Shown here: in pieces, positions 1-64,000 of the stretch
Numbering within the stretch: the stretch's first letter is position 1
Layout of the letters: each line of letters begins with the position of its first letter
From: a virus
Virus record (IMG/VR): IMGVR_UViG_3300008108_000057
Coordinates: 57,540-121,539 of that record
Strand: one strand, 5' to 3'
Length of the DNA: 64,000 bases
Position numbers and translations under genes: made by a program
The notes under the pieces: model-generated
Database searches by the model: none
Told to the model about the DNA's origin: nothing
What the model saw: the letters and a program-made list of their open reading frames with translations, nothing else

Positions 1-801
1 TCCAAGACAGTCACAATTAACTCTACTGCAACTGGTGGTGTAGAAGATACTGTTGCTAGAGAATTAGCACAAGGCGCATTTACTGCTGCAAATACCGCAG
101 GGTCAAATACTGTATATCTACAAGCAGTTAACGATTCACAAAATACCAACATTACTGCGGTTAATACTTTTTCTAGCTCCGCATTTGATTCTGCAAATGC
201 AGGAGTAAATCTAGCAACCGCTTCTTATGCTCAAGCCAATAATGCTTCAGGTAACACCGTAGCATTACAGGCACAGATGACAACAACTAACACTAACGTT
301 ACTAGTGTTAATACATTTGCACAGTCAGGATTTAACTCAGCAAATGCAGGAGTTACTCTAGCGGCAGCAGCATATAACCAAGCCAATACCGCATCAAGTA
401 ATACAGTATACTTACAATCAATCAATGATTTACAGAATACTAATATCACTTCTGTAAATACTTTTACTGGTTCTGCATTTAACTCAGCAAACGCTGGAGT
501 AGCATTAGCTACCTCCGCATATGGTAAAGCTAACGCTGAAGGTGAAATTAATAATACGCAGAATACTTGGATTGCAAATACTAATACTTTTGCACAAGCG
601 GCATATAATTTTGCAAACACACGTTTCAGTTCATCTGGTGGTACAATTTCAGGCAACGTAACAATTCAAAATGATTTGAGTGTTTTGGGTAATGTTAATT
701 TTATCGGAAATGTTACTTCTGTAACTGTTACAGGTAACAGTGGTCAGTTTTTCGGTTATGCATCAAATGGACTGCAAATCACGATGGTTATTCACAGATA
801 A
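1..801 (+). CDS. Tail fibre protein, N-terminal part (cut by window edge, ends at a frameshift)
   Basis: The frame is open from the first base, so the true start lies outside the window. The protein is built from about 49-residue units with recurring SNTVYLQ, NTNITSVNTF and SANAGV blocks, followed by a beta-rich stretch (GNVTIQNDLSVLGNVNF) typical of marine T4-like tail fibres just before the shaft tip. The frame stops at 801 while the same protein continues in the -1 frame from about 738 onward. Homologous fibres read straight through this point as I remember them, so this is very probably the front half of one gene split by an indel. An alternative is a true phase-variable break or an assembly error. 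Confidence 0.8.
   Translation, partial: SKTVTINSTATGGVEDTVARELAQGAFTAANTAGSNTVYLQAVNDSQNTNITAVNTFSSSAFDSANAGVNLATASYAQANNASGNTVALQAQMTTTNTNVTSVNTFAQSGFNSANAGVTLAAAAYNQANTASSNTVYLQSINDLQNTNITSVNTFTGSAFNSANAGVALATSAYGKANAEGEINNTQNTWIANTNTFAQAAYNFANTRFSSSGGTISGNVTIQNDLSVLGNVNFIGNVTSVTVTGNSGQFFGYASNGLQITMVIHR
91..531 (+). repeat. 147-bp tandem coding repeats, first block
   Basis: Units start at 91, 238 and 385, an exact spacing of 147 bp (49 codons), marked by the AAY-ACC/AAT-GCN codons before the SNTV block. Copies differ mostly at third positions, with some amino-acid changes. They encode the repetitive fibre shaft. The second block lies at 1275-2020. Confidence 0.85.
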
Positions 802-842
802 ACATTCAAAATATTAATAGTGGACTTGATGCATCTAGTGAT

Positions 843-3056
843 TTGGTTGCAACTGCTGATAATGGTACTGAAGATGATACATATATTGCCGCAGGTATCG
901 GTAGTAGTCAACATAGTGTTTCAGACTATACTTTGGTTGGACCAAACGATGGATACCTTTATGTGTCAGGTAACACAACTACTGGTGGTGGTGATCTTGT
1001 AATAGGTACATTTTTACCCCAAAATGATGTAATAATTGCCGCAGGCGGCATGAATACAGAAAATGAACAGATGCGTATCATCGGTTCAAGCAACACAATT
1101 AGTATTCGTTCTAATGTAAATTCAAGTTTAGCTAAAAGTGTACTTCTAGGACCCATTGCAAATCTTCATATCACTGGAGGAAGTACAGGTCAATTATTAT
1201 CTACTGATGGTTCTGGAAATTTAAGTTTTATCAATTCTCCAGCAGACTTAGCTTCTGCTGCTTATGCTCAAGCTAATAATGCATCAAGTAATACTGTAGC
1301 TATACAGGCAGTTAATGATCTACAGAATACTAATATTACTTCAGTAAACACTTTTGCTGCATCAGCATTTAATAGTGCTAATGCTGGAGTTACTCTAGCA
1401 ACTGCTGCTTTTGAGGTAGCAAATACCGCAGCAGGTAATACTGTGGCTCTACAGTCACAGATGACTACCACAAATACTAATATTACATCAGTAAACACAT
1501 TTGCTGGTTCTGCTTTTAATTCTGCTAATGCAGGAGTAACTTTAGCAACGGCTGCCTTTGAAGCAGCAAACACCGCAGCAGGTAATACTGTTTACCTACA
1601 AACAGTTAATAACCTACAAAATACAAATATTACTGCTGTTAATACGTTTGCTCAAGCAGCTTATGATAAGGCGAATACTGGAGGTGGTGGAAGTGATACT
1701 GTAGCATTCGCTGCTTATGCTCAAGCTAATAATGCATCAAGTAATACTGTAGCCTTGCAAGCAGTTAATGATCTACAGAATACCAATATTACTTCAGTCA
1801 ATACATTTACTCAGGCAGCATATAACTCAGCAAATGCAGGAGTAACTTTAGCAACGGCTGCCTTTGAAGCAGCAAACACCGCAGGATCAAATACTGTATA
1901 CTTACAAGCAGTTAATGATCTACAGAATACCAATATTACTAGTGTTAATACCTTTGCTCAAGCAGGATTCAACAAAGCAAATGATGCAGTACAAACAGGG
2001 TTCACAACAATATCTGCAAATGCTGTTTCAATTACACCAGCAAATAATGCAGACACCTTAACAATTAATCCTGGTACCAATATAACAATATCTGCATGTA
2101 CCACTACAAAAACAATTACAATTAATTCGACAGCAAGTGGTGGTGGAGGTGGAAGTACAACATTAATATCTGACGTTAGGTCTTTTATTGCCAATAGTGG
2201 ACAAACAGTATTTACTGTTCCTACATATGTTGTAGGAGAAAATAGAATTAGAGTATTTGTTAACGGTGTAAGACAAAATAATGTTGTCGATTATGCTGAA
2301 ACTAATCCAACAACTATAACTTTAAATCCTGCGGCTGACGCAGGTGATAATGTTGTTTTTGAAGTTACTGCCTTTGATGGAGCATTAACTCCAAACCAAA
2401 ACACTTGGATTAATAATACTGATACTTTTGCTAAAATGGCTGCCTTTACTGCCAATGCAGCATATAATACAGCAAACACTCCACCAACTAGAGGAATAAC
2501 AACAGACGCTAGTTATTATCCAGTTTTTGTTGACGCTAATAATTCTACCGCATTAGTTGAATCACTTCATACCAACTTAAATTTAAATTATAATCCTTCC
2601 ACTTCATTACTATTTGTATCTTCTGCTAACATATTATCTTTAGGTGTTGGAACAGCACCATCTCCAACTGGTGGTGATATTCGTGCATCCAACAATATTA
2701 CTGCATTCTTCTCTGATGAAAGATTGAAAATAAACATCAAACCTATTGATAATGCATTAGAAAAGATACAAGAAATTTCTGGTGTATACTATAATACAAA
2801 TGAATTGGCTAGAACATACGGTTATACTGACACATCCGAACATGTCGGTGTTATAGCACAACAAATTCAAAGTGTGTTACCACACGCTGTTAAGCCTGCT
2901 CCATTCGACACAGACTTTGATAAAAATGGAAATATATTTTCGAAATCTGGAGAAAATTATCTAACTGTACAGTATGAAAAATTAATTCCTCTCTTAATTC
3001 AAGCAATTAAAGAACAGCAAGAACAGATTGATGAGTTGAAACGAAATGCTAAATAA
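843..3056 (+). CDS. Tail fibre protein, C-terminal part with S74 intramolecular chaperone domain
   Basis: This continues the preceding fibre in another frame. The frame is open back to 738 and already reads fibre-like sequence (NHDGYSQINIQNINSG) before the nominal TTG start at 843, which has no convincing ribosome binding site, so 843 is probably not a natural start. Residues about 140-390 hold more 49-residue units separated by a GGGGS linker. A beta-rich middle follows, and the last 115 residues carry the peptidase S74 signature (FFSDERLKINI, then EHVGVIAQQIQ) and a terminal coiled coil. In this family the C-terminal domain helps trimer folding and is then cut off autocatalytically. Role: receptor-binding fibre shaft. 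Confidence 0.85.
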   Translation: MVATADNGTEDDTYIAAGIGSSQHSVSDYTLVGPNDGYLYVSGNTTTGGGDLVIGTFLPQNDVIIAAGGMNTENEQMRIIGSSNTISIRSNVNSSLAKSVLLGPIANLHITGGSTGQLLSTDGSGNLSFINSPADLASAAYAQANNASSNTVAIQAVNDLQNTNITSVNTFAASAFNSANAGVTLATAAFEVANTAAGNTVALQSQMTTTNTNITSVNTFAGSAFNSANAGVTLATAAFEAANTAAGNTVYLQTVNNLQNTNITAVNTFAQAAYDKANTGGGGSDTVAFAAYAQANNASSNTVALQAVNDLQNTNITSVNTFTQAAYNSANAGVTLATAAFEAANTAGSNTVYLQAVNDLQNTNITSVNTFAQAGFNKANDAVQTGFTTISANAVSITPANNADTLTINPGTNITISACTTTKTITINSTASGGGGGSTTLISDVRSFIANSGQTVFTVPTYVVGENRIRVFVNGVRQNNVVDYAETNPTTITLNPAADAGDNVVFEVTAFDGALTPNQNTWINNTDTFAKMAAFTANAAYNTANTPPTRGITTDASYYPVFVDANNSTALVESLHTNLNLNYNPSTSLLFVSSANILSLGVGTAPSPTGGDIRASNNITAFFSDERLKINIKPIDNALEKIQEISGVYYNTNELARTYGYTDTSEHVGVIAQQIQSVLPHAVKPAPFDTDFDKNGNIFSKSGENYLTVQYEKLIPLLIQAIKEQQEQIDELKRNAK
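1275..2020 (+). repeat. 147-bp tandem coding repeats, second block
   Basis: Units start at 1275, 1422, 1569, 1728 and 1875. Spacings are 147, 147, 159 and 147 bp, and the 159-bp step contains a 12-bp glycine-serine insertion. Several units share long identical stretches with block one (for example the SANAGVTLATAAFEAANTA segment), so recombination between units could lengthen or shorten the fibre. Confidence 0.85.
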
Positions 3057-3102
3057 TTTTTCAAATTGTCGGAATTTTTTTATGGTAGGATAAGGAGTAC
3101 AA

Positions 3103-4062
3103 ATGCCAATCCCTGGCCCAGGTCAATCGTTACCAATAACTACAATTGCTACTGAGTTTGGTGGCACGGTACCGCATGAAATTAGTGAATATTATCGTGG
3201 GGGTGCTTTAGTACCTAATTCTCCCGGTACTGCTACTATTCCTACGAGCGGAACAATAGCATATTCAGATTTTTATAATACTTCAGCTACAACAAGAGTT
3301 GCAATACCTTTAGTGATTTCAGCGTCAACCGACAACTATAATGTATATACGAGTCGTGGACCAACTTATAATCCTGGTAATTCTGATATTACAGTCACAA
3401 TAAATCCAGGAGTAACTGTAGGAAGCTCAAGCACTCCTGCTTATGCATTTTCGGTGCCTTCAGAATTTTCTCCTGCTGACACTATAACTGTCATCAATAA
3501 TGGTCTAATTCAAGGTAAAGGAGGAGCTGGTGGTCGTGGTACTGGCTCAAGCTCAACGTCCTGTGCCGGTGCTGTTGGTGGTAATGCAATATTTGTTAAT
3601 AGACCAACAGTTATTACTAATAATGGTACTGTTGCAGCTGGAGGTGGCGGAGGTGGCGGAGGAGGAGCGAACTTCGTTCCTAGACCGGCCAAGTCAGGAG
3701 GACCAAGATATGCACTTGGTGGTGGCGGTGGCGGAGGAGCAAGTGCACCACCATCAGCAGGTGGTCCTCTAGGTCCTGGCCCATTTCCAGGAACGTCAGC
3801 AACGGTAGGTGGTCCAGGTACCAGTCCTGCTGGTGGTACTGGTGGTACTGGAGGAACAAGTCTTCCAGGGGTTGCAATTGGAGGTGCAGGTGGAGCTGGT
3901 GGTGGTAGAGGTGCTGCCGGTACTGCTGGCACAAACCGAACGTATGCACCAAACCCAGCCTTAGGCCTCGGCGGCGCAGGAGGAGCGGCTGGAAATTATA
4001 TCGTAGGTAATCCATTCGTAACTTGGCCAGTAACAGGTACCCGACAAGGTGGCGTAGCCTAA
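3103..4062 (+). CDS. Glycine-rich tail tip / adhesin-like structural protein
   Basis: 319 residues with an AAGGAG site 7 nt before the ATG. The first 45 residues (MPIPGPGQSLPITTIATEFGG) match the small-domain start seen in many marine T4-like virion proteins. The C-terminal half is a series of glycine runs (GGGGGGGGGA, GGGGGGGAS, GGAGGAGGGRG, GLGGAGGAAG) separated by short variable segments. That layout recalls the glycine-rich region of T-even gp38 adhesins, whose polyglycine helices carry variable receptor-contact loops. It directly follows the tail fibre gene, where gp38-type adhesins sit. The adhesin role is inferred from composition and position, not from clear sequence identity. Confidence 0.6.
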   Translation: MPIPGPGQSLPITTIATEFGGTVPHEISEYYRGGALVPNSPGTATIPTSGTIAYSDFYNTSATTRVAIPLVISASTDNYNVYTSRGPTYNPGNSDITVTINPGVTVGSSSTPAYAFSVPSEFSPADTITVINNGLIQGKGGAGGRGTGSSSTSCAGAVGGNAIFVNRPTVITNNGTVAAGGGGGGGGGANFVPRPAKSGGPRYALGGGGGGGASAPPSAGGPLGPGPFPGTSATVGGPGTSPAGGTGGTGGTSLPGVAIGGAGGAGGGRGAAGTAGTNRTYAPNPALGLGGAGGAAGNYIVGNPFVTWPVTGTRQGGVA

Positions 4063-4079
4063 TAAAAAAAAGGATTTAT

Positions 4080-4421
4080 ATGAACACACTTTATATGAAA
4101 ATACATCAATTTGAAGAACAGAGTCATTCTTTGATAGTATCATTTGCCTCAGATACGACAGAACATCAAGATCCGGATAAATATCCAGCATATGCTTATC
4201 AGCCGCTACATATGTGGCCAGGCGTAAATGACCCAGAAGAAATAAAAAAACGAATTGCAATTTCTGGAATGTATCACGCCGAGCAGCAAGAGCGTGAAGA
4301 AAAATTTGTTGCAGATTCAGCAAAAATACAACAGTATAAAGACATGATTGGACAGGTATCTTCATATTCTATAGAAGATTTGGCACCAACTACTCCTCCC
4401 GAATTTGTTATAGAGGTGTGA
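4080..4421 (+). CDS. Conserved-looking hypothetical protein
   Basis: 113 residues. The start at 4080 is chosen because AAAAGGA lies just upstream; the frame runs back to 4023 but that part overlaps the preceding gene's end. The protein is acidic and rich in Gln and Glu, with no recognised domain, signal or membrane segment. It sits between the adhesin-like gene and the neck genes, so a tail-related or fibre-assembly role is possible but unsupported. Confidence 0.6.
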   Translation: MNTLYMKIHQFEEQSHSLIVSFASDTTEHQDPDKYPAYAYQPLHMWPGVNDPEEIKKRIAISGMYHAEQQEREEKFVADSAKIQQYKDMIGQVSSYSIEDLAPTTPPEFVIEV

Positions 4422-4422
4422 A

Positions 4423-4941
4423 ATGTTTAAATTCCCACCTAAGGTATTAAAGGCATTTGATATACTGGTAGTTAAAACTGAAGTTTTTTCTGGCGCCATA
4501 TTAACTGTAGAGCCTATATTAGATGGTGTTTTCACAGTTGGATCCAGCTTTGATTATGTTTGGATGATAAGTAAAGGACGCCTGGTATGTACAGAGACAA
4601 CTACGGGTGAAGTTGTTGAATTGAGAAAAGGTGAATCTACTCTAACAAAATCTTTTTCAAAAGGAGAGTGGAGAATGCAGGTTATGGAAGATACAGAAAG
4701 TCTATGTGTTAGTCCTTTTTTGAATGAATCAACGTCACAGATAACAGACAAAGTTGCTCCTTTTGCTATACTTTCTGGACAAAATAAAGCCATATCAAAA
4801 GATTCAAAGTTATTTTTAGGATCAGGTTCTTTGCAGATTGATGATCGTACTTTTAATTCTCCTGCACAAATTCGTTTTTCTAAAGGAAATAAGATAGTTC
4901 ATGCAAATGAAGATTCTTTTGGGTTTTTTATTTTAACATAA
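4423..4941 (+). CDS. Hypothetical beta-rich (possibly cupin-like) protein
   Basis: 172 residues, starting 1 nt after the preceding stop, so probably translated together with it. The sequence alternates short hydrophobic strands with Gly and Asp turns (for example SFDYVWMISKGRLVCTE, then a KGES turn), which suggests a cupin-like barrel. The usual metal-binding histidines are not evident. No family is recognised. Its position before gene 13 suggests a virion-related role, by inference only. Confidence 0.6.
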   Translation: MFKFPPKVLKAFDILVVKTEVFSGAILTVEPILDGVFTVGSSFDYVWMISKGRLVCTETTTGEVVELRKGESTLTKSFSKGEWRMQVMEDTESLCVSPFLNESTSQITDKVAPFAILSGQNKAISKDSKLFLGSGSLQIDDRTFNSPAQIRFSKGNKIVHANEDSFGFFILT

Positions 4942-4944
4942 ATA
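4937..4944 (+). promoter_or_regulatory. Late promoter octamer CATAAATA
   Basis: This is one mismatch from the T4 late consensus TATAAATA and lies 35 bp before the gene 13 start. gp55, the late sigma factor, is encoded in this window. Confidence 0.5.
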
Positions 4945-4978
4945 TAATAATCTAGAGAACTCCAACTATAATAAAAAA

Positions 4979-5758
4979 ATGGCCCAAATAACTAACAGAC
5001 AAGAATTTAAAGACTATTGCCTTCGTCGTTTAGGGTTTCCTGTAATTGATATTAATATCGATGACGAGCAGATAGAGGACAGAATTGACGATGCCATGCA
5101 ATACTGGCAAGACTATCATTTCGACGGCCTACAAAAAGTCTACTATATCAAAGCAGTAACACAACAAGATATCAATCAGCGTTATATTGATATGCGTCCA
5201 TCTGTCACAAAAGATGCATCAAACAATTCTTTAAATATTGTTGGTGTAACTAGAATCTTTCCTATTCAAGACTCTCAGGCAACAATCAATATGTTTGACC
5301 TGCGTTATCAGTTACGTTTAAATGAATTGTATGACTTCACTTCAGCATCTTATATCAATTACACATTGACAATGCAACATCTGCGTTCACTGGAAATATT
5401 ATTTACTGGTGAAGTACCTATTCGTTTTCAGAGACATATGCATAAATTGTTTATTGATTGGGCATGGGGTGCTTCTGAGGCTCCTGTTGGTACTATAGTT
5501 GTTGCTGAGTGTTATGCATTAATTAATCCAGATGTTTATCATGCTGTCTGGGATGATCGTTGGCTCAAACGATATGCTACAGCACTCATCAAACGCAATT
5601 GGGGAGACAACCTCAAAAAGTTTCAAGGCGTTCAATTGTTAGGTGGTGTTACACTAAACGGTGACAAAATCTACGAAGATGCAGTTGACGAAATCAAACA
5701 ACTGGAACAAGAAATGGAAAGCAATTACGGCGCACCGCTAGAGTGGTTCATGAACTAA
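4979..5758 (+). CDS. 13: Neck protein gp13
   Basis: 259 residues. The N-terminus (FKDYCLRRLGFPVIDINIDDEQIEDRIDDA) has the helix-rich opening typical of gp13 in marine T4-like phages, and the gene stands first in a 13-14-15-16 series. In T4, gp13 and gp14 form the neck that closes the filled head and makes the platform for tail attachment. It acts late, in the virion. The start follows an AT-rich gap and a late-promoter-like octamer. The next gene begins 1 nt after the stop. Confidence 0.9.
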   Translation: MAQITNRQEFKDYCLRRLGFPVIDINIDDEQIEDRIDDAMQYWQDYHFDGLQKVYYIKAVTQQDINQRYIDMRPSVTKDASNNSLNIVGVTRIFPIQDSQATINMFDLRYQLRLNELYDFTSASYINYTLTMQHLRSLEILFTGEVPIRFQRHMHKLFIDWAWGASEAPVGTIVVAECYALINPDVYHAVWDDRWLKRYATALIKRNWGDNLKKFQGVQLLGGVTLNGDKIYEDAVDEIKQLEQEMESNYGAPLEWFMN

Positions 5759-5759
5759 G

Positions 5760-6647
5760 ATGCCAACTAACCATTATTTTAATAACTATAATGCCAAATA
5801 CACTGAACAACGTTTAGTGGAAGATTTGATTGTTGAATCCATAAAAATAATGGGTGTGACTTGTTATTATATTCCGACCACTTACAATAATCCAACAGAT
5901 TTTATATATGGTGAAGATCCTCTGAAAAAGTTTACAACAGCATATCCTATTGAGTTATATCCAAAAGATGTTATGGATTATAAAGGAGATAAAGATTTCT
6001 TTAGTAAGTTTGGTCTTGAGATTAGAAACCATATAACTGTAGTAATGTCAAAAAGAAGTTTCTCTCAAAGAGTTCCTGTAGATCCTGATTATGGTAGACC
6101 AAAAGACGGAGACTTAATTTATATTCCTCCTCTTAATGGTGTAGGTGAACTATATGAGATTAAGTTCGTTAATCAAGATATGGACATGGCTATGCTTGGT
6201 CGTAGAGTTCCATATTTTTATGAATTAGAATTGGAGAAATTCAAGTATTCACATGAAACAATTGATACTGGTATACCTGATATTGATATCGTTCAACAAA
6301 AAGATGCTTACGCACAAAGATTTACGTTAACTGGAGTTTCAGGTGTTTTTGCTATAGGAGAAACTATTTTTATTAGTCCAGATATTACTTTAGCAAATGC
6401 AACTACAACAGGTATCATTGCAGCTTATGATTCTGCAACTGCAAACTTAGATATTAATACAATAGCAGGAACATTCTCTGTTGGTAATTTGGCTAGAGGA
6501 GCAACATCAAATGCAAGAGGAACTATTGCATCTACCAACATATATGAACATGCAGAGTATTATGCAGACTATGACAATAAAATAATCAATGCTGAAGGAA
6601 CTTCAATTATTGATTTTTCAGAAACTAATCCATTTGGTAATATATAA
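5760..6647 (+). CDS. 14: Neck protein gp14
   Basis: 295 residues. The opening NHYFNNYNAKYTEQRLVEDL and the YYIPTTYNNPTDFIYGEDP block are characteristic of gp14 in this phage group. In T4 it joins gp13 in the head-completion neck. A C-terminal segment of about 70 residues with short Gly/Thr-rich strands resembles the inserts seen in other structural proteins here. The gene starts 1 nt after gene 13 and its stop overlaps the gene 15 start by 1 nt, so the three are co-translated. Confidence 0.88.
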   Translation: MPTNHYFNNYNAKYTEQRLVEDLIVESIKIMGVTCYYIPTTYNNPTDFIYGEDPLKKFTTAYPIELYPKDVMDYKGDKDFFSKFGLEIRNHITVVMSKRSFSQRVPVDPDYGRPKDGDLIYIPPLNGVGELYEIKFVNQDMDMAMLGRRVPYFYELELEKFKYSHETIDTGIPDIDIVQQKDAYAQRFTLTGVSGVFAIGETIFISPDITLANATTTGIIAAYDSATANLDINTIAGTFSVGNLARGATSNARGTIASTNIYEHAEYYADYDNKIINAEGTSIIDFSETNPFGNI

Positions 6648-7651
6648 TGTCGGCAACATATCACAGAATCATTCGTAAACTTGTAGTTGGTTTTGGTAGT
6701 TTGTTTGACAACATTACCTTAACTCGTTACAAAACAGATGGCACCGAAGATAGAAAAATCAAGGTGCCTATTATCTATGCACCAAAAGAAAAGTATGCTG
6801 CTCGTTTACTAGGCGATCCAGATTTAAATAAAAAAGTTCAAATCACATTACCTAGAATGTCTTTTGATTTGATAAGCATGGAATATGACGCATCAAGAAA
6901 ACAAATAACAAATTTAAAGACTACAGCAGCATCAGGAAATCCTAACGTAAAACTTGCACAATATACTCCTGTGCCTTATAACTTTGATTTTTCATTATAC
7001 ATCTATGTCAGAAATATAGAAGATGGTACTCAAATAATAGAACACATATTGCCATTTTTTACTCCTGAGTATACAATAAAACTAAATCTTATTCCTACGA
7101 TGGGAGTAACAAAAGAAGTACCAATTAATTTAAATTCAGTAAATTACGACATTGAGTATGAAGGATTGCAAGACTCTGATGCTAGGGTAGTTATTTGGAC
7201 TTTAAATTTTACAGTAAAAGCTTTTGTATATGGAGCAATATCTCAAGCAAAGATAATCAAAGATTCTTTTGTAAACATATTAGATTTAGATTCATCTGTC
7301 AATAATGGAAAAGTTACTTTTAATATGAGTCCTTCCGGTTTTGGAACATACAAGGAAGGAGAAACAGTTTATCAAGGATATTCATTAGATACAGCTAGTG
7401 CTACTGGTACAGTTGTATACTATAGTAATACCACAGATCAAATGGTAATTACAGATATAAATGGTGGGTTTAAAGCAAATACAGAAATTATAGGACTAGA
7501 TTCTTTTGCAGAATATACTCTATTATCAGTTGAAGGTGTAAATGCAAATAATAAGATGGTAACAATTAATTCTTATGTGAACCCAGCAAATGCTACCATT
7601 AACTCAGCATATACTATTGTGACAACAGTGACGGAGTACAACAGTGACTAA
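6647..7651 (+). CDS. 15: Tail sheath terminator gp15
   Basis: 334 residues. The N-terminal SATYHRIIRKLVVGFGSLFDNITLTRY block and the central LPRMSFDLISMEYD segment identify gp15, the protein that caps the contracted-sheath end of the tail and joins it to the neck. The last 100 residues form a beta-rich extension with ETVYQGYSLDTASATGTV, a motif like the one at the end of gp14. The ATG overlaps the gene 14 stop. The end overlaps the start of gene 16 by 8 nt. Confidence 0.9.
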   Translation: MSATYHRIIRKLVVGFGSLFDNITLTRYKTDGTEDRKIKVPIIYAPKEKYAARLLGDPDLNKKVQITLPRMSFDLISMEYDASRKQITNLKTTAASGNPNVKLAQYTPVPYNFDFSLYIYVRNIEDGTQIIEHILPFFTPEYTIKLNLIPTMGVTKEVPINLNSVNYDIEYEGLQDSDARVVIWTLNFTVKAFVYGAISQAKIIKDSFVNILDLDSSVNNGKVTFNMSPSGFGTYKEGETVYQGYSLDTASATGTVVYYSNTTDQMVITDINGGFKANTEIIGLDSFAEYTLLSVEGVNANNKMVTINSYVNPANATINSAYTIVTTVTEYNSD

Positions 7652-8072
7652 ATTTGAAAAAAATATGAGTGATATCTTTGAAGTAGAGCCAAAACAAATT
7701 GCTAGTACAGATATTATAGTTAAAGAAGAAAGACCTGTCGTTCAAGTTGATTCTAAGTTAGAAGATGATCTAGAAAAAGATTATAATAAAGTCCGTCAGA
7801 ACTATGAAGAAATTATCAACAAAGGAGTTGATGCCATAGATTCTATTCTTGAGATAGCCAGAGAATCTGAGCATCCAAGAGCATTTGAAGTTGCAGCTAC
7901 CATGATTAAGAACGTAGCAGATGCAAACGAAAAGTTAATTATGTTACAGAAACAGATGCGTGAAATACAAAGAGCATCAGGAAAAGAACCACAAACAAGC
8001 ACTAAAATAGATAAAGCCATATTCGTTGGTAGTACAGCAGATTTAAATAAAATGTTAAAAGGTAAGGAATGA
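7644..8072 (+). CDS. 16: Terminase small subunit gp16
   Basis: 142 residues. The GTG start at 7644 is chosen because GGAG lies 8 nt upstream and the resulting N-terminus (TKFEKNMSDIFEVEP) fits my recollection of gp16; an ATG at 7665 is the alternative. The coiled-coil-forming middle (YEEIINKGVDAIDSILEIA) and the C-terminal FVGSTADLNKMLK tail are hallmarks. The small terminase subunit recognises phage DNA and stimulates the packaging motor. The large subunit lies 1 kb downstream, separated by two inserted genes. Confidence 0.88.
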   Translation: MTKFEKNMSDIFEVEPKQIASTDIIVKEERPVVQVDSKLEDDLEKDYNKVRQNYEEIINKGVDAIDSILEIARESEHPRAFEVAATMIKNVADANEKLIMLQKQMREIQRASGKEPQTSTKIDKAIFVGSTADLNKMLKGKE

Positions 8073-8710
8073 AATACTTCAAACATTTAAGAGAAGAAGT
8101 TCAAGAAAGAAAAGATACAAAATCAAAGACACTTCATGCATTTGATATGGATGAAGTATTGTTTCATCACGATCATTCTAAACTAAAAGTTCATGTTAAA
8201 GATCAGCACGGTAAAAGAGTTCAGTCTTTGACTAACACAGAATATAATGACCATAAGTTGAAACATGGTCACAGTTATGACTATAGTGATTTTAAATCAC
8301 ACAAAGTGTTTCAGAAGTCTGCTCATCCTATTCATAAGATGATTAATAAACTGAAGGCGATACACAAGAATAATAAAAATGTTGAGATTGTAACTGCAAG
8401 ATCAGATATGGATGACAAGCATGGTTTTATGAAAACACTAAAGCATCACGGTATTGATCCTCACCACATTCACGTTCGTCGTGCTGGTAATGTTGGTGCA
8501 CCTTCTCCAGCAGAAGCAAAACATAAAGTCATTGGTGATTTAGTTAAGAAGCATGGTTATAAGAAAGTTCATTTGTATGATGATTCTCATGCCAATCTGA
8601 AACACTTCAAAAAACTAAAAGATGATCATCCTGATGTTGAGTTTCATGCACACCATGTTAGTCATGATCCAGAAACAGGACATGTGAAAGTAACTACAAC
8701 AAAAGCATAA
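8069..8710 (+). CDS. HAD-like phosphatase with capsid-targeting-like leader
   Basis: 213 residues. FDMDEVLF (Asp26, Asp28) is HAD motif I, EIVTARSD fits motif II, and HLYDDSHANL near residue 170 fits the acidic motif IV. The protein is unusually rich in His and Lys. The first ten residues (MKYFKHLREE) resemble the MKxFxxxLxEE leaders of other proteins in this window and of T4 internal head proteins, so the enzyme may be packaged in the head. The substrate is unknown; polynucleotide 3'-phosphate or nucleotides are possible. The ATG overlaps the gene 16 stop by 4 nt. Confidence 0.7.
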   Translation: MKYFKHLREEVQERKDTKSKTLHAFDMDEVLFHHDHSKLKVHVKDQHGKRVQSLTNTEYNDHKLKHGHSYDYSDFKSHKVFQKSAHPIHKMINKLKAIHKNNKNVEIVTARSDMDDKHGFMKTLKHHGIDPHHIHVRRAGNVGAPSPAEAKHKVIGDLVKKHGYKKVHLYDDSHANLKHFKKLKDDHPDVEFHAHHVSHDPETGHVKVTTTKA

Positions 8711-8712
8711 GA

Positions 8713-9111
8713 ATGAAAAAGTTTAAAGAGTATATAAATGAAGCCGAAGAGGAGCACACATCCGAATGGATGTCAAGTTCTGACTTAGGTAAACATATAC
8801 CAAAAACAGCACATAAGCAAATTCATAAAAGCAAAGAACATGGAATATTAATGAACCATGATCTTGCACATGGTGGTTCTGGACACTTGCGATATAGAGT
8901 TAAAACTAAATCGTATGATGGTTTTAAAGTAAAGAAAGTTCAAGTTGCATCAAGTAAAAAAGATAAAGATGGATTTACGCATCATGCCACATTTGGTTTA
9001 GCAGCAAAAAGTGCATATCCACATGATCATATGAAAACTCATCCAGAAAGAAAAGTTACTGTTCCTTGGTATATGAAAGATGATGAAATTAAAAAAACAA
9101 CTGGAAGATAA
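8713..9111 (+). CDS. Small basic protein with capsid-targeting-like leader
   Basis: 132 residues, basic and rich in His, Lys and Ser. The N-terminus MKKFKEYINEAEEE is strikingly like the T4 internal protein I leader (MKTYQEFIAEA, recalled), including an I-x-E|A sequence that would suit cleavage by the prohead protease gp21. No enzymatic motif is seen. It lies between the HAD-like gene and gene 17, with its stop overlapping the gene 17 start. Probably an internal head protein; inference from the leader and composition. Confidence 0.6.
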   Translation: MKKFKEYINEAEEEHTSEWMSSSDLGKHIPKTAHKQIHKSKEHGILMNHDLAHGGSGHLRYRVKTKSYDGFKVKKVQVASSKKDKDGFTHHATFGLAAKSAYPHDHMKTHPERKVTVPWYMKDDEIKKTTGR

Positions 9112-10805
9112 TGTCTATTAATAAAGATTCGTATCGTGATAATCCTCTGCTCAAAAGAGCAGGAGTAAAAATTGAATATACTCAGGAGCAAATAGAAGAA
9201 TACGTCAAGTGTTCTAAAGATCCTATTTACTTTGCGGAAAAATATATTCAAATCGTCAACGTTGACGAAGGTTTGATGCCGTTTAGAATGTGGGATTTTC
9301 AACGTGATATGATTCGTACATATCATGAGAATCGTTTCTCTATTACCAAGTGTCCTCGTCAGGTTGGTAAAACTACTACTACGGTTGCATATCTACTCTG
9401 GCTTTCTATCTTTCAAGATACACAAAATATTGCTGTTCTTGCCAACAAAGGACAATTAGCTAGAGATATTCTTTCAAAATATCAACTAGCATACGAAAAC
9501 TTACCTATGTGGTTACAGCAAGGTGTCATCACATGGAATAAAGGTTCTGTTGAACTTGAAAATGGATCAAAAGTTATTGCTGCTGCTACTTCATCATCAG
9601 CAGTTCGTGGTGGATCTTTCAATGTAGTATTCTTAGATGAATTCGCATTCGTTCCTTCAAATATAGCACACGAATTCTTCAATTCAGTCTATCCTGTTAT
9701 CTCGTCTGGTAAATCTACAAAGATCATTATTGTATCTACTCCGAATGGTATGAACTTGTTCTACAAGTTATGGATGGATGCAAAGGACAAAAAGAACAAC
9801 TATAAAACATTTGAGATTCATTGGTCACAAGTTCCAGGTAGAGATGAAGCATGGCGTGAAGAAACTATTCGTAACACTTCTGAACGTCAGTTCCAACAAG
9901 AATTTGAAACTGAATTCTTAGGTTCAACAAACACACTTATTTCTGGTTCAAAACTACAACAACTTGTTTATATTGAGCCTGTAGAAAGAAAACGAATAGC
10001 CAAAGAAGAAATACTTGATATCTACGAGCAGCCTGTTATAGGTGATGGAGAAATTACAAAAGATCATGTGTATGCTATTTGTGTGGATGTAGCAGAAGGC
10101 AAGCATATGGATTTATCTGCATTGTCAGTCATAGACATATCTGAGACACCATATAGGCAAGTAGCTAAATATGCCAGCTCTTTTATTTCTCCGGTTCTGT
10201 TTCCCACTATCATATATAATACTGCCAAATATTACAACAATGCATATGTATTGATAGAGATTAATAATACTCCACAGATTGCAGAGATTTTACATGGTGA
10301 AATGGAATATGAAAACGTGCTGAAGGTTCAAACAGGAAATAAAAAAGCACAACAAATTTCAGCAGGATTTGGTAGAGGAGTTCAACTTGGGGTCAAGATG
10401 AGTACCCAAGTAAAAAGAATTGGTTGTACTAACTTAAAAACACTCATTGAAACAGACAAACTAATAGTAAAAGATTTTGATACCATTTCAGAGTTTACCT
10501 CATTCATTTCAGATGGAGTAACGTGGAGAGCAGAAGAAGGTAAAACTGATGATATGGTTATGTCATTAGTAATGTTCGCATGGATGACAACTCAGAAGTA
10601 TTTCAAAGATGTTGTTAACCACGACTTGAGGAAACAACTACAGTTAGAAAAATTAAGTCAGACAGACGAAGAAACATCTCCTGCCGCCTTACTCATAAAT
10701 GATGGATTAGATGTTCCATTTCTTGTTGAGGGTGGAGATGTTTGGGTTACAGGGAACCAAGGTGAAGTCTATGCTGAATACTTTAGAGAAATAATGAGAA
10801 ACTGA
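9111..10805 (+). CDS. 17: Terminase large subunit gp17
   Basis: 564 residues. Walker A CPRQVGKTTT (residues 81-90), Walker B VVFLDEFAF and a C-terminal RNase H-fold nuclease domain (starting AICVDVAEGKHMDLSAL, first catalytic Asp) give the full packaging motor: an ATPase that drives DNA into the prohead and a nuclease that makes headful cuts. The length is usual for marine T4-like gp17. It starts on the last base of the preceding gene. The small subunit is two genes upstream rather than adjacent as in T4. Confidence 0.95.
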   Translation: MSINKDSYRDNPLLKRAGVKIEYTQEQIEEYVKCSKDPIYFAEKYIQIVNVDEGLMPFRMWDFQRDMIRTYHENRFSITKCPRQVGKTTTTVAYLLWLSIFQDTQNIAVLANKGQLARDILSKYQLAYENLPMWLQQGVITWNKGSVELENGSKVIAAATSSSAVRGGSFNVVFLDEFAFVPSNIAHEFFNSVYPVISSGKSTKIIIVSTPNGMNLFYKLWMDAKDKKNNYKTFEIHWSQVPGRDEAWREETIRNTSERQFQQEFETEFLGSTNTLISGSKLQQLVYIEPVERKRIAKEEILDIYEQPVIGDGEITKDHVYAICVDVAEGKHMDLSALSVIDISETPYRQVAKYASSFISPVLFPTIIYNTAKYYNNAYVLIEINNTPQIAEILHGEMEYENVLKVQTGNKKAQQISAGFGRGVQLGVKMSTQVKRIGCTNLKTLIETDKLIVKDFDTISEFTSFISDGVTWRAEEGKTDDMVMSLVMFAWMTTQKYFKDVVNHDLRKQLQLEKLSQTDEETSPAALLINDGLDVPFLVEGGDVWVTGNQGEVYAEYFREIMRN

Positions 10806-10870
10806 TATATTCTAAATAAAGAGTATAGTTTTATATACCTGCCAAATTCATATATAATAAGGAGAAAAAG

Positions 10871-12472
10871 ATGGCAATTCAGTTATCTCCAGGAGTAAGC
10901 GTTACCGAAGTTGATTTAACAACTGTCGTTCCTTCGGTTTCCACATCAACTGGTGCATTTGTTGGAAATTTCGAATGGGGTCCAGCAAGTGTCAGAGTTA
11001 CAGTAGATAGTGAGAACACTTTGGCTAGTGTTTTCGGTACCCCAAATTCCAATACATATACCTCATTCTTTACCGCAGCAAGCTTTTTAGCATATTCAAA
11101 TGATCTGCGTGTAGTTCGTGCAATTAGCACCGACACAAGAACTGCTACAGCAAATTCTTCAGCATCAGTTCAGATTGCGAACGAAGATGTTTATGAAACA
11201 GAGTATCTACAAGGAAGCAATGCAAATGCGTATGGTGCTTTTGCATCAAGATATGCTGGCGCAGCAGGAAATGCAATTCAAGTAAACGTTTACGATAATG
11301 CATCAGCCGCTACATTTGCAAATACTAACATTACTTCAGGTGGTGTTTCAAGAGCATGGTCAAGTGTTGTTAATGGTGCACCAGGAACTTCAACTTATGT
11401 AAGCACTGCTGGTGGAGCTAATGATGAATTCCATGTTGTTGTCACAGACAGCACTGGAGCAATCACTGGTACAAAAGGAAGTGTTCTTGAAGTATTCCCA
11501 TATGTTTCAAAAGCAATTGATGCAGTAGATGGAAATAATCAAACAACCTATTGGAAAAATGTAATCTTTACAAATTCAAACTTCATCTATGGTATGGATG
11601 CTGTTGATTATGCTAATACAAATGCAACATGGGGTGATACAGCAGCAAATACTACATTTGCAAGAACAGCAGCAGTAAATACTACATTAAATCTATCTGG
11701 TGGCATAACAGCAGCACTAACAGATGGTGATATTAATGTTATTTCTCCAAGATATTCTGATGTTGTAAACCAATCTGGTGGAGAAACTGATAATATTAAA
11801 AATTGGTTGGAAACATTAGCTCGTTCAAGCTCTTATACTGTTACAGATTCCGGATGGAAATACATGTACGACAAGTATAATGGTGTGTACCGCTATGTTC
11901 CACTAAATGGTGACATTGCAGGATTATGTGCATTTACAGATCAAGTTCGTGATCCATGGTTCTCACCAGCAGGATTCAATCGTGGTGCAATTAAGAATGC
12001 TGTTAAGCTGTCTTGGAATCCAAATCAAACACAAAGAGATATTCTATATCCTTTAGGTGTTAACCCAGTGGTTACCTTCCCTGGACAAGGAACAGTTCTC
12101 TATGGTGACAAAACATTGCAATCTAAACCATCAGCATTTGATAGAATCAATGTTCGTCGTCTATTCATTACTCTTGAGAAAGCAATTTCTAGAGCAGCAA
12201 AGTTCTCGTTGTTTGAATTTAACGATGACTTTACAAGAGCCCAATTTGTAGCACTTGTTGCTCCATTCCTGCGTGATGTACAAGGTCGTCGTGGTATCTA
12301 TGACTTCCGTGTTGTTTGCGATACAACAAACAACACACCACAAGTTATTGATAACAATCAATTTGTTGGAGATATTTACATCAAGCCTGCTCGTTCTATC
12401 AACTTTATCAGACTTAACTTTATTGCAGTTGGAACAGGAGTTCAGTTCACAGAAGTTACTGGTGCTATCTAA
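10871..12472 (+). CDS. 18: Tail sheath protein gp18
   Basis: 533 residues. The N-terminal LSPGVSVTEVDLTTVVPSVS and the C-terminal block (DNNQFVGDIYIKPARSINF) are the signature ends of contractile sheath proteins of T4-like phages. About 138 subunits surround the tail tube in T4 and contract on infection. A TCTAAATA sequence at 10811, one step from the late consensus, and AAGGAG just before the ATG suggest late expression. The 65-bp gap before the gene holds nothing else. Confidence 0.93.
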   Translation: MAIQLSPGVSVTEVDLTTVVPSVSTSTGAFVGNFEWGPASVRVTVDSENTLASVFGTPNSNTYTSFFTAASFLAYSNDLRVVRAISTDTRTATANSSASVQIANEDVYETEYLQGSNANAYGAFASRYAGAAGNAIQVNVYDNASAATFANTNITSGGVSRAWSSVVNGAPGTSTYVSTAGGANDEFHVVVTDSTGAITGTKGSVLEVFPYVSKAIDAVDGNNQTTYWKNVIFTNSNFIYGMDAVDYANTNATWGDTAANTTFARTAAVNTTLNLSGGITAALTDGDINVISPRYSDVVNQSGGETDNIKNWLETLARSSSYTVTDSGWKYMYDKYNGVYRYVPLNGDIAGLCAFTDQVRDPWFSPAGFNRGAIKNAVKLSWNPNQTQRDILYPLGVNPVVTFPGQGTVLYGDKTLQSKPSAFDRINVRRLFITLEKAISRAAKFSLFEFNDDFTRAQFVALVAPFLRDVQGRRGIYDFRVVCDTTNNTPQVIDNNQFVGDIYIKPARSINFIRLNFIAVGTGVQFTEVTGAI

Positions 12473-12497
12473 TAAATAAAAGAACAAGGAGAAAAGA

Positions 12498-13040
12498 ATG
12501 GCTTTTAATGTATCAGAGTTCAGAGCAAATATGATTGGGGACGGTGCCCGTCCTAATCTATTTTCTGTGACATTAATCTTTCCAACAATAGCAGCAAATG
12601 GTGCCGCAGCAGGATCTAGAGCAACATTTATGGCTAAGTCTGCACAACTGCCTGGCTCTACTGTGGGAACTGTTCCTGTATTTTATTTTGGTCGTGAATT
12701 GAAGTTTGCAGGAAACAGAACATTCCCAGATTGGACACTAACTATCATCAATGATGAAGATTTCTCAATCAGAAATTCTTTAGAATCATGGATGAATGCA
12801 ATCAACAGTCATGCAGGAAACGTTCGTAATGCACAAGCGTCAAATCCAGCAGGTTATACTGTTGATGCTGAAGTTACACAATATGGAAAAACAGGCAATA
12901 TTCTTAAGAAGTATACATTTGTTGGATTGTTCCCAGTAGATGTAGCTCCAATTGATTTAGATTGGGGATCAAACGATACGATTGAAGAATATACTGCTAC
13001 TTTTGCATATCAGTGGTGGCAAGCAGATACAACAACTTAA
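12498..13040 (+). CDS. 19: Tail tube protein gp19
   Basis: 180 residues. It opens with FNVSEFRANMIGDGARPNLF and ends with the WWQADTTT tail typical of gp19, whose hexamers stack into the tube inside the sheath. A good AAGGAG site lies 8 nt before the ATG. It follows the sheath gene by 25 bp. A second, divergent gp19-like protein is encoded at 19414. Confidence 0.92.
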   Translation: MAFNVSEFRANMIGDGARPNLFSVTLIFPTIAANGAAAGSRATFMAKSAQLPGSTVGTVPVFYFGRELKFAGNRTFPDWTLTIINDEDFSIRNSLESWMNAINSHAGNVRNAQASNPAGYTVDAEVTQYGKTGNILKKYTFVGLFPVDVAPIDLDWGSNDTIEEYTATFAYQWWQADTTT

Positions 13041-13053
13041 TTTGATTTATAAT

Positions 13054-13072
13054 GGAGAGCCTCTGGCTCTCC
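13054..13072 (+). other. Hairpin between genes 19 and 20
   Basis: A perfect 8-bp stem (GGAGAGCC/GGCTCTCC) with a 3-nt loop. The downstream run is TCATGTTATTTT rather than a clean U tract, so it may be a weak terminator, an RNase processing site or a 3' mRNA stabiliser separating tube and portal expression. Confidence 0.55.
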
Positions 13073-13110
13073 TCATGTTATTTTGATTTTATAATGCAAG
13101 GAGAAACATT

Positions 13111-14847
13111 TTGGCGCTAAACCTATTTGGCTTTACCATATCAAGACAGAAGGCTGAAGAAGATTCGTTAGTTCAGCAATCATTCGCTCCACCGAGTAGC
13201 GATGATGGCGCATTGACGATTACTTCTGCGGCCTATTATGGTACATATGTTGATTTAGATGGTACTGCAAAAAATGAAGTAGAACTAATTTCTCGATATA
13301 GAGAAATGGCTATGCAACCGGAGATTGAATCTGCTATTGATGACATTATCAATGAGTCTATTGTACAAGACGATGATGGTAGGAATGTCAAGTTAATTAT
13401 GGATGCGTTAAAGCAACCGGAGAAAATTAAAAAAGCAATATTGGAAGAATTTAATACTGTCTTGAGACTACTGAATTATAGTAACATGGCTCAAGATATT
13501 TTCAGAAGATATTATATTGATGGTAGATTATTCTATCATATTATTATTGATAGAGAAAATCCTATTGGTGGTATCAAAGAATTACGTTATATTGACCCAA
13601 GAAAAATACGCAAGGTTCGTGAATTAAGAAAAAAGAAAGATGAGAGAACTGGCGTAGAAATCATGGCTGTCATTAATGAATATTACATTTATAACGACAA
13701 AGCAATTACTGGTACTCAGTCAAACTATGGACCAGTAGGCACAAGAATTACAAAAGACTCCATCGTCAATATTAATTCAGGTTTGATGGATTCTCGTAGA
13801 GCAGTTGTTCTCTCATACTTACACAAGGCAATTAAGCCTTTGAATCAGTTGCGTATGATTGAAGATGCAACTGTCATCTATCGTATTTCAAGAGCACCAG
13901 AACGTAGAATTTTCTACATTGATGTAGGTAACTTACCAAAACTTAAAGCAGAACAATATCTGCGTGATATCATGGTCAAGTACAAGAATAAACTTGTTTA
14001 TGATGCCAATACAGGTGAAGTTCGTGATGACCGTAAGTTCCTATCAATGATGGAAGATTTCTGGTTACCTCGTAGAGAAGGTGGCAAAGGAACAGAGATC
14101 ACCACATTACCTGGTGGTCAAAACCTTGGTGAACTAGAAGATGTAAAATATTTTGAAAAGAAATTATATAAATCACTCAATGTGCCAATTTCTAGATTAG
14201 AATCATCTTCCGGTTTCACTATCGGACGTTCATCTGAAATTACCAGAGATGAATTAAAGTTTGCAAAGTTCATTGATAGACTGCGTAACAAGTTTGCTGA
14301 ATTATTTGATCAAGTATTGAGAATACAATGTGTTCTAAAAGGTATCTGTACTGATGCTGAATTTACAGAATTCAAAGAACACATGTATTATGACTTCATC
14401 AAAGATAATAATTTCTCAGAACTTAAAGAAGCAGAATTGATGGCAAACAGATTAAGTCTTTTGCAACAAGTTGATCCTTATACTGGAACTTATTATTCAA
14501 TGGGTTGGATTCGTAGAAATGTTCTACGCATGGATGATGAAGAAATCAAACTCATTGATAGAGAAATTGATGACGAAAAGAAAGCTGGTTTTGAAGTGCC
14601 GACTGAAGTGCAAAATGCTGTCACACAACAAAAGATGATGACTGACATCCAAATGGATGCACAATCACAACAGATGGCACAACAGCAAGATATGGCAGCA
14701 CAACAAAATAATACCCAAGAGCCAGAACAAACTTCTGCTGCTGATACACAAAAGTCTCAACAGAGAAAACCTAAAGCGGTTAATTCATCTGCCGATTTAA
14801 GTTTATCTGAAGATTCAATAGTAAGAAGATTGACAAGAATATTATAA
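13111..14847 (+). CDS. 20: Portal protein gp20
   Basis: 578 residues with a TTG start, supported by AAGGAG 9 nt upstream and by the family-typical N-terminus (LNLFGFTISR). The body contains the portal blocks RYREMAMQPEIESAIDDI and NVPISRLES. The C-terminal 90 residues are a Gln-rich extension. The dodecameric portal is the vertex through which DNA enters and leaves and the site where head assembly starts. A non-ATG start could lower its level relative to capsid protein, which suits 12 copies per head. Confidence 0.94.
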   Translation: MALNLFGFTISRQKAEEDSLVQQSFAPPSSDDGALTITSAAYYGTYVDLDGTAKNEVELISRYREMAMQPEIESAIDDIINESIVQDDDGRNVKLIMDALKQPEKIKKAILEEFNTVLRLLNYSNMAQDIFRRYYIDGRLFYHIIIDRENPIGGIKELRYIDPRKIRKVRELRKKKDERTGVEIMAVINEYYIYNDKAITGTQSNYGPVGTRITKDSIVNINSGLMDSRRAVVLSYLHKAIKPLNQLRMIEDATVIYRISRAPERRIFYIDVGNLPKLKAEQYLRDIMVKYKNKLVYDANTGEVRDDRKFLSMMEDFWLPRREGGKGTEITTLPGGQNLGELEDVKYFEKKLYKSLNVPISRLESSSGFTIGRSSEITRDELKFAKFIDRLRNKFAELFDQVLRIQCVLKGICTDAEFTEFKEHMYYDFIKDNNFSELKEAELMANRLSLLQQVDPYTGTYYSMGWIRRNVLRMDDEEIKLIDREIDDEKKAGFEVPTEVQNAVTQQKMMTDIQMDAQSQQMAQQQDMAAQQNNTQEPEQTSAADTQKSQQRKPKAVNSSADLSLSEDSIVRRLTRIL

Positions 14848-14850
14848 ATA
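14843..14850 (+). promoter_or_regulatory. Late promoter TATAAATA before gene 67
   Basis: An exact match to the T4 late consensus, overlapping the portal stop codon and 33 bp before the gene 67 start. Confidence 0.7.
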
Positions 14851-14882
14851 ATGTTTGTTCATTTTTTAAATAAAGGAAGATC

Positions 14883-15080
14883 ATGAATACCAGAGCAATT
14901 ATAGATTATGCAATTCAAGATGACGCCGCAGCAATGCGTGATGCTCTTTATGCTGAAATTCAAGACAGAGTACATTCACATATTGAAATGAAGAAGCAAG
15001 AGATTGCACACGGACTAGTTACACAAGAGGAAGATTCTGAAGCTTCTGTTGAAACAGAAGAAGGAATTACAGAAGAATGA
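14883..15080 (+). CDS. 67: Prohead core protein gp67
   Basis: 65 residues, mostly helical and acidic at the C-terminus (VTQEEDSEASVETEEGITEE), positioned exactly where gene 67 lies in marine T4-like phages. In T4 it is a scaffold-core component, later cut by gp21. AAGGA precedes the ATG. The stop overlaps the next start by 4 nt. Confidence 0.75.
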   Translation: MNTRAIIDYAIQDDAAAMRDALYAEIQDRVHSHIEMKKQEIAHGLVTQEEDSEASVETEEGITEE

Positions 15081-15568
15081 AATCACTAAAAGATTTTATT
15101 GCGAGAGATAAGCTAGAAGAAGATATTGATGGCATGCCTGGTGTGTTTACATCAAAGCCATCAGATCCTCCACAGATTCTTATTATGCGTAGAAAATCTA
15201 TTCGTGAATTTCCAAATGGACAACGTGTTGCCTTATATCAGGTTGATAAGTTAAATAGGTATATTACTATACCATATCAGGTCAAACAATGGGCAAACGA
15301 AGAAACAGAATTACAATTAGAGCCAATAGAAGAAAATGTAATGCATCATTTGAAGAACATTATTGACAATAGTCAAGCTAAGCCAGTCAAATTTAAAGAT
15401 GGTTCTTCAATGAAAGTTGATGTACAAACAGCAAATGCTATTTTAAAAGTACATGGTGCAGTAAACGACGAGAACAAAGAAAAGATTTCTCAAATGGCTC
15501 ATAAGAGTAAAAACCATTTTAAAAAAGTAGCAGATTTTGCATGGAAACATGTAACTTATAAAAGTTAA
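15077..15568 (+). CDS. 68: Prohead core protein gp68-like
   Basis: 163 residues. Its position between 67 and 21 and the MKSLKDFIARDKLEED leader suggest a head-core protein removed or trimmed during maturation. The C-terminal part (KFKDGSSMKVDVQTANAILK, then a Lys/His-rich helix) recurs in marine T4-like phages as I recall. Assignment to gp68 rests mainly on gene order. Confidence 0.6.
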   Translation: MKSLKDFIARDKLEEDIDGMPGVFTSKPSDPPQILIMRRKSIREFPNGQRVALYQVDKLNRYITIPYQVKQWANEETELQLEPIEENVMHHLKNIIDNSQAKPVKFKDGSSMKVDVQTANAILKVHGAVNDENKEKISQMAHKSKNHFKKVADFAWKHVTYKS

Positions 15569-15578
15569 GGATTAAGAA

Positions 15579-16127
15579 ATGGCTAACGCATTTTCATATC
15601 AAGTTCTAAAAGATGATACACAATCAGCAGTTATTAAACTAACTGGTCTTTTTGATGGATCTGGACAAGAAGAAAACATTGCTAGAATTCAAGCAAACAC
15701 ACTATATGGTGCATTAGATGCAAATAATGTTCCATTAAGAAGTGGATTAAGTGTAAGTAATACTGCTAAGCCATATTATGGTTTAACTATTAATCGTTGC
15801 TGGTATGATACAGACACGGGATCAGGATCAGTAGAATTGTATTGGAGAGCAAACAATAGCCCTCAAGCAGAGCCAGATTCTGGTGTGCCGATTTTATTCA
15901 TGCAAGGTAATGGAGAGTATGATGGTGCAGGGAACTGGATTACTATTAGAAATCCTAGTGTAAATGCCAACACAAACGGTGATATCAGTATTCACACCCG
16001 TGGGCAAGTCGCAAATGCAAGTTATACAATCATTCTAGAACTGCGTAAAGATAATGCATATTATCAGCGTGGTCAGTTTAATGATCCTGCTGCATTTAAC
16101 TACCCACCATATAGCATCACTCCATAA
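15579..16127 (+). CDS. Probable virion structural protein
   Basis: 182 residues, predicted all-beta, with no signal or membrane segment. It is inserted between the core genes and the protease gene, an arrangement I associate with marine T4-like phages. Composition (Asn, Gly, Tyr rich) and the late operon context favour a capsid-associated or decoration protein. No catalytic motif is seen. Its start has a modest AAGGA site. Confidence 0.6.
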   Translation: MANAFSYQVLKDDTQSAVIKLTGLFDGSGQEENIARIQANTLYGALDANNVPLRSGLSVSNTAKPYYGLTINRCWYDTDTGSGSVELYWRANNSPQAEPDSGVPILFMQGNGEYDGAGNWITIRNPSVNANTNGDISIHTRGQVANASYTIILELRKDNAYYQRGQFNDPAAFNYPPYSITP

Positions 16128-16139
16128 TAGGAAAGAAAT

Positions 16140-16784
16140 ATGAAACTTATCAAAGAAGTTTTTGAAACTGTTGAATATCTCACAGAAGAAGCAGACGGAC
16201 AAAAACAATTATACATTCAAGGGCCATTTCTTGTCTCAGAAAAGAAAAACAAAAATGGTCGCCTGTATGAATTCAATACGATGAAAAAAGAAGTTCATCG
16301 TTATACAGAAGATTATATCAATAAAAATCGTGCTTATGGAGAACTGGGACATCCAGATTCTCCCACAATCAACTTAGACCGTGTTGCTATTCTTATCAAA
16401 GGATTGCATGAAGATGGTACTCAGTGGATTGGTAAAGCAAAAGTGTTGGACACACCAATGGGTAACATTGCTAGAAAACTTATTGAAGGTGGAGGATGTG
16501 TAGGTGTTTCCTCTAGAGGTATGGGTTCTCTAAAAAATGTAAACGGTGTTAATGTGGTTCAACCAGACTTTTATCTTGCCACAGCGGCTGATATTGTAGC
16601 AGATCCTTCCGCACCTGGAGCTTTTGTTCAAGGTATTATGGAAGGCAAGGAATGGATGTTAGTAGAGGGCGTATGGACAGAGGTAGATCAAACTCATGCT
16701 ATTCAGCAAATCAAACAAGCGAGTAGAAAAGAGATTGAACAAGTAAGTCTACGCATATTTGAAAACTTCATAAAAAAACTTTAA
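16140..16784 (+). CDS. 21: Prohead core protease gp21
   Basis: 214 residues. GELGHP supplies the catalytic histidine and GVSSRGMG the catalytic serine of the herpesvirus-assemblin-like serine protease fold of T4 gp21. It digests scaffold and core proteins and trims capsid and internal proteins at sites ending in Glu, letting the head expand. The encoded leaders ending in x-E elsewhere in the window are plausible substrates. Confidence 0.92.
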   Translation: MKLIKEVFETVEYLTEEADGQKQLYIQGPFLVSEKKNKNGRLYEFNTMKKEVHRYTEDYINKNRAYGELGHPDSPTINLDRVAILIKGLHEDGTQWIGKAKVLDTPMGNIARKLIEGGGCVGVSSRGMGSLKNVNGVNVVQPDFYLATAADIVADPSAPGAFVQGIMEGKEWMLVEGVWTEVDQTHAIQQIKQASRKEIEQVSLRIFENFIKKL

Positions 16785-16785
16785 T

Positions 16786-16793
16786 TATAAATA
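16786..16793 (+). promoter_or_regulatory. Late promoter TATAAATA before gene 22
   Basis: An exact late consensus just after the protease stop and 32 bp before the scaffold start. Confidence 0.7.
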
Positions 16794-16824
16794 TCCAATA
16801 TAGAAAAACAAGGAGATTTCTAAA

Positions 16825-17973
16825 ATGCCTAAATTTAATCTTTCTGAAGCCGCTAAGGAAATTTTAGACGCATCTATTGCATCTAAAAGAGGTGGTCAAG
16901 ATCAACCTTCAAAGCTACCATCAAGCATTGCTTATGGTACACAAGATGTAGGTTCAATCGGTGACGATCCAGAAAAAACAGATGAGACACTACCTGATTA
17001 TACAAAAGGAGTTCCTACAGCAACTCCTCCAGGTGCAACTCCTCCTGTTGGTTCAGAGCCTATGAAGAAGTTATCAGGTCAACCACAAGAAACAATGGGT
17101 CGTGGTGATCTAAGAACAATTCAGCAATCAGATGCTACAGACATGGCTAACATCCGTGATCGTATCGCTGGTAAATTGGCACCACAAACAATGTCAATGA
17201 ATCCAGGTGCTACATTCCAATCATATCACGAAAGCATTGATATGACTGATGATGTTGCTGCTCTGCTAGAAGGTGAGAACCTATCTGAAGAATTCAGAAA
17301 CAAAGCAACAACTATTTTTGAAGCTGCTGTTCTATCAAGAGTAGAAACTATTGTTGAAGCAATGGAAACTAATCTGACAGAAGAATTCCAAGTTGCTGTT
17401 GAGCAAATCAAGGAAGACTTAGCAGAAAAGCTAGATGAATATCTAAACTATATGGTTGAAGAATGGATGCAACAAAATGAACTCGCAATTGAAAGAGGCC
17501 TACGTGCCGAAATCGTTGAAGAATTCATGGGCAAACTACGCAATCTATTCGTAGAATCATACATTGATATTCCAGAAGAAAAAGTTGATGCAGTAGAAGA
17601 ACTAGTTGGTCGTGTTGAAGAACTGGAAGACTCTCTAAACGAAGAAATTCAAAAGAATGTTGAGTTCAAAAAAGCGATTAACGAACACAAAAAAATTGAG
17701 GCTATCCACGCAGCATGTGAAGGCCTTACTCAGACTCAAGTAGAAAAAGTCAAAGCACTTGCAGAAAGTCTTGAATTTACTACTGAAGAAGATTTTGGAG
17801 AAAAACTAGAGACAATCAAGGAATCATATTTTCCAAGTCAAGTTAAAGCTGCCGAATCGTCTGACCTGAACGAAGAAATTCAAATTGATGACGAAGATAA
17901 AAAAGGTAACAAATCTTCAGATCCAATGATGAATGCTTACGCTCAAGCTATCACTAAAACTTTGGCAAAATAA
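16825..17973 (+). CDS. 22: Prohead scaffold protein gp22
   Basis: 382 residues. The N-terminal MPKFNLSEAAKEILDASI is the conserved gp22 opening. The middle and C-terminal parts are long acidic helices with strong coiled-coil character (LVGRVEELEDSLNEEIQKN). It forms the inner core on which the capsid assembles and is then degraded by gp21. AAGGAG precedes the ATG. The gene lies directly before gene 23, as in T4. Confidence 0.93.
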   Translation: MPKFNLSEAAKEILDASIASKRGGQDQPSKLPSSIAYGTQDVGSIGDDPEKTDETLPDYTKGVPTATPPGATPPVGSEPMKKLSGQPQETMGRGDLRTIQQSDATDMANIRDRIAGKLAPQTMSMNPGATFQSYHESIDMTDDVAALLEGENLSEEFRNKATTIFEAAVLSRVETIVEAMETNLTEEFQVAVEQIKEDLAEKLDEYLNYMVEEWMQQNELAIERGLRAEIVEEFMGKLRNLFVESYIDIPEEKVDAVEELVGRVEELEDSLNEEIQKNVEFKKAINEHKKIEAIHAACEGLTQTQVEKVKALAESLEFTTEEDFGEKLETIKESYFPSQVKAAESSDLNEEIQIDDEDKKGNKSSDPMMNAYAQAITKTLAK

Positions 17974-18004
17974 ATAAAAAACCAATAACAAAAAGGAGAC
18001 TTAG

Positions 18005-19327
18005 ATGTATCTTTCCGAACAACTAAAACAAAAATGGGCTCCTGTTCTGGAACATCCAGAACTAGATGCAATTAAGGACCCATATAAGAAGGCTGTTACA
18101 GCCATGGTTCTTGAGAACCAACAACAAGCTATGCAACAAGACGCTGGTTTGTTAAACGAAGCAATTCCAGGTCCTACTAACGTTACAGGTGGTGTTCAGA
18201 ACTTTGACCCAATCCTGATCTCTTTAGTTCGTCGTGCATTGCCTAACCTGATTGCATATGATGTTGCTGGCGTTCAGCCAATGACAGGTCCTACAGGACT
18301 GATCTTTGCAATGAGAGCAAGATATGCTAACCAAAATGGTTCAGAAGCTTTCTACAACGAAGCTAACACAATCTTCTCTGGTACTAGCTCACAAAACAAC
18401 CCATACGGTTTTGCAGGTACTCCAGCAACTGACGTTGGCACTAACCCTGTTGCAAGTCTAGCAGCTAATGCTTACACAACTGGTATTGCACTGCCAACTG
18501 CTACTGCTGAATTCTTGGGTTCAGACAGTAATGCTGTATTCCAGCAAATGGCATTTAGCATTGAGAAAGTTTCCGTAACTGCTCAATCACGTGCCCTGAA
18601 AGCTGAATACTCACTAGAACTAGCACAAGACTTGAAAGCAATTCATGGTCTGGATGCTGAGACAGAACTAAGCAACATTCTGTCAACAGAAATTCTAGCT
18701 GAGATCAACCGTGAAGTTATTCGTACAATCTACACCACTGCTGTTGCTGGTGCTCAGTATGGTACAACAACTGCTGGTTACTTTGACTTAGACACAGACT
18801 CAAATGGCCGTTGGTCAGTTGAGCGTTTCAAAGGTCTAATTTTCCAAATTGAGCGTGATGCAAACGTTATTGCAAAGCAGACTCGTAGAGGAAAAGGTAA
18901 CGTTCTGATCGTTTCTTCAGACGTTGCTTCAGCTATGGCTATGGCTGGTGTTCTACAATACACACCTGCTCTACAAGCTGATCTGCAAGTAGATGACACA
19001 GGCAATACCTTTGCTGGTATGCTACATGGACGTATCAAAGTGTACATCGATCCATACTTCGGTGGATACACAAGCAACCAAGAACTAGTAACAGTTGGAT
19101 ATAAGGGTTCTTCTCCTTATGACGCTGGTCTGTTCTACTGCCCATACGTTCCTCTACAAATGGTTCGTGCTGTTGACCAGTATACATTCCAACCAAAAAT
19201 TGGATTCAAGACTCGTTACGGTATGGTAGCTAACCCATTTGCTGAAGGTATCGTAAAAGGCAATGGTAATCTAGATGCTCGTAGCAATGTATACTACAGA
19301 ATCTTCGGTGTTAAGAATCTGATGTAA
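18005..19327 (+). CDS. 23: Major capsid protein gp23
   Basis: 440 residues. The N-terminal scaffold-proximal region ends near LLNEAIPGPTNVTGGVQNFDPI, where gp21 would cut to give the mature form. LISLVRRALPNLIAYDVAGVQPM is the diagnostic gp23 block. It forms the HK97-fold hexamer lattice of the head. Codon use is richer in C-ending and G-ending choices than neighbouring genes, as expected for a highly expressed protein. AAGGAG precedes the ATG and a strong terminator follows. Confidence 0.96.
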   Translation: MYLSEQLKQKWAPVLEHPELDAIKDPYKKAVTAMVLENQQQAMQQDAGLLNEAIPGPTNVTGGVQNFDPILISLVRRALPNLIAYDVAGVQPMTGPTGLIFAMRARYANQNGSEAFYNEANTIFSGTSSQNNPYGFAGTPATDVGTNPVASLAANAYTTGIALPTATAEFLGSDSNAVFQQMAFSIEKVSVTAQSRALKAEYSLELAQDLKAIHGLDAETELSNILSTEILAEINREVIRTIYTTAVAGAQYGTTTAGYFDLDTDSNGRWSVERFKGLIFQIERDANVIAKQTRRGKGNVLIVSSDVASAMAMAGVLQYTPALQADLQVDDTGNTFAGMLHGRIKVYIDPYFGGYTSNQELVTVGYKGSSPYDAGLFYCPYVPLQMVRAVDQYTFQPKIGFKTRYGMVANPFAEGIVKGNGNLDARSNVYYRIFGVKNLM

Positions 19328-19359
19328 TTGATGAAGTCACCATAGAGTGACGTTTAAGA

Positions 19360-19387
19360 GAGGCTCCCAAAAGGAGCCTCTTTTTTT
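19360..19387 (+). terminator. Rho-independent terminator after gene 23
   Basis: Perfect 8-bp stem GAGGCTCC/GGAGCCTC, 5-nt loop, then seven T. It ends the late head operon. Confidence 0.92.
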
Positions 19388-19388
19388 A

Positions 19389-19396
19389 TATAAATA
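19389..19396 (+). promoter_or_regulatory. Late promoter TATAAATA after the gene 23 terminator
   Basis: An exact match beginning 2 nt beyond the terminator T run and 18 bp before the next start codon, so transcription restarts right after termination. Confidence 0.75.
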
Positions 19397-19413
19397 CTCC
19401 ATAAGGAGATCAC

Positions 19414-19944
19414 ATGCCACAATTAGTACCTCAACCACAGAATACAAATTTCTTACAGTCTACAAAATTTGTATTGACTTTTCCTAGAATAAGCAATACA
19501 CAATTTTTCTGTCAAGAAGTTAATTTGCCTGGCGTTTCTACATCAGAAATACCACAGACAACTCCATTTGTTGATCTATACAGACCTGGTGATAAACTAG
19601 TATATGAGCCATTGAATGTGACATTTATTGTCAATGAAGATATGTCCTCATGGTTAGAAATTCATGATTGGTTGAGAGGAATGACATTCCCTACAAACTT
19701 TGAAGAATACCAAAATCTAAAGAATCTATCTCCAATAGCATACTACGCACCAAAACCACAATACTCAGATGGTATGTTGAATATACTGAGTGGATTGAAC
19801 AACAAAAAAATAACTGTACAATTCACTGATATTTTTCCAACGTCATTATCTGCAATTCAATTTAACGCTACTGATACCGACACTCCAACTATTACTGCCA
19901 CGGCGAACTTCAGATATTCTTGGTATGATATAAGTAAAGCTTGA
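19414..19944 (+). CDS. gp19-like tail tube family protein
   Basis: 176 residues. KFVLTFPRISNTQFFCQEVNLPG and the FIVNEDMSSWLEIHDWLRGM block resemble the tube/baseplate fold of T4 gp19 and related tail proteins, but the sequence is clearly different from gene 19 in this window. Marine T4-like phages often carry such a gene after gene 23, as I recall. It has its own late promoter. A tail terminal or baseplate role is likely, not proven. Confidence 0.7.
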   Translation: MPQLVPQPQNTNFLQSTKFVLTFPRISNTQFFCQEVNLPGVSTSEIPQTTPFVDLYRPGDKLVYEPLNVTFIVNEDMSSWLEIHDWLRGMTFPTNFEEYQNLKNLSPIAYYAPKPQYSDGMLNILSGLNNKKITVQFTDIFPTSLSAIQFNATDTDTPTITATANFRYSWYDISKA

Positions 19945-19970
19945 CAATAATTAATTGGTTATGATATAAT
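19941..19970 (+). promoter_or_regulatory. Sigma70-like promoter before uvsY
   Basis: TTGACA, 18-bp spacer, TATAAT, overlapping the end of the preceding gene and about 33 bp before the uvsY ATG. It probably serves the recombination genes early in infection. Confidence 0.85.
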
Positions 19971-20002
19971 CAAAGTTGGTTAACTTTTATAGTTTTTTTA
20001 TT

Positions 20003-20440
20003 ATGGAAAACTTAGAACAAGTATTGAAATATTGGGAAACTGATTCTGTAGTGGATGAAACAGAGCCATCTAGAGAGATCATTCGCATTCCAAATCTTCA
20101 CAGCAAATATCTAAACATTATGACTAAGCATAGAATTGCTGTCAAGAAAGCTACATTTGATTACCACAGAATGAAGAAAGTCAAGTGGGAATACTACACA
20201 GGTAAGATGGATGAAGATGAACTAAAAGAATACGGTTGGGAACCGTTTCGGTTTACCCTCAAATCTGATGTGTCTACATACTTAGAGAGTGACGGTGATT
20301 TAATTAAACTTTTAGAGAAGAAGGTATATCATGAAGAAGTCGTTGAAGTCTGTACTGCTATTCTTAAAGAATTAGCAAACAGAACATGGCAGCTTCGTGA
20401 ACACATGACACATGAGCGATTCATCCAAGGAGCAAGATAA
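20003..20440 (+). CDS. uvsY: UvsY recombination mediator
   Basis: 145 residues. The ATG at 20003 is preferred over the upstream TTG because it gives the family-sized protein and a sensible N-terminus (MENLEQVLKYWETD). The helical body with LHSKYLNIMTKH and KWEYYTGK matches UvsY, which loads UvsX recombinase onto ssDNA covered by gp32. It overlaps uvsW by 29 nt. A strong sigma70-like promoter lies just upstream. Confidence 0.85.
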   Translation: MENLEQVLKYWETDSVVDETEPSREIIRIPNLHSKYLNIMTKHRIAVKKATFDYHRMKKVKWEYYTGKMDEDELKEYGWEPFRFTLKSDVSTYLESDGDLIKLLEKKVYHEEVVEVCTAILKELANRTWQLREHMTHERFIQGAR

Positions 20441-21941
20441 CTTAGTTATCACAAAAAAGAATGAAGTATATGCACACATAGAATGTGAAAAACATTTAGC
20501 TAAAGAGCTATCTGAATATTTCACATTCTTTGTACCTGGTTATCAATTCACGCCAGCATTCAGAAATAGAATCTGGGATGGTAAGATAAGATTATTTGAT
20601 CAAAGAAATAATAATATCTATCTAGGTCTTTTACCATACATAGAACAATTCGCTAGTGAAAGACAATACGATATTGAGTATGGTGATCCAAGACCAGATT
20701 TAACAGACGATTTTTCAATATATCTTGCTAATAAATTTGTAGAAGAACTAAATCTACATTCTCAAAGAAAACAAATACAAGTTCGTGATTATCAGCTAGA
20801 AGCTTTTGTTCATGGTATGCGTCATAGGAGAGCATTATTATTGTCTCCTACAGCATCAGGCAAGTCCCTCATCATATATCTATTTGTACGTCAATTCCTT
20901 GAATACAAAGGCTACAAAGGGTTAATTATAGTCCCGACTACATCACTAGTAGAACAATTATATACTGATTTTGTAGACTATTCTACAGAAAATGCATTTG
21001 ATGTAGAAGCTAACGTGCATAGAGTATATCAAGGTAAAGATAAAGTATCAGAGAAGAATCTGATTATTTCTACATGGCAATCTCTGTACAAATTACCTAA
21101 AGAGTATTTTGAACAGTTTGATTATATTATTGGTGATGAAGCTCATTTATTCAAAGCTCAGTCTTTGACTACCATAATGACTTCCTGCACTAATACAAAA
21201 TACCGTATTGGTTTGACTGGTACATTAGATGGTACAAAGACACACAAACTAGTTTTAGAAGGTCTATTTGGGCCTGTAGAAAAAGTTACTACAACAAAGA
21301 AGCTAATTGAAAATGAACAATTAGCAGAATTCAATATCAAGTGTCTAATACTCAAGCATTCTGAAGAAACGGCAAAAGAATTAAAGAAAAAAGAATATAA
21401 AGACGAAATAGAATATTTAATTGGTTGTGAAGCTAGAAACAAATTCATTAAAAATCTAGCATTATCACTCGGTAATAATACATTAATCTTGTATCAATAT
21501 GTTGACAAGCACGGCCAATTGTTATATGATTGGATTGCCAATGCCAAGAATATAGGCAATAGAAAAGTATTCTTTATTCACGGTGGCGTTGATGCAGAAG
21601 AACGAGAACAAGTTAGACGAATTATGGAGGAAGAAAAAGATGCAATTATTGTGGCTTCTTTTGGTACTTTTAGTACCGGTATTAATATACGCAATTTACA
21701 TAACATTATCTTTGCGTCTCCCTCCAAATCTAGAATTAGAAATTTACAATCAATCGGCAGAGGACTTCGAAAAGGAGCAGGAAAAGAAAAAGCAGTCCTC
21801 TTTGATATTGCCGATGACCTTCGAGTCGGCAAACACATGAACTTTACTTTGAGGCATTTCGTGGAAAGAACAAAGATATATAATGATGAAGGATTCCCTT
21901 ATAAACTCTATAAAATAGGACTCAAGAATGGAACAAATTAA
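20412..21941 (+). CDS. uvsW: UvsW DNA/RNA helicase
   Basis: 509 residues. SPTASGKSLI (Walker A), GDEAH (motif II) and a C-terminal motif VI (QSIGRGLRKG) define an SF2 helicase. The N-terminal 100 residues hold the UvsW substrate-recognition domain (FFVPGYQFTPAFRNRIWDG). In T4 it unwinds R-loops, stopping origin-type replication, and migrates branched recombination intermediates. The start lies inside uvsY, so translation is coupled. The overlap with the next gene is 14 nt. Confidence 0.93.
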   Translation: MSDSSKEQDNLVITKKNEVYAHIECEKHLAKELSEYFTFFVPGYQFTPAFRNRIWDGKIRLFDQRNNNIYLGLLPYIEQFASERQYDIEYGDPRPDLTDDFSIYLANKFVEELNLHSQRKQIQVRDYQLEAFVHGMRHRRALLLSPTASGKSLIIYLFVRQFLEYKGYKGLIIVPTTSLVEQLYTDFVDYSTENAFDVEANVHRVYQGKDKVSEKNLIISTWQSLYKLPKEYFEQFDYIIGDEAHLFKAQSLTTIMTSCTNTKYRIGLTGTLDGTKTHKLVLEGLFGPVEKVTTTKKLIENEQLAEFNIKCLILKHSEETAKELKKKEYKDEIEYLIGCEARNKFIKNLALSLGNNTLILYQYVDKHGQLLYDWIANAKNIGNRKVFFIHGGVDAEEREQVRRIMEEEKDAIIVASFGTFSTGINIRNLHNIIFASPSKSRIRNLQSIGRGLRKGAGKEKAVLFDIADDLRVGKHMNFTLRHFVERTKIYNDEGFPYKLYKIGLKNGTN

Positions 21942-22305
21942 AATAGTCCGTCTTAAAACTGGAGTTGATATTATAGGCACTATCATTGAGCAAAATTACT
22001 CAACGTACATTAAAGATGCTATGATCATAGAAATACACGATGATCTTCGTAATCAAAAACAAGTCTTAACCCTTGCTAATTGGGCTCCTTCTTCAATCAT
22101 AAAAAACAATGAATGTGTTATTGGAGACAATGATATTTTAACCAAGTTTGATCCTACAGATACTTTTGTGGAACATTACATTGGTACTTTGAAAACTATC
22201 TCTGCTTTAGCTAAAGCTAAGAAAGACGCAGATGAACTTAATGATGATGAAATAACTAATTTGATTGAAGCAATGGAAGAGAAAGAATATCATACCTTAC
22301 AGTAA
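21928..22305 (+). CDS. Small Sm-fold-like hypothetical protein
   Basis: 125 residues. The first strand (IKIVRLKTGVDIIGTII) closely parallels that of the protein at 45274 (VLVLKLVTGEDIMAEVE), and both read like LSm-type beta strands with a conserved T-G-x-D-I turn. The C-terminal 35 residues are acidic and helical. The function is unknown; an RNA-binding role is a guess from the fold-like pattern. It overlaps the uvsW end. Confidence 0.65.
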   Translation: MEQIKIVRLKTGVDIIGTIIEQNYSTYIKDAMIIEIHDDLRNQKQVLTLANWAPSSIIKNNECVIGDNDILTKFDPTDTFVEHYIGTLKTISALAKAKKDADELNDDEITNLIEAMEEKEYHTLQ

Positions 22306-22389
22306 TTAATCCTTTTATTAGCATCATTCTGGACATACTCAGTATAACGGTGTGTCAAGACCTTGTCAACACTTTTTTATGGTAAACTT

Positions 22390-22920
22390 ATGAGTAAACA
22401 GAAACACTACGTCAACAATGAGGATTTTCTCAAAGCACTTGTCCAGTACAAAAAAGACTGTAAACAAGCGATTAAACACAAAGAACCAAAACCAAAAGTA
22501 CCTGAATATATTGGTGAATGCTTTATGAAGATTGCCGAAGGGTTATCTCATAAACCAAACTTTATCAACTATCCACATCGTGATGAGATGATTGGTGATG
22601 GTATAGAAAACTGTTTAATGTATTTTGAAAACTTTAATCCAGAAAAATCTAAAAATCCATTTGCTTACTTTACGCAGATAATTTATTTTGCTTTTCTTCG
22701 TCGTATCCAAAAAGAAAAGAAACAATTATACATCAAGTATAAAGCTACACAGCAAGTTGGTGTTTTGGATGAATATGAAATGTTAGAGTTTGAAGATGGA
22801 ACTACCAAACAATTTGAACTCTACGATAATATTTCCGAATTCATTGAAAACTTTGAAGAAGGCAAGCGGAAGAAAAAAGAGGCAAACAAGCCTAAAGGTA
22901 TTGAAAACTTTTTGGAATAG
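22390..22920 (+). CDS. 55: Late sigma factor gp55
   Basis: 176 residues from the ATG at 22390, chosen over 22363 because it gives the usual SKQKHYVNNEDF start. VPEYIGECFMKIAEGLSHKPNF and the region-2-like block (DGIENCLMYFENFNPEKSKNPFAYFTQIIYFAFLRRI) identify gp55. It directs host RNA polymerase to TATAAATA promoters, several of which are seen in this window. The 84-bp gap upstream has no clear sigma70 promoter. Confidence 0.92.
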   Translation: MSKQKHYVNNEDFLKALVQYKKDCKQAIKHKEPKPKVPEYIGECFMKIAEGLSHKPNFINYPHRDEMIGDGIENCLMYFENFNPEKSKNPFAYFTQIIYFAFLRRIQKEKKQLYIKYKATQQVGVLDEYEMLEFEDGTTKQFELYDNISEFIENFEEGKRKKKEANKPKGIENFLE

Positions 22921-22929
22921 TGATATAAT
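22901..22929 (+). promoter_or_regulatory. Sigma70-like promoter before gene 47
   Basis: TTGAAA, 17-bp spacer, TATAAT. It overlaps the end of gene 55 and lies 30 bp before gene 47. Confidence 0.8.
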
Positions 22930-22958
22930 TAAAGTTGGATTATTATAGGACACAATAA

Positions 22959-24032
22959 ATGTCAAAAGTGGCGATAATTACTGATCAGCATTTTGGTGCT
23001 AGAAATGACGCTCTTGTTTTTTTGGACTTCTATGAGAAGTTCTACAAAGAAACATTCTTTCCAACTTTAAGAAAAGAAGGTATACGGCAAGTATTGATTC
23101 TTGGTGATACTTTTGATAGAAGAAAGTATATAAACTTCTATAGTCTCAAAAGAGCCAAAGAGATGTTCTTTGATATTCTCCACGAAGAAGGTTTTGAAGT
23201 ATACATGTTGGCAGGAAATCATGATACATACTTCAAGAATACAAATGAAGTAAACTCTGTAGATTTGTTATTGCAAGAATATGGTAATATTCATGTGATA
23301 GACTCACCAGAACACATATATGTTGGCTCTCATCTAATCTGTATGATACCATGGATATGTGTAGATAATTATGACGAATGTCTGAGTTTTATCAAAGAAT
23401 CAACATCTGATATTTGTATGGGTCATTTTGAAATTGCAGGATTTTCAATGTACAAAGGAATGCCATCAGATGAAGGACTTGATAGGAATATTTTCAGAAA
23501 ATTCGAATTTACTTTCAGTGGGCATTATCACCATAAATCTTCTGCTGATGGGATTTACTATCTTGGTAACCCGTATGAGCTTACCTGGCAAGACTACAAC
23601 GATTCTCGTGGTTTTCACATTTTTGATCTTGATACTAGACAGCTTGATTTTGTTCAGAACCCTAACGTAATGTTTCATAAAGTTGTCTATGATGATAAGA
23701 ATAAAGAGATTAAAGAATTATCTAATCATAATATGACACCATATACAAGTAAATATGTTAAGGTGGTTGTCTTGAATAAAACTAATCCATATTTGTTTGA
23801 TGTGTTCATCAACAACTTATACCAATCAAATCCTGCCGATATTACCATCGTTGAAGATTTCACAGACTTGACAGAAGGCGTAAGTGATGATATAATTGAC
23901 CAGGCAGAAGATACTCTTACCATTTTAAACAATTATGTGGATGCTATCCAAGAAGATAATCTGGACAACAATAAACTGAAATCTATTCTCAAAGAACTTT
24001 ACCTAGAAGCTATAAACACAGAAAAAGTATGA
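22959..24032 (+). CDS. 47: Recombination endonuclease subunit gp47 (Mre11-like)
   Basis: 357 residues. Metallophosphoesterase motifs are in order: TDQHFG, LGDTFDRR, GNHD, GHFE and SGHYHH. With gp46 it forms the Mre11-Rad50-type nuclease that resects ends for recombination-dependent replication and helps degrade host DNA. The stop overlaps the gene 46 start by 4 nt, so the two subunits are co-translated. Confidence 0.95.
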   Translation: MSKVAIITDQHFGARNDALVFLDFYEKFYKETFFPTLRKEGIRQVLILGDTFDRRKYINFYSLKRAKEMFFDILHEEGFEVYMLAGNHDTYFKNTNEVNSVDLLLQEYGNIHVIDSPEHIYVGSHLICMIPWICVDNYDECLSFIKESTSDICMGHFEIAGFSMYKGMPSDEGLDRNIFRKFEFTFSGHYHHKSSADGIYYLGNPYELTWQDYNDSRGFHIFDLDTRQLDFVQNPNVMFHKVVYDDKNKEIKELSNHNMTPYTSKYVKVVVLNKTNPYLFDVFINNLYQSNPADITIVEDFTDLTEGVSDDIIDQAEDTLTILNNYVDAIQEDNLDNNKLKSILKELYLEAINTEKV

Positions 24033-25744
24033 TTATATTTGAAAAGGTTAGATGGAAAAACTTTCTGTCTACTGGAAACTGGTTTACTGAAATTGACCTA
24101 AAAAGATCGCCAAACACACTTATTATAGGTTCAAATGGATCAGGAAAGTCAACCATTCTTGATGCATTGACTTTTGGTTTGTTTGGTAAACCTTTTCGTA
24201 AAATCAACAAACCTCAACTACCAAATTCTATCAATGAAAAAGAATGTGTGGTAGAAATAGAGTTTTCTGTAGGTAAAAAAGCATATAAGATTATTCGTGG
24301 TATCAAGCCTAATGTGTTTGAAATCTACATTGACGGTAAACTACTGAATCAGGATGCAGCAGCTAAAGACTATCAAGAAGTGTTAGAAAAGAACATTCTC
24401 AAATTAAACTTTAAGTCTTTCACACAGATTGTTATTCTCGGCTCTGCATCTTTTACTCCTTTCATGCAACTATCAGCAGCAGACCGTAGAGGTATTATTG
24501 AGGACTTACTTGACATTCAAATTTTTTCTTCTATGAACTCTTTGGTAAAAGAAAAGATGGGTGAGATCAAAGATAAAAGTGTTCAATTGAAATATGATTT
24601 GGATCTGACAGCAGAGAAAATAGAACTACAGAAACAAAACATTGAAGAACACAAGAAACACAATGATGCTGAGATCGAAAAGAAAAAACAAGAAATCATT
24701 GTAAGCGAAACACAAATAGGTCATTTACAGATTGATATTGAATTAATTCAGAAACACATCAATGTACTAAATTCAAAAATCCTAAATAAAGATGTAGTAG
24801 AGACAAAAAGAACTAAACTTTCAAATCTTGAAAATCAGTTATCAAATAATTTAAGAAAACTGGATAAAGAAGTTCAGTTCTACGAAGATAACCACGACTG
24901 TCCTACTTGCAAACAGACAATTACACAAGAATGGAAAGAAAAACAAATACTAGAAAAGCAGGTTAAAAAAGGAGATATATCAGTAGCACTAACTGATATT
25001 GAGAAAAAGATTGCAGATGCAAACAATATTATAAACAAAATGTTGGAAGTTTCGAAACACATTAGTGAACATAATTCAGAGGTGATAAAACATAATGCGT
25101 CAATTACAGCAATCAACAAATACGTGGCTAAACTTAATGCAGAAATTACGGAACTCTCAAACAAAAAAGACAACCTTGAGGATGAGAACGCAAAGCTTAA
25201 AGAGTTACGAGAACAACTTGCCGGCCTTGTTAAAAAACAAAAAGAACTAGCAGACGAGAAACAGTATTATGAATTTGCTGGAACATTGTTGAAAGATACT
25301 GGTATCAAAACAAAGATTATCAAACAATATCTTCCAATTATGAATAAGTTAATTAACAAGTATCTGACAGCAATGGATTCGTTTATTAACTTTAATCTGA
25401 ATGAAAATTTTGAAGAAACAATCAAATCTCGCCATAGAGATGATTTTAGTTATCATAATTTCTCTGAAGGTGAAAAGATGCGAATTGACTTAGCTATTCT
25501 GTTCACATGGAGACAGATTGCAAAGTTGAAGAATAGTGTCAACACCAATCTGCTGATATTAGATGAAGTGTTTGATTCTAGCCTAGATACTGTAGGTACT
25601 GATGAGTTTTTGAAGTTGATGTATGACGTTGGACAAGATACCAACGTATTTGTTATATCGCATAAAGGTGATCAGTTATTTGATAAATTTAGAAGCGTGA
25701 TTCGTTTCGAGAAGAAAAACAATTTTTCGAGGATAGCAAAATGA
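24029..25744 (+). CDS. 46: Recombination endonuclease subunit gp46 (Rad50-like)
   Basis: 571 residues. Walker A GSNGSGKST (34-42), long coiled coils, a CPTC zinc hook at residues 291-294, the FSEGEKMRIDLA signature and Walker B LLILDEVFD make a complete short Rad50. It is the ATPase partner of gp47. The end overlaps the deformylase gene by 4 nt. Confidence 0.95.
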   Translation: MIIFEKVRWKNFLSTGNWFTEIDLKRSPNTLIIGSNGSGKSTILDALTFGLFGKPFRKINKPQLPNSINEKECVVEIEFSVGKKAYKIIRGIKPNVFEIYIDGKLLNQDAAAKDYQEVLEKNILKLNFKSFTQIVILGSASFTPFMQLSAADRRGIIEDLLDIQIFSSMNSLVKEKMGEIKDKSVQLKYDLDLTAEKIELQKQNIEEHKKHNDAEIEKKKQEIIVSETQIGHLQIDIELIQKHINVLNSKILNKDVVETKRTKLSNLENQLSNNLRKLDKEVQFYEDNHDCPTCKQTITQEWKEKQILEKQVKKGDISVALTDIEKKIADANNIINKMLEVSKHISEHNSEVIKHNASITAINKYVAKLNAEITELSNKKDNLEDENAKLKELREQLAGLVKKQKELADEKQYYEFAGTLLKDTGIKTKIIKQYLPIMNKLINKYLTAMDSFINFNLNENFEETIKSRHRDDFSYHNFSEGEKMRIDLAILFTWRQIAKLKNSVNTNLLILDEVFDSSLDTVGTDEFLKLMYDVGQDTNVFVISHKGDQLFDKFRSVIRFEKKNNFSRIAK

Positions 25745-26355
25745 GTGATATTATTAGAATTAGCACAGATGATCCATCTGGCACAAAAGTACAACAGGTT
25801 AAAGTATTAGAACTTGTACCAGAAAAATTTTCTATTCTAGATGAAGTAATGCCTGAATTTGATTTCAGTAATCCACCTACTGATCCAGTATTTCTCGCAT
25901 CACAATTGGTAGAAACTTGCATTTATCATAAAGGTCTTGGTCTATCTGCAAATCAATGTGGATTAAGATATAGAGTATTTGTGATGGGTGCAGGTAATGA
26001 TTATGTTGCACATTTCAATCCAAAAATTGTTAGTGTGTCTGAAGAAAAAGCACATATGGAAGAAGGATGCTTATCTTATCCATTGTTGTTCATTCACATT
26101 ACTAGACCAGAAAGTATTACTGTAGAATATCAAGACTTCAATGGTGAAAAAAAGACAGCAACATATTCGGGTATAACTGCTAGATGTTTTCAACATGAAC
26201 TTGACCACATGAATGGTGTTCGTTATACGAGTAAAGCAAAACCATTAGCACTACAAACAGCTAAGAAGAAAAAAGACAAACTAATTCACCGTTATAGGAA
26301 AGCAAATGAAAGATTGGCAGCACGGGTACGAACTGGATTACCTCAAATCGGTTGA
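25741..26355 (+). CDS. def: Peptide deformylase
   Basis: 204 residues. The three deformylase motifs are present: GLGLSANQ (65-72), EEGCLSYP (metal ligand Cys110) and QHELDHMNG (His152, Glu153, His156). The enzyme removes the formyl group from nascent proteins. Phage versions are common in marine T4-like phages and probably keep up with late protein synthesis. The C-terminal 45 residues form a Lys-rich helix; short phage deformylases often lack this, so the tail is a mild oddity. Confidence 0.92.
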   Translation: MSDIIRISTDDPSGTKVQQVKVLELVPEKFSILDEVMPEFDFSNPPTDPVFLASQLVETCIYHKGLGLSANQCGLRYRVFVMGAGNDYVAHFNPKIVSVSEEKAHMEEGCLSYPLLFIHITRPESITVEYQDFNGEKKTATYSGITARCFQHELDHMNGVRYTSKAKPLALQTAKKKKDKLIHRYRKANERLAARVRTGLPQIG

Positions 26356-27409
26356 ATCTCTTTACGCAGCATACAACAAGTTTGCAGATTCACCTTTTGC
26401 TGAATACAAGAAAAATAACATAGCAGAAGATTTACACAAAGGACATTTGCACATACATGCAGATGGCTCTTACGTTCAAACTAAAGTAAGTAAATCTTCT
26501 CCTATTACTATGTACCAAAACATAACGATTGGAACCAAAACACCAGGTGATTGTGTTATTACCAAGCTTCGTGGTACTGACGATTACATTGAAGATGTTT
26601 GTAAACAAGCAGAAGGTAATACTTGGTTATATGTTTGGGCTGAAGATAAAACTACCAGAATGATTGCACAAAACTACTTTGATTATGTCGGTAGTAAAAT
26701 TACAACATTTGGAGAAATCTATGGTATCTATTTTAAACAAGGACTAATACCAACAACATTTCCATTTGTTGACCCAGTAGAAAAGATTGCCATAAAACAG
26801 TTGCGTGTTCCTGTTAATTCTGATATTATAGAAAAAATTGCAGCTAGGTTGGAAAACCTAAATATTAAATTCCAAAATCATTATAGCAACTACAACAAGA
26901 AAAAATCTTGGTCTGCAATATCTCTGCGTGGCTATACACCAGATATTATGCGTATTGAAAAACCAGTTGAGATGAGTAAGAAATGGAAAGAGGAACACAA
27001 AGATGAAGAATTTTACTTACAAGATACATTCCTTCGCCAGGAGTTTCCAGAAGTTGAGAAACTCCTTAGTTTCTTGGGCGATGCGGAATTACATCGTATT
27101 AGATTTATGCGCCTTACTCCTGGCGGTGGTGAGCTTACCCGCCATACAGACCAAGTGGATCCAGATTCTGGTCTTAATATCAATAATTTGTCTAGGTTGC
27201 ATTTCCCTATCAGAACTAATTCAAAAGTTAAATTCGGGGTCTGGGAACCAACAGGAAATAAAAAAGAAGTAAACATGAGAGTTGGTGAGTGTTGGGTACT
27301 TGATACGAGAAAACCACACACGGTCATCAACGAAGGCGATGAAGATAGAATACATCTAGTTGTTGATGTAGTGACAGACAAAAATCTTAAAGAGACAATA
27401 TTATCATGA
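26306..27409 (+). CDS. Two-domain protein with aspartyl/asparaginyl beta-hydroxylase-like 2OG oxygenase domain
   Basis: 367 residues. The C-terminal half has a double-stranded beta-helix oxygenase pattern: RHTDQVD (His280, Asp282), a LHFPIRTNSKVKFG core and KPHTVINEGDEDRIHLV (distal His and 2OG-binding Arg). This is typical of the Asp/Asn beta-hydroxylase family (PF05118). The N-terminal 160 residues are unassigned, with a faint GNAT-like ending. The start lies 50 nt inside the deformylase gene. The 3' end overlaps the DNA methyltransferase by 4 nt, suggesting the two act together. Target unknown: a protein side chain or a modified base. Confidence 0.75.
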   Translation: MKDWQHGYELDYLKSVESLYAAYNKFADSPFAEYKKNNIAEDLHKGHLHIHADGSYVQTKVSKSSPITMYQNITIGTKTPGDCVITKLRGTDDYIEDVCKQAEGNTWLYVWAEDKTTRMIAQNYFDYVGSKITTFGEIYGIYFKQGLIPTTFPFVDPVEKIAIKQLRVPVNSDIIEKIAARLENLNIKFQNHYSNYNKKKSWSAISLRGYTPDIMRIEKPVEMSKKWKEEHKDEEFYLQDTFLRQEFPEVEKLLSFLGDAELHRIRFMRLTPGGGELTRHTDQVDPDSGLNINNLSRLHFPIRTNSKVKFGVWEPTGNKKEVNMRVGECWVLDTRKPHTVINEGDEDRIHLVVDVVTDKNLKETILS

Positions 27410-28977
27410 AATGGTTTTATGAAAAAAATCGTGAACTATTAGATTCATCAGTCAATAAATACTTTGAAGAAGTTCTTTGGATGTCCAAAGACGAATTTCG
27501 TCAATGGGTAATTGACCTTCGTAGGACTGTTGTAGATTTGTGGGATAATCATAATCTTCCGCCAAGAGTTGGCTATGATGAACAAGAAATCATAGAACAA
27601 TTCAATCAGATGCATTCTTTCCCTGTACATAAGTTTGAAGTAATTGATGAATTGACAGGCGAAAAAGATGTAATTAGAAACACAAGTGTAGTAGGTAATG
27701 CCGTCAATCAATGGTTTCCTACCATGATGAAAACTCGTATTAACTATACGAAAAAAGATGATGGTAAATCAATTTACGATTTTTTTGCAAAGGATGAATT
27801 ACTTGGAACTTTTATCACATACGCTACCCGTCATTTTAAACGTGATTCTTTTTACCATTATTCTTCTGTTGCTAAATCGAACCAGCTTGAGTGTTATGGA
27901 TATCTTCCTGTATCCGATGACGCTGTTATATGGATTACTGAATTCGAGAAGGAGTTTAGGAAGCAAGAAAAATGGGACTATTGGCTCCAACCAAAAGACA
28001 TAGACAAAGAGTATACTGGTTACAATGAAGAATTAAAAAATCAAAAATATCTCATTATACATAAAGATGATATAGAGAAATTAGATATACCAGAAAAATG
28101 TAAAACTAATGTTGATTATAGCAAATCAGAACATTATCAAATTCGTCCATATGAGTTTAAACAAAAATTATTTCCAGTTGGACTAAAAGCTTTTCGTGTT
28201 TCATTCTGTCAGTATGCTGTAAATTTTCCACCACTAACAGCAAAGTACCTATATGAAAAATTTACTCAGCACTTGGTTGGACAACCTACTATCCGCATTT
28301 ATGATCCTTCTAGTGGTTGGTCTGGGAGGCTTCTCGGTGCTATGTCTGTTCGGGATGACCGTCATATTCTTTATATTGGGACTGATCCTAACACTGATCA
28401 TAACACCACTTCTAATCGTACAAAATATCATGAAGTCGCTGATTTCTATCGTAAGAATGTTAACAAAGGCGGACTCTGGGCAGATGAACACTCCCATACA
28501 GAAACAGAAATCTATCAACTAGGATCAGAGGTTATAAGAGATGATCCAAACTTCCAAAAGCATAAAGGTAAACTGGATTTGGTCTTTACATCACCACCTT
28601 ACTTTGCTAAGGAAGCATATTCAGAAGATCCAACACAATCATATAAAAAGTTTGGGCAATATCAAGAATGGCGAGAAGGTTTTTTACGACCCACACTTGA
28701 AACCGCTGTTGAATGGTTACAGTCTGACCGTTATCTTTTGTGGAATATTGCCGATGCTGTTTTTGGAGGTGATATGTTACCTCTTGAAGAAGATAGCAGA
28801 AAAATTCTAGAAGAACTTGGTATGGTATATAAAGGCAAACTTAAAATGTCTTTAGCTCAAATGCCAGGCGGCAATAGAGTTGATACCGAGACTGGTTTAC
28901 CAAAAGCAAAGAACTTCTGCAAAGTAAATGGTATGTGGTTAAAATACGAACCGGTATTCGTTTTCTATAAACCTTAA
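27406..28977 (+). CDS. DNA methyltransferase (TSPPYF type)
   Basis: 523 residues. DPSSGWSGR (300-308) is the SAM-binding FxGxG-equivalent and TSPPYF (395-400) the catalytic (D/N/S)PPY motif of amino-methyltransferases acting on adenine N6 or cytosine N4. The 290-residue N-terminal region is unusual in length and probably recognises DNA or another partner. The order (SAM site before catalytic motif) fits gamma/alpha-type enzymes. No restriction gene is adjacent, so a solitary methylase that shields phage DNA is likely. Confidence 0.82.
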   Translation: MKWFYEKNRELLDSSVNKYFEEVLWMSKDEFRQWVIDLRRTVVDLWDNHNLPPRVGYDEQEIIEQFNQMHSFPVHKFEVIDELTGEKDVIRNTSVVGNAVNQWFPTMMKTRINYTKKDDGKSIYDFFAKDELLGTFITYATRHFKRDSFYHYSSVAKSNQLECYGYLPVSDDAVIWITEFEKEFRKQEKWDYWLQPKDIDKEYTGYNEELKNQKYLIIHKDDIEKLDIPEKCKTNVDYSKSEHYQIRPYEFKQKLFPVGLKAFRVSFCQYAVNFPPLTAKYLYEKFTQHLVGQPTIRIYDPSSGWSGRLLGAMSVRDDRHILYIGTDPNTDHNTTSNRTKYHEVADFYRKNVNKGGLWADEHSHTETEIYQLGSEVIRDDPNFQKHKGKLDLVFTSPPYFAKEAYSEDPTQSYKKFGQYQEWREGFLRPTLETAVEWLQSDRYLLWNIADAVFGGDMLPLEEDSRKILEELGMVYKGKLKMSLAQMPGGNRVDTETGLPKAKNFCKVNGMWLKYEPVFVFYKP

Positions 28978-28994
28978 GTTTACCACTAAAATTC

Positions 28995-29023
28995 TTGACA
29001 CACACACTACATAATGATATGAT
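28995..29023 (+). promoter_or_regulatory. Sigma70-like promoter before the winged-helix gene
   Basis: TTGACA, 17-bp spacer, TATGAT. Transcription would begin near 29030, at the base of the hairpin listed next. Confidence 0.85.
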
Positions 29024-29030
29024 GTGAAAA

Positions 29031-29055
29031 CTTGCTGATCACGCAAGGCTTTTTT
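29031..29055 (+). promoter_or_regulatory. 5' leader hairpin with T run (possible attenuator)
   Basis: CTTGC/GCAAG stem with a 7-nt loop followed by a GC pair and then seven T, right at the predicted transcript start and 40 nt before the ATG. It could stop some transcripts early or protect the 5' end. The stem is only 5 bp, so strong termination is doubtful. Confidence 0.5.
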
Positions 29056-29088
29056 TAACTTTGTTATTTTTTATTAGGAGATCATGAT

Positions 29089-29361
29089 ATGGCACAAAAG
29101 CTATCAGCCAAACAACGTATGTTGAACGCTCTCAAGCAAACTGAAGGCTACAATACTTTCACAGTAGCACAAGCACAACGCCGCTTTGGTGTGCAAAATG
29201 TTTCTCAGCGTATTGAAGAACTACGCAAGGAAGGTTATTGCATCTATACCAACACAAAAACACTTGACGATGGCAGCAAAGTCAAGTACTACAAAATGGG
29301 TACACCTACTCGTAAACTCGTTCAAGCAGCACTCAAAGGTGGATTTAGCTTTGCTAACTAA
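29089..29361 (+). CDS. Small winged-helix DNA-binding protein
   Basis: 90 residues. FTVAQAQRRFGVQNVSQRIEELRKEGYCIYTN reads as a helix-turn-helix plus wing, followed by a basic tail. It stands alone between its own promoter and a terminator, the arrangement of an early regulator or an abundant DNA-binding protein. GGAG lies 9 nt before the ATG. C-rich codon choices suggest strong expression. The regulated target is not visible. Confidence 0.8.
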   Translation: MAQKLSAKQRMLNALKQTEGYNTFTVAQAQRRFGVQNVSQRIEELRKEGYCIYTNTKTLDDGSKVKYYKMGTPTRKLVQAALKGGFSFAN

Positions 29362-29378
29362 TCCCCTATAAAGAAAGA

Positions 29379-29410
29379 AGGAGACTACCAAAAGTAGGTC
29401 TCCTTTTTTT
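29379..29410 (+). terminator. Rho-independent terminator after the winged-helix gene
   Basis: GGAGAC-TAC pairs with GTAGGTCTCC (one bulge), CAAAA loop, then seven T. Confidence 0.88.
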
Positions 29411-29427
29411 ACACCCATGAGGATAAA

Positions 29428-30324
29428 ATGGAAATTTCAATTAAAACAGAAGAACTAAGAAAGAAAAGCATATTCATTGCCACACCTATGTATGGTGGTA
29501 TGAATCATGGAATGTATATGAAAGCATGTCTAGATTTGCAAGGCATGTGTATGCAATATGGTGTTGCTACTAAGTTTTCATTTCTATTTAATGAATCTTT
29601 GATTACAAGAGCAAGAAACTATCTTGTTGATGAATTTCTAAGTCGTTCAGATTGCACACATCTACTATTTCTAGACTCAGATATTAATTTTGACCCTAGA
29701 GATGTTATTGCATTATTAGCTTTGGATAAAGATGTTATTGGTGGTCCATATCCAAAAAAAGCTATCAAATGGAAAAACATTAGGACTGGAATGCAAAAAC
29801 ATCCAGAAATGGAACCACAGCAATTAGAAAAACTTGCTGGTGATTTTGTTTTTAATCCTGTCAAAGGAACAGCACAGTTTAGTGTTACAGAACCACTTGA
29901 AGTTATGGAAATTGGTACTGGCTTCATGATGGTGAAACGTGAAGTGTTTGCAAAATTTGCAGATGCGTATCCACATCTTAATTACAAACCAGATCATGTG
30001 GGTCAAGCACACTTTGACGGTTCACGAATGATTCATGCATACTTTGATACTGTAATTGATAAGGGGTATACATTTGAAGATGCTCATCAATTACTACAGA
30101 GAGCAGCAAAAGGAGAAGATGTAGAATCAGAAGCAAAAAAACTTCTAGATAAAGAAAAAGAGGCATCACATCGTTACTTGTCTGAAGATTACATGTTCTG
30201 TCAATGGTGGAGAAACATCGGCGGCAAAATCTATCTATGTCCATGGATGAAAACATCTCACATTGGAACTTATCACTTCCATGGTGATATGCCAGCAATT
30301 GCAAACTTTGTTGGAGAAATGTAA
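29428..30324 (+). CDS. Glycosyltransferase-like protein (GT-A, DSD motif)
   Basis: 298 residues. HLLFLDSDINFDP contains the DxD metal/nucleotide-sugar motif of GT-A enzymes, and the pattern LITRARNYLVDEFL before it is typical of a group found in marine T4-like phages. It lies among replication genes, far from the glycan cassette at 53.5 kb, and is linked to the next gene by a 1-nt overlap. It might modify phage DNA or a host surface glycan; nothing in the sequence decides between these. Confidence 0.78.
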   Translation: MEISIKTEELRKKSIFIATPMYGGMNHGMYMKACLDLQGMCMQYGVATKFSFLFNESLITRARNYLVDEFLSRSDCTHLLFLDSDINFDPRDVIALLALDKDVIGGPYPKKAIKWKNIRTGMQKHPEMEPQQLEKLAGDFVFNPVKGTAQFSVTEPLEVMEIGTGFMMVKREVFAKFADAYPHLNYKPDHVGQAHFDGSRMIHAYFDTVIDKGYTFEDAHQLLQRAAKGEDVESEAKKLLDKEKEASHRYLSEDYMFCQWWRNIGGKIYLCPWMKTSHIGTYHFHGDMPAIANFVGEM

Positions 30325-30638
30325 TGGGAGAAGGTCGTAAGTTTGATGGAGGTAAACTGGAGTTTGGTTTACTTCCACCTTTAGCTTTAGAAGAAACCGT
30401 AAAGGTTCTTACTTTTGGTGCTCAGAAGTATGAACGAGATAATTGGAAAAAAGTACCTGATTCTAAACGCAGATACTTTGATGCAATGGAACGTCATATC
30501 TGGGCATGGAAAAAAGGTGAACAACTTGATCCTGAGTCTGGCATACATCACTTGGCACATGCTATGTGCTGCTTGATGTTTCTGTATGAACATGATATAA
30601 TGTATTCTGTTGAACTTGATAATGAGGAAACAAAATGA
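30324..30638 (+). CDS. dATP/dGTP diphosphohydrolase-like (DUF5664) protein
   Basis: 104 residues. KFDGGKLEFGLLPPLALEE and the HIWAWKKGEQLDPESGIHHLAHAMCC block are characteristic of the phage family annotated as dATP/dGTP diphosphohydrolase N-terminal domain / MazG-like. Acidic and His residues form a likely metal site. It probably adjusts dNTP pools during replication. It directly precedes the sliding clamp gene, overlapping it by 4 nt, and carries the clamp promoter within its 3' end. Confidence 0.75.
   Translation: MGEGRKFDGGKLEFGLLPPLALEETVKVLTFGAQKYERDNWKKVPDSKRRYFDAMERHIWAWKKGEQLDPESGIHHLAHAMCCLMFLYEHDIMYSVELDNEETK
30573..30601 (+). promoter_or_regulatory. Sigma70-like promoter before gene 45
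   Basis: TTGATG, 17-bp spacer, TATAAT, inside the 3' end of the preceding gene, 34 bp before the clamp start. Confidence 0.72.
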
Positions 30639-31315
30639 AACTTTCAAATGAAACAATGACAATCTTGAAGAACTTTTCTGGCATCAATGCTGGAATTTTA
30701 TTCAAAAAAGGAAAAACACTCTCCACAGTATCTTCATCTAAAACAGTTTTAGCACAAGCTACTCTGCAAGAAGATTTGCCACAAGAGTTTGCTGTTTATG
30801 ATTTAAATAATTTCCTTTCAGTTCTTTCCTTAGGTAAAGAGAATCCAGAAATTGAATTTGATGATAAACACATTATAATCAAATCACTTGGTGGTAGAAG
30901 CACAATTAAGTACAGATTTTCAGACAAAAGTATGATTGTAACACCACCCGATAAGCCAGTCGTTATGCCATCTGAAGATATTTCTTTCACACTCAATGAA
31001 TCTGACTATGATTGGATTACGAGAACTGCAAACGTACTTCAGTCACCAAACGTTGCTATTGAAGGAAAGAATGGTAAATTGAAAATTACTGCATTTGATG
31101 CAAAAAATGATGCTGCAAATGTGAACTCTGTTGACATTGGTGAAACAGAAAAGGAATTCATGTCTGTATTTAAAACCGAGAATCTGAAAATGATTCCTGG
31201 AAGTTATGATGTAACGATTTCTTCCAAAGGTATCGCACATTTTAAAAATAAAAAAGATTCCATACAATATTGGATAGCAACAGAGAAAGATTCATCAACT
31301 TGGACTAAAGGATAA
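30635..31315 (+). CDS. 45: Sliding clamp gp45
   Basis: 226 residues, the usual gp45 length. The N-terminal KLSNETMTILKNFSGINAGILFK and the central DYDWITRTANVLQSPNVAI block are diagnostic. The trimeric ring tethers gp43 polymerase and, in T4, also activates late transcription together with gp33 and gp55. It leads the 45-(31318)-44-(32555)-62-regA operon. Confidence 0.94.
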   Translation: MKLSNETMTILKNFSGINAGILFKKGKTLSTVSSSKTVLAQATLQEDLPQEFAVYDLNNFLSVLSLGKENPEIEFDDKHIIIKSLGGRSTIKYRFSDKSMIVTPPDKPVVMPSEDISFTLNESDYDWITRTANVLQSPNVAIEGKNGKLKITAFDAKNDAANVNSVDIGETEKEFMSVFKTENLKMIPGSYDVTISSKGIAHFKNKKDSIQYWIATEKDSSTWTKG

Positions 31316-31317
31316 TT

Positions 31318-31590
31318 ATGAATAGCAAAATGCTTTTAACTTTTACAGAAATCCTGTCAGGAGAACCGATAGCTATTAATCCAAATAAGGTTATTTCTGT
31401 TTTTACCATAAAACAAAGTGAAGATGTAGAAGAACAACAGTATGTAGGAGAAACTATTATAGTTTTGGAAGGTAGTAACGTTATTGTTGCAGAACCGTAT
31501 GATGAAGTTGTAGGTAGACTGAATGGTGAATTGAATAATATGATATCATTTTATGATAGACAAAACAGAATTTTTACTGCTAACGTATAA
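31318..31590 (+). CDS. Small hypothetical protein in the clamp operon
   Basis: 90 residues, starting 2 nt after gene 45 stops. Beta-rich first half (LLTFTEILSGEPIAINPNKVISVF), then an acidic strand and a short helix. No family is recognised. It lies between clamp and clamp loader, so a replication role is possible. Confidence 0.6.
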   Translation: MNSKMLLTFTEILSGEPIAINPNKVISVFTIKQSEDVEEQQYVGETIIVLEGSNVIVAEPYDEVVGRLNGELNNMISFYDRQNRIFTANV

Positions 31591-31622
31591 TTTGTTTTGT
31601 AATTTTATTATGGAGATTGTGA

Positions 31623-32558
31623 ATGAACGACCAAATACTTTGGGTAGAGAAATATCGCCCTCGTAAAGTAGAAGATTGTATTCTTCATGAAAGTCTGAAG
31701 AAAACTTTTCAAGAGTATGTTGATAGAAAGGAGATCCCAAATCTCCTTCTATCTGGTTCAGCTGGTGTAGGTAAGACTACAATTGCAAGAGCTTTGTGTG
31801 ACGAAGTAGGTTGTGATTATATCATCATCAATGGTTCTGACGAATCGGGTATCGATGTTCTCAGAAACAAAATTAAAAACTATGCTTCATCAGTCAGTCT
31901 TACTGGTGGAAGAAAAGTCATCATCATTGATGAAGCAGACTATCTAAATCCAAACTCAACTCAACCAGCCTTACGTGGTGCGATTGAAGAATTTGCATCT
32001 AATTGCTCCTTTATCTTTACCTGCAACTACAAGAATCGCATTATTGATCCGATTCATTCTCGTTGTGCCGTTATTGACTTCAAGACGAATGGTAGCAAAG
32101 CTAAACTAGCTACACAATTCATGAAGCGGGTTGAATGGATTCTAGGTGAAGAAAATATCACTTACGATAAAGAAGTTGTTGCCGCAGTTATCACAAAACA
32201 CTTTCCGGATAATCGTCGTATTCTAAATGAGTTGCAACGATACTCTGCATCAGGAACTATTGATAAAGGTATTCTATCATCCGTATCTGATATTCAAACA
32301 AAAGAACTTATTGTTGCTCTCAAAGAGAAAGACTTTGCTGCTGCTCGTAAGTGGGTAACAAACAATCTAGACAATGATCCTGCTCGTATCTATCGTAAAC
32401 TATACGATAACATGTATGATTATTTGCAGTCTAGTTCTATACCTCCCACCGTATTAGTTTTGGCTAAGTATCAATATCAAGCAGCCTTTGTCGCAGATCA
32501 AGAAATTAATCTGATGGCATGTCTAACTGAAATGATGGTTGAATGTGAATTCTCATGA
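31623..32558 (+). CDS. 44: Clamp loader large subunit gp44
   Basis: 311 residues. AAA+ motifs: Walker A GSAGVGKTT (45-53), Walker B VIIIDEADYL, sensor 1 FIFTCNYKNRI, arginine finger region DPIHSRC. With gp62 it opens the gp45 ring and loads it at primer ends. GGAG precedes the ATG by 7 nt. The stop overlaps the inserted HNH-like gene by 4 nt. Confidence 0.95.
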   Translation: MNDQILWVEKYRPRKVEDCILHESLKKTFQEYVDRKEIPNLLLSGSAGVGKTTIARALCDEVGCDYIIINGSDESGIDVLRNKIKNYASSVSLTGGRKVIIIDEADYLNPNSTQPALRGAIEEFASNCSFIFTCNYKNRIIDPIHSRCAVIDFKTNGSKAKLATQFMKRVEWILGEENITYDKEVVAAVITKHFPDNRRILNELQRYSASGTIDKGILSSVSDIQTKELIVALKEKDFAAARKWVTNNLDNDPARIYRKLYDNMYDYLQSSSIPPTVLVLAKYQYQAAFVADQEINLMACLTEMMVECEFS

Positions 32559-32965
32559 CTAGAACAAAAAAACTGAAAAATCCTTGGAATCAATTACTAA
32601 AAAATGTAATAGGAACTCAAAACTTTAATGCTTGGCATCAAGCAAGAGGAAGTAATCGTCCAGTTAAAAAAATAGAAATAACAGAACAAGATATAATGAA
32701 TATTTTTGAGAAACAAAAAGGATTAAGTAAGTGGTTGAACATACCTATTGATCCAATGGATGTGTTTAAAAAACATTATCCTTTAGCACCTAGCATAGAT
32801 AGAATAGATAATAATTTAGGATACACTCCAGAAAATATATGTATAGCAACTAGATTTGAAAATTATGGATTTAATAAGTGTTCAGACTCTACTAGACAAG
32901 AATGTATAATCAAATTGAGAAATTATACGATATCGAGTAATTTGACGGAGTTCTTCAATGGCTGA
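32555..32965 (+). CDS. HNH-like endonuclease inserted between genes 44 and 62
   Basis: 136 residues. The C-terminal PSIDRIDNNLGYTPENICIA block is the second half of an HNH-type motif found in many phage homing endonucleases. The first His of the motif is not obvious, so activity is uncertain. The gene splits the normally adjacent 44-62 pair yet overlaps both neighbours (4 and 8 nt), so it is translated with them. Its AT-rich, Asn/Ile-rich codons differ from the flanking genes. Probably a free-standing mobile endonuclease gene. Confidence 0.72.
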   Translation: MTRTKKLKNPWNQLLKNVIGTQNFNAWHQARGSNRPVKKIEITEQDIMNIFEKQKGLSKWLNIPIDPMDVFKKHYPLAPSIDRIDNNLGYTPENICIATRFENYGFNKCSDSTRQECIIKLRNYTISSNLTEFFNG

Positions 32966-33347
32966 CATATTTAAAGAAGTTGTTCCATCAATCCTTCAGA
33001 CTAAGAAAGATGTTCTCTTAGAGGAAAACGATGAAAAAGACTATAACCCATTTATCGTAAACCGTGCTTTGTCCTATCATCTTGACTGTGTTCCTTATGT
33101 CAATCAGATGAATATTCATAATTTTTTAGATAAAAAGCTACAATATCACTATCTTCTAAATACTATCAGACCTATGAAACGGAAGTTTCAACCGTGGCAG
33201 AAGTCAGATGAAGATAAGAATCTTGCTTGTGTGAAAGAGTATTTTGGGTATTCTAACAGCAAAGCCAAAGAGGCTCTCCGGATCTTATCTGATGAACAAA
33301 TCGCTTATATAAAAACAAAAACAGATAAAGGCGGAGTGAGGAAATAA
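32958..33347 (+). CDS. 62: Clamp loader small subunit gp62
   Basis: 129 residues. NPFIVNRALSYHLDCVPYVNQMN and LLNTIRPMKRKFQPWQK match the short gp62 of marine T4-like phages, which is shorter than T4 gp62. It completes the gp44-gp62 clamp loader. Its stop overlaps the regA start by 1 nt. Confidence 0.9.
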   Translation: MADIFKEVVPSILQTKKDVLLEENDEKDYNPFIVNRALSYHLDCVPYVNQMNIHNFLDKKLQYHYLLNTIRPMKRKFQPWQKSDEDKNLACVKEYFGYSNSKAKEALRILSDEQIAYIKTKTDKGGVRK

Positions 33348-33751
33348 TGATTCGTATAGAAGATATGGTTGAAGTGACGCTAAATGAGAAAGATGATTTC
33401 TTGAAGATTCGTGAAACATTGACTCGTATTGGTGTTGCATCCAAAAAAGAAAAGCTGCTCTATCAGTCTTGCCACATACTACACAAACAAGGAAAGTACT
33501 ATATTGTACATTTCAAAGAATTGTTTGCGTTAGATGGTAAGCCTACGGATATTACGGAGAATGATTTGGCACGTAGGAATACGATTGCTTTGCTACTAGA
33601 AGATTGGGGACTCCTAAAACTAGTAGATTCTAAGAAAGCAGAGGACCTACAAGTCAGTCTATCGCAAATCAAGATTATTGGTTTCCGTGAGAAAGATGAT
33701 TGGCAACTTGTACCAAAATACAATATTGGCAAGAAAGCAAAAAAAGATTGA
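33347..33751 (+). CDS. regA: RegA translational repressor
   Basis: 134 residues. FLKIRETLTRIGVASKKEK and HILHKQGKYYIVHFKELFALDGK are the conserved RegA blocks. It binds the start regions of early mRNAs and blocks their translation; in T4 it controls 44, 45 and its own gene. The gene sits at the end of the clamp operon, as in T4. Confidence 0.94.
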   Translation: MIRIEDMVEVTLNEKDDFLKIRETLTRIGVASKKEKLLYQSCHILHKQGKYYIVHFKELFALDGKPTDITENDLARRNTIALLLEDWGLLKLVDSKKAEDLQVSLSQIKIIGFREKDDWQLVPKYNIGKKAKKD

Positions 33752-33776
33752 CAGAGAATCCTTAGTGTGATATAAA
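33748..33776 (+). promoter_or_regulatory. Sigma70-like promoter before the heat-shock gene, overlapping a late octamer
   Basis: TTGACA, 17-bp spacer, TATAAA. The -10 region is part of TATAAATA (33771-33778), an exact late promoter, so the site may be read by host sigma70 early and by gp55 late. Confidence 0.82.
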
Positions 33777-33780
33777 TATG

Positions 33781-33807
33781 ACTGTAGATGCCTTCGGGGT
33801 CTACAGT
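33781..33807 (+). promoter_or_regulatory. 5' UTR hairpin with UUCG tetraloop
   Basis: ACTGTAGA/TCTACAGT forms a perfect 8-bp stem, capped by an inner CC-TTCG-GG tetraloop hairpin. It begins within a few bases of the predicted transcript start and 31 nt before the heat-shock ATG, leaving the ribosome site free. Likely an mRNA 5'-end stabiliser. Confidence 0.75.
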
Positions 33808-33837
33808 TTATTAACTCGCTTAACTAAGGAGACTTAC

Positions 33838-34284
33838 ATGACTCTTACCTCACTTTTCCCTTCCCGTTCCGTTTATGAGCCATTCACTGTTGGTTTTGAC
33901 AAGCTATTTGACCAACTACAAGATACTGCAAACAATATCGCAAAGAATGCTCCAAACTGGCCACCATACAATATTAAAAAAGTAAAAGACAATAAGTACG
34001 TCATTGAAATGGCAGTTGCTGGCTTTGCTAAATCTGATATTGAAGTTACCGTAGAAGGTAACAAGTTGGTGATTAAAGGCGAATCAAACGACAATGAAGC
34101 GGAAAACTATATCTTCAAAGGAATTGCAAATCGTGCATTCCAGCGTACCTTTACTATTGCCGACAAGGTAGAGATTAAAGATGCTGAAATGGTTAACGGA
34201 ATGCTAAGAGTTTGGTTAGAAAACCTATACCAAACACAAGAAACCGTTAAGAAAATTGCAATTAAAGAAGCCGATTCCAAGTAA
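33838..34284 (+). CDS. hsp20: Small heat-shock protein (Hsp20 / alpha-crystallin)
   Basis: 148 residues from the ATG at 33838, which has AAGGAGAC 5 nt upstream; the frame extends upstream only through the leader hairpin. The alpha-crystallin domain is clear: YVIEMAVAGFAKSDIEVTVEGNKLVIKGE, then AFQRTFTIADKVEIKDAEMVNGML. Phage Hsp20 proteins are common in marine T4-like phages and hold misfolding proteins, perhaps during capsid production. The C-terminal I-x-I anchor is weak (KIAIKE). Confidence 0.93.
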   Translation: MTLTSLFPSRSVYEPFTVGFDKLFDQLQDTANNIAKNAPNWPPYNIKKVKDNKYVIEMAVAGFAKSDIEVTVEGNKLVIKGESNDNEAENYIFKGIANRAFQRTFTIADKVEIKDAEMVNGMLRVWLENLYQTQETVKKIAIKEADSK

Positions 34285-34318
34285 TTGGTAATAATGGTGG
34301 GGTGCAATGCCCCACCTC

Positions 34319-34347
34319 TTGACATTTGAGTTTGCCTGTGATATACT
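34319..34347 (+). promoter_or_regulatory. Sigma70-like promoter before the 34357 gene
   Basis: TTGACA, exactly 17 bp, TATACT. The ATG begins 9 nt after the -10 hexamer, so the transcript would have almost no leader. A GGTGGGG/CCCCACC hairpin (about 34297-34317) lies just upstream and may end the heat-shock transcript. Confidence 0.82.
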
Positions 34348-34356
34348 ACATACACT

Positions 34357-34557
34357 ATGAAAAAACCTTATCAAAAACCCAAAGAAATCTTACAGAAGGT
34401 TCGTAACCGACTTCATATTGATGAGGTCTATTACACCTATTCTCATTGGCCTATAAAGGACATAGACGGTATTGCATTTCTTCCTATCATCAAGGAAGTA
34501 TCTGAACACCCTAAAGTTTTTTATATGCGTAAAGACAACCTGGAGTATGTCAAATGA
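34357..34557 (+). CDS. Small hypothetical early protein, nearly leaderless
   Basis: 66 residues, basic N-terminus, no known domain. The start codon is only about 3 nt from the predicted transcription start, so no ribosome binding site can exist on that transcript. It leads a run of three overlapping small genes (4-nt overlaps) that ends at the first tRNA. Small clustered genes behind a strong host-type promoter are typical of early phage take-over proteins; no specific target can be read. Confidence 0.65.
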   Translation: MKKPYQKPKEILQKVRNRLHIDEVYYTYSHWPIKDIDGIAFLPIIKEVSEHPKVFYMRKDNLEYVK

Positions 34558-34769
34558 TTCTGAATAAATTATCACAAGCAATGTACAGCCGTAGAATTTT
34601 TAACCCTACGAATAAAAAAGACCTAGCTGCATATGGTTATTTTATTCGTAATAGTAAGTGGGAAAACGGTTGTCCATTTTGGCTTGAATGGCCATATCAA
34701 AGTGTACCTGCTATGATTAAAGATAAAATTGTTCGTAATATGTTTGGTGCTGACGAAAGACTAATATGA
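34554..34769 (+). CDS. Small hypothetical protein
   Basis: 71 residues, overlapping both neighbours by 4 nt. WENGCPFWLEWPYQSVPAMIKDKIVRN is an aromatic-rich centre that I associate with small uncharacterised proteins of marine T4-like phages. No domain is assigned. Confidence 0.65.
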   Translation: MILNKLSQAMYSRRIFNPTNKKDLAAYGYFIRNSKWENGCPFWLEWPYQSVPAMIKDKIVRNMFGADERLI

Positions 34770-35038
34770 AAAAATATTTGGTTGAAACTGTGAGTATTTT
34801 CCGTCATCGGTATGTTGTTGAAGCCAAAGAAGAAGAACATGCATGTGATGAAGTCGTTTGTGAACGTGATAATTTAAAAGAATTTTCACAATATCATATT
34901 GATGAAAATATCACTTCCGTTCGTGAAATAGATGATGCAGAATATTTGAAGGTCTTTGATAAAGATAATGAGTATCTCAAAGATTGGGAAGAAGAACGGA
35001 AGTTCTCATTTGTCAACAAAATAGATTACAAAGACTAA
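34766..35038 (+). CDS. Small acidic hypothetical protein
   Basis: 90 residues, rich in Glu and Asp. YLVETVSIFRHRYVVEAKEEEHACDEV resembles the short beta-alpha fold of several unnamed phage proteins. The stop codon ends at 35038 and the tRNA-Arg gene begins on the next base, so the mRNA and tRNA must be separated by processing. Confidence 0.65.
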   Translation: MKKYLVETVSIFRHRYVVEAKEEEHACDEVVCERDNLKEFSQYHIDENITSVREIDDAEYLKVFDKDNEYLKDWEEERKFSFVNKIDYKD

Positions 35039-35113
35039 CTGGCTGTAGTACAATGGATAGTACAGTGGCCTTCTAAGCCTCTGATCCAGGTTCGATTCCT
35101 GGCAGCCGGACCA
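35039..35113 (+). tRNA. tRNA-Arg(TCT)
   Basis: Acceptor CTGGCTG/CAGCCGG, anticodon loop CTTCTAA, T arm CCAGG-TTCGATT-CCTGG and an encoded CCA. One mismatch in the anticodon stem. It reads AGA/AGG, rare in many bacteria but common in AT-rich phages. Confidence 0.9.
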
Positions 35114-35117
35114 GTTC

Positions 35118-35194
35118 GGGCCGGAAGCTTAATTGGTATAAGCGTCCGACTCATAATCGGGGGATAGAGAGTTCGAATCTCTCCCGGCCCACCA
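35118..35194 (+). tRNA. tRNA-Met/Ile2(CAT), copy 1
   Basis: Acceptor GGGCCGG/CCGGCCC fully paired, anticodon loop CTCATAA, encoded CCA. It is not an initiator, since position 1-72 is paired and the stem lacks three G-C pairs. It is elongator Met or the lysidine-modified Ile type; these cannot be separated by eye. Confidence 0.88.
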
Positions 35195-35200
35195 AATAAT

Positions 35201-35647
35201 ATGAAAACAAAATATATTAGAGCATACATGGATGTAGCAAAACGATTTGCTGAATTGTCATCAGCAAAGCGACTACATGTTGGAGCCATCATAGTCAAAG
35301 ATGACAGAATTATCTCAATCGGCTATAATGGTATGCCACCTGGTTGGTCTAATATTTGTGAAGATGTTACAGAAGAAGGAACACTCAAAACCAAACCTGA
35401 AGTAATCCATGCAGAAGCCAATGCAATTGCAAAGTTAGCTAAAAGTACAGAATCTGGCAAAGATGCTACCATGTTTCTTACTCATGCACCATGTATTGAT
35501 TGTGCCAAACAGATATTTACTGCTGGTATTCAGACGGTCTACTATGAGAAAGACTATAGATCCAATGATGGTCTGAGATTCTTATCTTTATGTGGAGTAG
35601 AGGTAATTAAGTCCCCAGAGCCGTCAGACGGGTCGGAGAAGGGTTAA
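35201..35647 (+). CDS. cd: dCMP deaminase
   Basis: 148 residues. HAEANAIAK (His and catalytic Glu) and PCIDCAKQ (two Cys) form the zinc site of cytidine/deoxycytidylate deaminases. The length and DGLRFLSLCGV tail fit the dCMP type, which makes dUMP for thymidylate synthesis. It starts 7 nt after a tRNA gene with no strong ribosome site; ATG at 35201 is the only sensible start. A DUF5664-type dNTP enzyme elsewhere in the window suits nucleotide-pool control. Confidence 0.93.
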   Translation: MKTKYIRAYMDVAKRFAELSSAKRLHVGAIIVKDDRIISIGYNGMPPGWSNICEDVTEEGTLKTKPEVIHAEANAIAKLAKSTESGKDATMFLTHAPCIDCAKQIFTAGIQTVYYEKDYRSNDGLRFLSLCGVEVIKSPEPSDGSEKG

Positions 35648-35668
35648 AAGATAAATATTGATGCGTAG

Positions 35669-35690
35669 TGGGTATATAAAGGAAAACCCA
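35669..35690 (+). promoter_or_regulatory. Hairpin over the ribosome site of the 35690 gene
   Basis: TGGGT/ACCCA stem with the AAAGGAAA ribosome site in its loop and the A of the ATG closing the stem. It could limit initiation. The stem is short. Confidence 0.4.
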
Positions 35691-36199
35691 TGCAATTCAA
35701 GATTGTCAAATGTCCAGATAAAGACTTCAAGCCTTTCGTGTCTGAGGCAGCCTCTTTCTTTGCCCAAGAACTCATCCCAAACACAAGAATACGGAATAAC
35801 TGTAAAACCAAGATTGTCTTTACCAATAAGATTAAAGAATATGGTTATGCTAGTATTGCAGGTTTCAATACTAAAAAACAACCTAGAGAATTTCTTATAG
35901 AAATACATTCAGGTATCGGTGCAAGATTGATACTAGAAACACTTGCACATGAAATGGTACATGTCAAACAATATATCATGAATGAAACTGATGATGTATT
36001 GTCTAGATGGAAGAATAAAAAGATAGACCAAAGTAAGGTTGATTATTGGAATCATCCTTGGGAAATTGATGCATATGGTAGAGAACCAGGGTTGTTATAT
36101 AAATTTGTGGTACTGAATTGTCTTTGGCACATATTTGATGAATTTAAAAATCCTGATGATCCAATTATTTCAATTCCGATAAAATGGAAAGTTTCATAA
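35690..36199 (+). CDS. SprT-like zinc metallopeptidase-like protein
   Basis: 169 residues. TLAHEMVHVKQY is an HExxH zinc-binding motif and the following WEIDAYGRE supplies a likely third ligand (Glu). The arrangement resembles SprT/zincin-like phage proteins. A GATAAATA sequence about 38 bp upstream is one base from the late consensus. Substrate unknown. Independent of the neighbouring genes apart from shared orientation. Confidence 0.72.
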   Translation: MQFKIVKCPDKDFKPFVSEAASFFAQELIPNTRIRNNCKTKIVFTNKIKEYGYASIAGFNTKKQPREFLIEIHSGIGARLILETLAHEMVHVKQYIMNETDDVLSRWKNKKIDQSKVDYWNHPWEIDAYGREPGLLYKFVVLNCLWHIFDEFKNPDDPIISIPIKWKVS

Positions 36200-36217
36200 A
36201 AAACAACAAAAAAAGCA

Positions 36218-36246
36218 TTGACAATTCAAAAAGTTTACTATATAAT
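36218..36246 (+). promoter_or_regulatory. Consensus sigma70 promoter before the tRNA array
   Basis: TTGACA, 17-bp spacer, TATAAT: a perfect consensus. Transcription would begin near 36253 and meet a strong terminator at 36402. Confidence 0.9.
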
Positions 36247-36252
36247 GTTAAC

Positions 36253-36431
36253 ATATTAAATTTAGTTAGAAAGATTACAATGTTGTCCATACGCAAACCC
36301 ATTATAATTCAGCCAGAGTATCACACAAGTAATTGTGGAGATGCGTTATGGTTCGCCTTTGGGGTCCGTGTATAGACTAGAAATCTTAATCTAAACACAA
36401 GACCCCTAGCGTAAAAACTAGGGGTTTTTTG
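36253..36431 (+). ncRNA. Candidate short independent transcript (small RNA or 31-codon leader)
   Basis: A perfect promoter and a strong terminator bound a transcript of about 180 nt. Its arms CCATACGCA (36287) and TGCGTTATGG (36342) pair with one bulged T. It also holds an ORF of 31 codons (36280-36375, ending WFAFGVRV) with a poor ribosome site. Either a structured small RNA or a tiny peptide gene. No known RNA family is recognised. Confidence 0.55.
36402..36431 (+). terminator. Rho-independent terminator before tRNA-Gln
   Basis: Stem ACCCCTAG/CTAGGGGT, 8-nt loop, six T. tRNA-Gln starts 9 nt later, so the downstream tRNAs depend on readthrough or another promoter. Confidence 0.92.
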
Positions 36432-36439
36432 TTTACTGT

Positions 36440-36513
36440 TGGGATATAGTGTAACGGCAGCACCGCAGACTTTGACTCTGTTAGTCTAGGTTCAAATCCT
36501 AGTATCCCTGCCA
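36440..36513 (+). tRNA. tRNA-Gln(TTG)
   Basis: Anticodon loop CTTTGAC, T arm CTAGG-TTCAAAT-CCTAG, encoded CCA. Position 1-72 is an unpaired T-T, in keeping with the weak first pair used by glutaminyl-tRNA synthetase. Confidence 0.9.
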
Positions 36514-36520
36514 TGGTTAA

Positions 36521-36608
36521 GGAAGTGTGGATGAGTGGTTTAAATCAGCAGTCTTGAAAACTGCCGACTGTAAAAGGTCCGTGAGTTCGAATCTCACCGC
36601 TTCCGCCA
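36521..36608 (+). tRNA. tRNA-Ser(TGA)
   Basis: Class II tRNA with a long variable arm, anticodon loop containing TGA, T arm GTGAG-TTCGAAT-CTCAC, encoded CCA. Confidence 0.93.
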
Positions 36609-36621
36609 GATAGGAGAAGAA

Positions 36622-36765
36622 ATGGATATAGCAATCATACTATTAACAATATTAGGTTATTGGATAGGAATGGGTTTTACTGTGGCTGCTATGATGTTTT
36701 TGTTTTATAAGTTTGCTGTAATAGTAGGAGATATGGCTGAGAGGCTTAAGGCAGCGGTTTGCTAA
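36622..36765 (+). CDS. Small membrane peptide ending inside tRNA-Ser
   Basis: 47 residues with an excellent AGGAGAAGAA site before the ATG. Two hydrophobic stretches (AIILLTILGYWIGMG and FTVAAMMFLFYKFAVIV) would form one or two membrane helices. The last 13 codons and stop lie inside the tRNA-Ser(GCT) gene, with TGC-TAA falling on the anticodon. Function unknown; an inner-membrane peptide is implied. Confidence 0.6.
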   Translation: MDIAIILLTILGYWIGMGFTVAAMMFLFYKFAVIVGDMAERLKAAVC

Positions 36766-36818
36766 ACCGTCGTATTGATTAAACAGTACCGTTGGTTCGA
36801 ATCCAACTATCTCCACCA
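36727..36818 (+). tRNA. tRNA-Ser(GCT)
   Basis: Acceptor GGAGATA/TATCTCC, loop with anticodon GCT, long variable arm, T arm GTTGG-TTCGAAT-CCAAC, encoded CCA. Confidence 0.93.
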
Positions 36819-36850
36819 ATTAATGAACAAAAGGAAAGGAGTAATTATGA

Positions 36851-36919
36851 ATGGCTGCGATAGTTATAGTTATCATTTTTTTGCTTCTTTATTTTGTGTT
36901 TAAGAATGACCTTCGGTAG
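36851..36919 (+). CDS. Very small membrane peptide ending at tRNA positions 8-10
   Basis: 22 residues: one hydrophobic helix (AAIVIVIIFLLLYFVF) and a charged end. AAGGAG lies 8-10 nt before the ATG; an overlapping ATG at 36847 opens another 18-codon frame. The stop TAG is nucleotides 8-10 of the next tRNA. Plausible but too short for certainty. Confidence 0.45.
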   Translation: MAAIVIVIIFLLLYFVFKNDLR

Positions 36920-36999
36920 CTCACGGTAGAGCAGGATGCCTTATAAGCATTTGTCCAGATAAGACCCAGGATGTGGTTCGACTCCACACCGAAGGACCA
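36910..36999 (+). tRNA. tRNA-Ile(TAT)-like, with long variable region
   Basis: Acceptor CCTTCGG/CCGAAGG, D arm GCTC/GAGC, T arm TGTGG-TTCGACT-CCACA, encoded CCA. The anticodon loop CTTATAA gives TAT (codon ATA). There are two bases between the D arm and the anticodon stem, and about 20 nt between the anticodon stem and T stem, which is unusual for Ile. The assignment of identity is uncertain. Confidence 0.7.
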
Positions 37000-37005
37000 G
37001 TTGAT

Positions 37006-37083
37006 GCAACGGTGGCAGAGTGGCCCAATGCAAAGGTCTGCAAAACCTTAAAACCGTCAGTTCGAATCTGACCCGTTGTTCCA
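37006..37083 (+). tRNA. tRNA-Cys(GCA)
   Basis: Anticodon loop CTGCAAA in the stem AAGGT/ACCTT, T arm GTCAG-TTCGAAT-CTGAC, discriminator T, encoded CCA. Confidence 0.9.
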
Positions 37084-37122
37084 GTTGCAAAAGTAGTAAC
37101 ATGTTGTATTTGTACAACACGC

Positions 37123-37151
37123 TTGACAAAACGATTGAGCCAATGTACAAT
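37123..37151 (+). promoter_or_regulatory. Sigma70-like promoter inside the tRNA array
   Basis: TTGACA, 17-bp spacer, TACAAT, after an inverted repeat TGTTGT/ACAACA. It would drive tRNA-Glu and the structured RNA downstream. Confidence 0.82.
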
Positions 37152-37195
37152 GATGTTTCTGTAGTTGAGTTTCTTTAACAATTTGAAGTTTCTGT

Positions 37196-37270
37196 GGACC
37201 GTTCGTCTATCGGTTAGGACATTGCCCTTTCACGGCAGTAAGAGGAGTTCGATTCTCCTACGGTCTACCA
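37196..37270 (+). tRNA. tRNA-Glu(TTC)
   Basis: Anticodon loop CTTTCAC in the stem TTGCC/GGCAG, T arm AGGAG-TTCGATT-CTCCT, encoded CCA. Confidence 0.93.
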
Positions 37271-37308
37271 TATTAAAGTATATTCATAATAAGTATACTT
37301 CAATATGG
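37268..37308 (+). repeat. Inter-tRNA palindrome 1
   Basis: CCATATTAAAGTATA pairs with TATACTTCAATATGG (14 of 15 positions). It starts on the CCA of tRNA-Glu. A matching palindrome lies at 37626. Confidence 0.8.
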
Positions 37309-37508
37309 TTTCCGGTTACTACTTTCCTGAAAGTAGCGTGTGGCGACGAGAATTGTCCCGGTGGCTATGGCACCGTTAGCGCCGTCGAAAGCAGACAACA
37401 TAGCAGCGTGGACACTACGTAGCAAATCGCTGATTAGTGTTCGGACAGGGTAACAACTCAGTCTAGGGCTTGCGTGGAAAACAAGTAGCTAGACACCTTA
37501 ATTTTTTT
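37309..37508 (+). ncRNA. Candidate structured non-coding RNA in the tRNA array
   Basis: About 200 nt, visibly richer in G and C than the surroundings and without a plausible ORF. Stems seen: CTACTTT/AAAGTAG (37319-37336), GGCG/CGCC (37342/37380) enclosing CGGTG/CACCG (37359/37371), CAGCG/CGCTG (37404/37428), and a terminal GTCTAG/CTAGAC (37461/37489) enclosing CTTG/CAAG, then seven T. Promoter at 37123 upstream. Not recognisable as tmRNA, RNase P RNA, 6S or a group I intron. Confidence 0.65.
37461..37508 (+). terminator. Terminal hairpin and T run of the structured RNA
   Basis: Six-pair GTCTAG/CTAGAC stem with an inner CTTG/CAAG helix, then ACCTTAA and seven T. The gap before the T run makes it a weaker terminator than the others here. 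Confidence 0.6.
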
Positions 37509-37524
37509 ACAAAGGAGACCTGTC

Positions 37525-37563
37525 ATGGATAGTGACAAGAGTGGTAAGATTATGGGTGCGTAA
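37525..37563 (+). CDS. 12-codon mini-ORF ending at tRNA-Lys positions 8-10
   Basis: MDSDKSGKIMGA with AAAGGAGA 8 nt before the ATG. The stop TAA is nucleotides 8-10 of tRNA-Lys. It could be a leader whose translation affects tRNA release, or chance. Very short, so low confidence. Confidence 0.3.
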   Translation: MDSDKSGKIMGA

Positions 37564-37628
37564 CTCAATGGCAGAGTAATCGGCTTTTAACCGATAAGTT
37601 GTGAGTTCGAGTCTCACCGCACCTACCA
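37554..37628 (+). tRNA. tRNA-Lys(TTT)
   Basis: Acceptor GGGTGCG/CGCACCT with one G-T, anticodon loop CTTTTAA in ATCGG/CCGAT, T arm GTGAG-TTCGAGT-CTCAC, encoded CCA. Confidence 0.93.
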
Positions 37629-37664
37629 TATAAAAGTATTTTGTATCAGAATATTTTTATATGG
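37626..37664 (+). repeat. Inter-tRNA palindrome 2
   Basis: CCATATAAAAGTATT pairs with AATATTTTTATATGG over 15 bp with one G-T. It begins on the CCA of tRNA-Lys and ends on the first GG of tRNA-Asp. Confidence 0.8.
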
Positions 37665-37739
37665 CACTTTAGTTCAGTTGGTTAGAACGCTGCCCTGTCA
37701 CGGCAGAGGTCAGGGATTCGAGTTCCCTAAGTGTCGCCA
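37663..37739 (+). tRNA. tRNA-Asp(GTC)
   Basis: Anticodon loop CTGTCAC in CTGCC/GGCAG, acceptor GGCACTT/AAGTGTC, discriminator G, encoded CCA. Confidence 0.94.
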
Positions 37740-37746
37740 AATTTAT

Positions 37747-37821
37747 TCCGGTGTAGTTCAGTGGTAGAACGGTGGACTGTTAATCCATATGTCGTTGGTT
37801 CGATCCCAACCTCCGGAGCCA
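37747..37821 (+). tRNA. tRNA-Asn(GTT)
   Basis: Anticodon loop CTGTTAA in GTGGA/TCCAT, T arm GTTGG-TTCGATC-CCAAC, encoded CCA. One T-T mismatch in the acceptor stem. Confidence 0.93.
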
Positions 37822-37826
37822 ATTAT

Positions 37827-37911
37827 GGGTGTCGAGAAGCATTGGTGACTTCAGCAGACTGTAAATCTGTCGCCTTCGGCATACGGGGTTCGAATCCCTG
37901 GGCACCCACCA
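37827..37911 (+). tRNA. tRNA-Tyr(GTA)
   Basis: Class II tRNA with long variable arm (CGCCTTCGGC), anticodon loop CTGTAAA, encoded CCA. Confidence 0.93.
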
Positions 37912-37991
37912 AATAAAAGTATCAAAGGCTATATACAGAATACATTATTCGTACTTGAATTATTATCAAATTTTTTAGTGAAGGAATCCAA

Positions 37992-39236
37992 ATGAAAACT
38001 CGTGGATTAAATTATGGGGCCAGTGTTGGTCTTGAAGCATATGATATAGACTGGAACTCTAAAGAAGAAATTGATGAATTAGGTAGACTTTGTGCTAGTC
38101 AATGTATTGTTTTTGTCAATGAAAGAATACCTACTGAACAAGTATATAACATTATGACTCAATGGGGCGACTCAAGCCGAGCCCTTATACATGAATATGT
38201 TATTCAACGTAAAATTTCAGGTAGACATTGGAGAGAGATATTACTTAATTTAGGATATATCGCTAAGGATGCAGGGAAGGACATCAGTCCGGCAGTATCT
38301 ATGGTAAGTTATAAAAAGGATGATGATGGTCGTCCTCGAGGCATTTTCAGTAACGGTGAATTAGATTGGCATAGTGACCAATGTGCATTTGATGATGCAC
38401 AACGTATTATTGGTTTACAAAGTATAAGTGACACGGTAAACAGTCAAACAACATTTTTATGTACACATGATGCTTACGAATCGCTGAGTTCGGACATACG
38501 TAGCATGGTGAAGGAATTGATTGTAAAACACAAATGGGTTGATGGAGTCATGGCTCCGGGGTTGAACTATCTTCAAACCATGCTACTAAAATACAACATG
38601 GTGCCAATAGATGGAATGGAAACTCATTTGTATAGAGAAACCGCTACCGGGCGTCCTGGTATAAAATTTCCATCACATACATTTAATGGATTTGTTGGCA
38701 TGTCGTTAGAAGAAAGCCATAGAGTCATGAATGAGTTAAAGAAAGAAGTTTATCAAGACAAATACGTATATACTCAGAACTGGCAAGATGGTCAAATTGT
38801 TTTTATGGATCAAGAAATTACATTACATGCTAGACCAACTAATGTTAGTGATGGTGATAAAAGAACTATGGCAAGAGTAATTACTTATTTAAATCATCTA
38901 TATCCAGAAAATAAATTAGCTACTCATGTAAGATTTAAAGGAAAAATGATTAGTCATGATGATTTTGCCAAACTAGTGGATGCTGATAGATCATACAAAT
39001 TTGAACAAGAACAAAAACTCAAAGAGATAATTTCAAAACAGTTCAAGGTAGTCGATAATAGACTTGATACCTGTACTAATTTAATTTCGGAGCTTGACGC
39101 CGACAGTCTTGATTTACTAGAATTAGTGCTTTCCATTGAAAGACAATTCAAAATTGAGATCGACGAATATGATACAAAAGATGTACGCACATTCGGAAAA
39201 ATTTTAGAATTGATACAGTCTAAAACTTCAAATTAA
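37992..39236 (+). CDS. TauD/TfdA-type 2OG dioxygenase fused to an acyl carrier protein domain
   Basis: 414 residues with AAGGAA before the ATG. Residues 1-330 form a TauD-like oxygenase: iron motif WHSD (His127, Asp129), distal His279 and the arginine region DKRTMARV (291-295). Residues about 340-410 are an acyl carrier protein: LDADSLDLLELV holds the phosphopantetheine serine Ser372, followed by the helix ERQFKIEI. Such fusions suggest hydroxylation or desaturation of a carrier-bound acyl or aminoacyl group. The gene stands alone between tRNA-Tyr and tRNA-Ala. No synthetase or transferase partner is adjacent, so host enzymes would have to load it. Confidence 0.85.
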   Translation: MKTRGLNYGASVGLEAYDIDWNSKEEIDELGRLCASQCIVFVNERIPTEQVYNIMTQWGDSSRALIHEYVIQRKISGRHWREILLNLGYIAKDAGKDISPAVSMVSYKKDDDGRPRGIFSNGELDWHSDQCAFDDAQRIIGLQSISDTVNSQTTFLCTHDAYESLSSDIRSMVKELIVKHKWVDGVMAPGLNYLQTMLLKYNMVPIDGMETHLYRETATGRPGIKFPSHTFNGFVGMSLEESHRVMNELKKEVYQDKYVYTQNWQDGQIVFMDQEITLHARPTNVSDGDKRTMARVITYLNHLYPENKLATHVRFKGKMISHDDFAKLVDADRSYKFEQEQKLKEIISKQFKVVDNRLDTCTNLISELDADSLDLLELVLSIERQFKIEIDEYDTKDVRTFGKILELIQSKTSN

Positions 39237-39243
39237 CATACTA

Positions 39244-39317
39244 GGGGGATTAGTTAAATGGGATAACATCGGCTTTGCAAGCCGAGATTAACAGTTCGAT
39301 TCTGTTATCCTCCACCA
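39244..39317 (+). tRNA. tRNA-Ala(TGC)
   Basis: Anticodon loop TTTGCAA in TCGGC/GCCGA, T arm AACAG-TTCGATT-CTGTT, encoded CCA. It starts 7 nt after the preceding gene's stop. Confidence 0.93.
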
Positions 39318-39323
39318 TAAATA
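39316..39323 (+). promoter_or_regulatory. Late promoter octamer CATAAATA before the S11 peptidase
   Basis: It overlaps the CCA end of tRNA-Ala and lies 25 bp before the ATG, suggesting late expression. Confidence 0.55.
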
Positions 39324-39348
39324 TTCCTTTACACACACAGGAATTAAA

Positions 39349-40092
39349 ATGAAGAAATTAGTTTTTACTTTAGCTTTACTACTATCAACCAATGTATCAT
39401 CCGCAACAACCTTTGTTTATAATGTAACAAAAGATGAAGTAGTACATGAATACGCATCCGAAAGAGTAAGACCAATTGCAAGTGTTACAAAATTGATGAC
39501 TGCGATTGTTGTTATTGAAAGTGGTGCATCATTGAATGGAAAAGTTTCTTACAGAGGTTTCTTAGGTAAGAAAGAATTGAGTAGAGAAGAATTATTAAAG
39601 TTGCTATTGGTTAAAAGTGACAATCAAGCCGCTGAGGCTTTAGCAAAAGCATACTCAGGTGGTAGAAGTGGTTTCATTGCTAACATGAATCACAAAGCAG
39701 AACAGTTAGGAATGGTTCATACTTCCTATGAAGATCCTTCTGGCATAGGAAGAAAGAATATAAGTACCGCAAGAGACATATCAATATTGTTAAATTATTC
39801 ACACAATTTTGATACAATGAAAAATCTTGCAGCACTTGAAAATGTGAAATTTACGAAACAATCAAAGAGAAAAAAGAAACAATCTTTGATGGTAGTTAAT
39901 AATACAAATTACAATTTACTGAAAGAATACAAAGAGATTGAGATATCTAAAACTGGCTTTACTAATGCTGCTGGCAAATGTCTTGCAATGCTCTTGACAA
40001 AAAATGGTGAAAAATATACAATAGTAATTCTTGGTGAAAGAAATACTAGAGATGTACAAAGAGTAGGTAGAAAGATTATTGAAACATTATAG
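39349..40092 (+). CDS. Secreted S11 peptidase (D-Ala-D-Ala carboxypeptidase family)
   Basis: 247 residues. A cleavable signal peptide (KKLVFTLALLLSTNVSSA) is followed by the three penicillin-binding active-site motifs: SVTK (Ser45, Lys48), SDN (90-92) and KTG (201-203). The family trims peptidoglycan stem peptides in the periplasm. At this length it lacks the PBP5 C-terminal domain and membrane anchor. It may remodel the wall or act in lysis or superinfection exclusion. The stop's last base is the first base of tRNA-Thr. Confidence 0.88.
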   Translation: MKKLVFTLALLLSTNVSSATTFVYNVTKDEVVHEYASERVRPIASVTKLMTAIVVIESGASLNGKVSYRGFLGKKELSREELLKLLLVKSDNQAAEALAKAYSGGRSGFIANMNHKAEQLGMVHTSYEDPSGIGRKNISTARDISILLNYSHNFDTMKNLAALENVKFTKQSKRKKKQSLMVVNNTNYNLLKEYKEIEISKTGFTNAAGKCLAMLLTKNGEKYTIVILGERNTRDVQRVGRKIIETL

Positions 40093-40165
40093 CCTCTTTA
40101 GTTAAATGGTATAACACTTGATTTGTAATCATGGATTGGCAGTTCGATTCTGTCAAGAGGCACCA
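40092..40165 (+). tRNA. tRNA-Thr(TGT)
   Basis: Acceptor GCCTCTT/AAGAGGC, anticodon loop TTTGTAA, T arm GGCAG-TTCGATT-CTGTC, encoded CCA. It overlaps the peptidase stop by 1 nt. Confidence 0.92.
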
Positions 40166-40170
40166 AACAT

Positions 40171-40244
40171 GCGGGATTAGTTTAATGGTAAAACGTGAGC
40201 CTTCCAAGCTCCTGTTATCAGTTCGATTCTGATATCCCGCTCCA
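40171..40244 (+). tRNA. tRNA-Gly(TCC)
   Basis: Acceptor GCGGGAT/ATCCCGC, anticodon loop CTTCCAA, T arm ATCAG-TTCGATT-CTGAT, discriminator T, encoded CCA. Confidence 0.93.
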
Positions 40245-40256
40245 CTTATTTAAAAA

Positions 40257-41198
40257 ATGATAAAAGTTCCTATTTACAATTCTTCTGGAGTTGCAATTGA
40301 TGAATTGATCATCAATGATGACGTTGAGTACATTCCAGATAGTAGAGTATATAAAGGCAAAAATTGCTATTACAAAGGCATAGGAGTACCATATTTTTTT
40401 CATGCTATTTTAGATGTAAATAACGATGAATATGAGAATATTGGAAAACATCCCGTTTTCTATTCGGGATATTATGTTGTAAAAAAATGTTTTAAAAATA
40501 AAACTGGAATATTTCAAGAAAGATTTCAACCATTTTTTTCTGACTTCATAGGAACTTGCGGTGTTAAAGAAGGAACCGTAGTACTAAATTCAATGTCGTT
40601 TGAGAAATCTTCTGTTGAGATTTTAGATTGTATAAACTACGATAAAGAGAATGACCAGTATTATTATTTGATGAATTATAATTGCGATAGAAAATCGTAT
40701 TTAACTGACGAAGAAGATCCAAAAAAACTAAGAGAACTTTTAGATTACATGATAATTAGTGATTGGAATTTCCTTTGGGATAAAGTTGCTATTAAAGATA
40801 TAAGTAATAAAGGAACAGTAAGTGATGTTGCAGACCTGTTTGTTTCGAATACACTTTCTCACAAAATAGGAACAGTATATTCTGTATTGTATAGTCTTGC
40901 GAAAAAAGATTCTGGAAAATATTTTAAGTTTTTGAATGTGAATAATTTGCAGCACATTGACGATCGGTCTTTTGTTTTCAATGCTATTGAAATCTTACGG
41001 GTGAACAATGTTGATGTGAGTGAATTATTTAAATATGACACAATTAATCAAGTCTACAAAAACATAGTAATAAATTATCTTGTAACTGGAAAAAATTGTG
41101 CATATTGTGCATGTGATCTATACAAAGATCAAGGTGAAGGAATAAAAGATCAATATGTTGAATTAACTAAAAACCAATTAACGGATATTATAATATAA
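40257..41198 (+). CDS. Hypothetical protein between tRNA-Gly and tRNA-Pro
   Basis: 313 residues, starting 13 nt after tRNA-Gly with no clear ribosome site, which suggests weak translation or a different start. Rich in Asp, Asn, Tyr and Lys, and more AT-rich than its neighbours. Cys residues cluster at GKNCAYCACDLY near residue 283. No signal peptide, membrane helix or known domain is recognised. Its base composition suggests a recent arrival in the array. Confidence 0.7.
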   Translation: MIKVPIYNSSGVAIDELIINDDVEYIPDSRVYKGKNCYYKGIGVPYFFHAILDVNNDEYENIGKHPVFYSGYYVVKKCFKNKTGIFQERFQPFFSDFIGTCGVKEGTVVLNSMSFEKSSVEILDCINYDKENDQYYYLMNYNCDRKSYLTDEEDPKKLRELLDYMIISDWNFLWDKVAIKDISNKGTVSDVADLFVSNTLSHKIGTVYSVLYSLAKKDSGKYFKFLNVNNLQHIDDRSFVFNAIEILRVNNVDVSELFKYDTINQVYKNIVINYLVTGKNCAYCACDLYKDQGEGIKDQYVELTKNQLTDIII

Positions 41199-41200
41199 TT

Positions 41201-41277
41201 CTGAGTGTAGTTCAGCCTGGTAGAATGCCTGCTTTGGGAGCAGGAGGTCGGGAGTTCGATCCTCTCCACTCAGACCA
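41201..41277 (+). tRNA. tRNA-Pro(TGG)
   Basis: Anticodon loop TTTGGGA in CCTGC/GCAGG, acceptor CTGAGTG/CACTCAG, encoded CCA. It begins 3 nt after the preceding stop codon. Confidence 0.93.
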
Positions 41278-41291
41278 TCATATAACTGACT

Positions 41292-41888
41292 ATGAATTTA
41301 AAAAACTTTATTAAAGAAGTTCCAAACACTCTTTCTAATGAAATGTGTGATTACTTCATTGATTTCTATGATACACATATGGAATCTGCTCAAAGATTTG
41401 AAGGTAGAAATCGGAGATGGCAGCCAACATTTAACCAAATCGTGTATACAGACTTTTTCTACAATACACCATATTGGAAACCAAATGAAAGAATAACCAA
41501 TGAAGTTGCTAGAGATATTAATGATCAAGCATACAAATATGTAAATGAACTTGGATTAGAAAAAACGTTTCCACCAAATCCTCTTAATGAAAAATTAAGA
41601 GTTAAAAAATATTTACTCAATGGAGAAGATGAATTTCCTTTGCATATTGATGCTTACTCTCAAGAAGCAGGATCAAGATTTTTATCCATGTTTGTATATT
41701 TGAACGACATAGAAGAAGGCGGCCATACAGCATTTCCAAGTTTAGGTGTTTCAATAAAACCAGAGAAAGGTAAGTTAGTAATATTTCCTTCTAATTGGAT
41801 GTTTCCTCATATCGGAGAAAAACCAATTTCAGGAGAAAAATATTTGCTGTCAACGTACTTACATTATTCTCCGTATTCAGAATCTTAG
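41292..41888 (+). CDS. Prolyl-4-hydroxylase-like 2OG-Fe(II) oxygenase
   Basis: 198 residues. LHIDAYS (His118, Asp120), FPHIGEKPISGEK (His173, Lys183) and the VYLNDIEEGGHTAFP core are the P4H-type oxygenase motifs. Marine T4-like phages frequently carry this family; proposed targets include protein prolines and nucleic acid, none established here. It stands alone between tRNA-Pro and tRNA-Met, 14 nt after the former. Confidence 0.88.
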   Translation: MNLKNFIKEVPNTLSNEMCDYFIDFYDTHMESAQRFEGRNRRWQPTFNQIVYTDFFYNTPYWKPNERITNEVARDINDQAYKYVNELGLEKTFPPNPLNEKLRVKKYLLNGEDEFPLHIDAYSQEAGSRFLSMFVYLNDIEEGGHTAFPSLGVSIKPEKGKLVIFPSNWMFPHIGEKPISGEKYLLSTYLHYSPYSES

Positions 41889-41899
41889 TTTAAGTATTA

Positions 41900-41974
41900 G
41901 GTAATGTAGCACAATGGTAGTGCAGCACCTTCATACGGTGTGTGTTGGGAGTTCAAGTCTCTCCATTACCACCA
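41900..41974 (+). tRNA. tRNA-Met/Ile2(CAT), copy 2
   Basis: Acceptor GGTAATG/CATTACC fully paired, anticodon loop TTCATAC in GCACC/GGTGT, encoded CCA. Elongator Met or Ile2 type. Confidence 0.9.
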
Positions 41975-41975
41975 G

Positions 41976-42051
41976 CGGTCCTTAGTAAAATGGATGATTA
42001 CGGATGGCTACGGACCATCAAGTGGAGGTTCGATTCCTTCAGGACCGGCCA
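41976..42051 (+). tRNA. tRNA-Arg(ACG)
   Basis: Acceptor CGGTCCT/AGGACCG, anticodon loop CTACGGA in GATGG/CCATC, T arm GGAGG-TTCGATT-CCTTC, encoded CCA. A34 would need conversion to inosine by host TadA. Confidence 0.9.
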
Positions 42052-42058
42052 GTTTTAT

Positions 42059-42135
42059 CCTCACTTAGCTCAGTAGGTTAGAGCATCGTCTTGATAAGGC
42101 GAGGGTGCTTGGTTCGATTCCAAGAGTGAGGACCA
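42059..42135 (+). tRNA. tRNA-Ile(GAT)
   Basis: Anticodon loop TTGATAA in TCGTC/GGCGA, acceptor CCTCACT/AGTGAGG, encoded CCA. Confidence 0.93.
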
Positions 42136-42152
42136 ATTAATAGGAGTTAAAT

Positions 42153-42410
42153 ATGTCAGATGGAGGTAAAGGAAGTAATCCCAGACCATATAGTGTAGAT
42201 AGAAAAACATTTAATGACAATTGGGATAAAATCTTCAAAAAAGAAAAACAATGTAAATGTGAAAGTTGTAAATGCAACATCAAAAAAAGTTCTTCAGATT
42301 TTCAAGACATCCTAAGTACAGAAGATTGTGTGTTAGATGCACTAAAAGAAATGAACAGAATTAGTGATGAATGTGGTGATTATATTACTAATGAAATAAA
42401 CCCGGAGTAG
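42153..42410 (+). CDS. Small Cys-rich hypothetical protein ending in tRNA-Trp
   Basis: 85 residues with an AGGAG site. The motif CKCESCKC near residue 38 could bind zinc or iron; two more Cys follow. The N-terminus is basic and Pro/Gly rich. The stop TAG is nucleotides 8-10 of tRNA-Trp, so the gene overlaps the tRNA by 10 nt. No family is recognised. Confidence 0.72.
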   Translation: MSDGGKGSNPRPYSVDRKTFNDNWDKIFKKEKQCKCESCKCNIKKSSSDFQDILSTEDCVLDALKEMNRISDECGDYITNEINPE

Positions 42411-42474
42411 TATAATGGCAGTGCGGCGGTCTCCAAAACCGTTAGTGGGGGTTCGATTCCCTCCTCCGGGGCCA
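42401..42474 (+). tRNA. tRNA-Trp(CCA)
   Basis: Acceptor CCCGGAG/CTCCGGG, anticodon loop CTCCAAA in GCGGT/ACCGT, discriminator G, encoded CCA. It overlaps the upstream gene by 10 nt. Confidence 0.93.
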
Positions 42475-42494
42475 TTAACATAACAGGAGTTATA

Positions 42495-42965
42495 ATGAAA
42501 AAATTAAATCTAGAGGAAGTAAAAGAGTATATTCTTGCTCAGTCACCAGAAACAAAAATCTATCTAGGTGCAGATTCCGAAAGATTTAATATGAATGGTG
42601 TTTGGTATGCAGATTATACAACCGCAATTGTTGTACACATAGATGGACGTCATGGCTGCAAAATTTTTGGTGAAGTAACAAGAGAAAGAGATTATGATCA
42701 ACGTAAAGATCGTCCTTCTATGCGTTTGATGAATGAAGTATATAAAGTATCAGAACTGTTTCAAAGCCTTGCTGATGTATTAGAAGATCGTTATGTTGAA
42801 GTACACTTGGATATTAATCCTAATGAAATGCATGGATCATCTTGTGTCATTCAACAAGCAGTTGGTTATATTCGTGGTACATGTAATGTGATACCTATGG
42901 TAAAGCCAAGAGCATTTGCGGCTTCTTATGCAGCAGACAGATTGAAAGAAGTATTAGCAGCATAA
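42495..42965 (+). CDS. RNase H-like protein of the YkuK (DUF458) type
   Basis: 156 residues. IYLGADSERF starts an RNase H-like strand with a first acidic residue, YTTAIVVHIDGRHGCKIFGEV is the next hairpin, and EVHLDINPNEMHGSS supplies the second acidic region; AASYAADRL closes the fold. This pattern matches the YkuK family, predicted ribonuclease H-like but of unknown role. In an array of tRNA genes an RNA-processing role is attractive but unproven. AGGAG precedes the ATG. Confidence 0.75.
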   Translation: MKKLNLEEVKEYILAQSPETKIYLGADSERFNMNGVWYADYTTAIVVHIDGRHGCKIFGEVTRERDYDQRKDRPSMRLMNEVYKVSELFQSLADVLEDRYVEVHLDINPNEMHGSSCVIQQAVGYIRGTCNVIPMVKPRAFAASYAADRLKEVLAA

Positions 42966-42969
42966 CAAT

Positions 42970-43044
42970 GGTGTCCATGGTGTAGTGGAAGCATTGCTCT
43001 CTGTGAAAGAGTAGGTACGAGGTCGGTACTCGTTGGACACCCCA
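42970..43044 (+). tRNA. tRNA-His(GTG)
   Basis: An encoded G at -1 precedes the acceptor GTGTCCA/TGGACAC with discriminator C73, as required by HisRS. Anticodon loop CTGTGAA in GCTCT/AGAGT. The T loop reads GTCGGTA rather than TTCRANY, which is unusual. CCA is encoded. Confidence 0.88.
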
Positions 43045-43065
43045 ATTAATTATAGGAATATTAAA

Positions 43066-43311
43066 ATGAACTTGACACCACTTAGAAATAATGTTATAGT
43101 AGAAAAACTTGAAAAGGAATTGACCACATCATCTGGTATTATTCTCAAAAGTAGCGACGAGGCGGATAAAGCAAAAGTCGTTGCAATTGGACCAGAAGTT
43201 AATGATGTTGAAGTTGGTAATGTTCTTTTAATTAATTGGAACAAAGCAACTAAATTGATGGATAATTTATATCAAATAAATGTCAATGAAGTTATTGGAG
43301 TATTTGAGTAA
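43066..43311 (+). CDS. GroES-like co-chaperonin
   Basis: 81 residues from the ATG at 43066 (an upstream in-frame start at 43033 would begin inside tRNA-His). PLRNNVIVEKLEKELTTSSGIIL and the barrel strands KAKVVAIGPEV and VGNVLLIN fit GroES, slightly shorter than bacterial GroES. The mobile-loop region (LEKELTTSSGIIL) is present, so it could cap host GroEL to fold phage capsid protein, the job of T4 gp31. Confidence 0.85.
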   Translation: MNLTPLRNNVIVEKLEKELTTSSGIILKSSDEADKAKVVAIGPEVNDVEVGNVLLINWNKATKLMDNLYQINVNEVIGVFE

Positions 43312-43312
43312 A

Positions 43313-43387
43313 GCACCGTTAGCTCAGTGGTAGAGTCCCTGCCTTACAAGCAGGTTGTCAGTGGTTCGAATCCATTACGGTGCACCA
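43313..43387 (+). tRNA. tRNA-Val(TAC)
   Basis: Anticodon loop CTTACAA in CCTGC/GCAGG, T arm AGTGG-TTCGAAT-CCATT, encoded CCA. It begins 1 nt after the GroES-like stop. Confidence 0.93.
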
Positions 43388-43551
43388 GAAATATTACCAA
43401 AAGTTTCACCATAAGTTGGCCATCTCATTGGTACAAACTCATAGCGTTCTTTTGGTATTTCATTGTATAGAGGAATAAAATTTTTTTCCTCTGTAGTGCA
43501 TACACAGACGGCGTAACGATAAAGAGTTCTAGCGTAGTAATTGTTGTCCAT
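43375..43551 (-). CDS. Small hypothetical minus-strand protein
   Basis: 58 residues read on the minus strand from ATG at 43551. It has normal protein composition (EEKNFIPLYNEIPKERYEF, then RWPTYGETFGN). Its end overlaps the + strand tRNA-Val gene by 13 nt. A CATAAATA octamer (minus strand, 43557-43564) lies immediately upstream, which would make a leaderless transcript. No family is recognised. It fills most of the gap between tRNA-Val and tRNA-Leu. Confidence 0.55.
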   Translation of the reverse strand: MDNNYYARTLYRYAVCVCTTEEKNFIPLYNEIPKERYEFVPMRWPTYGETFGNISGAP

Positions 43552-43563
43552 AAAAATATTTAT

Positions 43564-43646
43564 GCCCCGATGGTGGAATTGGTAGACACGCTGGTCTTAG
43601 AAGCCAGTGCTTCGGCGTGAGAGTTCGAGTCTCTCTTGGGGCACCA
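43564..43646 (+). tRNA. tRNA-Leu(TAG)
   Basis: Class II tRNA, anticodon loop CTTAGAA in CTGGT/GCCAG, long variable arm, encoded CCA. Confidence 0.93.
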
Positions 43647-43648
43647 AT

Positions 43649-43733
43649 GCGAGTATGGTGAAATCGGTATACACAGCAGACTTAAAATCTGCCGCCGCAA
43701 GGCGTGACGGTTCAAGTCCGTCTACTCGCACCA
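43649..43733 (+). tRNA. tRNA-Leu(TAA)
   Basis: Class II tRNA, acceptor GCGAGTA/TACTCGC, anticodon loop CTTAAAA in GCAGA/TCTGC, variable arm CCGCAAGG, encoded CCA. Confidence 0.94.
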
Positions 43734-43743
43734 CTAAATAAAT

Positions 43744-43817
43744 GGCGGGTTGGTGAAATGGTATCACAGAGGACTCATAATCCTCAGTTCCTTGTTCGAC
43801 TCTTGGGCCCGCAACCA
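43744..43817 (+). tRNA. tRNA-Met-like(CAT), copy 3, atypical
   Basis: Anticodon loop CTCATAA in GAGGA/TCCTC. The acceptor end GCCCGCA-ACCA resembles initiator tRNA with position 1-72 unpaired (G-A here), but the anticodon stem lacks the three G-C pairs of initiators. The T stem CCTTG/CTTGG has two T-T mismatches, so it may be degenerate. Confidence 0.7.
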
Positions 43818-43818
43818 G

Positions 43819-44109
43819 TTATAGATTAGTTTGTTTCCCAGAACCTATAATACAACCTTCACCTTCAAAATTTTCACCAAATTCAATTATAGTCCATGAT
43901 CCTGTATCAGAATTGCTATACATAGCAATCTTAGAGACAAACTCTCTGTACATATAATTCTCAACAATAAAGTCAAGCTTTTCACCATAGTTTGTTTTTA
44001 AGTTATCCAACATCTCATTTAGTTGATAACACGCAACTGGTTTTTGTCTTTCTTCCGAATATGTAAAACTGGAAACAGCCATTAAAGCAATAAGTAAAAT
44101 CTTTTTCAT
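43819..44109 (-). CDS. Small secreted hypothetical protein
   Basis: 96 residues with a clear signal peptide (KKILLIALMAVSSFTYS) on the minus strand. The mature part has two Cys (ACYQLNEML and GCIIGSG) likely to form a disulphide in the periplasm. I recall similar proteins in marine T4-like phages, unnamed. It begins directly after the stop of the upstream minus-strand gene, forming a two-gene unit. A periplasmic role such as superinfection exclusion is only a guess. Confidence 0.75.
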   Translation of the reverse strand: MKKILLIALMAVSSFTYSEERQKPVACYQLNEMLDNLKTNYGEKLDFIVENYMYREFVSKIAMYSNSDTGSWTIIEFGENFEGEGCIIGSGKQTNL

Positions 44110-44895
44110 TTAGTTTTCCTCTTTGGATTTAATTTCGCAATCTACCCACTTTAGATTATTGTAGTATTTGTATGGCCATGTTCCTTTTGGGATCAAGCAG
44201 CGGCCAAGTTCTGGATGCTCAATAATTCTTATTTGAACTACCGACCATACTAGTAGGCATAGATACGAAATTACAACTATTGCCACTCCCCATTTCCATG
44301 CTTCACATTTGATCTTTTGAATCCTACGTCTACGTTTCTCTGCTGCAATCTTATCTTCTTTTCTTTTCTTAGCCCAAGCTATGGACTGTTCTTTTTTCAT
44401 TTTCTCCATCATAGCGTACACACGGGTATATAAATCGCCCAATTCAGGAGGGCAATTGTACACCATTAGTTCTCGTAGCTCTGCTTCCATAGCAGTTAAT
44501 CTACTTTGCATAAGAACTCTTTGTAACGCTCTTTTACCTAGACTAGTCTCACCGGTATAAACTTCTTTAGAGTGTTTTTCTTCTTCCTCAAAGATGGCAG
44601 AACACTTGGCATAATTCTCAAAATATACGCCAAGTTCTTCTCCAATCTGAGTGTAGATATCGTTAGGCTGCTGCTTACTTAACTCAATTACACGGTTTTT
44701 TTCCTGAACATACTGGTTGCGTTCAGCAACAGTAGGAGGGTTGTCTTTGTGGCGTGAGTTAAACTGTTCTTCAAGGTCATTAAGAACGCCTTTAACATCT
44801 CCTGCCGCACTTGCTATTTCCTTATATAGTTCACAACCTTTTTTAACCGCTTGTACTGCACCATTAGCCAAAGCAAATAGTGTTAATGGATCCAT
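44110..44895 (-). CDS. Membrane-anchored coiled-coil protein conserved in marine T4-like phages
   Basis: 261 residues. The opening DPLTLFALANGAVQAVKKGCELYKEI is one I recognise from many marine T4-like genomes. A helical cytoplasmic part with charged coiled coils (about 40-200) is followed by one membrane helix (WGVAIVVISYLCLLVWSVVQ, about 208-227) and a short outside tail with two Cys (LGRCLIPKG, WVDCEI). Function unknown. It is linked to the secreted protein downstream, which may be its partner. Confidence 0.8.
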   Translation of the reverse strand: MDPLTLFALANGAVQAVKKGCELYKEIASAAGDVKGVLNDLEEQFNSRHKDNPPTVAERNQYVQEKNRVIELSKQQPNDIYTQIGEELGVYFENYAKCSAIFEEEEKHSKEVYTGETSLGKRALQRVLMQSRLTAMEAELRELMVYNCPPELGDLYTRVYAMMEKMKKEQSIAWAKKRKEDKIAAEKRRRRIQKIKCEAWKWGVAIVVISYLCLLVWSVVQIRIIEHPELGRCLIPKGTWPYKYYNNLKWVDCEIKSKEEN

Positions 44896-44939
44896 TTTCT
44901 CCGTAATAAAAATGTTGCATAACGAAGAAAACTAATGTA

Positions 44940-45173
44940 TTATTTTAACTTCAGAGTCAATTTTAGGTGATCGGCGAAATTGCTAACTACCTGGTCAGAT
45001 TGTTTCAACCACGGTCCCCAAAACCCATAAGTAAGAGTATCATATGCTTTGGTGAAATGATGATATCCATTTCTCTTTAAATCAACAAATTCGCATAAGA
45101 AAGCCGTGTACTTATCAGTCGCATCAGTTATGGTATATGAATAAGTGGGTTGTGGATTCCAGTACATTTTCAC
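44940..45173 (-). CDS. Small minus-strand hypothetical protein
   Basis: 77 residues, aromatic-rich (YWNPQPTYSYTITD, YGFWGPWLK). No signal or domain. It is first in the minus-strand unit, with a CATAAATA octamer 27 bp upstream (45200-45207, minus strand). It ends 44 bp before the next minus-strand gene. Confidence 0.65.
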   Translation of the reverse strand: MKMYWNPQPTYSYTITDATDKYTAFLCEFVDLKRNGYHHFTKAYDTLTYGFWGPWLKQSDQVVSNFADHLKLTLKLK

Positions 45174-45199
45174 CCTTAAATTTAGTGGTTACTTACTAT

Positions 45200-45207
45200 T
45201 TATGCCA
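45200..45207 (-). promoter_or_regulatory. Late promoter octamer CATAAATA, minus strand
   Basis: One base from the late consensus and correctly placed for the minus-strand island. It lies close to the divergent sigma70 promoter for the polymerase operon. Confidence 0.5.
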
Positions 45208-45216
45208 TAGAACCTC

Positions 45217-45245
45217 TTGATTTTCATTAAAATTTATGATACAAT
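45217..45245 (+). promoter_or_regulatory. Sigma70-like promoter before the DNA polymerase operon
   Basis: TTGATT, 17-bp spacer, TACAAT, about 29 bp before the 45274 gene. Confidence 0.75.
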
Positions 45246-45273
45246 GCTATACATTTAACCTTATGGAGATAAC

Positions 45274-45585
45274 ATGGTAAACGTTTTAGTTCTCAAACTA
45301 GTCACTGGAGAAGATATTATGGCAGAAGTTGAGTCTGGTGAACTCGGTTATAAAGTCATCAATCCAGTTAGAATCGCTGTTATGCCTGGACCCAATGGGC
45401 AACCGAACGTAGGATTTGCACCCTGGCCTATACATGCAGACCAAGAAAAGGATAGCGAATATAATATTGCAAAAAAACATGTAGTATATGAATATTCACC
45501 AGCACAAGAATACTTAAACAACTATAATCAAATCTTTGGGTCAGGAATCGTTCTTCCCCCTTCCAAACAACTTATCACTGGCTAA
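45274..45585 (+). CDS. Small Sm-fold-like protein before the polymerase gene
   Basis: 103 residues. VLVLKLVTGEDIMAEVESGELGYKVINPVRIAVMP reads as consecutive beta strands like an LSm barrel, and its first strand matches the protein at 21928. A Pro-rich centre follows (GPNGQPNVGFAPWPIHA). The stop overlaps the gene 43 ATG by 1 nt, so expression is tied to the polymerase. Function unknown; RNA binding is a guess. Confidence 0.7.
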   Translation: MVNVLVLKLVTGEDIMAEVESGELGYKVINPVRIAVMPGPNGQPNVGFAPWPIHADQEKDSEYNIAKKHVVYEYSPAQEYLNNYNQIFGSGIVLPPSKQLITG

Positions 45586-48122
45586 TGACTACATTCTATA
45601 CTAATGTTCAATGTTTCGGCAACAACATTCTCTATCGTGGGATAGAAAACGGTAAACGAATCAAAGAAAAGCTTCAATATCAACCCACTCTATATGAGAT
45701 GGTGAGAAAAGAAACTCCGTTCAAAACATTGAATGGAGAATACTTACACGAATTCAAATTCAATTCGATTCGTGAAGCAAGAGACTATCTAAAACAAAAC
45801 GAAGGCGTTACTAATAAGAAGATTTATGGTAATACTCGTTTTGAATACAACTACATCTCTGAGCAACATCCAAATGAAGTTGATTGGGAGCAATCATATC
45901 TGCAAATTGCAATCATTGATATTGAAGTTGGTTCTGAAAATGGATTCCCTGATCCATATGAAGCATCAGAACCAATTACTGCTATTGCTGTAAAGTATCT
46001 TGGTGGTAAAACTTATGTTTGGGGTTGCGGTGACTTTGAAAATAATGATGAGAGTGTTACATACTTCAAGTGCCGTGATGAATATACCTTGAGCAAAAAG
46101 TTTCTTGAGTTTTGGACAAAAAACTATCCTGATATCGTAACTGGTTGGAACATTAAGTTCTTTGACTTCCCGTACCTCGTAAACCGATTCAATAGAATTC
46201 TTTCCGAGCAAGATGCAAAGTCACTTTCTCCTTGGAATTATATTTCAGAAAGAACAGCAATTCTAATGGCAAAAGCTCATACAGTTTATGAGTTTGTTGG
46301 TTTACCTATGCTTGATTATATTGAGTTGTATCGTAAATATGCTCCTGGTGGTGCATCTCAAGAATCATATCGCCTAGATAATATTGCTCATGTTGAACTA
46401 GAAAAACGCAAGGTTGATTATTCTGAATATGAGAATCTACATCAACTCTATAAACTAAACTTTCAAAAGTTTATTGAATATAACATTGGTGATGTTTCTC
46501 TTATTGAAGAACTAGAAGATAAACTAAAGTTGATTGAACTTGCCTTGACTTTGGCATATGATAGTAAAACAAACTATGATGATGTTTTCACACAAGTTCG
46601 TATGTGGGATACTATTATCTACAACTTTCTACGACGAGACAATATAATCGTTCCACCAACAGAAAAGAAAAGCAAATCAGAAGCGTTTGAAGGTGCTTAT
46701 GTTAAAGAACCTCAAGTAGGTAAACATGATTGGGTTGCATCGTTTGACTTGAATAGTCTGTATCCACATTTGATCATGCAATACAATCTTTCACCAGAGA
46801 TGCTTGTTAATCCTGAAAATTACACAGAAGAAATGTCAAGTGTCATCAACAGTCGTGTATCAGTAGACAATCTATTGAAAAAAGAAATTGACACAACTGG
46901 ATTGAACAATGTAACTCTGACACCAAACGGACAATTCTTCAGAACTGAGGCACAAGGTTTTCTTCCTAAGCTGATGGCTGAGATGTATGAAGATAGAAAG
47001 AGATACAAAAAGAAATCACTTGAGGCAAAACAAGAACTTGAAAATGAGAAGAACAAATCTAAACACTTTGAGATACAGAAAAGAATAGCAAGGTTTAATA
47101 ATCTACAACTTGCAAAAAAAGTATGTTTGAATTCTGCATACGGTGCGATGGGTAATGAGTTCTTTCGTTTCTATGATTTAAGAATCGCACTTGCAGTTAC
47201 ATCAGCAGGTCAGTTGTCAATTCGTTGGATTGAAAAGAAACTCAATGAATATATGAACAATCTATTAAAGACAACTGGAGTAGACTATGTTATTGCATCT
47301 GATACAGACTCGATTTATCTCAAGCTTGGTGGCCTTGTGGATAAAGTGTTTACGCAGACACAAACACCTGACAAAGTTATCGCCTTCATGGACAAAGTAT
47401 GTGAAGATAAAATTCAACCATATATTGATCAAAGTTATCAAGAACTTGCTGAGTATGTTCATGCCTACGACCAAAAGATGCAGATGAAAAGAGAAGCTTT
47501 GGCTGATAAAGCAATCTGGACTGCAAAGAAACGATACATCATGAATGTATATAATAATGAAGGTGTGCAATATGCTGAACCTGACTTGAAAGTGATGGGT
47601 CTTGAAATGGTGAAATCATCAACACCAGCATCTATTCGTGAGAAGATGAAAGAATCAATTAAGTTAATGATGAATGGCACAGAAGAAGATGTGCAAAAAT
47701 TTATTGCCGATTTCAGAGAACAATTTAAGCAATTTTCACCTGAAGAAATTTCATTTCCTCGTGGTATTCGTGGTATCAAAAAATATTCTGACTCTGTTAC
47801 TTTGTATACCAAAGGAACGCCTATTCATGTTAAAGGAGCAATCATATATAATACTGCTCTCAAACAAAAAGGATTGGATAAAAAATATCCACTCATCAAT
47901 GATGGAGAAAAAATCAAGTTCTCTTACTTGAAAACACCAAATCCATTCAAAGAAACAGTTATATCTTTTCCAGTAACTCTACCCAAAGAGTTTGACTTAC
48001 AAAAGTATATCGATTATGATATGCAGTTCGAGAAAGCTTTTGTTGAACCAATTAAAGTCGTTCTAGATTGTATGAATTGGAATATTGAGAAGCAAAGTAC
48101 ACTTGAGGATTTCTTCGGATGA
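45585..48122 (+). CDS. 43: DNA polymerase gp43
   Basis: 845 residues, one uninterrupted family-B polymerase. Exonuclease motifs: IIDIEVGSENGFPDP (Exo I), TGWNIKFFDFPYL (Exo II), YNIGDVSLIEEL (Exo III). Polymerase motifs: SFDLNSLYPHLI (A), KKVCLNSAYGAMGN (B), ASDTDSIY (C). The C-terminal EKQSTLEDFFG is the clamp-binding tail for gp45. No intein or intron insertion is seen. It overlaps both neighbours by 1-4 nt. Confidence 0.97.
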   Translation: MTTFYTNVQCFGNNILYRGIENGKRIKEKLQYQPTLYEMVRKETPFKTLNGEYLHEFKFNSIREARDYLKQNEGVTNKKIYGNTRFEYNYISEQHPNEVDWEQSYLQIAIIDIEVGSENGFPDPYEASEPITAIAVKYLGGKTYVWGCGDFENNDESVTYFKCRDEYTLSKKFLEFWTKNYPDIVTGWNIKFFDFPYLVNRFNRILSEQDAKSLSPWNYISERTAILMAKAHTVYEFVGLPMLDYIELYRKYAPGGASQESYRLDNIAHVELEKRKVDYSEYENLHQLYKLNFQKFIEYNIGDVSLIEELEDKLKLIELALTLAYDSKTNYDDVFTQVRMWDTIIYNFLRRDNIIVPPTEKKSKSEAFEGAYVKEPQVGKHDWVASFDLNSLYPHLIMQYNLSPEMLVNPENYTEEMSSVINSRVSVDNLLKKEIDTTGLNNVTLTPNGQFFRTEAQGFLPKLMAEMYEDRKRYKKKSLEAKQELENEKNKSKHFEIQKRIARFNNLQLAKKVCLNSAYGAMGNEFFRFYDLRIALAVTSAGQLSIRWIEKKLNEYMNNLLKTTGVDYVIASDTDSIYLKLGGLVDKVFTQTQTPDKVIAFMDKVCEDKIQPYIDQSYQELAEYVHAYDQKMQMKREALADKAIWTAKKRYIMNVYNNEGVQYAEPDLKVMGLEMVKSSTPASIREKMKESIKLMMNGTEEDVQKFIADFREQFKQFSPEEISFPRGIRGIKKYSDSVTLYTKGTPIHVKGAIIYNTALKQKGLDKKYPLINDGEKIKFSYLKTPNPFKETVISFPVTLPKEFDLQKYIDYDMQFEKAFVEPIKVVLDCMNWNIEKQSTLEDFFG

Positions 48123-49246
48123 TAATCGTCATATTAACATTATTAAATGCCATATTTTTATCTGCCGTTGCTGCATACTATTCAGTAATAGGTCTAGCAG
48201 CAATCTTTCCAGGTTCATTCTGGCCTGTCGTTTTGATGGGTTCTGTCTTAGAATCTGCAAAACTGATAACTGCATCATGGCTATATCGTAACTGGAAAAC
48301 AGCACCAAAAATATTAAAGTATTATTTGACTTCTGCTGTTGCCATTCTGATGCTCATCACATCAATGGGTATCTTTGGGTATCTCTCTAAAGCACACCTT
48401 GAACATGCATCAGATATTAGTCCTGTTGCTGACAAAGTTGCAGTGCTTGATGAGAAAATACAAACTCTAAAACAGAATGTTGAATCTAATAGAAAAACAC
48501 TAAAACAACTTGATGAGGCTGTTGATAATGTTATGGCTCGTTCAGATTCAGAACGAGGAGCAGAAAGATCCATTCAAATTAGAAAATCACAACAAAAAGA
48601 AAGAAATCAACTCAATGAAGAAATAACCAAAACACAAAAAGAAATTGCAAAACTAACAGAAGAAAAAGTACCTCTCACAATAGAATTACGAAAAGCTGAA
48701 TCTGATTTTGGTCCTATTAAATATGTGGCTGAACTTATCTATGGATCTGGTGAAAAAGATATTATCGACAAAGCAGTAAGATTGGTAATTATTTTAATTA
48801 TGATTGTATTTGATCCTCTTGCTGTGCTATTATTGATAGCAAGTAATATTTCCTTTGCGTCTTTAGAGAGAAAACCACCGAAGAAAACATATGATGAAAG
48901 AGAAAAGAACCCTGTATACCAGAGGGTACTTGAAAAAGTACAGGAAGCGAAAAGAAAGCTTGAGGAAGATCAAGATCCTCCTAATGAAGAAGTACCCAGG
49001 AAAGAAGAACCTAGACCTGAGAAAAGGTCTGATGAGATTCTACAAGTTTCTAAAGAAAATGTCATAGTCATAGACGAAGCATCTGGTGAATCAATACCAC
49101 CTATCACTAAAGAACCTACGCATGAAAAGGTAGAAACGCATGTTGCTCCTGGTTTATATAAAGTTGAACATGTTGTAGCAAAAAAACTAGAACCTAAATA
49201 CGATTACGATGAACCTTTAGCCTTTAAAGAAAAGGATAATAAATGA
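48119..49246 (+). CDS. Membrane protein with periplasmic or cytoplasmic coiled coil
   Basis: 375 residues. Three N-terminal membrane helices (about 1-20, 28-50 and 62-88) are followed by a 110-residue coiled coil (VAVLDEKIQTLKQNVESNRKTL), a fourth helix (LVIILIMIVFDPLAVLLLIAS) and an acidic, Pro/Glu-rich tail. I recall the same layout in marine T4-like phages, always unnamed. Its place between gp43 and UvsX with 4-nt overlaps suggests a link of replication to the membrane. Confidence 0.82.
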   Translation: MIIVILTLLNAIFLSAVAAYYSVIGLAAIFPGSFWPVVLMGSVLESAKLITASWLYRNWKTAPKILKYYLTSAVAILMLITSMGIFGYLSKAHLEHASDISPVADKVAVLDEKIQTLKQNVESNRKTLKQLDEAVDNVMARSDSERGAERSIQIRKSQQKERNQLNEEITKTQKEIAKLTEEKVPLTIELRKAESDFGPIKYVAELIYGSGEKDIIDKAVRLVIILIMIVFDPLAVLLLIASNISFASLERKPPKKTYDEREKNPVYQRVLEKVQEAKRKLEEDQDPPNEEVPRKEEPRPEKRSDEILQVSKENVIVIDEASGESIPPITKEPTHEKVETHVAPGLYKVEHVVAKKLEPKYDYDEPLAFKEKDNK

Positions 49247-50313
49247 GCATATTAGATAAGATCAAAAAGAATAGCAGCATTAAAGAATCTGCTATTTTAT
49301 CAAAATCAAAATTCTTTACACAGAAGGATATGATTCCCACTTCTGTACCAGCTATTAATATTGCATTAAGTGGTAAGCTAGATGGTGGATTAACTCCTGG
49401 TTTAACTATGTGGGCAGGACCATCAAAACATTTCAAAACCGCCTTCAGTCTTTTGATGGCTAAATCTTATTTGGAGAAATACAAAGATGCAGCCCTTTTA
49501 TTTTATGATTCTGAGTTTGGTACTCCTCAATCTTATTTTACCTCATTCAATATTGATACCGATAGGGTGCTCCATACTCCTATTACTGATATCGAACAGT
49601 TGAAATTTGATATAATGAATCAACTAACGAATCTTGAACGAGATGATAAACTTATTATCGTTATTGATTCTATTGGTAACCTAGCGTCAAAGAAAGAAGT
49701 CGAAGATGCACTAGATCAAAAGTCTGTCGCTGATATGAGTAGAGCAAAACAAATCAAGTCTTTGTTTCGTATGGTGACACCACATCTCACTATGAAAGAC
49801 ATACCTATGATTGTTGTGAATCACACATATAAAGAGATTGGTATGTTCCCAAAAGACATTGTTGGTGGTGGTACAGGATCATATTATTCTGCTGATAACA
49901 TCTTCATTATTGGTAGACAACAAGAAAAAGAAGGACAAGAAATTGTCGGTTATAATTTCATAATTAATGTAGAAAAGAGTAGATATGTTAAAGAAAAATC
50001 AAAGATACCTATTTCTGTATCCTTTGACGGTGGTATTAGCAAGTGGTCTGGTTTATTGGATATTGCACTCGAAAGTGGTCACGTAACAAAACCAAGTAAC
50101 GGCTGGTATTCTCGTAGAGATGAAGATGGAGTGTATGAAGATAAAAAATATAGGCTGAAAGATACAGACACCAAAGATTTTTGGCTTCCTGTATTAAAAC
50201 AAAAGTCCTTCCGTGAATTCATTGAAAGCAAATACTGTATTGCAAATGGAGAAATCATTTCCGATGATGAAGTGGAAGAAGTGTTTGATGTTGAAACTAC
50301 AAATGGAGTGTAA
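49243..50313 (+). CDS. uvsX: UvsX recombinase
   Basis: 356 residues. The P loop AGPSKHFKT (58-66) has the UvsX-type variant of Walker A, Walker B is KLIIVIDSIGNL, and VVNHTYKEIG and GGGTGSYYSADNIF fit the DNA-binding loops of RecA-like proteins. It drives strand exchange with uvsY (20003). The C-terminus is acidic (DDEVEEVFDVE), a gp32-like regulatory tail. Confidence 0.95.
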   Translation: MSILDKIKKNSSIKESAILSKSKFFTQKDMIPTSVPAINIALSGKLDGGLTPGLTMWAGPSKHFKTAFSLLMAKSYLEKYKDAALLFYDSEFGTPQSYFTSFNIDTDRVLHTPITDIEQLKFDIMNQLTNLERDDKLIIVIDSIGNLASKKEVEDALDQKSVADMSRAKQIKSLFRMVTPHLTMKDIPMIVVNHTYKEIGMFPKDIVGGGTGSYYSADNIFIIGRQQEKEGQEIVGYNFIINVEKSRYVKEKSKIPISVSFDGGISKWSGLLDIALESGHVTKPSNGWYSRRDEDGVYEDKKYRLKDTDTKDFWLPVLKQKSFREFIESKYCIANGEIISDDEVEEVFDVETTNGV

Positions 50314-50314
50314 A

Positions 50315-50638
50315 ATGACAGAAGGAATAGACTATTGTTTCATCTATCCAAAAGATGATCCAGAATCAGTACACATTCGTTTACTAACTGGCAAATACGA
50401 AAATACAGTATTCAAATATGGTAAAGTAAAGTTTGAAGAAAAAAATGAGGATGTGTATTTACTTTTTGCTTATGATGTGTTAGAATCTACAATTGATACA
50501 CCTAAGAAGTTGGAAAAAGATATAGACTTCAAAAATTACTTAGGTGATTTATTGGTACAAATCATGTCGGGCAATCTTGAACAGGATATTATTGATGAAA
50601 CTGGAACAGACGATACTAAAGAATCTGATTTACAATGA
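50315..50638 (+). CDS. Hypothetical protein between uvsX and 41
   Basis: 107 residues. The ATG at 50315 lies 1 nt after the uvsX stop and gives a sensible start (MTEGIDYCFIYPKDDPES); a longer upstream frame would run inside uvsX. It is mostly beta, with an acidic C-terminus. The 3' end overlaps gene 41 by 44 nt, an unusually long overlap. I recall similar proteins at this site in marine T4-like phages. Function unknown. Confidence 0.75.
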   Translation: MTEGIDYCFIYPKDDPESVHIRLLTGKYENTVFKYGKVKFEEKNEDVYLLFAYDVLESTIDTPKKLEKDIDFKNYLGDLLVQIMSGNLEQDIIDETGTDDTKESDLQ

Positions 50639-51998
50639 TGAGTATTTACGAAAAGTTATTCCTTTTCTAAAAGCAGAATACTTCTCAGACAGAACCGAAA
50701 GAACAATTTTTGATGAAATAATATCATTCGTATCGTCTTACAACTCTCCACCAACGATTGAAGCTATTACACTTGCCGTCAAAGAGAAGAAAAATCTTAC
50801 AGATGACCAAGTGACTCAATGTGAAACGTATCTACAAGAAATTGTTGAAACTTCAAAGGAGATTTCAAAAATCGACTGGCTCCTTGACAAATCCGAGATA
50901 TTTTGTCAAGAAAAAGCGATTTATAATGCCGTCTTGGCATCTATTTCTATTCTTGATGGAAAAGACAAAACTCAGGAAAAAGGAGCTATTCCCAAGATAC
51001 TCGCAGACGCATTGGGTGTAGGCTTTGATACAAACATTGGACATGATTACTTAGAAAACTCTGATGAACGATATGAATTTTATCATAGGAAAGAAGAACG
51101 TATTCCGTTTGATCTTGAATACTTCAACAAAATTACAAAAGGTGGCCTTCCAGCTAAGACTCTTAATATCGCTTTGGCTGGTACCGGTGTTGGTAAGTCT
51201 CTTTTTATGTGCCATGTTGCCGCTGGCTGTATGGTACAAGGGAAGAATGTTCTCTACATCACAATGGAGATGGCAGAAGAAAAAATTGCAGAACGAATAG
51301 ACGCCAATCTATTGAATGTGACCATTGATGAACTTACATCGTTGTCAAAAGAAATGTATGATAAGAAGGTGCAAAGAGTAAGAAATAACACAACAGGAAA
51401 ACTTATCATCAAAGAATATCCTACCGCAGCAGCATCTACTGTACATTTTAGGACACTTCTAAATGAACTTCATCTCAAACGTAGCTTCACTCCTGACATT
51501 ATTTTTATTGATTATCTTAATATTTGCGCCTCTGCAAGAATCAAAGCAGGAGCAAATGTCAACTCATACACCTACGTCAAATCCATTGCCGAAGAACTGC
51601 GAGGTCTTGCAGTTGAGTACGGAGTACCAATCGTTAGTGCTACACAGACTACAAGAAGCGGATTTACTTCATCTGATCCCGGGCTCGAGGACACAAGTGA
51701 GTCTTTTGGTCTGCCAGCAACCGCAGACTTGATGTTTGCTTTGATAACATCAGAAGAACTTGAAGCATTGAATCAGATTATGGTCAAACAATTAAAGAAT
51801 CGTTATTCCGATCCTACAACACACAAGAGATTCGCTGTTGGTATTGACAAATCAAAGATGAGACTGTATGATGTTGAACAAGCGGCACAAGATGGTATTG
51901 TTGATGCGGGTAAAGTTGACGATAAACCTTTGAATTCATTTGGTGAGAGAGAACGAATGTCATCAATGAAAAAGAAGTTTGGTGGATTCAAAGTATAA
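50595..51998 (+). CDS. 41: Replicative helicase gp41 (DnaB family)
   Basis: 467 residues from the ATG at 50595, preferred to 50544 because it gives the family N-terminus MKLEQTILKNLIYNDEYLRKV. Walker A GTGVGKS (196-202), Walker B DIIFIDYLNI and the ATQTTRSGFTSSDP block (arginine-finger region) place it in the DnaB family. The hexamer unwinds DNA ahead of gp43 and works with primase. The C-terminus ends KKKFGGFKV. Confidence 0.94.
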   Translation: MKLEQTILKNLIYNDEYLRKVIPFLKAEYFSDRTERTIFDEIISFVSSYNSPPTIEAITLAVKEKKNLTDDQVTQCETYLQEIVETSKEISKIDWLLDKSEIFCQEKAIYNAVLASISILDGKDKTQEKGAIPKILADALGVGFDTNIGHDYLENSDERYEFYHRKEERIPFDLEYFNKITKGGLPAKTLNIALAGTGVGKSLFMCHVAAGCMVQGKNVLYITMEMAEEKIAERIDANLLNVTIDELTSLSKEMYDKKVQRVRNNTTGKLIIKEYPTAAASTVHFRTLLNELHLKRSFTPDIIFIDYLNICASARIKAGANVNSYTYVKSIAEELRGLAVEYGVPIVSATQTTRSGFTSSDPGLEDTSESFGLPATADLMFALITSEELEALNQIMVKQLKNRYSDPTTHKRFAVGIDKSKMRLYDVEQAAQDGIVDAGKVDDKPLNSFGERERMSSMKKKFGGFKV

Positions 51999-52001
51999 AT
52001 A
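51994..52001 (+). promoter_or_regulatory. Late promoter TATAAATA after gene 41
   Basis: An exact consensus overlapping the gene 41 stop and 30 bp before the 52031 gene. Confidence 0.7.
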
Positions 52002-52030
52002 TTTGATTATAACCTAATTCCTAAAACGAC

Positions 52031-52762
52031 ATGAGTGCAGCATCAGATAAATTTGAACAAGATGTAGCAAAAGAAATCAACAAGCTACCAGGTATTAAGG
52101 CTTCTAGACCATCAGTTGGTACAGATTTCTCCGATGTTAAAGTTGAATATAAAAACATAAAGACTTGGGTTGAAGTTAAAATGTCTCATACCGACAATTT
52201 ATCCAACCCTAGAGTCTATTATGAAAAAGGTCAATGGAGAACAACATACAAAACGCCTACAGCCTTTGCTGCTGTAGAAATTCTGAACAAGTCTCAAGAA
52301 GCAAAAAAATTCATTGATGCGATTTCTAAGTATTCTGGTATACCAAAAAAAGATATTAAAATTCCTACAACGAAGTCGGGATTGAAAGAACCTGGTGCAG
52401 TTCCGCTTCATGTCATGAAGTCTTTTTTTGATCAACCAGGAATCAATCGTTATATTGCGAATGACGAAAATCGTGATCTAGGTAAACTAGTAACTGAGCA
52501 TTATACAGAAGGTAAAACTGAACCAGCATACTATATGCAAGCAGGAGATGATTTCTATAGAGTTTCAAACAAGAATCCTTTAGGTCTTGATACGTCAATA
52601 CCTCTACTAAAAGGCTCTGGTGATTTTAAAGTCCGTGTTGCAACCCGTTCAGAATTTTATGAAGTGCAAGCCGAAATCAAAATCAAAAAAATGCCAAACA
52701 GTAAATTTTCTGTGGCACCAAAAACTAAAAAAGAAAATCCATTTATGGGAATGAAAAAATGA
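52031..52762 (+). CDS. PD-(D/E)XK nuclease-like protein
   Basis: 243 residues. An N-terminal Glu in FEQDVAKEINK, Asp in TDFSDVKVEYK and WVEVKM (E-x-K) form the catalytic pattern of restriction-endonuclease-like folds. The C-terminal third is Lys-rich. I recall homologues annotated as exonuclease-like in marine T4-like phages. The late promoter upstream suggests a job in DNA maturation or repair rather than host DNA breakdown. Confidence 0.75.
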   Translation: MSAASDKFEQDVAKEINKLPGIKASRPSVGTDFSDVKVEYKNIKTWVEVKMSHTDNLSNPRVYYEKGQWRTTYKTPTAFAAVEILNKSQEAKKFIDAISKYSGIPKKDIKIPTTKSGLKEPGAVPLHVMKSFFDQPGINRYIANDENRDLGKLVTEHYTEGKTEPAYYMQAGDDFYRVSNKNPLGLDTSIPLLKGSGDFKVRVATRSEFYEVQAEIKIKKMPNSKFSVAPKTKKENPFMGMKK

Positions 52763-53043
52763 GTTTATCATATGATTTTGATAAAGTATTCAAAGAATAC
52801 CAGAATGCTACTGATGATTTTGGGTTCTCTGCCGTATCAGAAGAAGAATACAATTCGGTAATAAACAAAACAGCAGAAACAGCAGATGATTATAAAACAC
52901 GTTTGAATGAAGTAGAAAAACTTATTATACCATTCTTACAAAAGTTATATCAAACAGCAGACAAAGAATACATTTATTGGCCAAACAGAAAGCCAGTAAT
53001 AGAAAAACAAATTGAGAGGATATTAAAACTCACCCGTGGATGA
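52759..53043 (+). CDS. Conserved marine T4-like hypothetical protein
   Basis: 94 residues. DDFGFSAVSEEEY at residues 19-31 and the closing YIYWPNRKPVIEKQIERILKLTRG are blocks I recognise from many marine T4-like genomes. Helical, acidic. It overlaps the nuclease gene by 4 nt. Function unknown; it could be a late transcription or packaging accessory protein, without direct evidence. Confidence 0.8.
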   Translation: MSLSYDFDKVFKEYQNATDDFGFSAVSEEEYNSVINKTAETADDYKTRLNEVEKLIIPFLQKLYQTADKEYIYWPNRKPVIEKQIERILKLTRG

Positions 53044-53065
53044 TGTTGACCTAAAGGTATAGGAA

Positions 53066-53269
53066 ATGTCAGACGATATCAAACCAGATTTTAAAAAATT
53101 CAAAAACAAAAAGAAGCTAACAGTACCAGAAGAATTTCTAGATAATGCAAAAAGTTATGAAGATAAACAGATGCTCGTAAGAGTATTGACAGAAAGAGAA
53201 AAAGGAAGAGTTCTATTGATAATGAAGTCACTTTTGGCTGATGCAGTAAAATCAAGAAACCGAAAATGA
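53066..53269 (+). CDS. Small basic hypothetical protein
   Basis: 67 residues, strongly charged and Lys-rich at both ends, helical in the middle. No family is recognised. It overlaps the next gene by 4 nt. Confidence 0.65.
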   Translation: MSDDIKPDFKKFKNKKKLTVPEEFLDNAKSYEDKQMLVRVLTEREKGRVLLIMKSLLADAVKSRNRK

Positions 53270-53502
53270 AACAATTACTTGAAATGCTACCCAAAATCTT
53301 AGGCATGATGCCTGAGATTGTGAAATACATAAAGTACATTCCAATAATTATGGTGTTAGCGGGTATTGGTTATGGAGTGTATTATGTAACAAAGAACTAC
53401 AGAGATCCTTACGTGTGCTATGATAATGAAATCTATGAACAAATATCAATCACATCAGGTGTTTATAAATTTAAAGGTGGGTATTGCATAAGCGATAAGT
53501 GA
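53266..53502 (+). CDS. Small single-pass membrane protein
   Basis: 78 residues. One membrane helix (YIPIIMVLAGIGYGVYYV, about residues 25-42) and an outer segment with two Cys (YVCYDNEIY and GGYCISDK). Unknown function. It is the last gene before the glycan cassette. Confidence 0.7.
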   Translation: MKQLLEMLPKILGMMPEIVKYIKYIPIIMVLAGIGYGVYYVTKNYRDPYVCYDNEIYEQISITSGVYKFKGGYCISDK

Positions 53503-53509
53503 GGTTATT

Positions 53510-54220
53510 ATGAGTGCAGTGGTAATTATTCCGACTACTGGAGCTGATACAGTAAAACGCTCCATTGAAAGTGTTTTATCCCAAACCTATCCGACAACTT
53601 GTTATGTTGTCTGTGATGGTAATCAATTCAGAGGTAAAGTCAAAGTTATTGTTGACAACTACCTATCAAATAAAAATATTAAACTCTGTTTCTTGCCAGA
53701 CAACGTAGGTGCTAATGGATTCTATGGCCATAGAGTTTATGCTGCGTTCTCCCATTTAGTTAATGAAGATTACGTTATGTTTCTGGATCAAGATTGTTGG
53801 TTTGAAGATAATCATGTTCAGTCCTGCGTGAACACAATTCAATCTAAAGAATTAGATTGGACGTATTCTTTGAGAAAAATTACCGACAAAGATGGAAACT
53901 TCTATTGTAATGATGACTGTGAAAGTCTTGGTAAATGGATAGCATGGACAAATACACACCATATTGACACAAATAGTTATTGCGTTCGTCGTGAAATCCT
54001 GATAAGATTAGCATCTACGTGGCATGGTGGGTGGGGTCAAGATAGAGTGTTCTTCAATACAATAGCAACCAACTTTCAGAAGTGGGATTGTACAAGAAGA
54101 TACACAGTCAACTACAGAGTTGATGGTAATGCAGGTTCTGTGACAAAAGGATTCTTTGATCAAGGTAATAAAGTGATGCATGATTTTTATAAAGGAAAAC
54201 TTCCTTGGCAAGACAATTGA
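53510..54220 (+). CDS. Glycosyltransferase family 2
   Basis: 236 residues. AVVIIPTTGADTVKRSIESVLSQ is the GT2 nucleotide-binding start, and YVMFLDQDCWFED carries the DxD-type metal site (DQD). GGWGQDRVFF supplies the likely acceptor/catalytic acidic residue. It opens an eleven-gene cassette of sugar genes with short overlaps. The cassette probably builds or alters a surface glycan, by inference. Confidence 0.88.
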   Translation: MSAVVIIPTTGADTVKRSIESVLSQTYPTTCYVVCDGNQFRGKVKVIVDNYLSNKNIKLCFLPDNVGANGFYGHRVYAAFSHLVNEDYVMFLDQDCWFEDNHVQSCVNTIQSKELDWTYSLRKITDKDGNFYCNDDCESLGKWIAWTNTHHIDTNSYCVRREILIRLASTWHGGWGQDRVFFNTIATNFQKWDCTRRYTVNYRVDGNAGSVTKGFFDQGNKVMHDFYKGKLPWQDN

Positions 54221-54996
54221 TAGTAGGTAAAACTAGTTTTATTGGTAATGAACTAGCTAAACTGAAAAATTTTGATATTGTAGCATACAAAGATATTCAT
54301 CATGTTGACTTTTCTCAATATGATGGCGTTATCAATTGTGCATTGAATCCTGTGTTTAAAACTCAAACATATGATGAAAAAATTGATGTTGATTATGAGA
54401 TAGCAAAACTTGCGTATGAAAATAATTGCCATTATGCAATGATTTCAACCAGAAAGGTTTATGGATCATCATCAGAACTGAAAACATATACAGAAGAAAG
54501 TCCTACAAATCCATTTGACTTCTATAGTGAAAACAAATTGATTTGTGAGAATAAAATTCTAAATGAGTTTGGGGATAAAGCAGTCATAGTCAGAGGATCT
54601 AATTTGTTTGGATTTGAATTGGGTAGGCAATCTTTCATGGGCTTCTGTATGGATCAATTGAAGCACAGTGAAAAGATTGTATTTTCAATTAGCGAAAAAA
54701 CAAAAAGAGACTTTATTGATGTGACTACATCAGCATGTATGTTAGATAAAATTTTAAGAAGAAAATTGACAGGAATATATAATTTAAGTTCTAACTATGG
54801 TCTTGAAATAGGCAAAGTAGCAAAACATTTAATTCGTGGTTATGGTAAAGGTGAGTTTTTATGTACCAGTGATGTTGTCAAAGAGCAGTTCATCATAGAC
54901 AACACAAAACTAATCAAACAGCTCAAACTTATTTCTCACCCATTTTATATCACAGGTATCATTGAAAATTTAGGAGAAGAATTGTGCAAGATATGA
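54205..54996 (+). CDS. NAD-dependent epimerase/dehydratase (SDR)
   Basis: 263 residues from a TTG start at 54205 with AAAGGA 9 nt upstream; a TTG at 54217 is an alternative. GKTSFIGNELA is the Rossmann-type dinucleotide loop, with an unusual Lys-Thr in place of Gly-rich GxxGxxG, and FYSENK provides the YxxxK catalytic pair with ISTRKVYGS before it. Probably a nucleotide-sugar epimerase or reductase. It overlaps the GT2 gene by 16 nt. Confidence 0.82.
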   Translation: MARQLIVGKTSFIGNELAKLKNFDIVAYKDIHHVDFSQYDGVINCALNPVFKTQTYDEKIDVDYEIAKLAYENNCHYAMISTRKVYGSSSELKTYTEESPTNPFDFYSENKLICENKILNEFGDKAVIVRGSNLFGFELGRQSFMGFCMDQLKHSEKIVFSISEKTKRDFIDVTTSACMLDKILRRKLTGIYNLSSNYGLEIGKVAKHLIRGYGKGEFLCTSDVVKEQFIIDNTKLIKQLKLISHPFYITGIIENLGEELCKI

Positions 54997-55832
54997 TCAT
55001 TAGTGCCGTGTCGGAATACAAGTACGACAGAATGAAACATTGGGTGAACTCAATCAAGAAGTGCGGATTTAAAGGTAGAATCGCAGTCGTTGCATTTAAT
55101 ATCACAGACAATACAATTAGGAAACTAAAATATGAAGGTGTTGAGGTTTACTTAACAACAAATCAAAGAAACGAAAAAGATGATGGATACTTGTACGCAA
55201 ACGGAATAACTTATCACGTACCAATGCTTAGACATTATTTTTATTGGGCAATATTGTCTCAAATGAAAGACATTCGTTATGTCATTTCTACAGATATATC
55301 TGATGTTGTATTTCAACTAGATCCTTCTGTGTGGTTAGAAAATCATCTCGGCGATAAAAAATTAAATTATGGATGTGAAGGTCTATTGTACAAAGACGAA
55401 ACATGGGGAAATCAAAACATGATGGAATGTTTTCCTCAACTATATCATCACATGAAGGACAGACCGATCTACAATGCCGGATCAATGGCTGGCGAGTTTG
55501 AGATGTTTAAAAACTTTTCATTAGCTGTTTCTTTGGCTATTAACAATATTCCACATCCAACTCCAGATCAAGCTGGTGTTAATGCTATGTTATCAATCGA
55601 ACCATATCACTCACTTACCAAGTTCAATGACCACGATACAAATTGGGCATGTGAATGTGGGACTACTGTAGACCCAAATAAAATAGAACGATTCAGACCC
55701 CATCTATTGAGTCCTGAGCCTATCTTTGATGGGGAGTATGTGTATACAAGTAAAGGCGAGAAATATGTAATGGTACACCAATATAATAGAGTGCCAGAAT
55801 GGAAAGAAAAGATTGAGAAAAAATATGGATAA
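54984..55832 (+). CDS. Glycosyltransferase-like protein
   Basis: 282 residues from GTG at 54984, supported by GGAG 7 nt upstream; an ATG at 54993 is the alternative. ISTDISDVVFQLDP has the D-x-S-D form of a GT-A metal site, PTPDQAGVNAML is a typical later acidic block, and VMVHQYNR a final His motif. These fit nucleotide-diphospho-sugar transferases acting on surface glycans. No family was named with confidence. Confidence 0.72.
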   Translation: MQDMIISAVSEYKYDRMKHWVNSIKKCGFKGRIAVVAFNITDNTIRKLKYEGVEVYLTTNQRNEKDDGYLYANGITYHVPMLRHYFYWAILSQMKDIRYVISTDISDVVFQLDPSVWLENHLGDKKLNYGCEGLLYKDETWGNQNMMECFPQLYHHMKDRPIYNAGSMAGEFEMFKNFSLAVSLAINNIPHPTPDQAGVNAMLSIEPYHSLTKFNDHDTNWACECGTTVDPNKIERFRPHLLSPEPIFDGEYVYTSKGEKYVMVHQYNRVPEWKEKIEKKYG

Positions 55833-56649
55833 TGATATTTCAGTAGTTACAGCATTCTATGATATTGGTAGAGGTAATCTACCAAAAGTAAAACATGGTA
55901 GAGAGTTACCATTCTATCAGCATAGAAGTGTAAATCAATATTTTGATTTTTTCAGTAACCTAGCTAAACTTCAAAACGAAATGGTGATTTACACAACACC
56001 CGATTTTGAAGATAAAGTTAAAACTATCAGAAAAAATGTTGGGTTGGAAGAACTGACGAAAGTTGTTATTGCAGATTCATACCTACCCGAAAGATATGAA
56101 CTAATTAAACCTATGGTTCAAAAGGTAATGGATGATCCCGCATATTATGGTAAAGTGGTGAATCCTCAACTGATTGAATATTGGCATGCCGATTATGTTC
56201 TTGTCAATATTTTTAAAGCCTGGTATGTTACTGATGCAATTGAGAAAGGTCTGATAAGTAATGATCTTACTGCATGGATAGATTTTGGTTATGTTCGTGA
56301 TGATAAAACAATACCAGCATCAAATCGTTGGACTTATAATTTTGATCGTGAGAAAATTCATTTCTTCAATCAATATACTATACACAAAGAAAGACCGATT
56401 GACAATATAATCTATACAGGTGATGTTTACATTCAAGGATGTCATATTGTAGCAGGAACAAAGAAATGGGAACTTCTTAAGCAATTGGTTCTCAAAAATC
56501 TAGAAGTTCTATTACAAAATAATTTAATTGATGATGATCAAACATTATTGCTCATGTCGTATCTGACAAGCCCACAAGATTTTCAGTTACATATTGCTGA
56601 TCCAAACGATTGGTTTAGAATCTTTAGAATATTTAATGATCAAATATGA
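55825..56649 (+). CDS. HtrL/YibB-type protein
   Basis: 274 residues from ATG at 55825; an upstream in-frame start at 55813 lies within the previous gene. SVVTAFYDIGRGNLP and the MVIYTTPDFEDKVK pattern match the HtrL/YibB family (PF09612), seen in lipopolysaccharide regions and thought to be glycosyltransferases. AWIDFGYVRD holds the probable D-x-G metal region. It overlaps the previous gene by 8 nt. Confidence 0.82.
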   Translation: MDNDISVVTAFYDIGRGNLPKVKHGRELPFYQHRSVNQYFDFFSNLAKLQNEMVIYTTPDFEDKVKTIRKNVGLEELTKVVIADSYLPERYELIKPMVQKVMDDPAYYGKVVNPQLIEYWHADYVLVNIFKAWYVTDAIEKGLISNDLTAWIDFGYVRDDKTIPASNRWTYNFDREKIHFFNQYTIHKERPIDNIIYTGDVYIQGCHIVAGTKKWELLKQLVLKNLEVLLQNNLIDDDQTLLLMSYLTSPQDFQLHIADPNDWFRIFRIFNDQI

Positions 56650-57386
56650 TTAAAATATATTCGCCAAGAATTCATAATCTGGGAGATTTTATGCATTGTC
56701 TCCCAGCATTATCGGGTCTACATAAAAAACTAAAGTATAAATTCTCATTTGTCATTTGTGATAGGCTAGAAAGATTTGTTGGTATAAAAGAATTATTGAT
56801 GCAGCAAGAGATGTTTGCTGAAGTAAAATTCATGCATGAAGAAACTATGATTGCTGAAAGATATATTCTATTGGATGATATTGGTGAGGAGAAACAACAT
56901 GGTAACAGTCCAATAGCATGTCATAGATTTTATAATTTCATCAGAGATAATTACAAAATAGATTTTGATATTGATGATGATTTTGAATTAAAAGTGCCAA
57001 AACTAGATATAGACTTTCAAACAGACAAGTTAATCATTGGTGATAGATGGTCATCTAGAGATGCACCAGATGTTGATACTAGAAGATATTCTAATCTTAT
57101 AGAAAGTGCAGAAATTGTACCAAAAGAAAAAGCATTATATCTTGACTATAAAAAAGATTTAATATATAATTGTTCTCTAATTAAGCATAATCCAAATCCA
57201 TTTATTACCACATTTACTGGAATAGGTATTGTTGCCGATTTGATGAAAAAAGATTGTTACATTTTGTGGGATGAAGATATACGAAACTGGCAAGGTTGGG
57301 GTGTAGAACAAGATTATAAACTACACTACTATCAAGATAGAAAATCAAAACTTGTTTATATAAGAGATTTTAAGTATGATAATTAA
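56646..57386 (+). CDS. GT9/heptosyltransferase-like protein (first of two)
   Basis: 246 residues. IYSPRIHNLGDFMHCLPALSGLHKKL is the start of GT-B enzymes such as heptosyltransferases (GD-x-x-x-x-LP). The C-terminal sugar-nucleotide site is less clear than in the next gene, so it may be catalytically weak. It overlaps the neighbouring genes by 4 and 11 nt. Confidence 0.65.
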   Translation: MIKIYSPRIHNLGDFMHCLPALSGLHKKLKYKFSFVICDRLERFVGIKELLMQQEMFAEVKFMHEETMIAERYILLDDIGEEKQHGNSPIACHRFYNFIRDNYKIDFDIDDDFELKVPKLDIDFQTDKLIIGDRWSSRDAPDVDTRRYSNLIESAEIVPKEKALYLDYKKDLIYNCSLIKHNPNPFITTFTGIGIVADLMKKDCYILWDEDIRNWQGWGVEQDYKLHYYQDRKSKLVYIRDFKYDN

Positions 57387-58080
57387 TGTTCCTTTAGGCG
57401 CATTTGGTGGCCCTCTCAGAAATGGTGATATTGTTGCTGTAGCAAATGTCGTTGAATATCTTAGAAAAGTAGAAGATAAAAATATAAAATTCCATCTTTT
57501 ACCTAACTCTGTGTCATCAGCAGATTACTGTCAGAAATTTTTAAAGTTTATGTTAGAGAATACAGATTATTTCTCTGATAACGCAGGTGAAAAAGAACTT
57601 TCATGGAAAAATATTAATCTTTGGGATTTTAGAGGATTATCTGGTGATTTAGTGAGAATCCCAAATAATAAAAAGCAAGAAAAGAAGATAGTTATCTGTC
57701 CTTTATTTAATGCCCAATACAACACATACAGAAATTGGCCAAAACATATTTTTGAAAAAATGCTTGAGAGATTTAAGAGCGAAGCATATTCGGATTATAG
57801 AAAAATCATTTGTACAGAAGAAACTATAGGCCACATTGATGGGTGGGAAGAATCTACAGATTTTCTAGAAAATTTAGATCACATAATGACAAGTGAAATA
57901 TTCTTTGGGGGTGATACTGGAACTAGTCACTTTGTTGGTGCATTAGAAAGTGGACCAGGTGAAATATTATATTTCTATTCTGGTCATGGTCTTATTCACA
58001 CAACTCCTTTCTACTCTACCTTAGGAAAAGGAAGAGTCATTCAGTACTGGCATAACTTTGAACAAGCAACTTGGAGTTAA
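57376..58080 (+). CDS. GT9/heptosyltransferase-like protein (second of two)
   Basis: 234 residues. LGAFGGPLRNGDIVAVANVVEYL is the N-terminal half pattern, VICPLFNAQYNTYRNWPKHIFEKML resembles the GT-B C-terminal half start, and FFGGDTGTSHFVGAL corresponds to the G-x-D-S-G-x-x-H acceptor motif of heptosyltransferases. It probably adds a sugar to a lipopolysaccharide-like acceptor. Confidence 0.72.
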   Translation: MIINVPLGAFGGPLRNGDIVAVANVVEYLRKVEDKNIKFHLLPNSVSSADYCQKFLKFMLENTDYFSDNAGEKELSWKNINLWDFRGLSGDLVRIPNNKKQEKKIVICPLFNAQYNTYRNWPKHIFEKMLERFKSEAYSDYRKIICTEETIGHIDGWEESTDFLENLDHIMTSEIFFGGDTGTSHFVGALESGPGEILYFYSGHGLIHTTPFYSTLGKGRVIQYWHNFEQATWS

Positions 58081-58081
58081 T

Positions 58082-58789
58082 ATGAGAATTAAATTATTCA
58101 GTCACATGGTTGACATTGGTTGTGGAAAAGATATTACAGTAGAACAAACAGAGCTACTAGAAAAAACAGGTTTGCTTGATGCTGTTGAACACGCATATTT
58201 CTTTGCACACTTTGATAGAGATAACTATTCCTGGTTAGAAGAAAGATGGAAAGACAGAAAGAACGTTGATATTCTACATTATAATCAAGATTATCAGCCT
58301 TGGTATGAGGCAACTTCAGTAAACTATTTGCAAGAATATTGTCATGAAAACGATGAAGAATTTTATGTTTGCTTCATGACACACAAAGGAGCAAGTCATG
58401 GTCCTGGTGGTCATCAAAACTGGCGAAGATATATGCAATACTGGAATATAGAGAAATGGAAAGACTGTGTTGCAAAGCTTGATGAAGGTTATGACATGTG
58501 TGGTGCTGCATTTTTAAATAACCCGCCACATCCTTTTTATGCGGGTAACTTTTTCTGGGCAAAAGCATCATATCTAAGGAAGTGTCGTAGACTAAAAACT
58601 CCACCAGAAAATATGTTCAAGCCACAATTTGAAGAACAACCACACCATCGTTTTGATCTTGAATGTTGGCATGGTAGTGGTGCACCTAATGCATATGATA
58701 TGCATCCTGGGGAAACAAATCGATGGTATTTACCTCCAGAAACATACCGAGATGATATGGAAGAAACCTTTACTTACAGAACAGTATGA
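58082..58789 (+). CDS. Glycosyltransferase-like protein with YAGNFFWAKASYL motif
   Basis: 235 residues from ATG at 58082 (1 nt after the preceding stop). PFYAGNFFWAKASYLRKC is a block I associate with a family of bacterial and phage sugar transferases, and FYVCFMTHKGASH is a nearby strand. The C-terminus is His/Trp-rich (CWHGSGAPNAYDMHPGETNRWY). Substrate unknown. It overlaps the next gene by 4 nt. Confidence 0.68.
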   Translation: MRIKLFSHMVDIGCGKDITVEQTELLEKTGLLDAVEHAYFFAHFDRDNYSWLEERWKDRKNVDILHYNQDYQPWYEATSVNYLQEYCHENDEEFYVCFMTHKGASHGPGGHQNWRRYMQYWNIEKWKDCVAKLDEGYDMCGAAFLNNPPHPFYAGNFFWAKASYLRKCRRLKTPPENMFKPQFEEQPHHRFDLECWHGSGAPNAYDMHPGETNRWYLPPETYRDDMEETFTYRTV

Positions 58790-59427
58790 ACGATACGGCA
58801 ATCATAGTTACCTCTTATTGTGGAGGTAATTTTCAAGAAGAAAAAAGAAAAATGACTAAGACAATCTGTAAAATGTTGTCTGAAAAAGGTCATTATGTTA
58901 TTCTTACTACACACTCACCTGTAGACGTTGATACACAAAATTATTGTGATGTATTTGTTTATGATAAAGACAATAGATTTTCTTTTGATGACGTTCCACA
59001 AAGAACGACAAATCATGGTGTCGCAGAGTTGACACTTATGAGAAATGCAGTAAAATTAATACCTGAAAATTTCAAATATCTACTGAAGATGGCATATGAT
59101 AATAAGCCAGATTTAGATTATCATGATATCATACAGAAGTGTAAAGAAACTAATAAGAAAGCGGTCACAGCAAAATGGGGTAACGATATTACGTTAGGAA
59201 CTCAGATGTATTTTTCTGAGATTGCATTCTTTAGAGAAACATTATCAATGAATGAATTATGGCGATGCGAAAAAGACTTAGAATATGTTTGGTATGATTC
59301 TGTAAAAGATAAAAACTTATTAGATCAAGTGCATGTACTAGACCTATACAGAAACTTCTTTGGCCATGATGTTCTTCAATATGCTCATGCAGCAGGAACT
59401 TTTGTAGATCACTATCCATATGATTAG
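58786..59427 (+). CDS. Glycosyltransferase-like hypothetical protein
   Basis: 213 residues. AIIVTSYCGG starts a Rossmann-like strand and LLKMAYDNKPDLD may hold a divergent metal site. ITLGTQMYFSEIAFFRETL is typical of the middle of transferases in this cassette. Identity is inferred from context and pattern. Confidence 0.6.
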   Translation: MNDTAIIVTSYCGGNFQEEKRKMTKTICKMLSEKGHYVILTTHSPVDVDTQNYCDVFVYDKDNRFSFDDVPQRTTNHGVAELTLMRNAVKLIPENFKYLLKMAYDNKPDLDYHDIIQKCKETNKKAVTAKWGNDITLGTQMYFSEIAFFRETLSMNELWRCEKDLEYVWYDSVKDKNLLDQVHVLDLYRNFFGHDVLQYAHAAGTFVDHYPYD

Positions 59428-60091
59428 TTTAACTTGTATTGATGCCTTAGATTACGAACCAACAATTCGTGCAATACGAAGCACGATCAAGTGTATTCCT
59501 ATAAGCAGAGTATATTGGTTTAGTGATGTTAATCTAATCTCGGATGAGTTTCCTGTAACTTGGATAAAAATAAACAAATTCAAACGATATACTGATGAAT
59601 ATAATTTTATAACCTTGAAATTAGTACCTCATGTTGTTACTGAACCATACAACATAATAATTCATGCTGATGGATTTGCTGTAAATCGGAGTGCATGGGA
59701 TGAACAATTCTTAAATTATGATTATATTGGCGCCAGATGGAATAATGGCATGGTAGGTAATGGTGGATTCTGTCTGAGAAGTAGAAAACTATACGATGCT
59801 TTACTGAATCTAGATGTTAAGTACAAAACATCAGATTATTCACAAGAAGTAATAGATAATTCGGAGCACTATGTGTTTGATGCATATGGTGATAAAGTGA
59901 TTCCTGAAGATAATATTATCTGCAAGATACATAGAAAAGAACTTGAAGAAAATTATGGTATTAAATTTGCTGAAGGTGACATTGTAGACAAATTTAGCAT
60001 AGAACATAATACGTCATCTTCTTGGTTAGGTAGAAGTTTAGGATTTCATGGTAAACATGGAATAGCAAAACATTATGGAGTTGAGTTATGA
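59420..60091 (+). CDS. DUF5672-type glycosyltransferase-like protein
   Basis: 223 residues. FLNYDYIGARWNN, MVGNGGFCLRSRKLYDALL and VIPEDNIICKIHRKEL are the blocks of the DUF5672 family, which has a GT-A-like fold and is usually found among surface-sugar genes. HADGFAVN contains the D-x-x pattern. It overlaps the previous gene by 8 nt. Confidence 0.8.
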   Translation: MISLTCIDALDYEPTIRAIRSTIKCIPISRVYWFSDVNLISDEFPVTWIKINKFKRYTDEYNFITLKLVPHVVTEPYNIIIHADGFAVNRSAWDEQFLNYDYIGARWNNGMVGNGGFCLRSRKLYDALLNLDVKYKTSDYSQEVIDNSEHYVFDAYGDKVIPEDNIICKIHRKELEENYGIKFAEGDIVDKFSIEHNTSSSWLGRSLGFHGKHGIAKHYGVEL

Positions 60092-60105
60092 TATGGAGAA
60101 ATTAA

Positions 60106-61386
60106 ATGACACCAAATGAAATGATTGAAGCACTATCAAAATCAGTGCAACCAAAGTATGTGAAAAATTATGATAATTATCAAGAAGGCCAGTTTGTGCA
60201 GTATTCTGGTCAACTTTGGGATCATAACGAAATACGAGTAGCACTAGACGCACTTCTAAATGGTGCATGGATTGTTTCTGGAGAAAAAGTATCTGAATTT
60301 CAAGATGCTTTTAGTAAAAGATTCAATGTCAAATATTCCCATATGGTGAACTCAGGTAGTTCAGCAAATCTTGTGATGGTGACTGCTGCTAAAAAATATT
60401 ACAAGTGGCAAGACGGCGATGAGATTATTGTTTCTCCTGTCGGGTTCCCAACAACTATTGCACCTATTATTCAAAATGGAATGAAACCAGTTTTCATTGA
60501 CATTGAACTTGAAACATTAAATTTTGATGTTAGTAAAATTGAAGAAAAGATCAATTCAAAAACAAGAGCAATTTTTGTATCTCCTGTTTTGGGTAATCCT
60601 CCAAACATGGATGTGATTGTTGACATATGCAATAAACATGGTCTTACTTTACTTGGTGATAACTGTGATTCGCTAGGCTCACTTTGGAATGGAAGATTAA
60701 TTACAGACTACTATGATACATGGACAACATCATTCTATCCTGCTCACCATATTAGCACAGGTGAAGGTGGTATGGTATGTTCAGATAACGAAGATTTCAT
60801 CAAAGAAGCAAGAAGCATTTCATGGTGGGGTAGAGATTGCTACTGTGTAGGATCAAACAATCTATTAGAATGTGGCACTTGTGGTAAACGATTTGACAAT
60901 TGGCTTGAGAATTACGATGGTATTATTGATCACAAATATCTGTTTACAAACATCGGATATAATCTAAAACCTCTTGATCTTCAAGGTGCTATTGGTCTTG
61001 AGCAATTGAAAAAGTTTGATATGCTTGAAAGTAAACGCAGAGAATATAAAGAAACTATTCAAAAATACATTGAAGATAATATCCCTGGTGCAAGAGTTAT
61101 TAATGCTACAGAAAACTCAGATCCTTCTTGGTTTGGTGTTCCCATCTATTGCGAATCACAAGAGATGAAAGAGTTGCTAGTATCTCATTTTGAATCCAAT
61201 AAAGTTCAAACTAGAAACTACTTTAGCGGGAATATTCTTTTACATCCAGGATACAAACATCTAGATGATTATAAGAATTATCCCAATTCGAATCTAGCTT
61301 TAAGTAATGTATTCTTTATCGGTTGCTCTCCTCTATACAACGAAAAGATTTTGAACTATATTGAGAAGGTATGTCAAAAATGGTAA
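60106..61386 (+). CDS. rfbH: RfbH-type CDP-4-dehydro-6-deoxyglucose 3-dehydrase
   Basis: 426 residues. It is of the DegT/DnrJ aminotransferase fold, but FYPAHHISTGEGG has His (His214/215) where ordinary aminotransferases have the PLP-binding Lys, the mark of the RfbH/E1 dehydrase. The cysteines C187, C245, C247 and C256 (WWGRDCYC, then ECGTC) sit with spacing close to the C-x57-C-x1-C-x7-C iron-sulphur motif I recall for E1. It would remove the C3 hydroxyl of a CDP-sugar on the way to 3,6-dideoxyhexoses. Partner reductase E3 is not seen in the window. Two SDR genes in the cassette could finish the sugar. Confidence 0.9.
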   Translation: MTPNEMIEALSKSVQPKYVKNYDNYQEGQFVQYSGQLWDHNEIRVALDALLNGAWIVSGEKVSEFQDAFSKRFNVKYSHMVNSGSSANLVMVTAAKKYYKWQDGDEIIVSPVGFPTTIAPIIQNGMKPVFIDIELETLNFDVSKIEEKINSKTRAIFVSPVLGNPPNMDVIVDICNKHGLTLLGDNCDSLGSLWNGRLITDYYDTWTTSFYPAHHISTGEGGMVCSDNEDFIKEARSISWWGRDCYCVGSNNLLECGTCGKRFDNWLENYDGIIDHKYLFTNIGYNLKPLDLQGAIGLEQLKKFDMLESKRREYKETIQKYIEDNIPGARVINATENSDPSWFGVPIYCESQEMKELLVSHFESNKVQTRNYFSGNILLHPGYKHLDDYKNYPNSNLALSNVFFIGCSPLYNEKILNYIEKVCQKW

Positions 61387-62189
61387 ACGTTCTTGGTGCT
61401 GGATTTGTTGGTGGTAGATATGCTGAACTAACTAAAAATGTAATTGTCAATGATAGAAATGATTATGAAGTGAAATCAAATGAAGTTCTTTATTTCATCT
61501 CTACAATTGACAATTATAATGTATTCACAAATCCATATATTGACATTGAAACAAATCTAACAACATTGATAAAGACTTTAGAATCATGTAAAGACAAAGA
61601 TGTTACTTTCAATTTCATTAGTTCTTGGTTTGTATATGGAAATGTAGATTTGCCGGCAAAAGAATCTGCTTATTGTGATCCGAAAGGATTCTACAGCATA
61701 ACCAAACGAACAGCAGAGCAACTTCTCATTTCATATTGTGAAACGTTCAACATTAAGTACAGGATTCTCAGACTAGCAAACGTTTTAGGAGAATCTGACC
61801 ACAAGGTATCTAAAAAGAAGAATGCTCTGCAATACATGATCAATGAACTGAAAGCAGGAAACACAGTTTCGTTGTATGATGGTGGTGAAGCATATAGAGA
61901 CTATATCTATGTTGACGATGCGGTTCGTGCTATTAATCTAGTATTGCAAAAAGGAAAAGTCAACGAAATCTATAATATTGGTAATGGCGTTCCAGTCAGG
62001 CTGGTAGATGCTATTAACTATGCTGCCACAAAGTTGAGTTCATCATCTAATGTGGAAACTATTGAAACCGCAGCATTTCATAAGGTGGTACAAACCACAA
62101 ACATGGTCCTTGATATTACCAAAATTAAGAGTCTGGGCTATGTACAAACTAAGTCAGTTTATGATATTATGGACAAATTAATCGTATAA
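61371..62189 (+). CDS. NAD-dependent epimerase/dehydratase (SDR)
   Basis: 272 residues. VNVLGAGFVGGRYAEL is a clean Rossmann loop, FYSITKRTAEQLL the YxxxK catalytic segment, RDYIYVDDAVRAINLVL the typical sugar-epimerase block and IYNIGNGVPVRLVD the C-terminal motif. ATG at 61371 is favoured, though 61380 is also possible. It overlaps rfbH by 16 nt and is likely to act on its product, for instance as a 4-reductase or epimerase. Confidence 0.88.
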   Translation: MSKMVNVLGAGFVGGRYAELTKNVIVNDRNDYEVKSNEVLYFISTIDNYNVFTNPYIDIETNLTTLIKTLESCKDKDVTFNFISSWFVYGNVDLPAKESAYCDPKGFYSITKRTAEQLLISYCETFNIKYRILRLANVLGESDHKVSKKKNALQYMINELKAGNTVSLYDGGEAYRDYIYVDDAVRAINLVLQKGKVNEIYNIGNGVPVRLVDAINYAATKLSSSSNVETIETAAFHKVVQTTNMVLDITKIKSLGYVQTKSVYDIMDKLIV

Positions 62190-62192
62190 ATA
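62185..62192 (+). promoter_or_regulatory. Late promoter TATAAATA before the 62233 gene
   Basis: An exact consensus just past the epimerase stop, 41 bp before the next start. Confidence 0.7.
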
Positions 62193-62232
62193 CTCAATAG
62201 GTAATCACAGGGTATTGCCATTTGAGGAATCA

Positions 62233-63408
62233 ATGCAAAAATTCAAGACTTTTCTAAAAGAAGAAACTACAGAACCGGAAGGCGAAAAACTCAAGCACAT
62301 TGAGCATCTAGAGGACCATCCTATCAACGATGGAGCCAAAGGCTTTGAACATGCCGTTGGTGCTCTAGATCAAGCCCACAATCATATTATTGCTGGTGCC
62401 CACGATTCAACATTGACCATGAAGCATGATGGTTCACCATCTATTGTATATGGTCATCATCCAGAAACTGGCAAGTTTTTCGTTGCTTCTAAGTCTGCAT
62501 TTAACAAAAACCCAAAGATTAATTATACAGAAAAAGACATTCAACAGAATCATGGTCACGCACCAGGTCTAGTTGAAAAACTCAAATCTGCATTGCAGCA
62601 CTTACCAAAGATAACACCAAAACAAGGTGTTTATCAAGGTGATGTTTTATTCTCAGATAAAGACAAGAAAAAGGAAGGAGACAAATACGCCTTCACACCA
62701 AATGTCATCAAATATTCTGCGAAAAAAGGCACACCAGAACACGACAAAATAAAAAAAGCAAAATTTGGTATATACAATCATACTGAATATGTCGGTCCCA
62801 CAGCAAAGGCTATGACTGCAAACTATAGTCCAGACCTATCTAATTTCACAGAGCATCCTGATGTTTATCATAGACTTCCTGGTCATGATACGTCAAAAGT
62901 TGTAATGACTAAGACTGCTCACGGTGAATATGCAAAGCATGTTGCTGCCGCACAAAAAGTACACGACAAAAATCCTCATATGTACCACTCTATTGATCCA
63001 GTTAGAGAGCATATGAAAACATATATAAATTCAACGGTTGATACACAAGAGAAGCCAACAGTTGCAGGTCTACAGAAGCACATAGAAAACAAACTGACAA
63101 AAGAAATAGATAAGAAAAAAACTGATGCTGGTAAGAAGAAGTATCAAGATCAATTATCCGACTTGATTCAGCATACAAACGTGCATAAGAAAAACCTTGA
63201 AGATGTTTTTGCTGTACATCATCACCTACAGAATGCAAAGAATGTTTTAGTTCATACACTGGCACAACATACTGGTGGATTAGAACATGAAATCAAAGGA
63301 CAGTCAGTAAAACCAGAAGGCTTCGTCGTAAATCACGAAGGTACAGTTTCTAAACTAAACGACAGGAACGAATTCAATAGATTGAATCGTCTAGCAAGAG
63401 CAAAATGA
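62233..63408 (+). CDS. Ligase-fold nucleotidyltransferase-like protein with capsid-targeting-like leader
   Basis: 391 residues from ATG at 62233 (GAGGAA 4 nt upstream); an upstream TTG at 62215 is less likely. MKHDGSPSIVYG holds the K-x-D-G motif I of RNA/DNA ligases (Lys64), YQGDVLF fits motif III, PEGFVV motif IV, and SKLND motif V. The N-terminus MQKFKTFLKEE matches the leaders at 8069, 8713 and 63405. It probably forms a covalent nucleotidyl-lysine and may be carried in the virion. The substrate, RNA or DNA, is unknown. Confidence 0.78.
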   Translation: MQKFKTFLKEETTEPEGEKLKHIEHLEDHPINDGAKGFEHAVGALDQAHNHIIAGAHDSTLTMKHDGSPSIVYGHHPETGKFFVASKSAFNKNPKINYTEKDIQQNHGHAPGLVEKLKSALQHLPKITPKQGVYQGDVLFSDKDKKKEGDKYAFTPNVIKYSAKKGTPEHDKIKKAKFGIYNHTEYVGPTAKAMTANYSPDLSNFTEHPDVYHRLPGHDTSKVVMTKTAHGEYAKHVAAAQKVHDKNPHMYHSIDPVREHMKTYINSTVDTQEKPTVAGLQKHIENKLTKEIDKKKTDAGKKKYQDQLSDLIQHTNVHKKNLEDVFAVHHHLQNAKNVLVHTLAQHTGGLEHEIKGQSVKPEGFVVNHEGTVSKLNDRNEFNRLNRLARAK

Positions 63409-64000
63409 AAAGATTCTCACAACTAGTAGAAGAACAACAAAAAAAACTTACGATGTTGTTTGGTCGTATGAATCCTCCAACAAAAGGTCATGAGGAGAAT
63501 GTTGAGGGTCTAAAGAAAACAGCAGAGAAAGAGAATTCAGACCATTTGGTCATTGCATCTCACTCACAGGATGCTAAGAAGAATCCTCTATCTCCAGATA
63601 CCAAACTGAAGCATCTTAAAAGAGCATTCCCTGGTACAAATATTATAACATCAAGTAAAGAGAAGCCTACAATTATGCATCATGCTGCTGATGCTCATGC
63701 TAAAGGTTATACTCATCTTCATGTTATTGCGGGTGCAGATAGAGTGGATGAATACAAAAGACTACTTCATCATTATAATGGTAAGACTCATGATGATGCG
63801 GGTAGACCATATAAACACGGGTCTTTCAATTTCAAAAAGATAACGGTATCATCGTCAGGTGAAAGAACGAAAGGTGTTTCTGGAACTGATATGCGTAATC
63901 ATGCACAGAACAATGATTACAAATCATTCAAGAGTAATCTTTCTTCACACATGCAACAAAATGATAAACATGCTAAAGAACTATTCAATGATGTTCGTAA
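63405..64000 (+). CDS. NMN-adenylyltransferase-like nucleotidyltransferase (cut by window edge)
   Basis: At least 198 residues; the end lies outside the window. LFGRMNPPTKGHEEN is the cytidylyltransferase-fold start (the T-x-G-H form) and GVSGTDMRNH the I-S-x-T-x-x-R end motif, both needed for nucleotide transfer. The N-terminus MKRFSQLVEEQ again resembles the capsid-targeting leader. It overlaps the ligase-like gene by 4 nt. It could make NAD or another dinucleotide for use early in infection. Confidence 0.78.
   Translation, partial: MKRFSQLVEEQQKKLTMLFGRMNPPTKGHEENVEGLKKTAEKENSDHLVIASHSQDAKKNPLSPDTKLKHLKRAFPGTNIITSSKEKPTIMHHAADAHAKGYTHLHVIAGADRVDEYKRLLHHYNGKTHDDAGRPYKHGSFNFKKITVSSSGERTKGVSGTDMRNHAQNNDYKSFKSNLSSHMQQNDKHAKELFNDVR

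Follow-up and report, generated by a model that had tools for sequence, protein, structure and literature searches.

Large phages carry arrays of tRNA genes, and to our knowledge no function has been established for the non-tRNA RNAs known from such arrays (T4 RNAs C and D, GOLLD, ROOL). The question raised by the present locus is whether a spacer between two tRNA genes of a phage encodes a further RNA of this kind, and if so what that RNA might do. The window is a stretch of 64,000 nucleotides (positions 57,540 to 121,539) of the 163,380-base IMG/VR virus record IMGVR_UViG_3300008108_000057, whose terminase, major head protein (PHROG 138), tail sheath, DNA polymerase and clamp loader indicate a T4-like myovirus. 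The closest named relatives of its major capsid protein are those of Methylophilales, Pelagibacter, Stenotrophomonas and Synechococcus phages (62–66% identical). ARAGORN finds 25 tRNA genes at 35–44 kb of the window, and a preliminary description of the sequence had proposed a structured RNA of about 200 nt between tRNA-Glu and tRNA-Lys of this array. The locus contains the following features.

37123..37151, + strand: sigma-70-like promoter TTGACA-17-TACAAT, upstream of tRNA-Glu (consensus scan, 11/12 positions).
37196..37270, + strand: tRNA-Glu (TTC), directly upstream of the RNA (ARAGORN, Rfam tRNA).
37268..37308, + strand: AT-rich hairpin CCATATT..AATATGG, which includes the tRNA-Glu CCA and ends at the RNA start (sequence).
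37308..37497, + strand: whole structured RNA, a type A member (cmsearch, model R1 195.7 bits, model R2 67 bits).
37502..37508, + strand: T run TTTTTTT, terminator-like, beginning 7 nt after the 3' hairpin (sequence).
37554..37628, + strand: tRNA-Lys (TTT), downstream of the RNA (ARAGORN).

The ends of the RNA were set by covariance model, giving a length of ~190 nt in the window and ~200 nt in relatives (family range about 190–210 nt). The element had been described as non-coding and GC-richer than its surroundings and both statements hold, as it contains only short overlapping ORFs and its GC content is 51.6% against 35.4% in the window, a value reached by only 0.6% of 190-nt windows. The good promoter said to lie upstream is likewise present and is predicted to serve a transcript carrying tRNA-Glu and the RNA, a consensus match alone being no proof of function. 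The 3' hairpin with a T run is found in the window as described, but the terminal T run does not stand as a general trait: it follows the hairpin in only 2 of 14 type A members, the window and locus L207, and is thus not a feature of the family. Thermodynamic folding of the single sequence gives no support to the candidate (MFE −55.4 vs −55.5 ± 4.8 for shuffles, z = 0.01) and is uninformative here because much of the fold consists of pseudoknots, which a nested fold overlooks. A GUCC/GGAC pairing of the MFE fold was dropped because it is absent in L015 and L124. The AT-rich hairpin before the RNA and a similar one at 37626-37664, which takes in the tRNA-Lys CCA, are probably processing signals between array genes. 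A model search found no second copy of the RNA in the window's own genome, the next-best match scoring 9 bits. Also inside the tRNA array, at 37992-39236, is a TauD-like dioxygenase fused to an acyl carrier protein domain.

Homologues in other phage arrays, on which the preliminary description had made its proposal depend, were found both by nhmmer and by an IMG/VR pattern scan. Phage loci were fetched by two neighbouring proteins, the RNA itself being unused, and nhmmer detected copies that have diverged, two of them in some loci: L015/L016, L063, L020 and, as a weak match, L035. Alignment of these copies revealed two sub-types, A and B, with a common 3' core. A 26-base core pattern matched at least 119 IMG/VR contigs and the scan gave at least about 100 distinct full-length members, a lower bound on the size of the family, nearly all of them in tRNA arrays of uncultured viruses. 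The pattern fixes 18 core positions and leaves the others free, so the invariance of those 18 is partly by construction; the core at 37443-37461 is also present in members whose detection made no use of it. Among the matches listed most are of type B and about 14 distinct ones are of type A, like the window. A model built from type B alone (R2) finds the window with 67 bits (E = 5.8e-16, E-values being rough owing to a short calibration) and the other type A members included in that search with 35–58 bits, while a model built from type A (R1) scores type B members. Because the B-only model finds the window at such an E-value, types A and B are homologous and form one family.

Both types occur within one record in G003 and G004 (near-identical), G017, G032, L063, L104, L177 and L207. 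Relatives picked by polymerase or hydroxylase are often without the RNA (G001, G002, G005-G010), and it is missing from G001 although locus L004 of that genome has 13 tRNAs. The RNA is therefore gained and lost. Where the terminase of a carrier is recognisable it is only 34–72% identical to that of the window, so the fold has outlived much phage divergence.

The fold derived from comparison of the members consists of the following elements.

37313..37315, + strand: proposed PK1, 5' strand CGG with CUG 37327-37329 of the P1 loop (covariation in type B; predicted in the window).
37319..37336, + strand: helix P1, 37319-37325 with 37330-37336 (type A and type B covariation).
37337..37348, + strand: short pseudoknot PK3, CGU 37337-37339 with ACG 37346-37348 (62% of type A cells paired; weakly supported).
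37359..37375, + strand: helix P3, 37359-37362 with 37372-37375, the 5' strand of P4 in its loop (type A alignment).
37364..37404, + strand: pseudoknot P4, GCUAUG 37364-37369 with CAUAGC 37399-37404, crossing P3 (covariation).
37407..37419, + strand: short helix P6, 37407-37408 with 37418-37419, the 5' strand of PK2 in its loop (71% of type A cells paired).
37411..37441, + strand: pseudoknot PK2, GACACUA 37411-37417 with UAGUGUU 37435-37441 (type A covariation, partner-swap test).
37443..37461, + strand: most conserved core, GGACAGGGUAACAACUCAG, common to both types.
37461..37494, + strand: 3' hairpin, P8 37461-37466 with 37489-37494 and P9 37468-37472 with 37482-37486 (type B equivalent).

Pairs were counted on a MAFFT alignment built blind to structure. 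For type B, 47 relatives with a median pairwise identity of 57% were aligned, and standard pairs filled 95.4% of the 1240 pair cells, a share that fell to 31–49% when partners were slid by 1–3 columns; picking the helices on related alignments favours the unslid version somewhat, though not by the observed margin. Compensatory double-changed cells numbered 270 vs 75 ± 8 in shuffles, which leave kinship in, a point addressed by the sliding controls and the A/B comparison. Double changes occurred in 22 of 27 type B pairs, and type A gave 53 compensatory cells vs 24 in its control. The same helices were singled out by column-pair statistics on 83, then 47, type B sequences. The compensatory changes that had been named as the evidence to look for are therefore found far above shuffles in both types, and the claim of at least five coexisting stems is upheld, several of the stems being pseudoknots.

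Taking the helices singly, P1 is paired in 100% of type A cells (double changes in 4/7 pairs) and in 97% of type B cells (5/5 pairs). The type B equivalent of P3 is 94% paired with double changes in 3/4 pairs, and P4 is paired in 89% of type A cells, including a G-C to U-A exchange, and in 92% of type B cells (3/3 pairs). The P3-loop/P4 pairing is kept in other letters, GCUAUG/CAUAGC in the window and GCUAGG/CCUAGC in L015, and since P3 and P4 cross, a pseudoknot is directly supported. PK2 shows double changes in 6/7 type A pairs; the pairing of GACACUA with UAGUGUU in the window becomes CAUUAUG with CAUAAUG in L160 and L174, and an alignment-free test that presented the PK2 strand of each sequence with another member's partner strand gave z = 4.2 (A) and 5.2 (B). 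The type B equivalent of PK1 (columns 56-75) is 95% paired. The 3' hairpin equivalent of type B is 99% paired with double changes in 7/11 pairs, and the 55% count in type A is low partly from misaligned loops. PK3, together with P6 and the 3' hairpin in type A, are the less certain helices. Comparison thus shows a fold of hairpins with loops pairing to downstream strands (P3/P4, P6/PK2), followed by the conserved core and the 3' hairpin, and PK1/P1 probably follows the same loop-to-strand arrangement. For PK1 and PK2, covariation would fit pairing within a molecule or between molecules alike. The window RNA displays the traits that mark the family, namely the conserved GGACAGnGUAAC core, the P3/P4 and PK2 pseudoknots and a 3' hairpin with an internal loop. 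Because many relatives carry matching compensatory mutations, comparative sequence analysis confirms the structured RNA as real and of non-chance origin.

The proposed Rfam scan found no known family on the element. With curated thresholds, Rfam 15 (4227 families) gave only tRNA matches in the window; on the element itself there was none down to E = 10, with tRNA-Glu and miRNA-type chance matches around it, and 12 relatives searched at E ≤ 0.5 gave tRNA, one tmRNA and chance matches, none of them on the element. This agrees with the earlier statement that the sequence does not fit tmRNA, RNase P, 6S or group I introns and, together with the homologues and the covariation, supports a structured RNA outside the families known to the author of that statement. 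RNase P, group I intron and kink-turn, also weighed as candidates on sequence grounds, were dropped for want of a model match. BLASTN of the window element, a type B member and the 3' core against INPHARED named phages gave chance matches only, a match in YW01 being rejected with a model E of 0.42 and a position in annotated ORFs. Running both models over the complete sequences of ten named phages, among them T4, Melnitz, Mosig, HTVC008M, DLP6 and three cyanophages, gave nothing above noise. Two exact patterns found no prophage copies in GTDB bacterial genomes, which is weak evidence because the patterns were exact, and a literature search found no description of the RNA. The RNA family is new, within a class of phage tRNA-array RNAs already known.

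Within that class the T4 RNAs C and D (species 1 and 2 RNA; rnaC 139 nt, rnaD 119 nt) are annotated within T4's tRNA cluster, with no function assigned. The window RNA resembles them in being small and non-coding, with no ORF, and in lying beside tRNA genes, and on their strand, within the tRNA cluster of a T4-like phage. They were rejected as homologues as neither model rose above noise on the T4 cluster, with filters off too; rnaC ends in a tRNA-like T arm whereas the window RNA is without one. The ornate GOLLD RNA, for which no function is known, is found near tRNA islands of phages, as is ROOL, a phage and prophage RNA with multiple pseudoknots (PMC12286853). Both had been set aside as much longer, correctly so, since GOLLD often exceeds 800 nt and the solved ROOL chain extends beyond nt 464 (PMC12286853) against about 190-210 nt here, and the RNA has no Rfam match to either. 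Theta ribozymes are HDV-like, tied to gut-phage tRNAs and reported to trim tRNA 3' ends (PMC10879173). The window RNA is like them a pseudoknotted RNA associated with phage tRNAs, but it has no HDV-like Rfam match and its pairings come in a different order, with no nested double pseudoknot. The closest known RNAs are T4 RNAs C and D, GOLLD and ROOL; judged by sequence and model comparison, the present RNA occupies the same niche but differs from them in sequence and fold, and is placed outside those families.

The position of the RNA within arrays bears upon its role. Among the matches listed there are 101 distinct full-length members, and the nearest tRNA is on the strand of the RNA in all of them and on the opposite strand in none. 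The RNA starts within 10 nt of the 3' end of an upstream tRNA in 42 of these 101 (tRNAs of 12 kinds, tRNA-Thr in 21) and ends within 20 nt of the next tRNA in 22, many members stopping 1–11 nt short of it; a tRNA lies within 300 nt downstream in 85. The downstream neighbour is variable, being tRNA-Gly, Met, Asn, Ala or Glu, another RNA or an ORF, and this variety speaks for action in trans; the array layout and variable downstream gene together point to a gene excised from a tRNA precursor and not to the leader of one gene. Counting against excision, ~60% of members start more than 10 nt from any detected tRNA. Also observed was a tiny ORF, conserved as MDSDKSGKxMGA or in the longer form MDSDKKGLLRYGxTY.. 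and provided with a strong ribosome binding site; in the window this ORF occupies 37525-37563 (12 residues, MDSDKSGKIMGA) with its stop codon inside tRNA-Lys, and it recurs in L104, L117, L127, L160, L177, L178, L207, L015 and L020.

We consider it reasonably probable that the RNA belongs to a new family of structured RNAs of phage tRNA arrays that are stable and act in trans. The RNA would be transcribed together with the neighbouring tRNAs and set free by the nucleases that trim both the 3' and the 5' end of tRNAs and cleave the AT-rich processing hairpins; it would then persist during infection as a free RNA, like the T4 stable RNAs C and D. It may be a folded scaffold or decoy that binds some protein or ribonucleoprotein belonging to the host's machinery for translation or RNA decay, the partner being a guess, and its action would not be regulation of one neighbouring gene. 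A self-cleaving or processing ribozyme, excising itself or trimming the 3' end of the upstream tRNA, would suit the compact pseudoknotted fold, the highly conserved core and the 42 listed members starting close behind a tRNA. We think this unlikely given that HDV-like, hammerhead and other Rfam ribozyme families give no match, that the pairing order is unlike the HDV nested double pseudoknot, that over half of the members do not adjoin a detected tRNA end and that in the window a hairpin separates the tRNA from the RNA.

A homo-oligomeric assembly like the GOLLD and ROOL cages, with some of the covarying loop pairings intermolecular, would share the niche of phage tRNA islands and the loop pairings of those RNAs (PMC12286853), and covariation is blind to the distinction between intra- and intermolecular pairing; with an RNA ~4x shorter than GOLLD and without a sequence or structure match to either family, such an assembly seems quite improbable. 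Still more doubtful is a cis-acting leader (riboswitch or attenuator) of the next gene, in the window the tiny ORF before tRNA-Lys. The window and L207, both type A with a 3' hairpin, then a T run and the strong ribosome binding site of a short ORF just downstream, would fit a leader element too, but the T run and ORF are missing downstream of most members, where the features vary widely, and the ORF is found elsewhere without the RNA directly upstream. The folding energy, being the same as that of shuffled sequence, would be expected of a chance fold in GC-rich spacer DNA or of a tRNA-derived pseudogene, a reading left with practically no probability by the homologues in many phages and the compensatory changes seen in both sub-families.

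Other structured RNAs were observed in the same arrays. Family C (~90 nt) has a closing stem of ~19 pairs and conserved GGAC..CACC and GAAAA segments and lies between the type B RNA and tRNA-Gly or tRNA-Met (L106:8009-8101, L108:4614-4706, L133:1721-1818, L139:303-396, L221:4575-4669 and others); double changes occur in 13 of its 30 predicted pairs. Family D/E (about 125-137 nt), whose members have a common closing stem, occupies spacers downstream of type B members (L113:11261-11389, L153:3496-3624, L170:823-960, L179:743-882, L181:4654-4794 and others). Its sub-type E has an acceptor-like stem, no CCA and a tRNA-like T arm (GGTTCGATTCC) resembling that of T4 RNA C. Neither family had an Rfam match in the loci scanned (L138, L170, L179). 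These array RNAs share the ends CTTTAT...ATAAAG and sit in tandem. More recurring non-tRNA segments are present in downstream flanks (L155, L107, L199, L125; L132, L182, L200; L127, L158, L160, L204; L104, L122), many of them bounded by AT-rich inverted repeats CTTTAT..ATAAAG and lined up in tandem like cassettes. In or near tRNA arrays, L159:13-295 (− strand) and L008:2680-3016 carry a permuted tmRNA (Rfam tmRNA_permuted; ARAGORN tmRNA*, tag ANASNDEVFALAA), and in a related phage L019:9159-9234 is an ARAGORN tRNA with anticodon CTA (labelled tRNA-Pyl), possibly a suppressor tRNA. The arrays carrying the RNA hold at least two further RNA families with covariation, and others besides. A tentative idea, to which we give a small though not negligible chance, is that the RNA is part of an unrecognised module in which unrelated structured RNAs would be excised from one precursor and act together, for example in catalysis or as decoys that counter host defences aimed at tRNAs.

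The family is widespread and has a testable, covariation-supported fold, and at ~200 nt it is short enough to synthesise, probe and solve. The role of tRNA-array RNAs becomes approachable through it, and the arrays that carry it hold more structured RNAs missed by automatic annotation.

Follow-up and report, generated by a model that had tools for sequence, protein, structure and literature searches.

Introduction

Dioxygenases of the TauD/TfdA superfamily oxidize unactivated carbons with 2-oxoglutarate (2OG) as the co-substrate, and TauD and TfdA themselves act on free small molecules. In acyl carrier proteins (ACPs), the serine of a DSL-type motif is the substrate of phosphopantetheinyl transferases. 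LpxA and LpxD are enzymes that use acyl-ACP, while DltB-like genes in the Dlt pathway move carrier-bound D-alanine. The usual reading of auxiliary genes in phages is that they boost the central metabolism of the host. TauD enzymes, either free or fused, have been proposed to act on carrier-bound substrates (PMC7100376). Genes for a TauD homolog, an ACP, and an ACP synthase were among those found only in the cyanophages P-HM1 and P-HM2, in a listing that gave them no function (Sullivan et al, 2010; PMC3037559).

Here we analyze a phage gene in which an oxygenase of this type and an ACP are predicted to form a single protein. The gene lies in a stretch of 64,000 nucleotides (the window) that covers positions 57540-121539 of an IMG/VR record of 163,380 bases. 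The virus is a freshwater T4-like myovirus with a terminase whose best matches (53-55% identical) come from T4-like cyanophages.

Results

A TauD-like oxygenase and an ACP are joined in one phage gene

The coordinates and length of the 414-residue open reading frame given in a preliminary description of this DNA were reproduced (Table 1), as were H127, D129, H279, R291, R295, and S372 (in ELDADSLDLLE). The profile searches proposed there gave matches above the curated cut-offs for both halves of the protein: Pfam assigned residues 81-296 to PF02668 (TauD; 5.4e-18, 66.3 bits against a cut-off of 27) and residues 341-407 to PF00550 (PP-binding; 8.4e-8, 32.8 bits against a cut-off of 20.8), and the last 80 residues alone matched PF00550 at 3.2e-9. 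Among the PHROGs, the oxygenase matches the taurine dioxygenase phrog_24590 (3.9e-26) and the carrier domain matches the ACP phrog_5934 (4.1e-10), with ACPs also providing the best PDB sequence matches (2ehs, 1.4e-9). In an alignment of 25 phage and cellular sequences (A6), H127, D129, H279, R291, and R295 do not vary, and the two arginines probably bind 2OG, by analogy with the family. Ser372 aligns with the invariant serine of free phage ACPs (alignment A3).

The two domains were modelled separately because a mixed alignment of TauD and ACP sequences misaligned the ACPs; the ACP was modelled from an alignment of phage ACPs. In a full-length model, the ACP half has low confidence because the underlying alignment held no ACP rows. 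The AF2 model of the oxygenase, mostly of high pLDDT, has the double-stranded beta-helix fold and is matched by Foldseek to the TauD/TfdA structures 5keu/5hsx at about 1e-15, with TauD, AAD-1, and RdpA among the matches. The ACP model (pLDDT 85) contains the ACP helices, places Ser372 at the start of helix II, and superposes on solved ACPs with a TM-score of about 0.8-0.9 and an rmsd of about 1 Å. By sequence and predicted fold, the window protein is a member of the TauD/TfdA superfamily and is predicted to contain a true ACP domain with a four-helix bundle. Both the ACP match and the bundle, on which the preliminary description had staked its claim of a carrier-linked oxygenase in a phage, were found, and Pfam, PHROGs, and the predicted folds bear that claim out.

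The fusion is known from three near-identical metagenome assemblies: this record and the contigs L001 and L002 (loci of the compared set are given as L numbers). An assembly slip or frameshift artefact was ruled out because the gene is nucleotide-identical in the two other metagenome contigs, without any difference across the three assemblies. Neither a profile scan nor a scan with the ACP end detected further fused copies in IMG/VR outside L001 and L002.

ARAGORN identified 25 tRNAs in the window, and the fusion gene sits inside this array, which holds many unrelated genes. The array is probably a mere insertion hotspot for the fusion, and the tRNA-Ala that follows directly is probably not its functional partner. 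A role in tRNA modification, considered from the position in the array, is unsupported: unrelated genes abound in the array, and most of the ACP-less relatives scanned lie on contigs without tRNAs. A role in anti-phage defence was likewise rejected, as the fusion has no PADLOC match. Other genes in the array include one for a D-Ala carboxypeptidase-like protein with a signal-peptide-like start, located between tRNAs (window 39349-40092, PF00768), and one for a second 2OG-Fe(II) oxygenase (window 41292-41888; PF13640, phrog_61). Downstream of the fusion, window 40257-41198 encodes an orphan protein of 313 residues. It was considered as a missing partner and rejected, since it matches nothing in Pfam and nothing significantly among the PHROGs; its sole relative in the phage collection (48% identical) is found in the tRNA array of cyanophage S-CREM1, with no annotated TauD or ACP nearby.

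Table 1 Features of the fusion locus and of a possible accessory gene, in window coordinates.
Feature	Position	Strand	Evidence
RBS-like AAGGA	37981..37985	+	Sequence read, upstream of the fusion-gene ATG
TauD::ACP fusion gene, 414 aa	37992..39236	+	ORF, Pfam; nucleotide-identical in L001 and L002
Predicted Fe(II)/2-oxoglutarate oxygenase domain, residues 1-337, TauD/TfdA superfamily	37992..39002	+	PF02668, phrog_24590, AF2/Foldseek
Predicted iron-binding motif H127-S-D129	38370..38378	+	Sequence; H and D invariant in alignment A6
Predicted iron-binding His279	38826..38828	+	Invariant in alignment A6
Arg291 to Arg295, probable 2-oxoglutarate-binding arginine(s)	38862..38876	+	Both Arg invariant in A6
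Predicted acyl carrier protein domain, residues 341-407	39012..39212	+	PF00550; AF2 bundle matches solved ACPs
Ser372 codon, predicted 4'-phosphopantetheine site (DADSL)	39105..39107	+	Sequence, alignment A3, model
tRNA-Ala directly 3' of the fusion gene	39244..39317	+	ARAGORN; array context
Possible accessory, Asp/Arg hydroxylase-type 2OG oxygenase	26306..27409	+	PF05118 4.4e-14

The genome that carries the fusion

The 163-kb record contains only one PF00550 domain. No phosphopantetheinyl transferase (PF01648) was detected in this genome or in the records of 24 relatives, with positive controls, which supports the earlier suggestion that the protein depends on a host enzyme for its phosphopantetheine arm. 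A search of the 163-kb record for AMP-binding enzymes or acyl ligases (PF00501) also found none, with a positive control, and no hexapeptide (LbH) acyltransferase was detected anywhere in the genome, all of these absences referring to a record that is possibly incomplete. Since these enzymes are unrecognised in the genome, host enzymes must supply the corresponding steps. Nor were homologs of the ketosynthase, MaoC, thioesterase, desaturase, radical SAM, and SAH-hydrolase genes of the phage relatives described below found in the record. The preliminary description had stated that no biosynthetic genes accompany the oxygenase. This statement holds for the fusion, with none detected next to it or at any other place in the 163-kb record, but not for phage copies generally, where relatives carry acyl genes beside the oxygenase.

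Genes for glycosyltransferases, epimerases, and a DegT aminotransferase lie at window 53510-62189, and heptose-type nucleotide-sugar genes lie elsewhere in the record; sugar chemistry is therefore present. The genes at window 53510-62189 and L088:1865-4759, HldE-like heptose genes among them, represent a phage sugar pathway. The possible accessory gene in Table 1 was found as a tblastn match of a neighbor in L118, and has homologs in the TauD clusters of L118 and of phage Mosig, the latter known from annotation. Its link to the fusion is only suggestive.

Phage relatives encode a conserved TauD-LbH-ACP operon

An oxygenase profile scan yielded 62 loci, and dozens of phage contigs carry members of the family. 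In seven distinct phages (L007, L014, L029, L031, L034, L050, and L111), the TauD gene is followed by a gene for an LbH acyltransferase and then by a gene for a free-standing ACP, as at L014:9159-13728, L029:10001-12022, and L111:4961-11815. In 7/7 of these phages, 689-1419 bp separate the TauD stop from the start of a downstream ACP gene on the same strand, a spacing with a naive joint chance of about 1e-11 if ACP genes were placed at random in the records, and the LbH gene is always between the two. TauD-LbH-ACP is a conserved phage operon. The LbH gene also follows TauD in four more phages with no ACP gene (L003, L110, L112, and L118). Against NCBIfam models, the LbH protein scores 1.1e-21 for NeuD, 1.9e-13 for LpxD, and 3.7e-8 for LpxA, all below the curated cut-offs (at best 77.4 bits against 160.8 for NeuD), which places it in neither the NeuD nor the LpxD family. 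The hexapeptide repeats of PF00132 score above the cut-off in L007 and L014 and slightly below it in L003, and one histidine is invariant in 7/7 aligned LbH sequences. With TauD and ACP fused and LbH undetected in its genome, the window gene is related to this operon and is not a full member of it.

For many close relatives (e.g. L005/L009, L012, and L038), no ACP gene was detected in the record, which for one of them is 162 kb long. Given this ACP-less majority, the oxygenase may be able to function when the phage supplies no carrier, possibly with a free molecule or host acyl-ACP as its substrate. At L005:5737-7605 and L009:10001-11869, TauD is followed by an APS-kinase-like/weak cytidylyltransferase-like protein in place of LbH and ACP. 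Paired copies of the oxygenase gene, adjacent or close by, occur in L006, L011-L016, L056, L057, and L059, an arrangement that suggests two successive oxidations.

The remaining neighbors of the oxygenase and LbH genes vary from phage to phage. A full-length FabF-like ketosynthase is encoded at L112:3628-4830 (-), divergent from the TauD-LbH pair; a MaoC dehydratase and a 4HBT (hotdog) thioesterase lie near the oxygenase in L018; and fatty-acid desaturases lie near the oxygenase or LbH gene in L116 and L118. At L118:3351-8143, genes for a desaturase-like protein, two TauD proteins, LbH, a fatty-acid desaturase, and an Asp/Arg hydroxylase stand in a row that looks like a lipid-tailoring cassette. 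Radical SAM genes are found near the operon or oxygenase in L014, L029, L034, and L111, and SAH-hydrolase-like genes are found nearby in L031, L034, L111, and L118. L018 also contains a tRNA with a CUA anticodon (tRNA-Pyl-like; L018:9159-9234 (-), ARAGORN), possibly a suppressor tRNA. Since the ketosynthase, dehydratase, thioesterase, and desaturases act on acyl chains, acyl chemistry is favored over aminoacyl chemistry in the phages. The preliminary description had allowed for either kind of group; the phage neighbors point to an acyl group, yet one cellular relative adjoins a nonribosomal peptide synthetase (NRPS).

Origin of the fusion and relatives outside the operon phages

Measured by path on the TauD tree, the window protein lies closest to L029 and L031, each of which has an adjacent ACP gene. 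The ACP domain of the window protein likewise gives its highest scores against the ACPs of L031 (30/72 identical residues) and L029 (31/70), ahead of cellular ACPs, but neither placement has strong support, and 80 residues are too few to resolve an ACP tree. The two placements agree with a fusion that would have arisen from an operon of the L029/L031 type once the LbH gene between TauD and ACP was lost and these two genes were joined. Across the TauD tree, the presence of an ACP gene shows only moderate clustering, with 6 changes compared to 9.0 in shuffles.

The subfamily is mostly found in phages: among 369 gammaproteobacterial and 385 alphaproteobacterial genomes, only the seed genome was recovered. 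In a metagenome-assembled genome (MAG) of a Cycloclasticus symbiont, an ACP gene precedes a TauD gene that carries a frameshift in this assembly, and the pair adjoins a divergent DltB-like MBOAT gene with its neighbor; a Methylomagnum plasmid encodes an ACP, TauD, a radical SAM protein, and an NRPS with an A domain in a row. The pairing of ACP and TauD genes in these two bacteria shows that it also occurs outside phages. The Asp metal ligand is apparently Asn at L090:9650-10714 of the Methylomagnum plasmid (NZ_AP019785), which reads W-H-S-N compared to W-H-S/T/C-D in phages. A 66% identical oxygenase in L080, a contig of a cyanobacterial (Geminocystis) MAG, may belong to the host, a provirus, or a misbinned phage. 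In the cultured cyanophage P-HM2, the TauD homolog (T4-GC447; PHM2_004, 26% identical over 278 residues), ACP (T4-GC457), and phosphopantetheinyl transferase (T4-GC500) are encoded at scattered positions in the genome.

Discussion

A proposed mechanism and its alternatives

The coupling of oxygenase and carrier is well supported; the substrate, product, acceptor, loading, reaction, and benefit we infer. We consider it somewhat probable that the protein oxidizes an acyl group on its own phosphopantetheine arm for later transfer. In this process, a host phosphopantetheinyl transferase would convert Ser372 to the holo form, and the arm would be loaded from the host acyl-ACP or acyl-CoA pool, most likely with a fatty or short hydroxyacyl chain. 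Using Fe(II), O2, and 2OG, the TauD domain would then oxidize the arm-bound acyl group, with hydroxylation most likely and desaturation possible, and the oxygenated group would be handed to an acyltransferase. In the relatives, the transferase would be the LbH hexapeptide enzyme encoded between TauD and ACP, probably acting on an amino sugar or some other part of the infected cell's envelope. The fusion would stand in place of the two-gene arrangement in this phage, and the transferase would be a host enzyme or an unrecognised phage enzyme. An envelope acceptor is a guess, favored by the LbH homology and the DltB-like neighbor in one bacterium.

More broadly, and as a tentative proposal that is itself rather doubtful, T4-like phages of fresh and marine waters may have an undescribed pathway in which an oxygenated acyl group on a phage ACP is passed to an envelope glycan or lipid, perhaps blocking superinfection, with the window gene as its most compact form. 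The parts of this putative pathway are TauD, ACP, and the hexapeptide acyltransferase, with a variable desaturase, ketosynthase, dehydratase, and radical SAM protein.

The TauD domain could instead oxidize a free small molecule, with the ACP as a passenger for binding or recruiting the host's acyl-ACP enzymes, which might serve, for instance, to redirect host lipid synthesis. The many relatives with no detectable ACP gene fit this idea, as do the nearest solved relatives by sequence and fold, which use free taurine and phenoxyacids. However, the ACP retains both its serine and its fold, and ACP is linked to TauD in seven phages and two bacteria besides the fusion, making a free substrate unlikely. 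If the carrier held an aminoacyl group, the protein would resemble a SyrP-type amino acid β-hydroxylase feeding a peptide-like product or a cell-wall modification. Hydroxylation of carrier-bound Asp by TauD enzymes has been proposed in siderophore pathways (PMC7100376), and the two cellular ACP-TauD pairs adjoin an NRPS with an A domain and DltB-like genes, respectively. We nonetheless find this alternative quite improbable in a genome that lacks an AMP-binding domain and in a family whose phage neighbors are ketosynthase, MaoC, thioesterase, and desaturase genes rather than amino acid enzymes.

There is also a slight chance that the fusion gene is non-functional cargo caught in the tRNA-array hotspot, given the many unrelated genes in the array and the occurrence of the fusion in three near-identical contigs only. 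Against this possibility, all catalytic residues and both predicted folds are intact, and dozens of phage contigs carry the oxygenase family, whose metal and 2OG residues are kept in 25/25 aligned sequences. Isonitrile-type chemistry, in which a ScoE/Rv0097-like TauD enzyme would oxidize a glycyl adduct of a fatty acyl chain on the ACP, seems barely conceivable. The Rv0097-Rv0101 cluster does combine an oxidase with an ACP, thioesterase, acyl-AMP ligase, and NRPS (PMC6211224), and a hotdog thioesterase adjoins the oxygenase in L018, but this genome has neither an acyl-AMP ligase nor an NRPS, and neither was recognised beside the phage operons that were read.

Comparison with known systems

Under the favored model of oxidation on the protein's own arm, these phages probably produce a carrier-bound acyl group and modify it in the course of infection. 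If this is true, the conserved oxygenase-acyltransferase-carrier operon and its fused form would represent specialised acyl chemistry of the phages' own, and would suggest a role for the cyanophage 'taurine dioxygenase' and ACP genes listed without a function since 2010. Because one protein holds both enzyme and carrier, the question can be tested directly on its arm, from which the substrate could be read by mass spectrometry. Searches of the open-access literature, which took in few subscription journals and no preprints, turned up no account of either the fusion or the TauD-LbH-ACP operon, and the operon has a real chance of being a new phage pathway.

The window protein resembles the TauD/TfdA dioxygenases (PF02668; phrog_24590 in phages) in its predicted fold, H-x-D...H facial triad, and Arg, and differs from them in its C-terminal ACP and its mostly phage subfamily. 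The SyrP-type and siderophore TauD β-hydroxylases, free or NRPS-fused, likewise work with carriers (PMC7100376). In contrast, the partner in the window protein is a type II ACP-like domain, the genome encodes no adenylation domain, and the neighbors in phages are acyl genes; with no PF00501 in the 163-kb record, it is not a SyrP-type NRPS hydroxylase. The isonitrile lipopeptide clusters Rv0097-Rv0101 and ScoA-E also pair an Fe oxidase with an ACP, along with a thioesterase as in L018. The window genome has the ACP but no AMP-binding domain and no homolog of the L018 thioesterase, and with these defining genes missing in our searches the protein is not a member of an isonitrile cluster. The LbH protein of the relatives is, like LpxA, LpxD, and NeuD, a left-handed helix acyltransferase, but falls well below their curated cut-offs. 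The cultured T4-like phages P-HM1 and P-HM2 have TauD, ACP, and phosphopantetheinyl transferase together (PMC3037559). The P-HM2 genes, however, are scattered, unfused, and listed without a function, with no LbH operon reported. Among these systems, the window protein most likely works like a carrier-tethered tailoring oxygenase.

Follow-up and report, generated by a model that had tools for sequence, protein, structure and literature searches.

Biosynthetic gene clusters are a known source of oxygenase-plus-carrier proteins. SyrB2/SyrB1-type enzymes are separate proteins inside an NRPS cluster. In that type of system SyrB1 presents the substrate as a carrier thioester, and HctB, the hectochlorin halogenase, has its hexanoyl substrate tethered to its own acyl carrier protein (ACP) (PMC6218459). 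In viruses, phage ACPs and TauD-like genes have figured among the auxiliary genes without an explanation since at least 2010, and the Prochlorococcus phages P-HM1 and P-HM2, only these two among the cyanophages compared, are annotated with a taurine dioxygenase, an ACP and its "synthetase" (PMC3037559). Each of the two genes is known from phages on its own, and what we describe here is not new chemistry. No description of a phage fusion of the two, or of a cassette holding both, was found in the literature searched, most subscription journals being outside its scope.

The gene considered here encodes such a fusion. It lies in a window of 64,000 nucleotides from an IMG/VR virus record (IMGVR_UViG_3300008108_000057), and the whole record (163,380 bases, about 163 kb) has T4-like genes; its source is a freshwater T4-like phage. 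Like HctB (PMC6218459), the phage protein unites a 2-oxoglutarate (2OG)-Fe(II) active site with an ACP on a single chain, although HctB is chlorinating and has three domains, while the phage protein has a His-X-Asp motif, has no third domain and is phage-encoded. The likeness to SyrB2/SyrB1-type enzymes is in the presentation of the substrate as a carrier thioester, as we propose for the phage fusion, but there the carrier and the enzyme are separate and here they are one chain. A trait of carrier-tethered 2OG halogenases, an oxygenase that shares its chain or operon with the carrier, is found as the fusion in this phage and as a cassette in its relatives. The plasmid locus of Methylomagnum ishizawai (NZ_AP019785.1) has a free ACP gene followed immediately by a homologous oxygenase (36% identity, 45% of the query covered), but the latter is unfused, has His-X-Asn in place of His-X-Asp, and has an NRPS. 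The dioxygenases of P-HM1 and P-HM2 are only 26-33% identical to the fusion oxygenase, and P-HM2 has no ACP annotated within 9 kb of its dioxygenase.

A TauD-ACP fusion gene

The initial annotation read this open reading frame as a TauD-like oxygenase with a C-terminal ACP domain, and both Pfam profiles match it above their cut-offs. PHROGs assign the front half of the fusion to "taurine catabolism dioxygenase" and the tail to another family, "acyl carrier protein". We considered the possibility that the fusion is an artefact of assembly, and this was ruled out because the same fusion occurs in two more metagenome assemblies (contigs L002 and L024, making three with the window), with an identical protein and scattered SNPs. 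The DNA of these contigs is 99.8-99.96% identical to the window, from which they differ by 14 nucleotides in 10.5 kb and by 16 in 14.2 kb. The features of the gene and its flanks are collected in Table 1.

Table 1. Features of the fusion gene and its immediate flanks, in window coordinates
Feature	Position	Strand	Remarks
tRNA-Tyr, upstream neighbour	37827..37911	+	ARAGORN
Ribosome-binding site AAGGA	37981..37985	+	6 nt 5' of ATG; read from sequence
TauD-ACP fusion gene	37992..39236	+	414 aa, ATG start; identical protein in L002, L024
TauD/TfdA 2OG-Fe(II) oxygenase region, residues 1-338	37992..39005	+	PF02668; phage relatives end near residue 338
Predicted iron ligands His127, Asp129 (WHSD)	38370..38378	+	H127 in 38/38, D129 in 31/38 (alignment A5)
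Predicted iron ligand His279	38826..38828	+	38/38 homologues
Arg291 to Arg295, predicted 2-oxoglutarate binding	38862..38876	+	Both arginines 38/38
Acyl carrier domain, residues 341-407	39012..39212	+	PF00550 over cut-off; PDB ACP chains, best 2ehs E 1.4e-9
Ser372, predicted 4'-phosphopantetheine attachment site	39105..39107	+	DSL/DSI serine invariant in 8 aligned ACPs
tRNA-Ala, downstream neighbour	39244..39317	+	ARAGORN

Judged by its sequence, the oxygenase is a complete one of TauD/TfdA type, with the predicted catalytic residues all present. A profile search of the front half against TauD, proposed earlier as a check, gave PF02668 over its curated cut-off (residues 27-296; 66.3 bits, cut-off 27; E about 3e-18 to 5.4e-18), and among solved sequences those closest to it are 2,4-D or taurine dioxygenases. 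The catalytic residues assigned in the initial annotation hold up as well: His127, His279, Arg291 and Arg295 are invariant in 38 homologues, and Asp129 is present, seven distant marine homologues having Asn at that position. Most blocks of the AlphaFold model in the oxygenase region have a pLDDT over 85. Aligned with VIA-align to TauD, AtsK and RdpA, the model gives Z values of 18-21 (about 20) over about 250 residues, a TauD-like jelly-roll fold. The usual halogenase site is without the Asp ligand. A halogenase is disfavoured here, since position 129 is Asp and not Ala or Gly, and the enzyme is predicted to be a hydroxylase instead.

The acyl carrier domain is also intact in sequence. The search of the C-terminal part against ACP families, again a check proposed earlier, matched PF00550 over its curated cut-off, with 32.8 bits against 20.8 (residues 341-407, E 8e-8 in the full protein) and an E value of 3.3e-9 when the last 81 residues were scanned alone. 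The phosphopantetheine serine, previously noted as intact, is Ser372 in DADSLDLLEL, and the tail retains D-S-L-D-x-x-E, the pattern seen in E. coli AcpP. NCBIfam ACP models match the tail at 5.5e-16, below their curated cut-offs; the best score of 58 bits does not reach the 71 of the AcpP equivalog/subfamily level, and the domain is not classed as AcpP. The nearest solved sequences to the tail are ACPs. The linker between the two domains is short. The ACP part of the AlphaFold model has low confidence (pLDDT 48-72), with a helix beginning directly after Ser372; it is poorly modelled because MAFFT misplaced the ACP rows, which were absent from the folding alignment, and so the ACP fold rests on the profile match and not on the model.

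A second, unrelated kind of phage ACP fusion turned up in two viral contigs, at L148:4924-6213 and L159:4798-6501, where RIIB lysis-inhibitor-like proteins (PHROG 609, E 6e-62 and 8e-51) have an ACP domain with the DSL serine intact.

Relatives of the oxygenase and a three-gene cassette

The oxygenase alignment, run against viral contigs, hit 62 loci, most of the records being fragments. Among the relatives checked no ACP fusion was found beyond the near-identical L002 and L024; the other proteins end soon after residue 338. Six independent phage contigs (L025/L026, L029, L030 (=L007), L036 (=L014), L037 and L055) instead have three genes in the order TauD, hexapeptide acyltransferase, ACP, with 690-1414 bases from the TauD stop to the ACP start and, in L037, one extra opposite-strand open reading frame between acyltransferase and ACP. 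Their oxygenases are 61-70% identical to that of the fusion. This cassette shares with the fusion the oxygenase family and the ACP clade, but it consists of three separate genes, where the window has two of them fused and is without the acyltransferase. Among 80 viral ACP loci examined, the only ones with such a TauD nearby were loci of this oxygenase family.

When 69 ACPs, the Methylomagnum one not among them, were placed in a tree, the fused ACP formed a clade with the six free ACPs of the cassettes and with no others. The support of 95/90 is to be read as moderate, as the alignment has few columns and the fused ACP sits on a long branch. Pairwise BLAST, like the tree, puts the fused ACP nearer the six free ACPs; by bit score against leave-one-out profiles of the six, it ranks only 46th of 89. 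Because the fused ACP branches with the six free ones, the fusion probably joined genes of a pre-existing cassette, the acyltransferase having been lost in this phage.

The ACP-linked state is scattered over the oxygenase tree, with at least five changes. Many close relatives (62-70% identical) have no ACP nearby, and no ACP match was found in L044, a 124 kb record with such a TauD, so that a phage ACP is not required for the oxygenase to be kept. In phages of this kind the oxygenase may use a host ACP or a different substrate.

To the NeuD/PglB/VioB subfamily of sugar acyltransferases the hexapeptide protein of the cassette has matches of 1e-20 to 1e-24, which fall short of the cut-off, and it has weaker ones to the acyl-ACP-using LpxD and LpxA. 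In L055 a radical SAM/SPASM gene adjoins the ACP gene, and radical SAM proteins are also encoded in L036 and L025, that of L036 being most like B12-dependent methyltransferases. An S-adenosylhomocysteine hydrolase (Pfam) is encoded two bases 3' of the ACP gene in L037 (8695-9981), and its homologue in L029 (4229-5515) is upstream of TauD. Together the S-adenosylhomocysteine hydrolase and radical SAM genes at these other loci hint at methylation chemistry.

Other neighbourhoods of related oxygenases also hold acyl-handling genes. These associations were found by inspecting neighbours, the ACP tree being the one source of formal support. In L018 a MaoC-type dehydratase precedes the oxygenase and a 4HBT thioesterase follows it. 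In the distant marine phages L067-L073 the oxygenase is preceded, at a distance of a few hundred bases, by a ketoacyl synthase gene, and two of these records have ACP matches elsewhere. In the TauD genes of L067-L073 and in the Methylomagnum homologue (L178:9650-10714), His-X-Asn replaces the His-X-Asp iron motif. On the Methylomagnum plasmid the genes for ACP, TauD, radical SAM and NRPS follow one another. In Cycloclasticus (L078) an ACP gene overlaps the TauD start, with a divergent MBOAT O-acyltransferase gene alongside; this ACP is outside the phage clade in the ACP tree. The Cycloclasticus TauD homologue (L078:3392-4416) is in two open reading frames (3392-3637 and 3682-4416), which may reflect a frameshift or a sequencing error. 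In two cyanobacterial genomes the oxygenase adjoins a lipid A-type acyltransferase gene, near a radical SAM gene and glycosyltransferases. Cellular relatives are rare: the one already known remained the only one when 369 genomes from its class and 398 from its phylum were sampled, and two of 386 cyanobacterial genomes have a relative, one of them known before.

Surroundings in the window and the record

The fusion gene is located within an array of 25 tRNAs found by ARAGORN, in agreement with the setting described earlier. The association looks incidental, because L005, L008, L011, L013 and L017 retain the gene at loci where no tRNA was found, and a tRNA-linked function was ruled out as the main reading on the same grounds. 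Two other open reading frames share the array. The product of 39349-40092 has a likely signal peptide and a D-alanyl-D-alanine endopeptidase match (PBP7-like, E 1e-45, below the equivalog cut-off), and 40257-41198 encodes 313 amino acids with no Pfam, NCBIfam or PHROGs match. Two further 2OG-type oxygenase genes, a 2OG-FeII_Oxy_3 gene and an Asp/Asn beta-hydroxylase-like gene, are present in the window (41292-41888 and 26306-27409).

It was noted at the outset that no fatty-acid or peptide-synthesis genes adjoin the fusion, and the searches made recognised none, either in the window or elsewhere in the 163 kb record. As a statement about biosynthetic context, this is right for the window and does not extend to the relatives, whose oxygenases adjoin acyl or glycan genes and, in one bacterium, an NRPS cluster. 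A Pfam search of the record, which is possibly incomplete, found no match to the ACPS family of phosphopantetheinyl transferases, so that the dependence on a host holo-ACP synthase suggested in the initial annotation would apply if the domain is active. In the same possibly incomplete record, Pfam Hexapep and single-sequence phmmer searches found no hexapeptide acyltransferase, and phmmer queries with ketoacyl synthase, radical SAM, MBOAT, LpxL-like, MaoC and 4HBT sequences were all without a match; neither an NRPS nor a thioesterase was recognised there. Glycan genes of the window, such as the RfbH-like gene at 60106-61386 and a family 2 glycosyltransferase gene at 53510-54220, are at least 14 kb from the fusion, and are only suggestive with respect to a use on surface glycans. 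They belong to a series of glycosyltransferase-like and nucleotide-sugar genes (53510-62189, the RfbH-like gene included), which suggests phage-made sugars.

Possible functions of the fusion protein

Good evidence, in the form of the fusion itself, the adjacent-gene cassette and the shared ACP clade, points to the oxygenase and the ACP acting together. We lean towards reading the protein as a 2OG-Fe(II) oxygenase of the carrier-tethered type, with an acyl or aminoacyl thioester as the substrate that it hydroxylates. A host holo-ACP synthase would place 4'-phosphopantetheine on Ser372, and a host enzyme, or an unrecognised phage one, would load an acyl or aminoacyl group. The oxygenase domain would then hydroxylate the thioester-bound group using 2-oxoglutarate, O2 and Fe(II), and a transferase would pass the oxidised group to an acceptor. 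In the six related phages this transferase would be the NeuD/PglB-like hexapeptide acyltransferase encoded between TauD and ACP; as no gene for it was found in the phage of the window, that phage would have to rely on an acyltransferase of the host or on one of its own that went unrecognised. A carrier-bound acyl or aminoacyl substrate is favoured because carriers, acyltransferases and thioester enzymes recur as neighbours. As the end use we favour a putative change to a glycan or lipid of the cell surface or the virion, a reading based on the NeuD-like, lipid A-type and MBOAT neighbours in relatives. Points against the carrier-tethered reading are that searches of the record, which may be incomplete, yielded no acyltransferase of this type, ketoacyl synthase or ACPS, that many close relatives have no ACP nearby, that the linker is short and that the ACP part of the model has low confidence.

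Other readings of the two domains deserve consideration. The record holds no recognisable loading or transfer enzyme, and ACP domains also occur in unrelated phage proteins, the RIIB-ACP fusions of L148 and L159, so ACP may be a general phage adaptor. The domain might then be a docking tag, binding a host enzyme that recognises holo-ACP (a lipid A acyltransferase, for example), with the oxygenase acting on the lipid or glycan of that enzyme. We consider this rather unlikely, as mere docking does not need the phosphopantetheine serine, which is retained, and as six relatives have the ACP as a separate gene by an acyltransferase, as expected of a carrier. We give a similarly low likelihood to the idea that the oxygenase acts on a free small molecule, protein, glycan or nucleic acid and that its ACP tail is a neutral by-product of gene fusion. 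In its favour, an ACP in cis is not seen in the majority of the family, one large record has no ACP at all, and the best structural matches include the free-substrate enzymes TauD, AtsK and RdpA. The intact ACP serine and recognition pattern argue against it, and so does the recurrence of the acyl-carrier association in phages, Cycloclasticus and Methylomagnum.

An isonitrile-type pathway, in which a TauD-like oxidase such as ScoE or Rv0097 works with an ACP and an NRPS, appears very improbable. ScoE and Rv0097 are among the structural matches (Z about 19), and the bacterial relative in an ACP-TauD-NRPS cluster is in keeping with such a pathway, but these Z values are tied with those of generic TauD enzymes, ScoE is absent from the sequence matches of the family profile, and the record has no recognised NRPS or thioesterase.

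Significance

The fusion and the cassette turn two vague annotations into one testable enzyme. Returning to the carrier-tethered oxygenase, we tentatively extend it to the aquatic T4-like phages, which might carry a compact mobile acyl-tailoring cassette (ACP, 2OG oxygenase, NeuD-like acyltransferase and sometimes a B12 radical SAM protein). Its product would be an oxidised acyl group destined for glycans of the surface or the virion, and in the phage studied here the cassette would have been condensed into one enzyme with its own substrate arm. If this is true, phages run carrier-dependent tailoring chemistry like that of biosynthetic gene clusters, possibly altering the surface of the host or of the virion.
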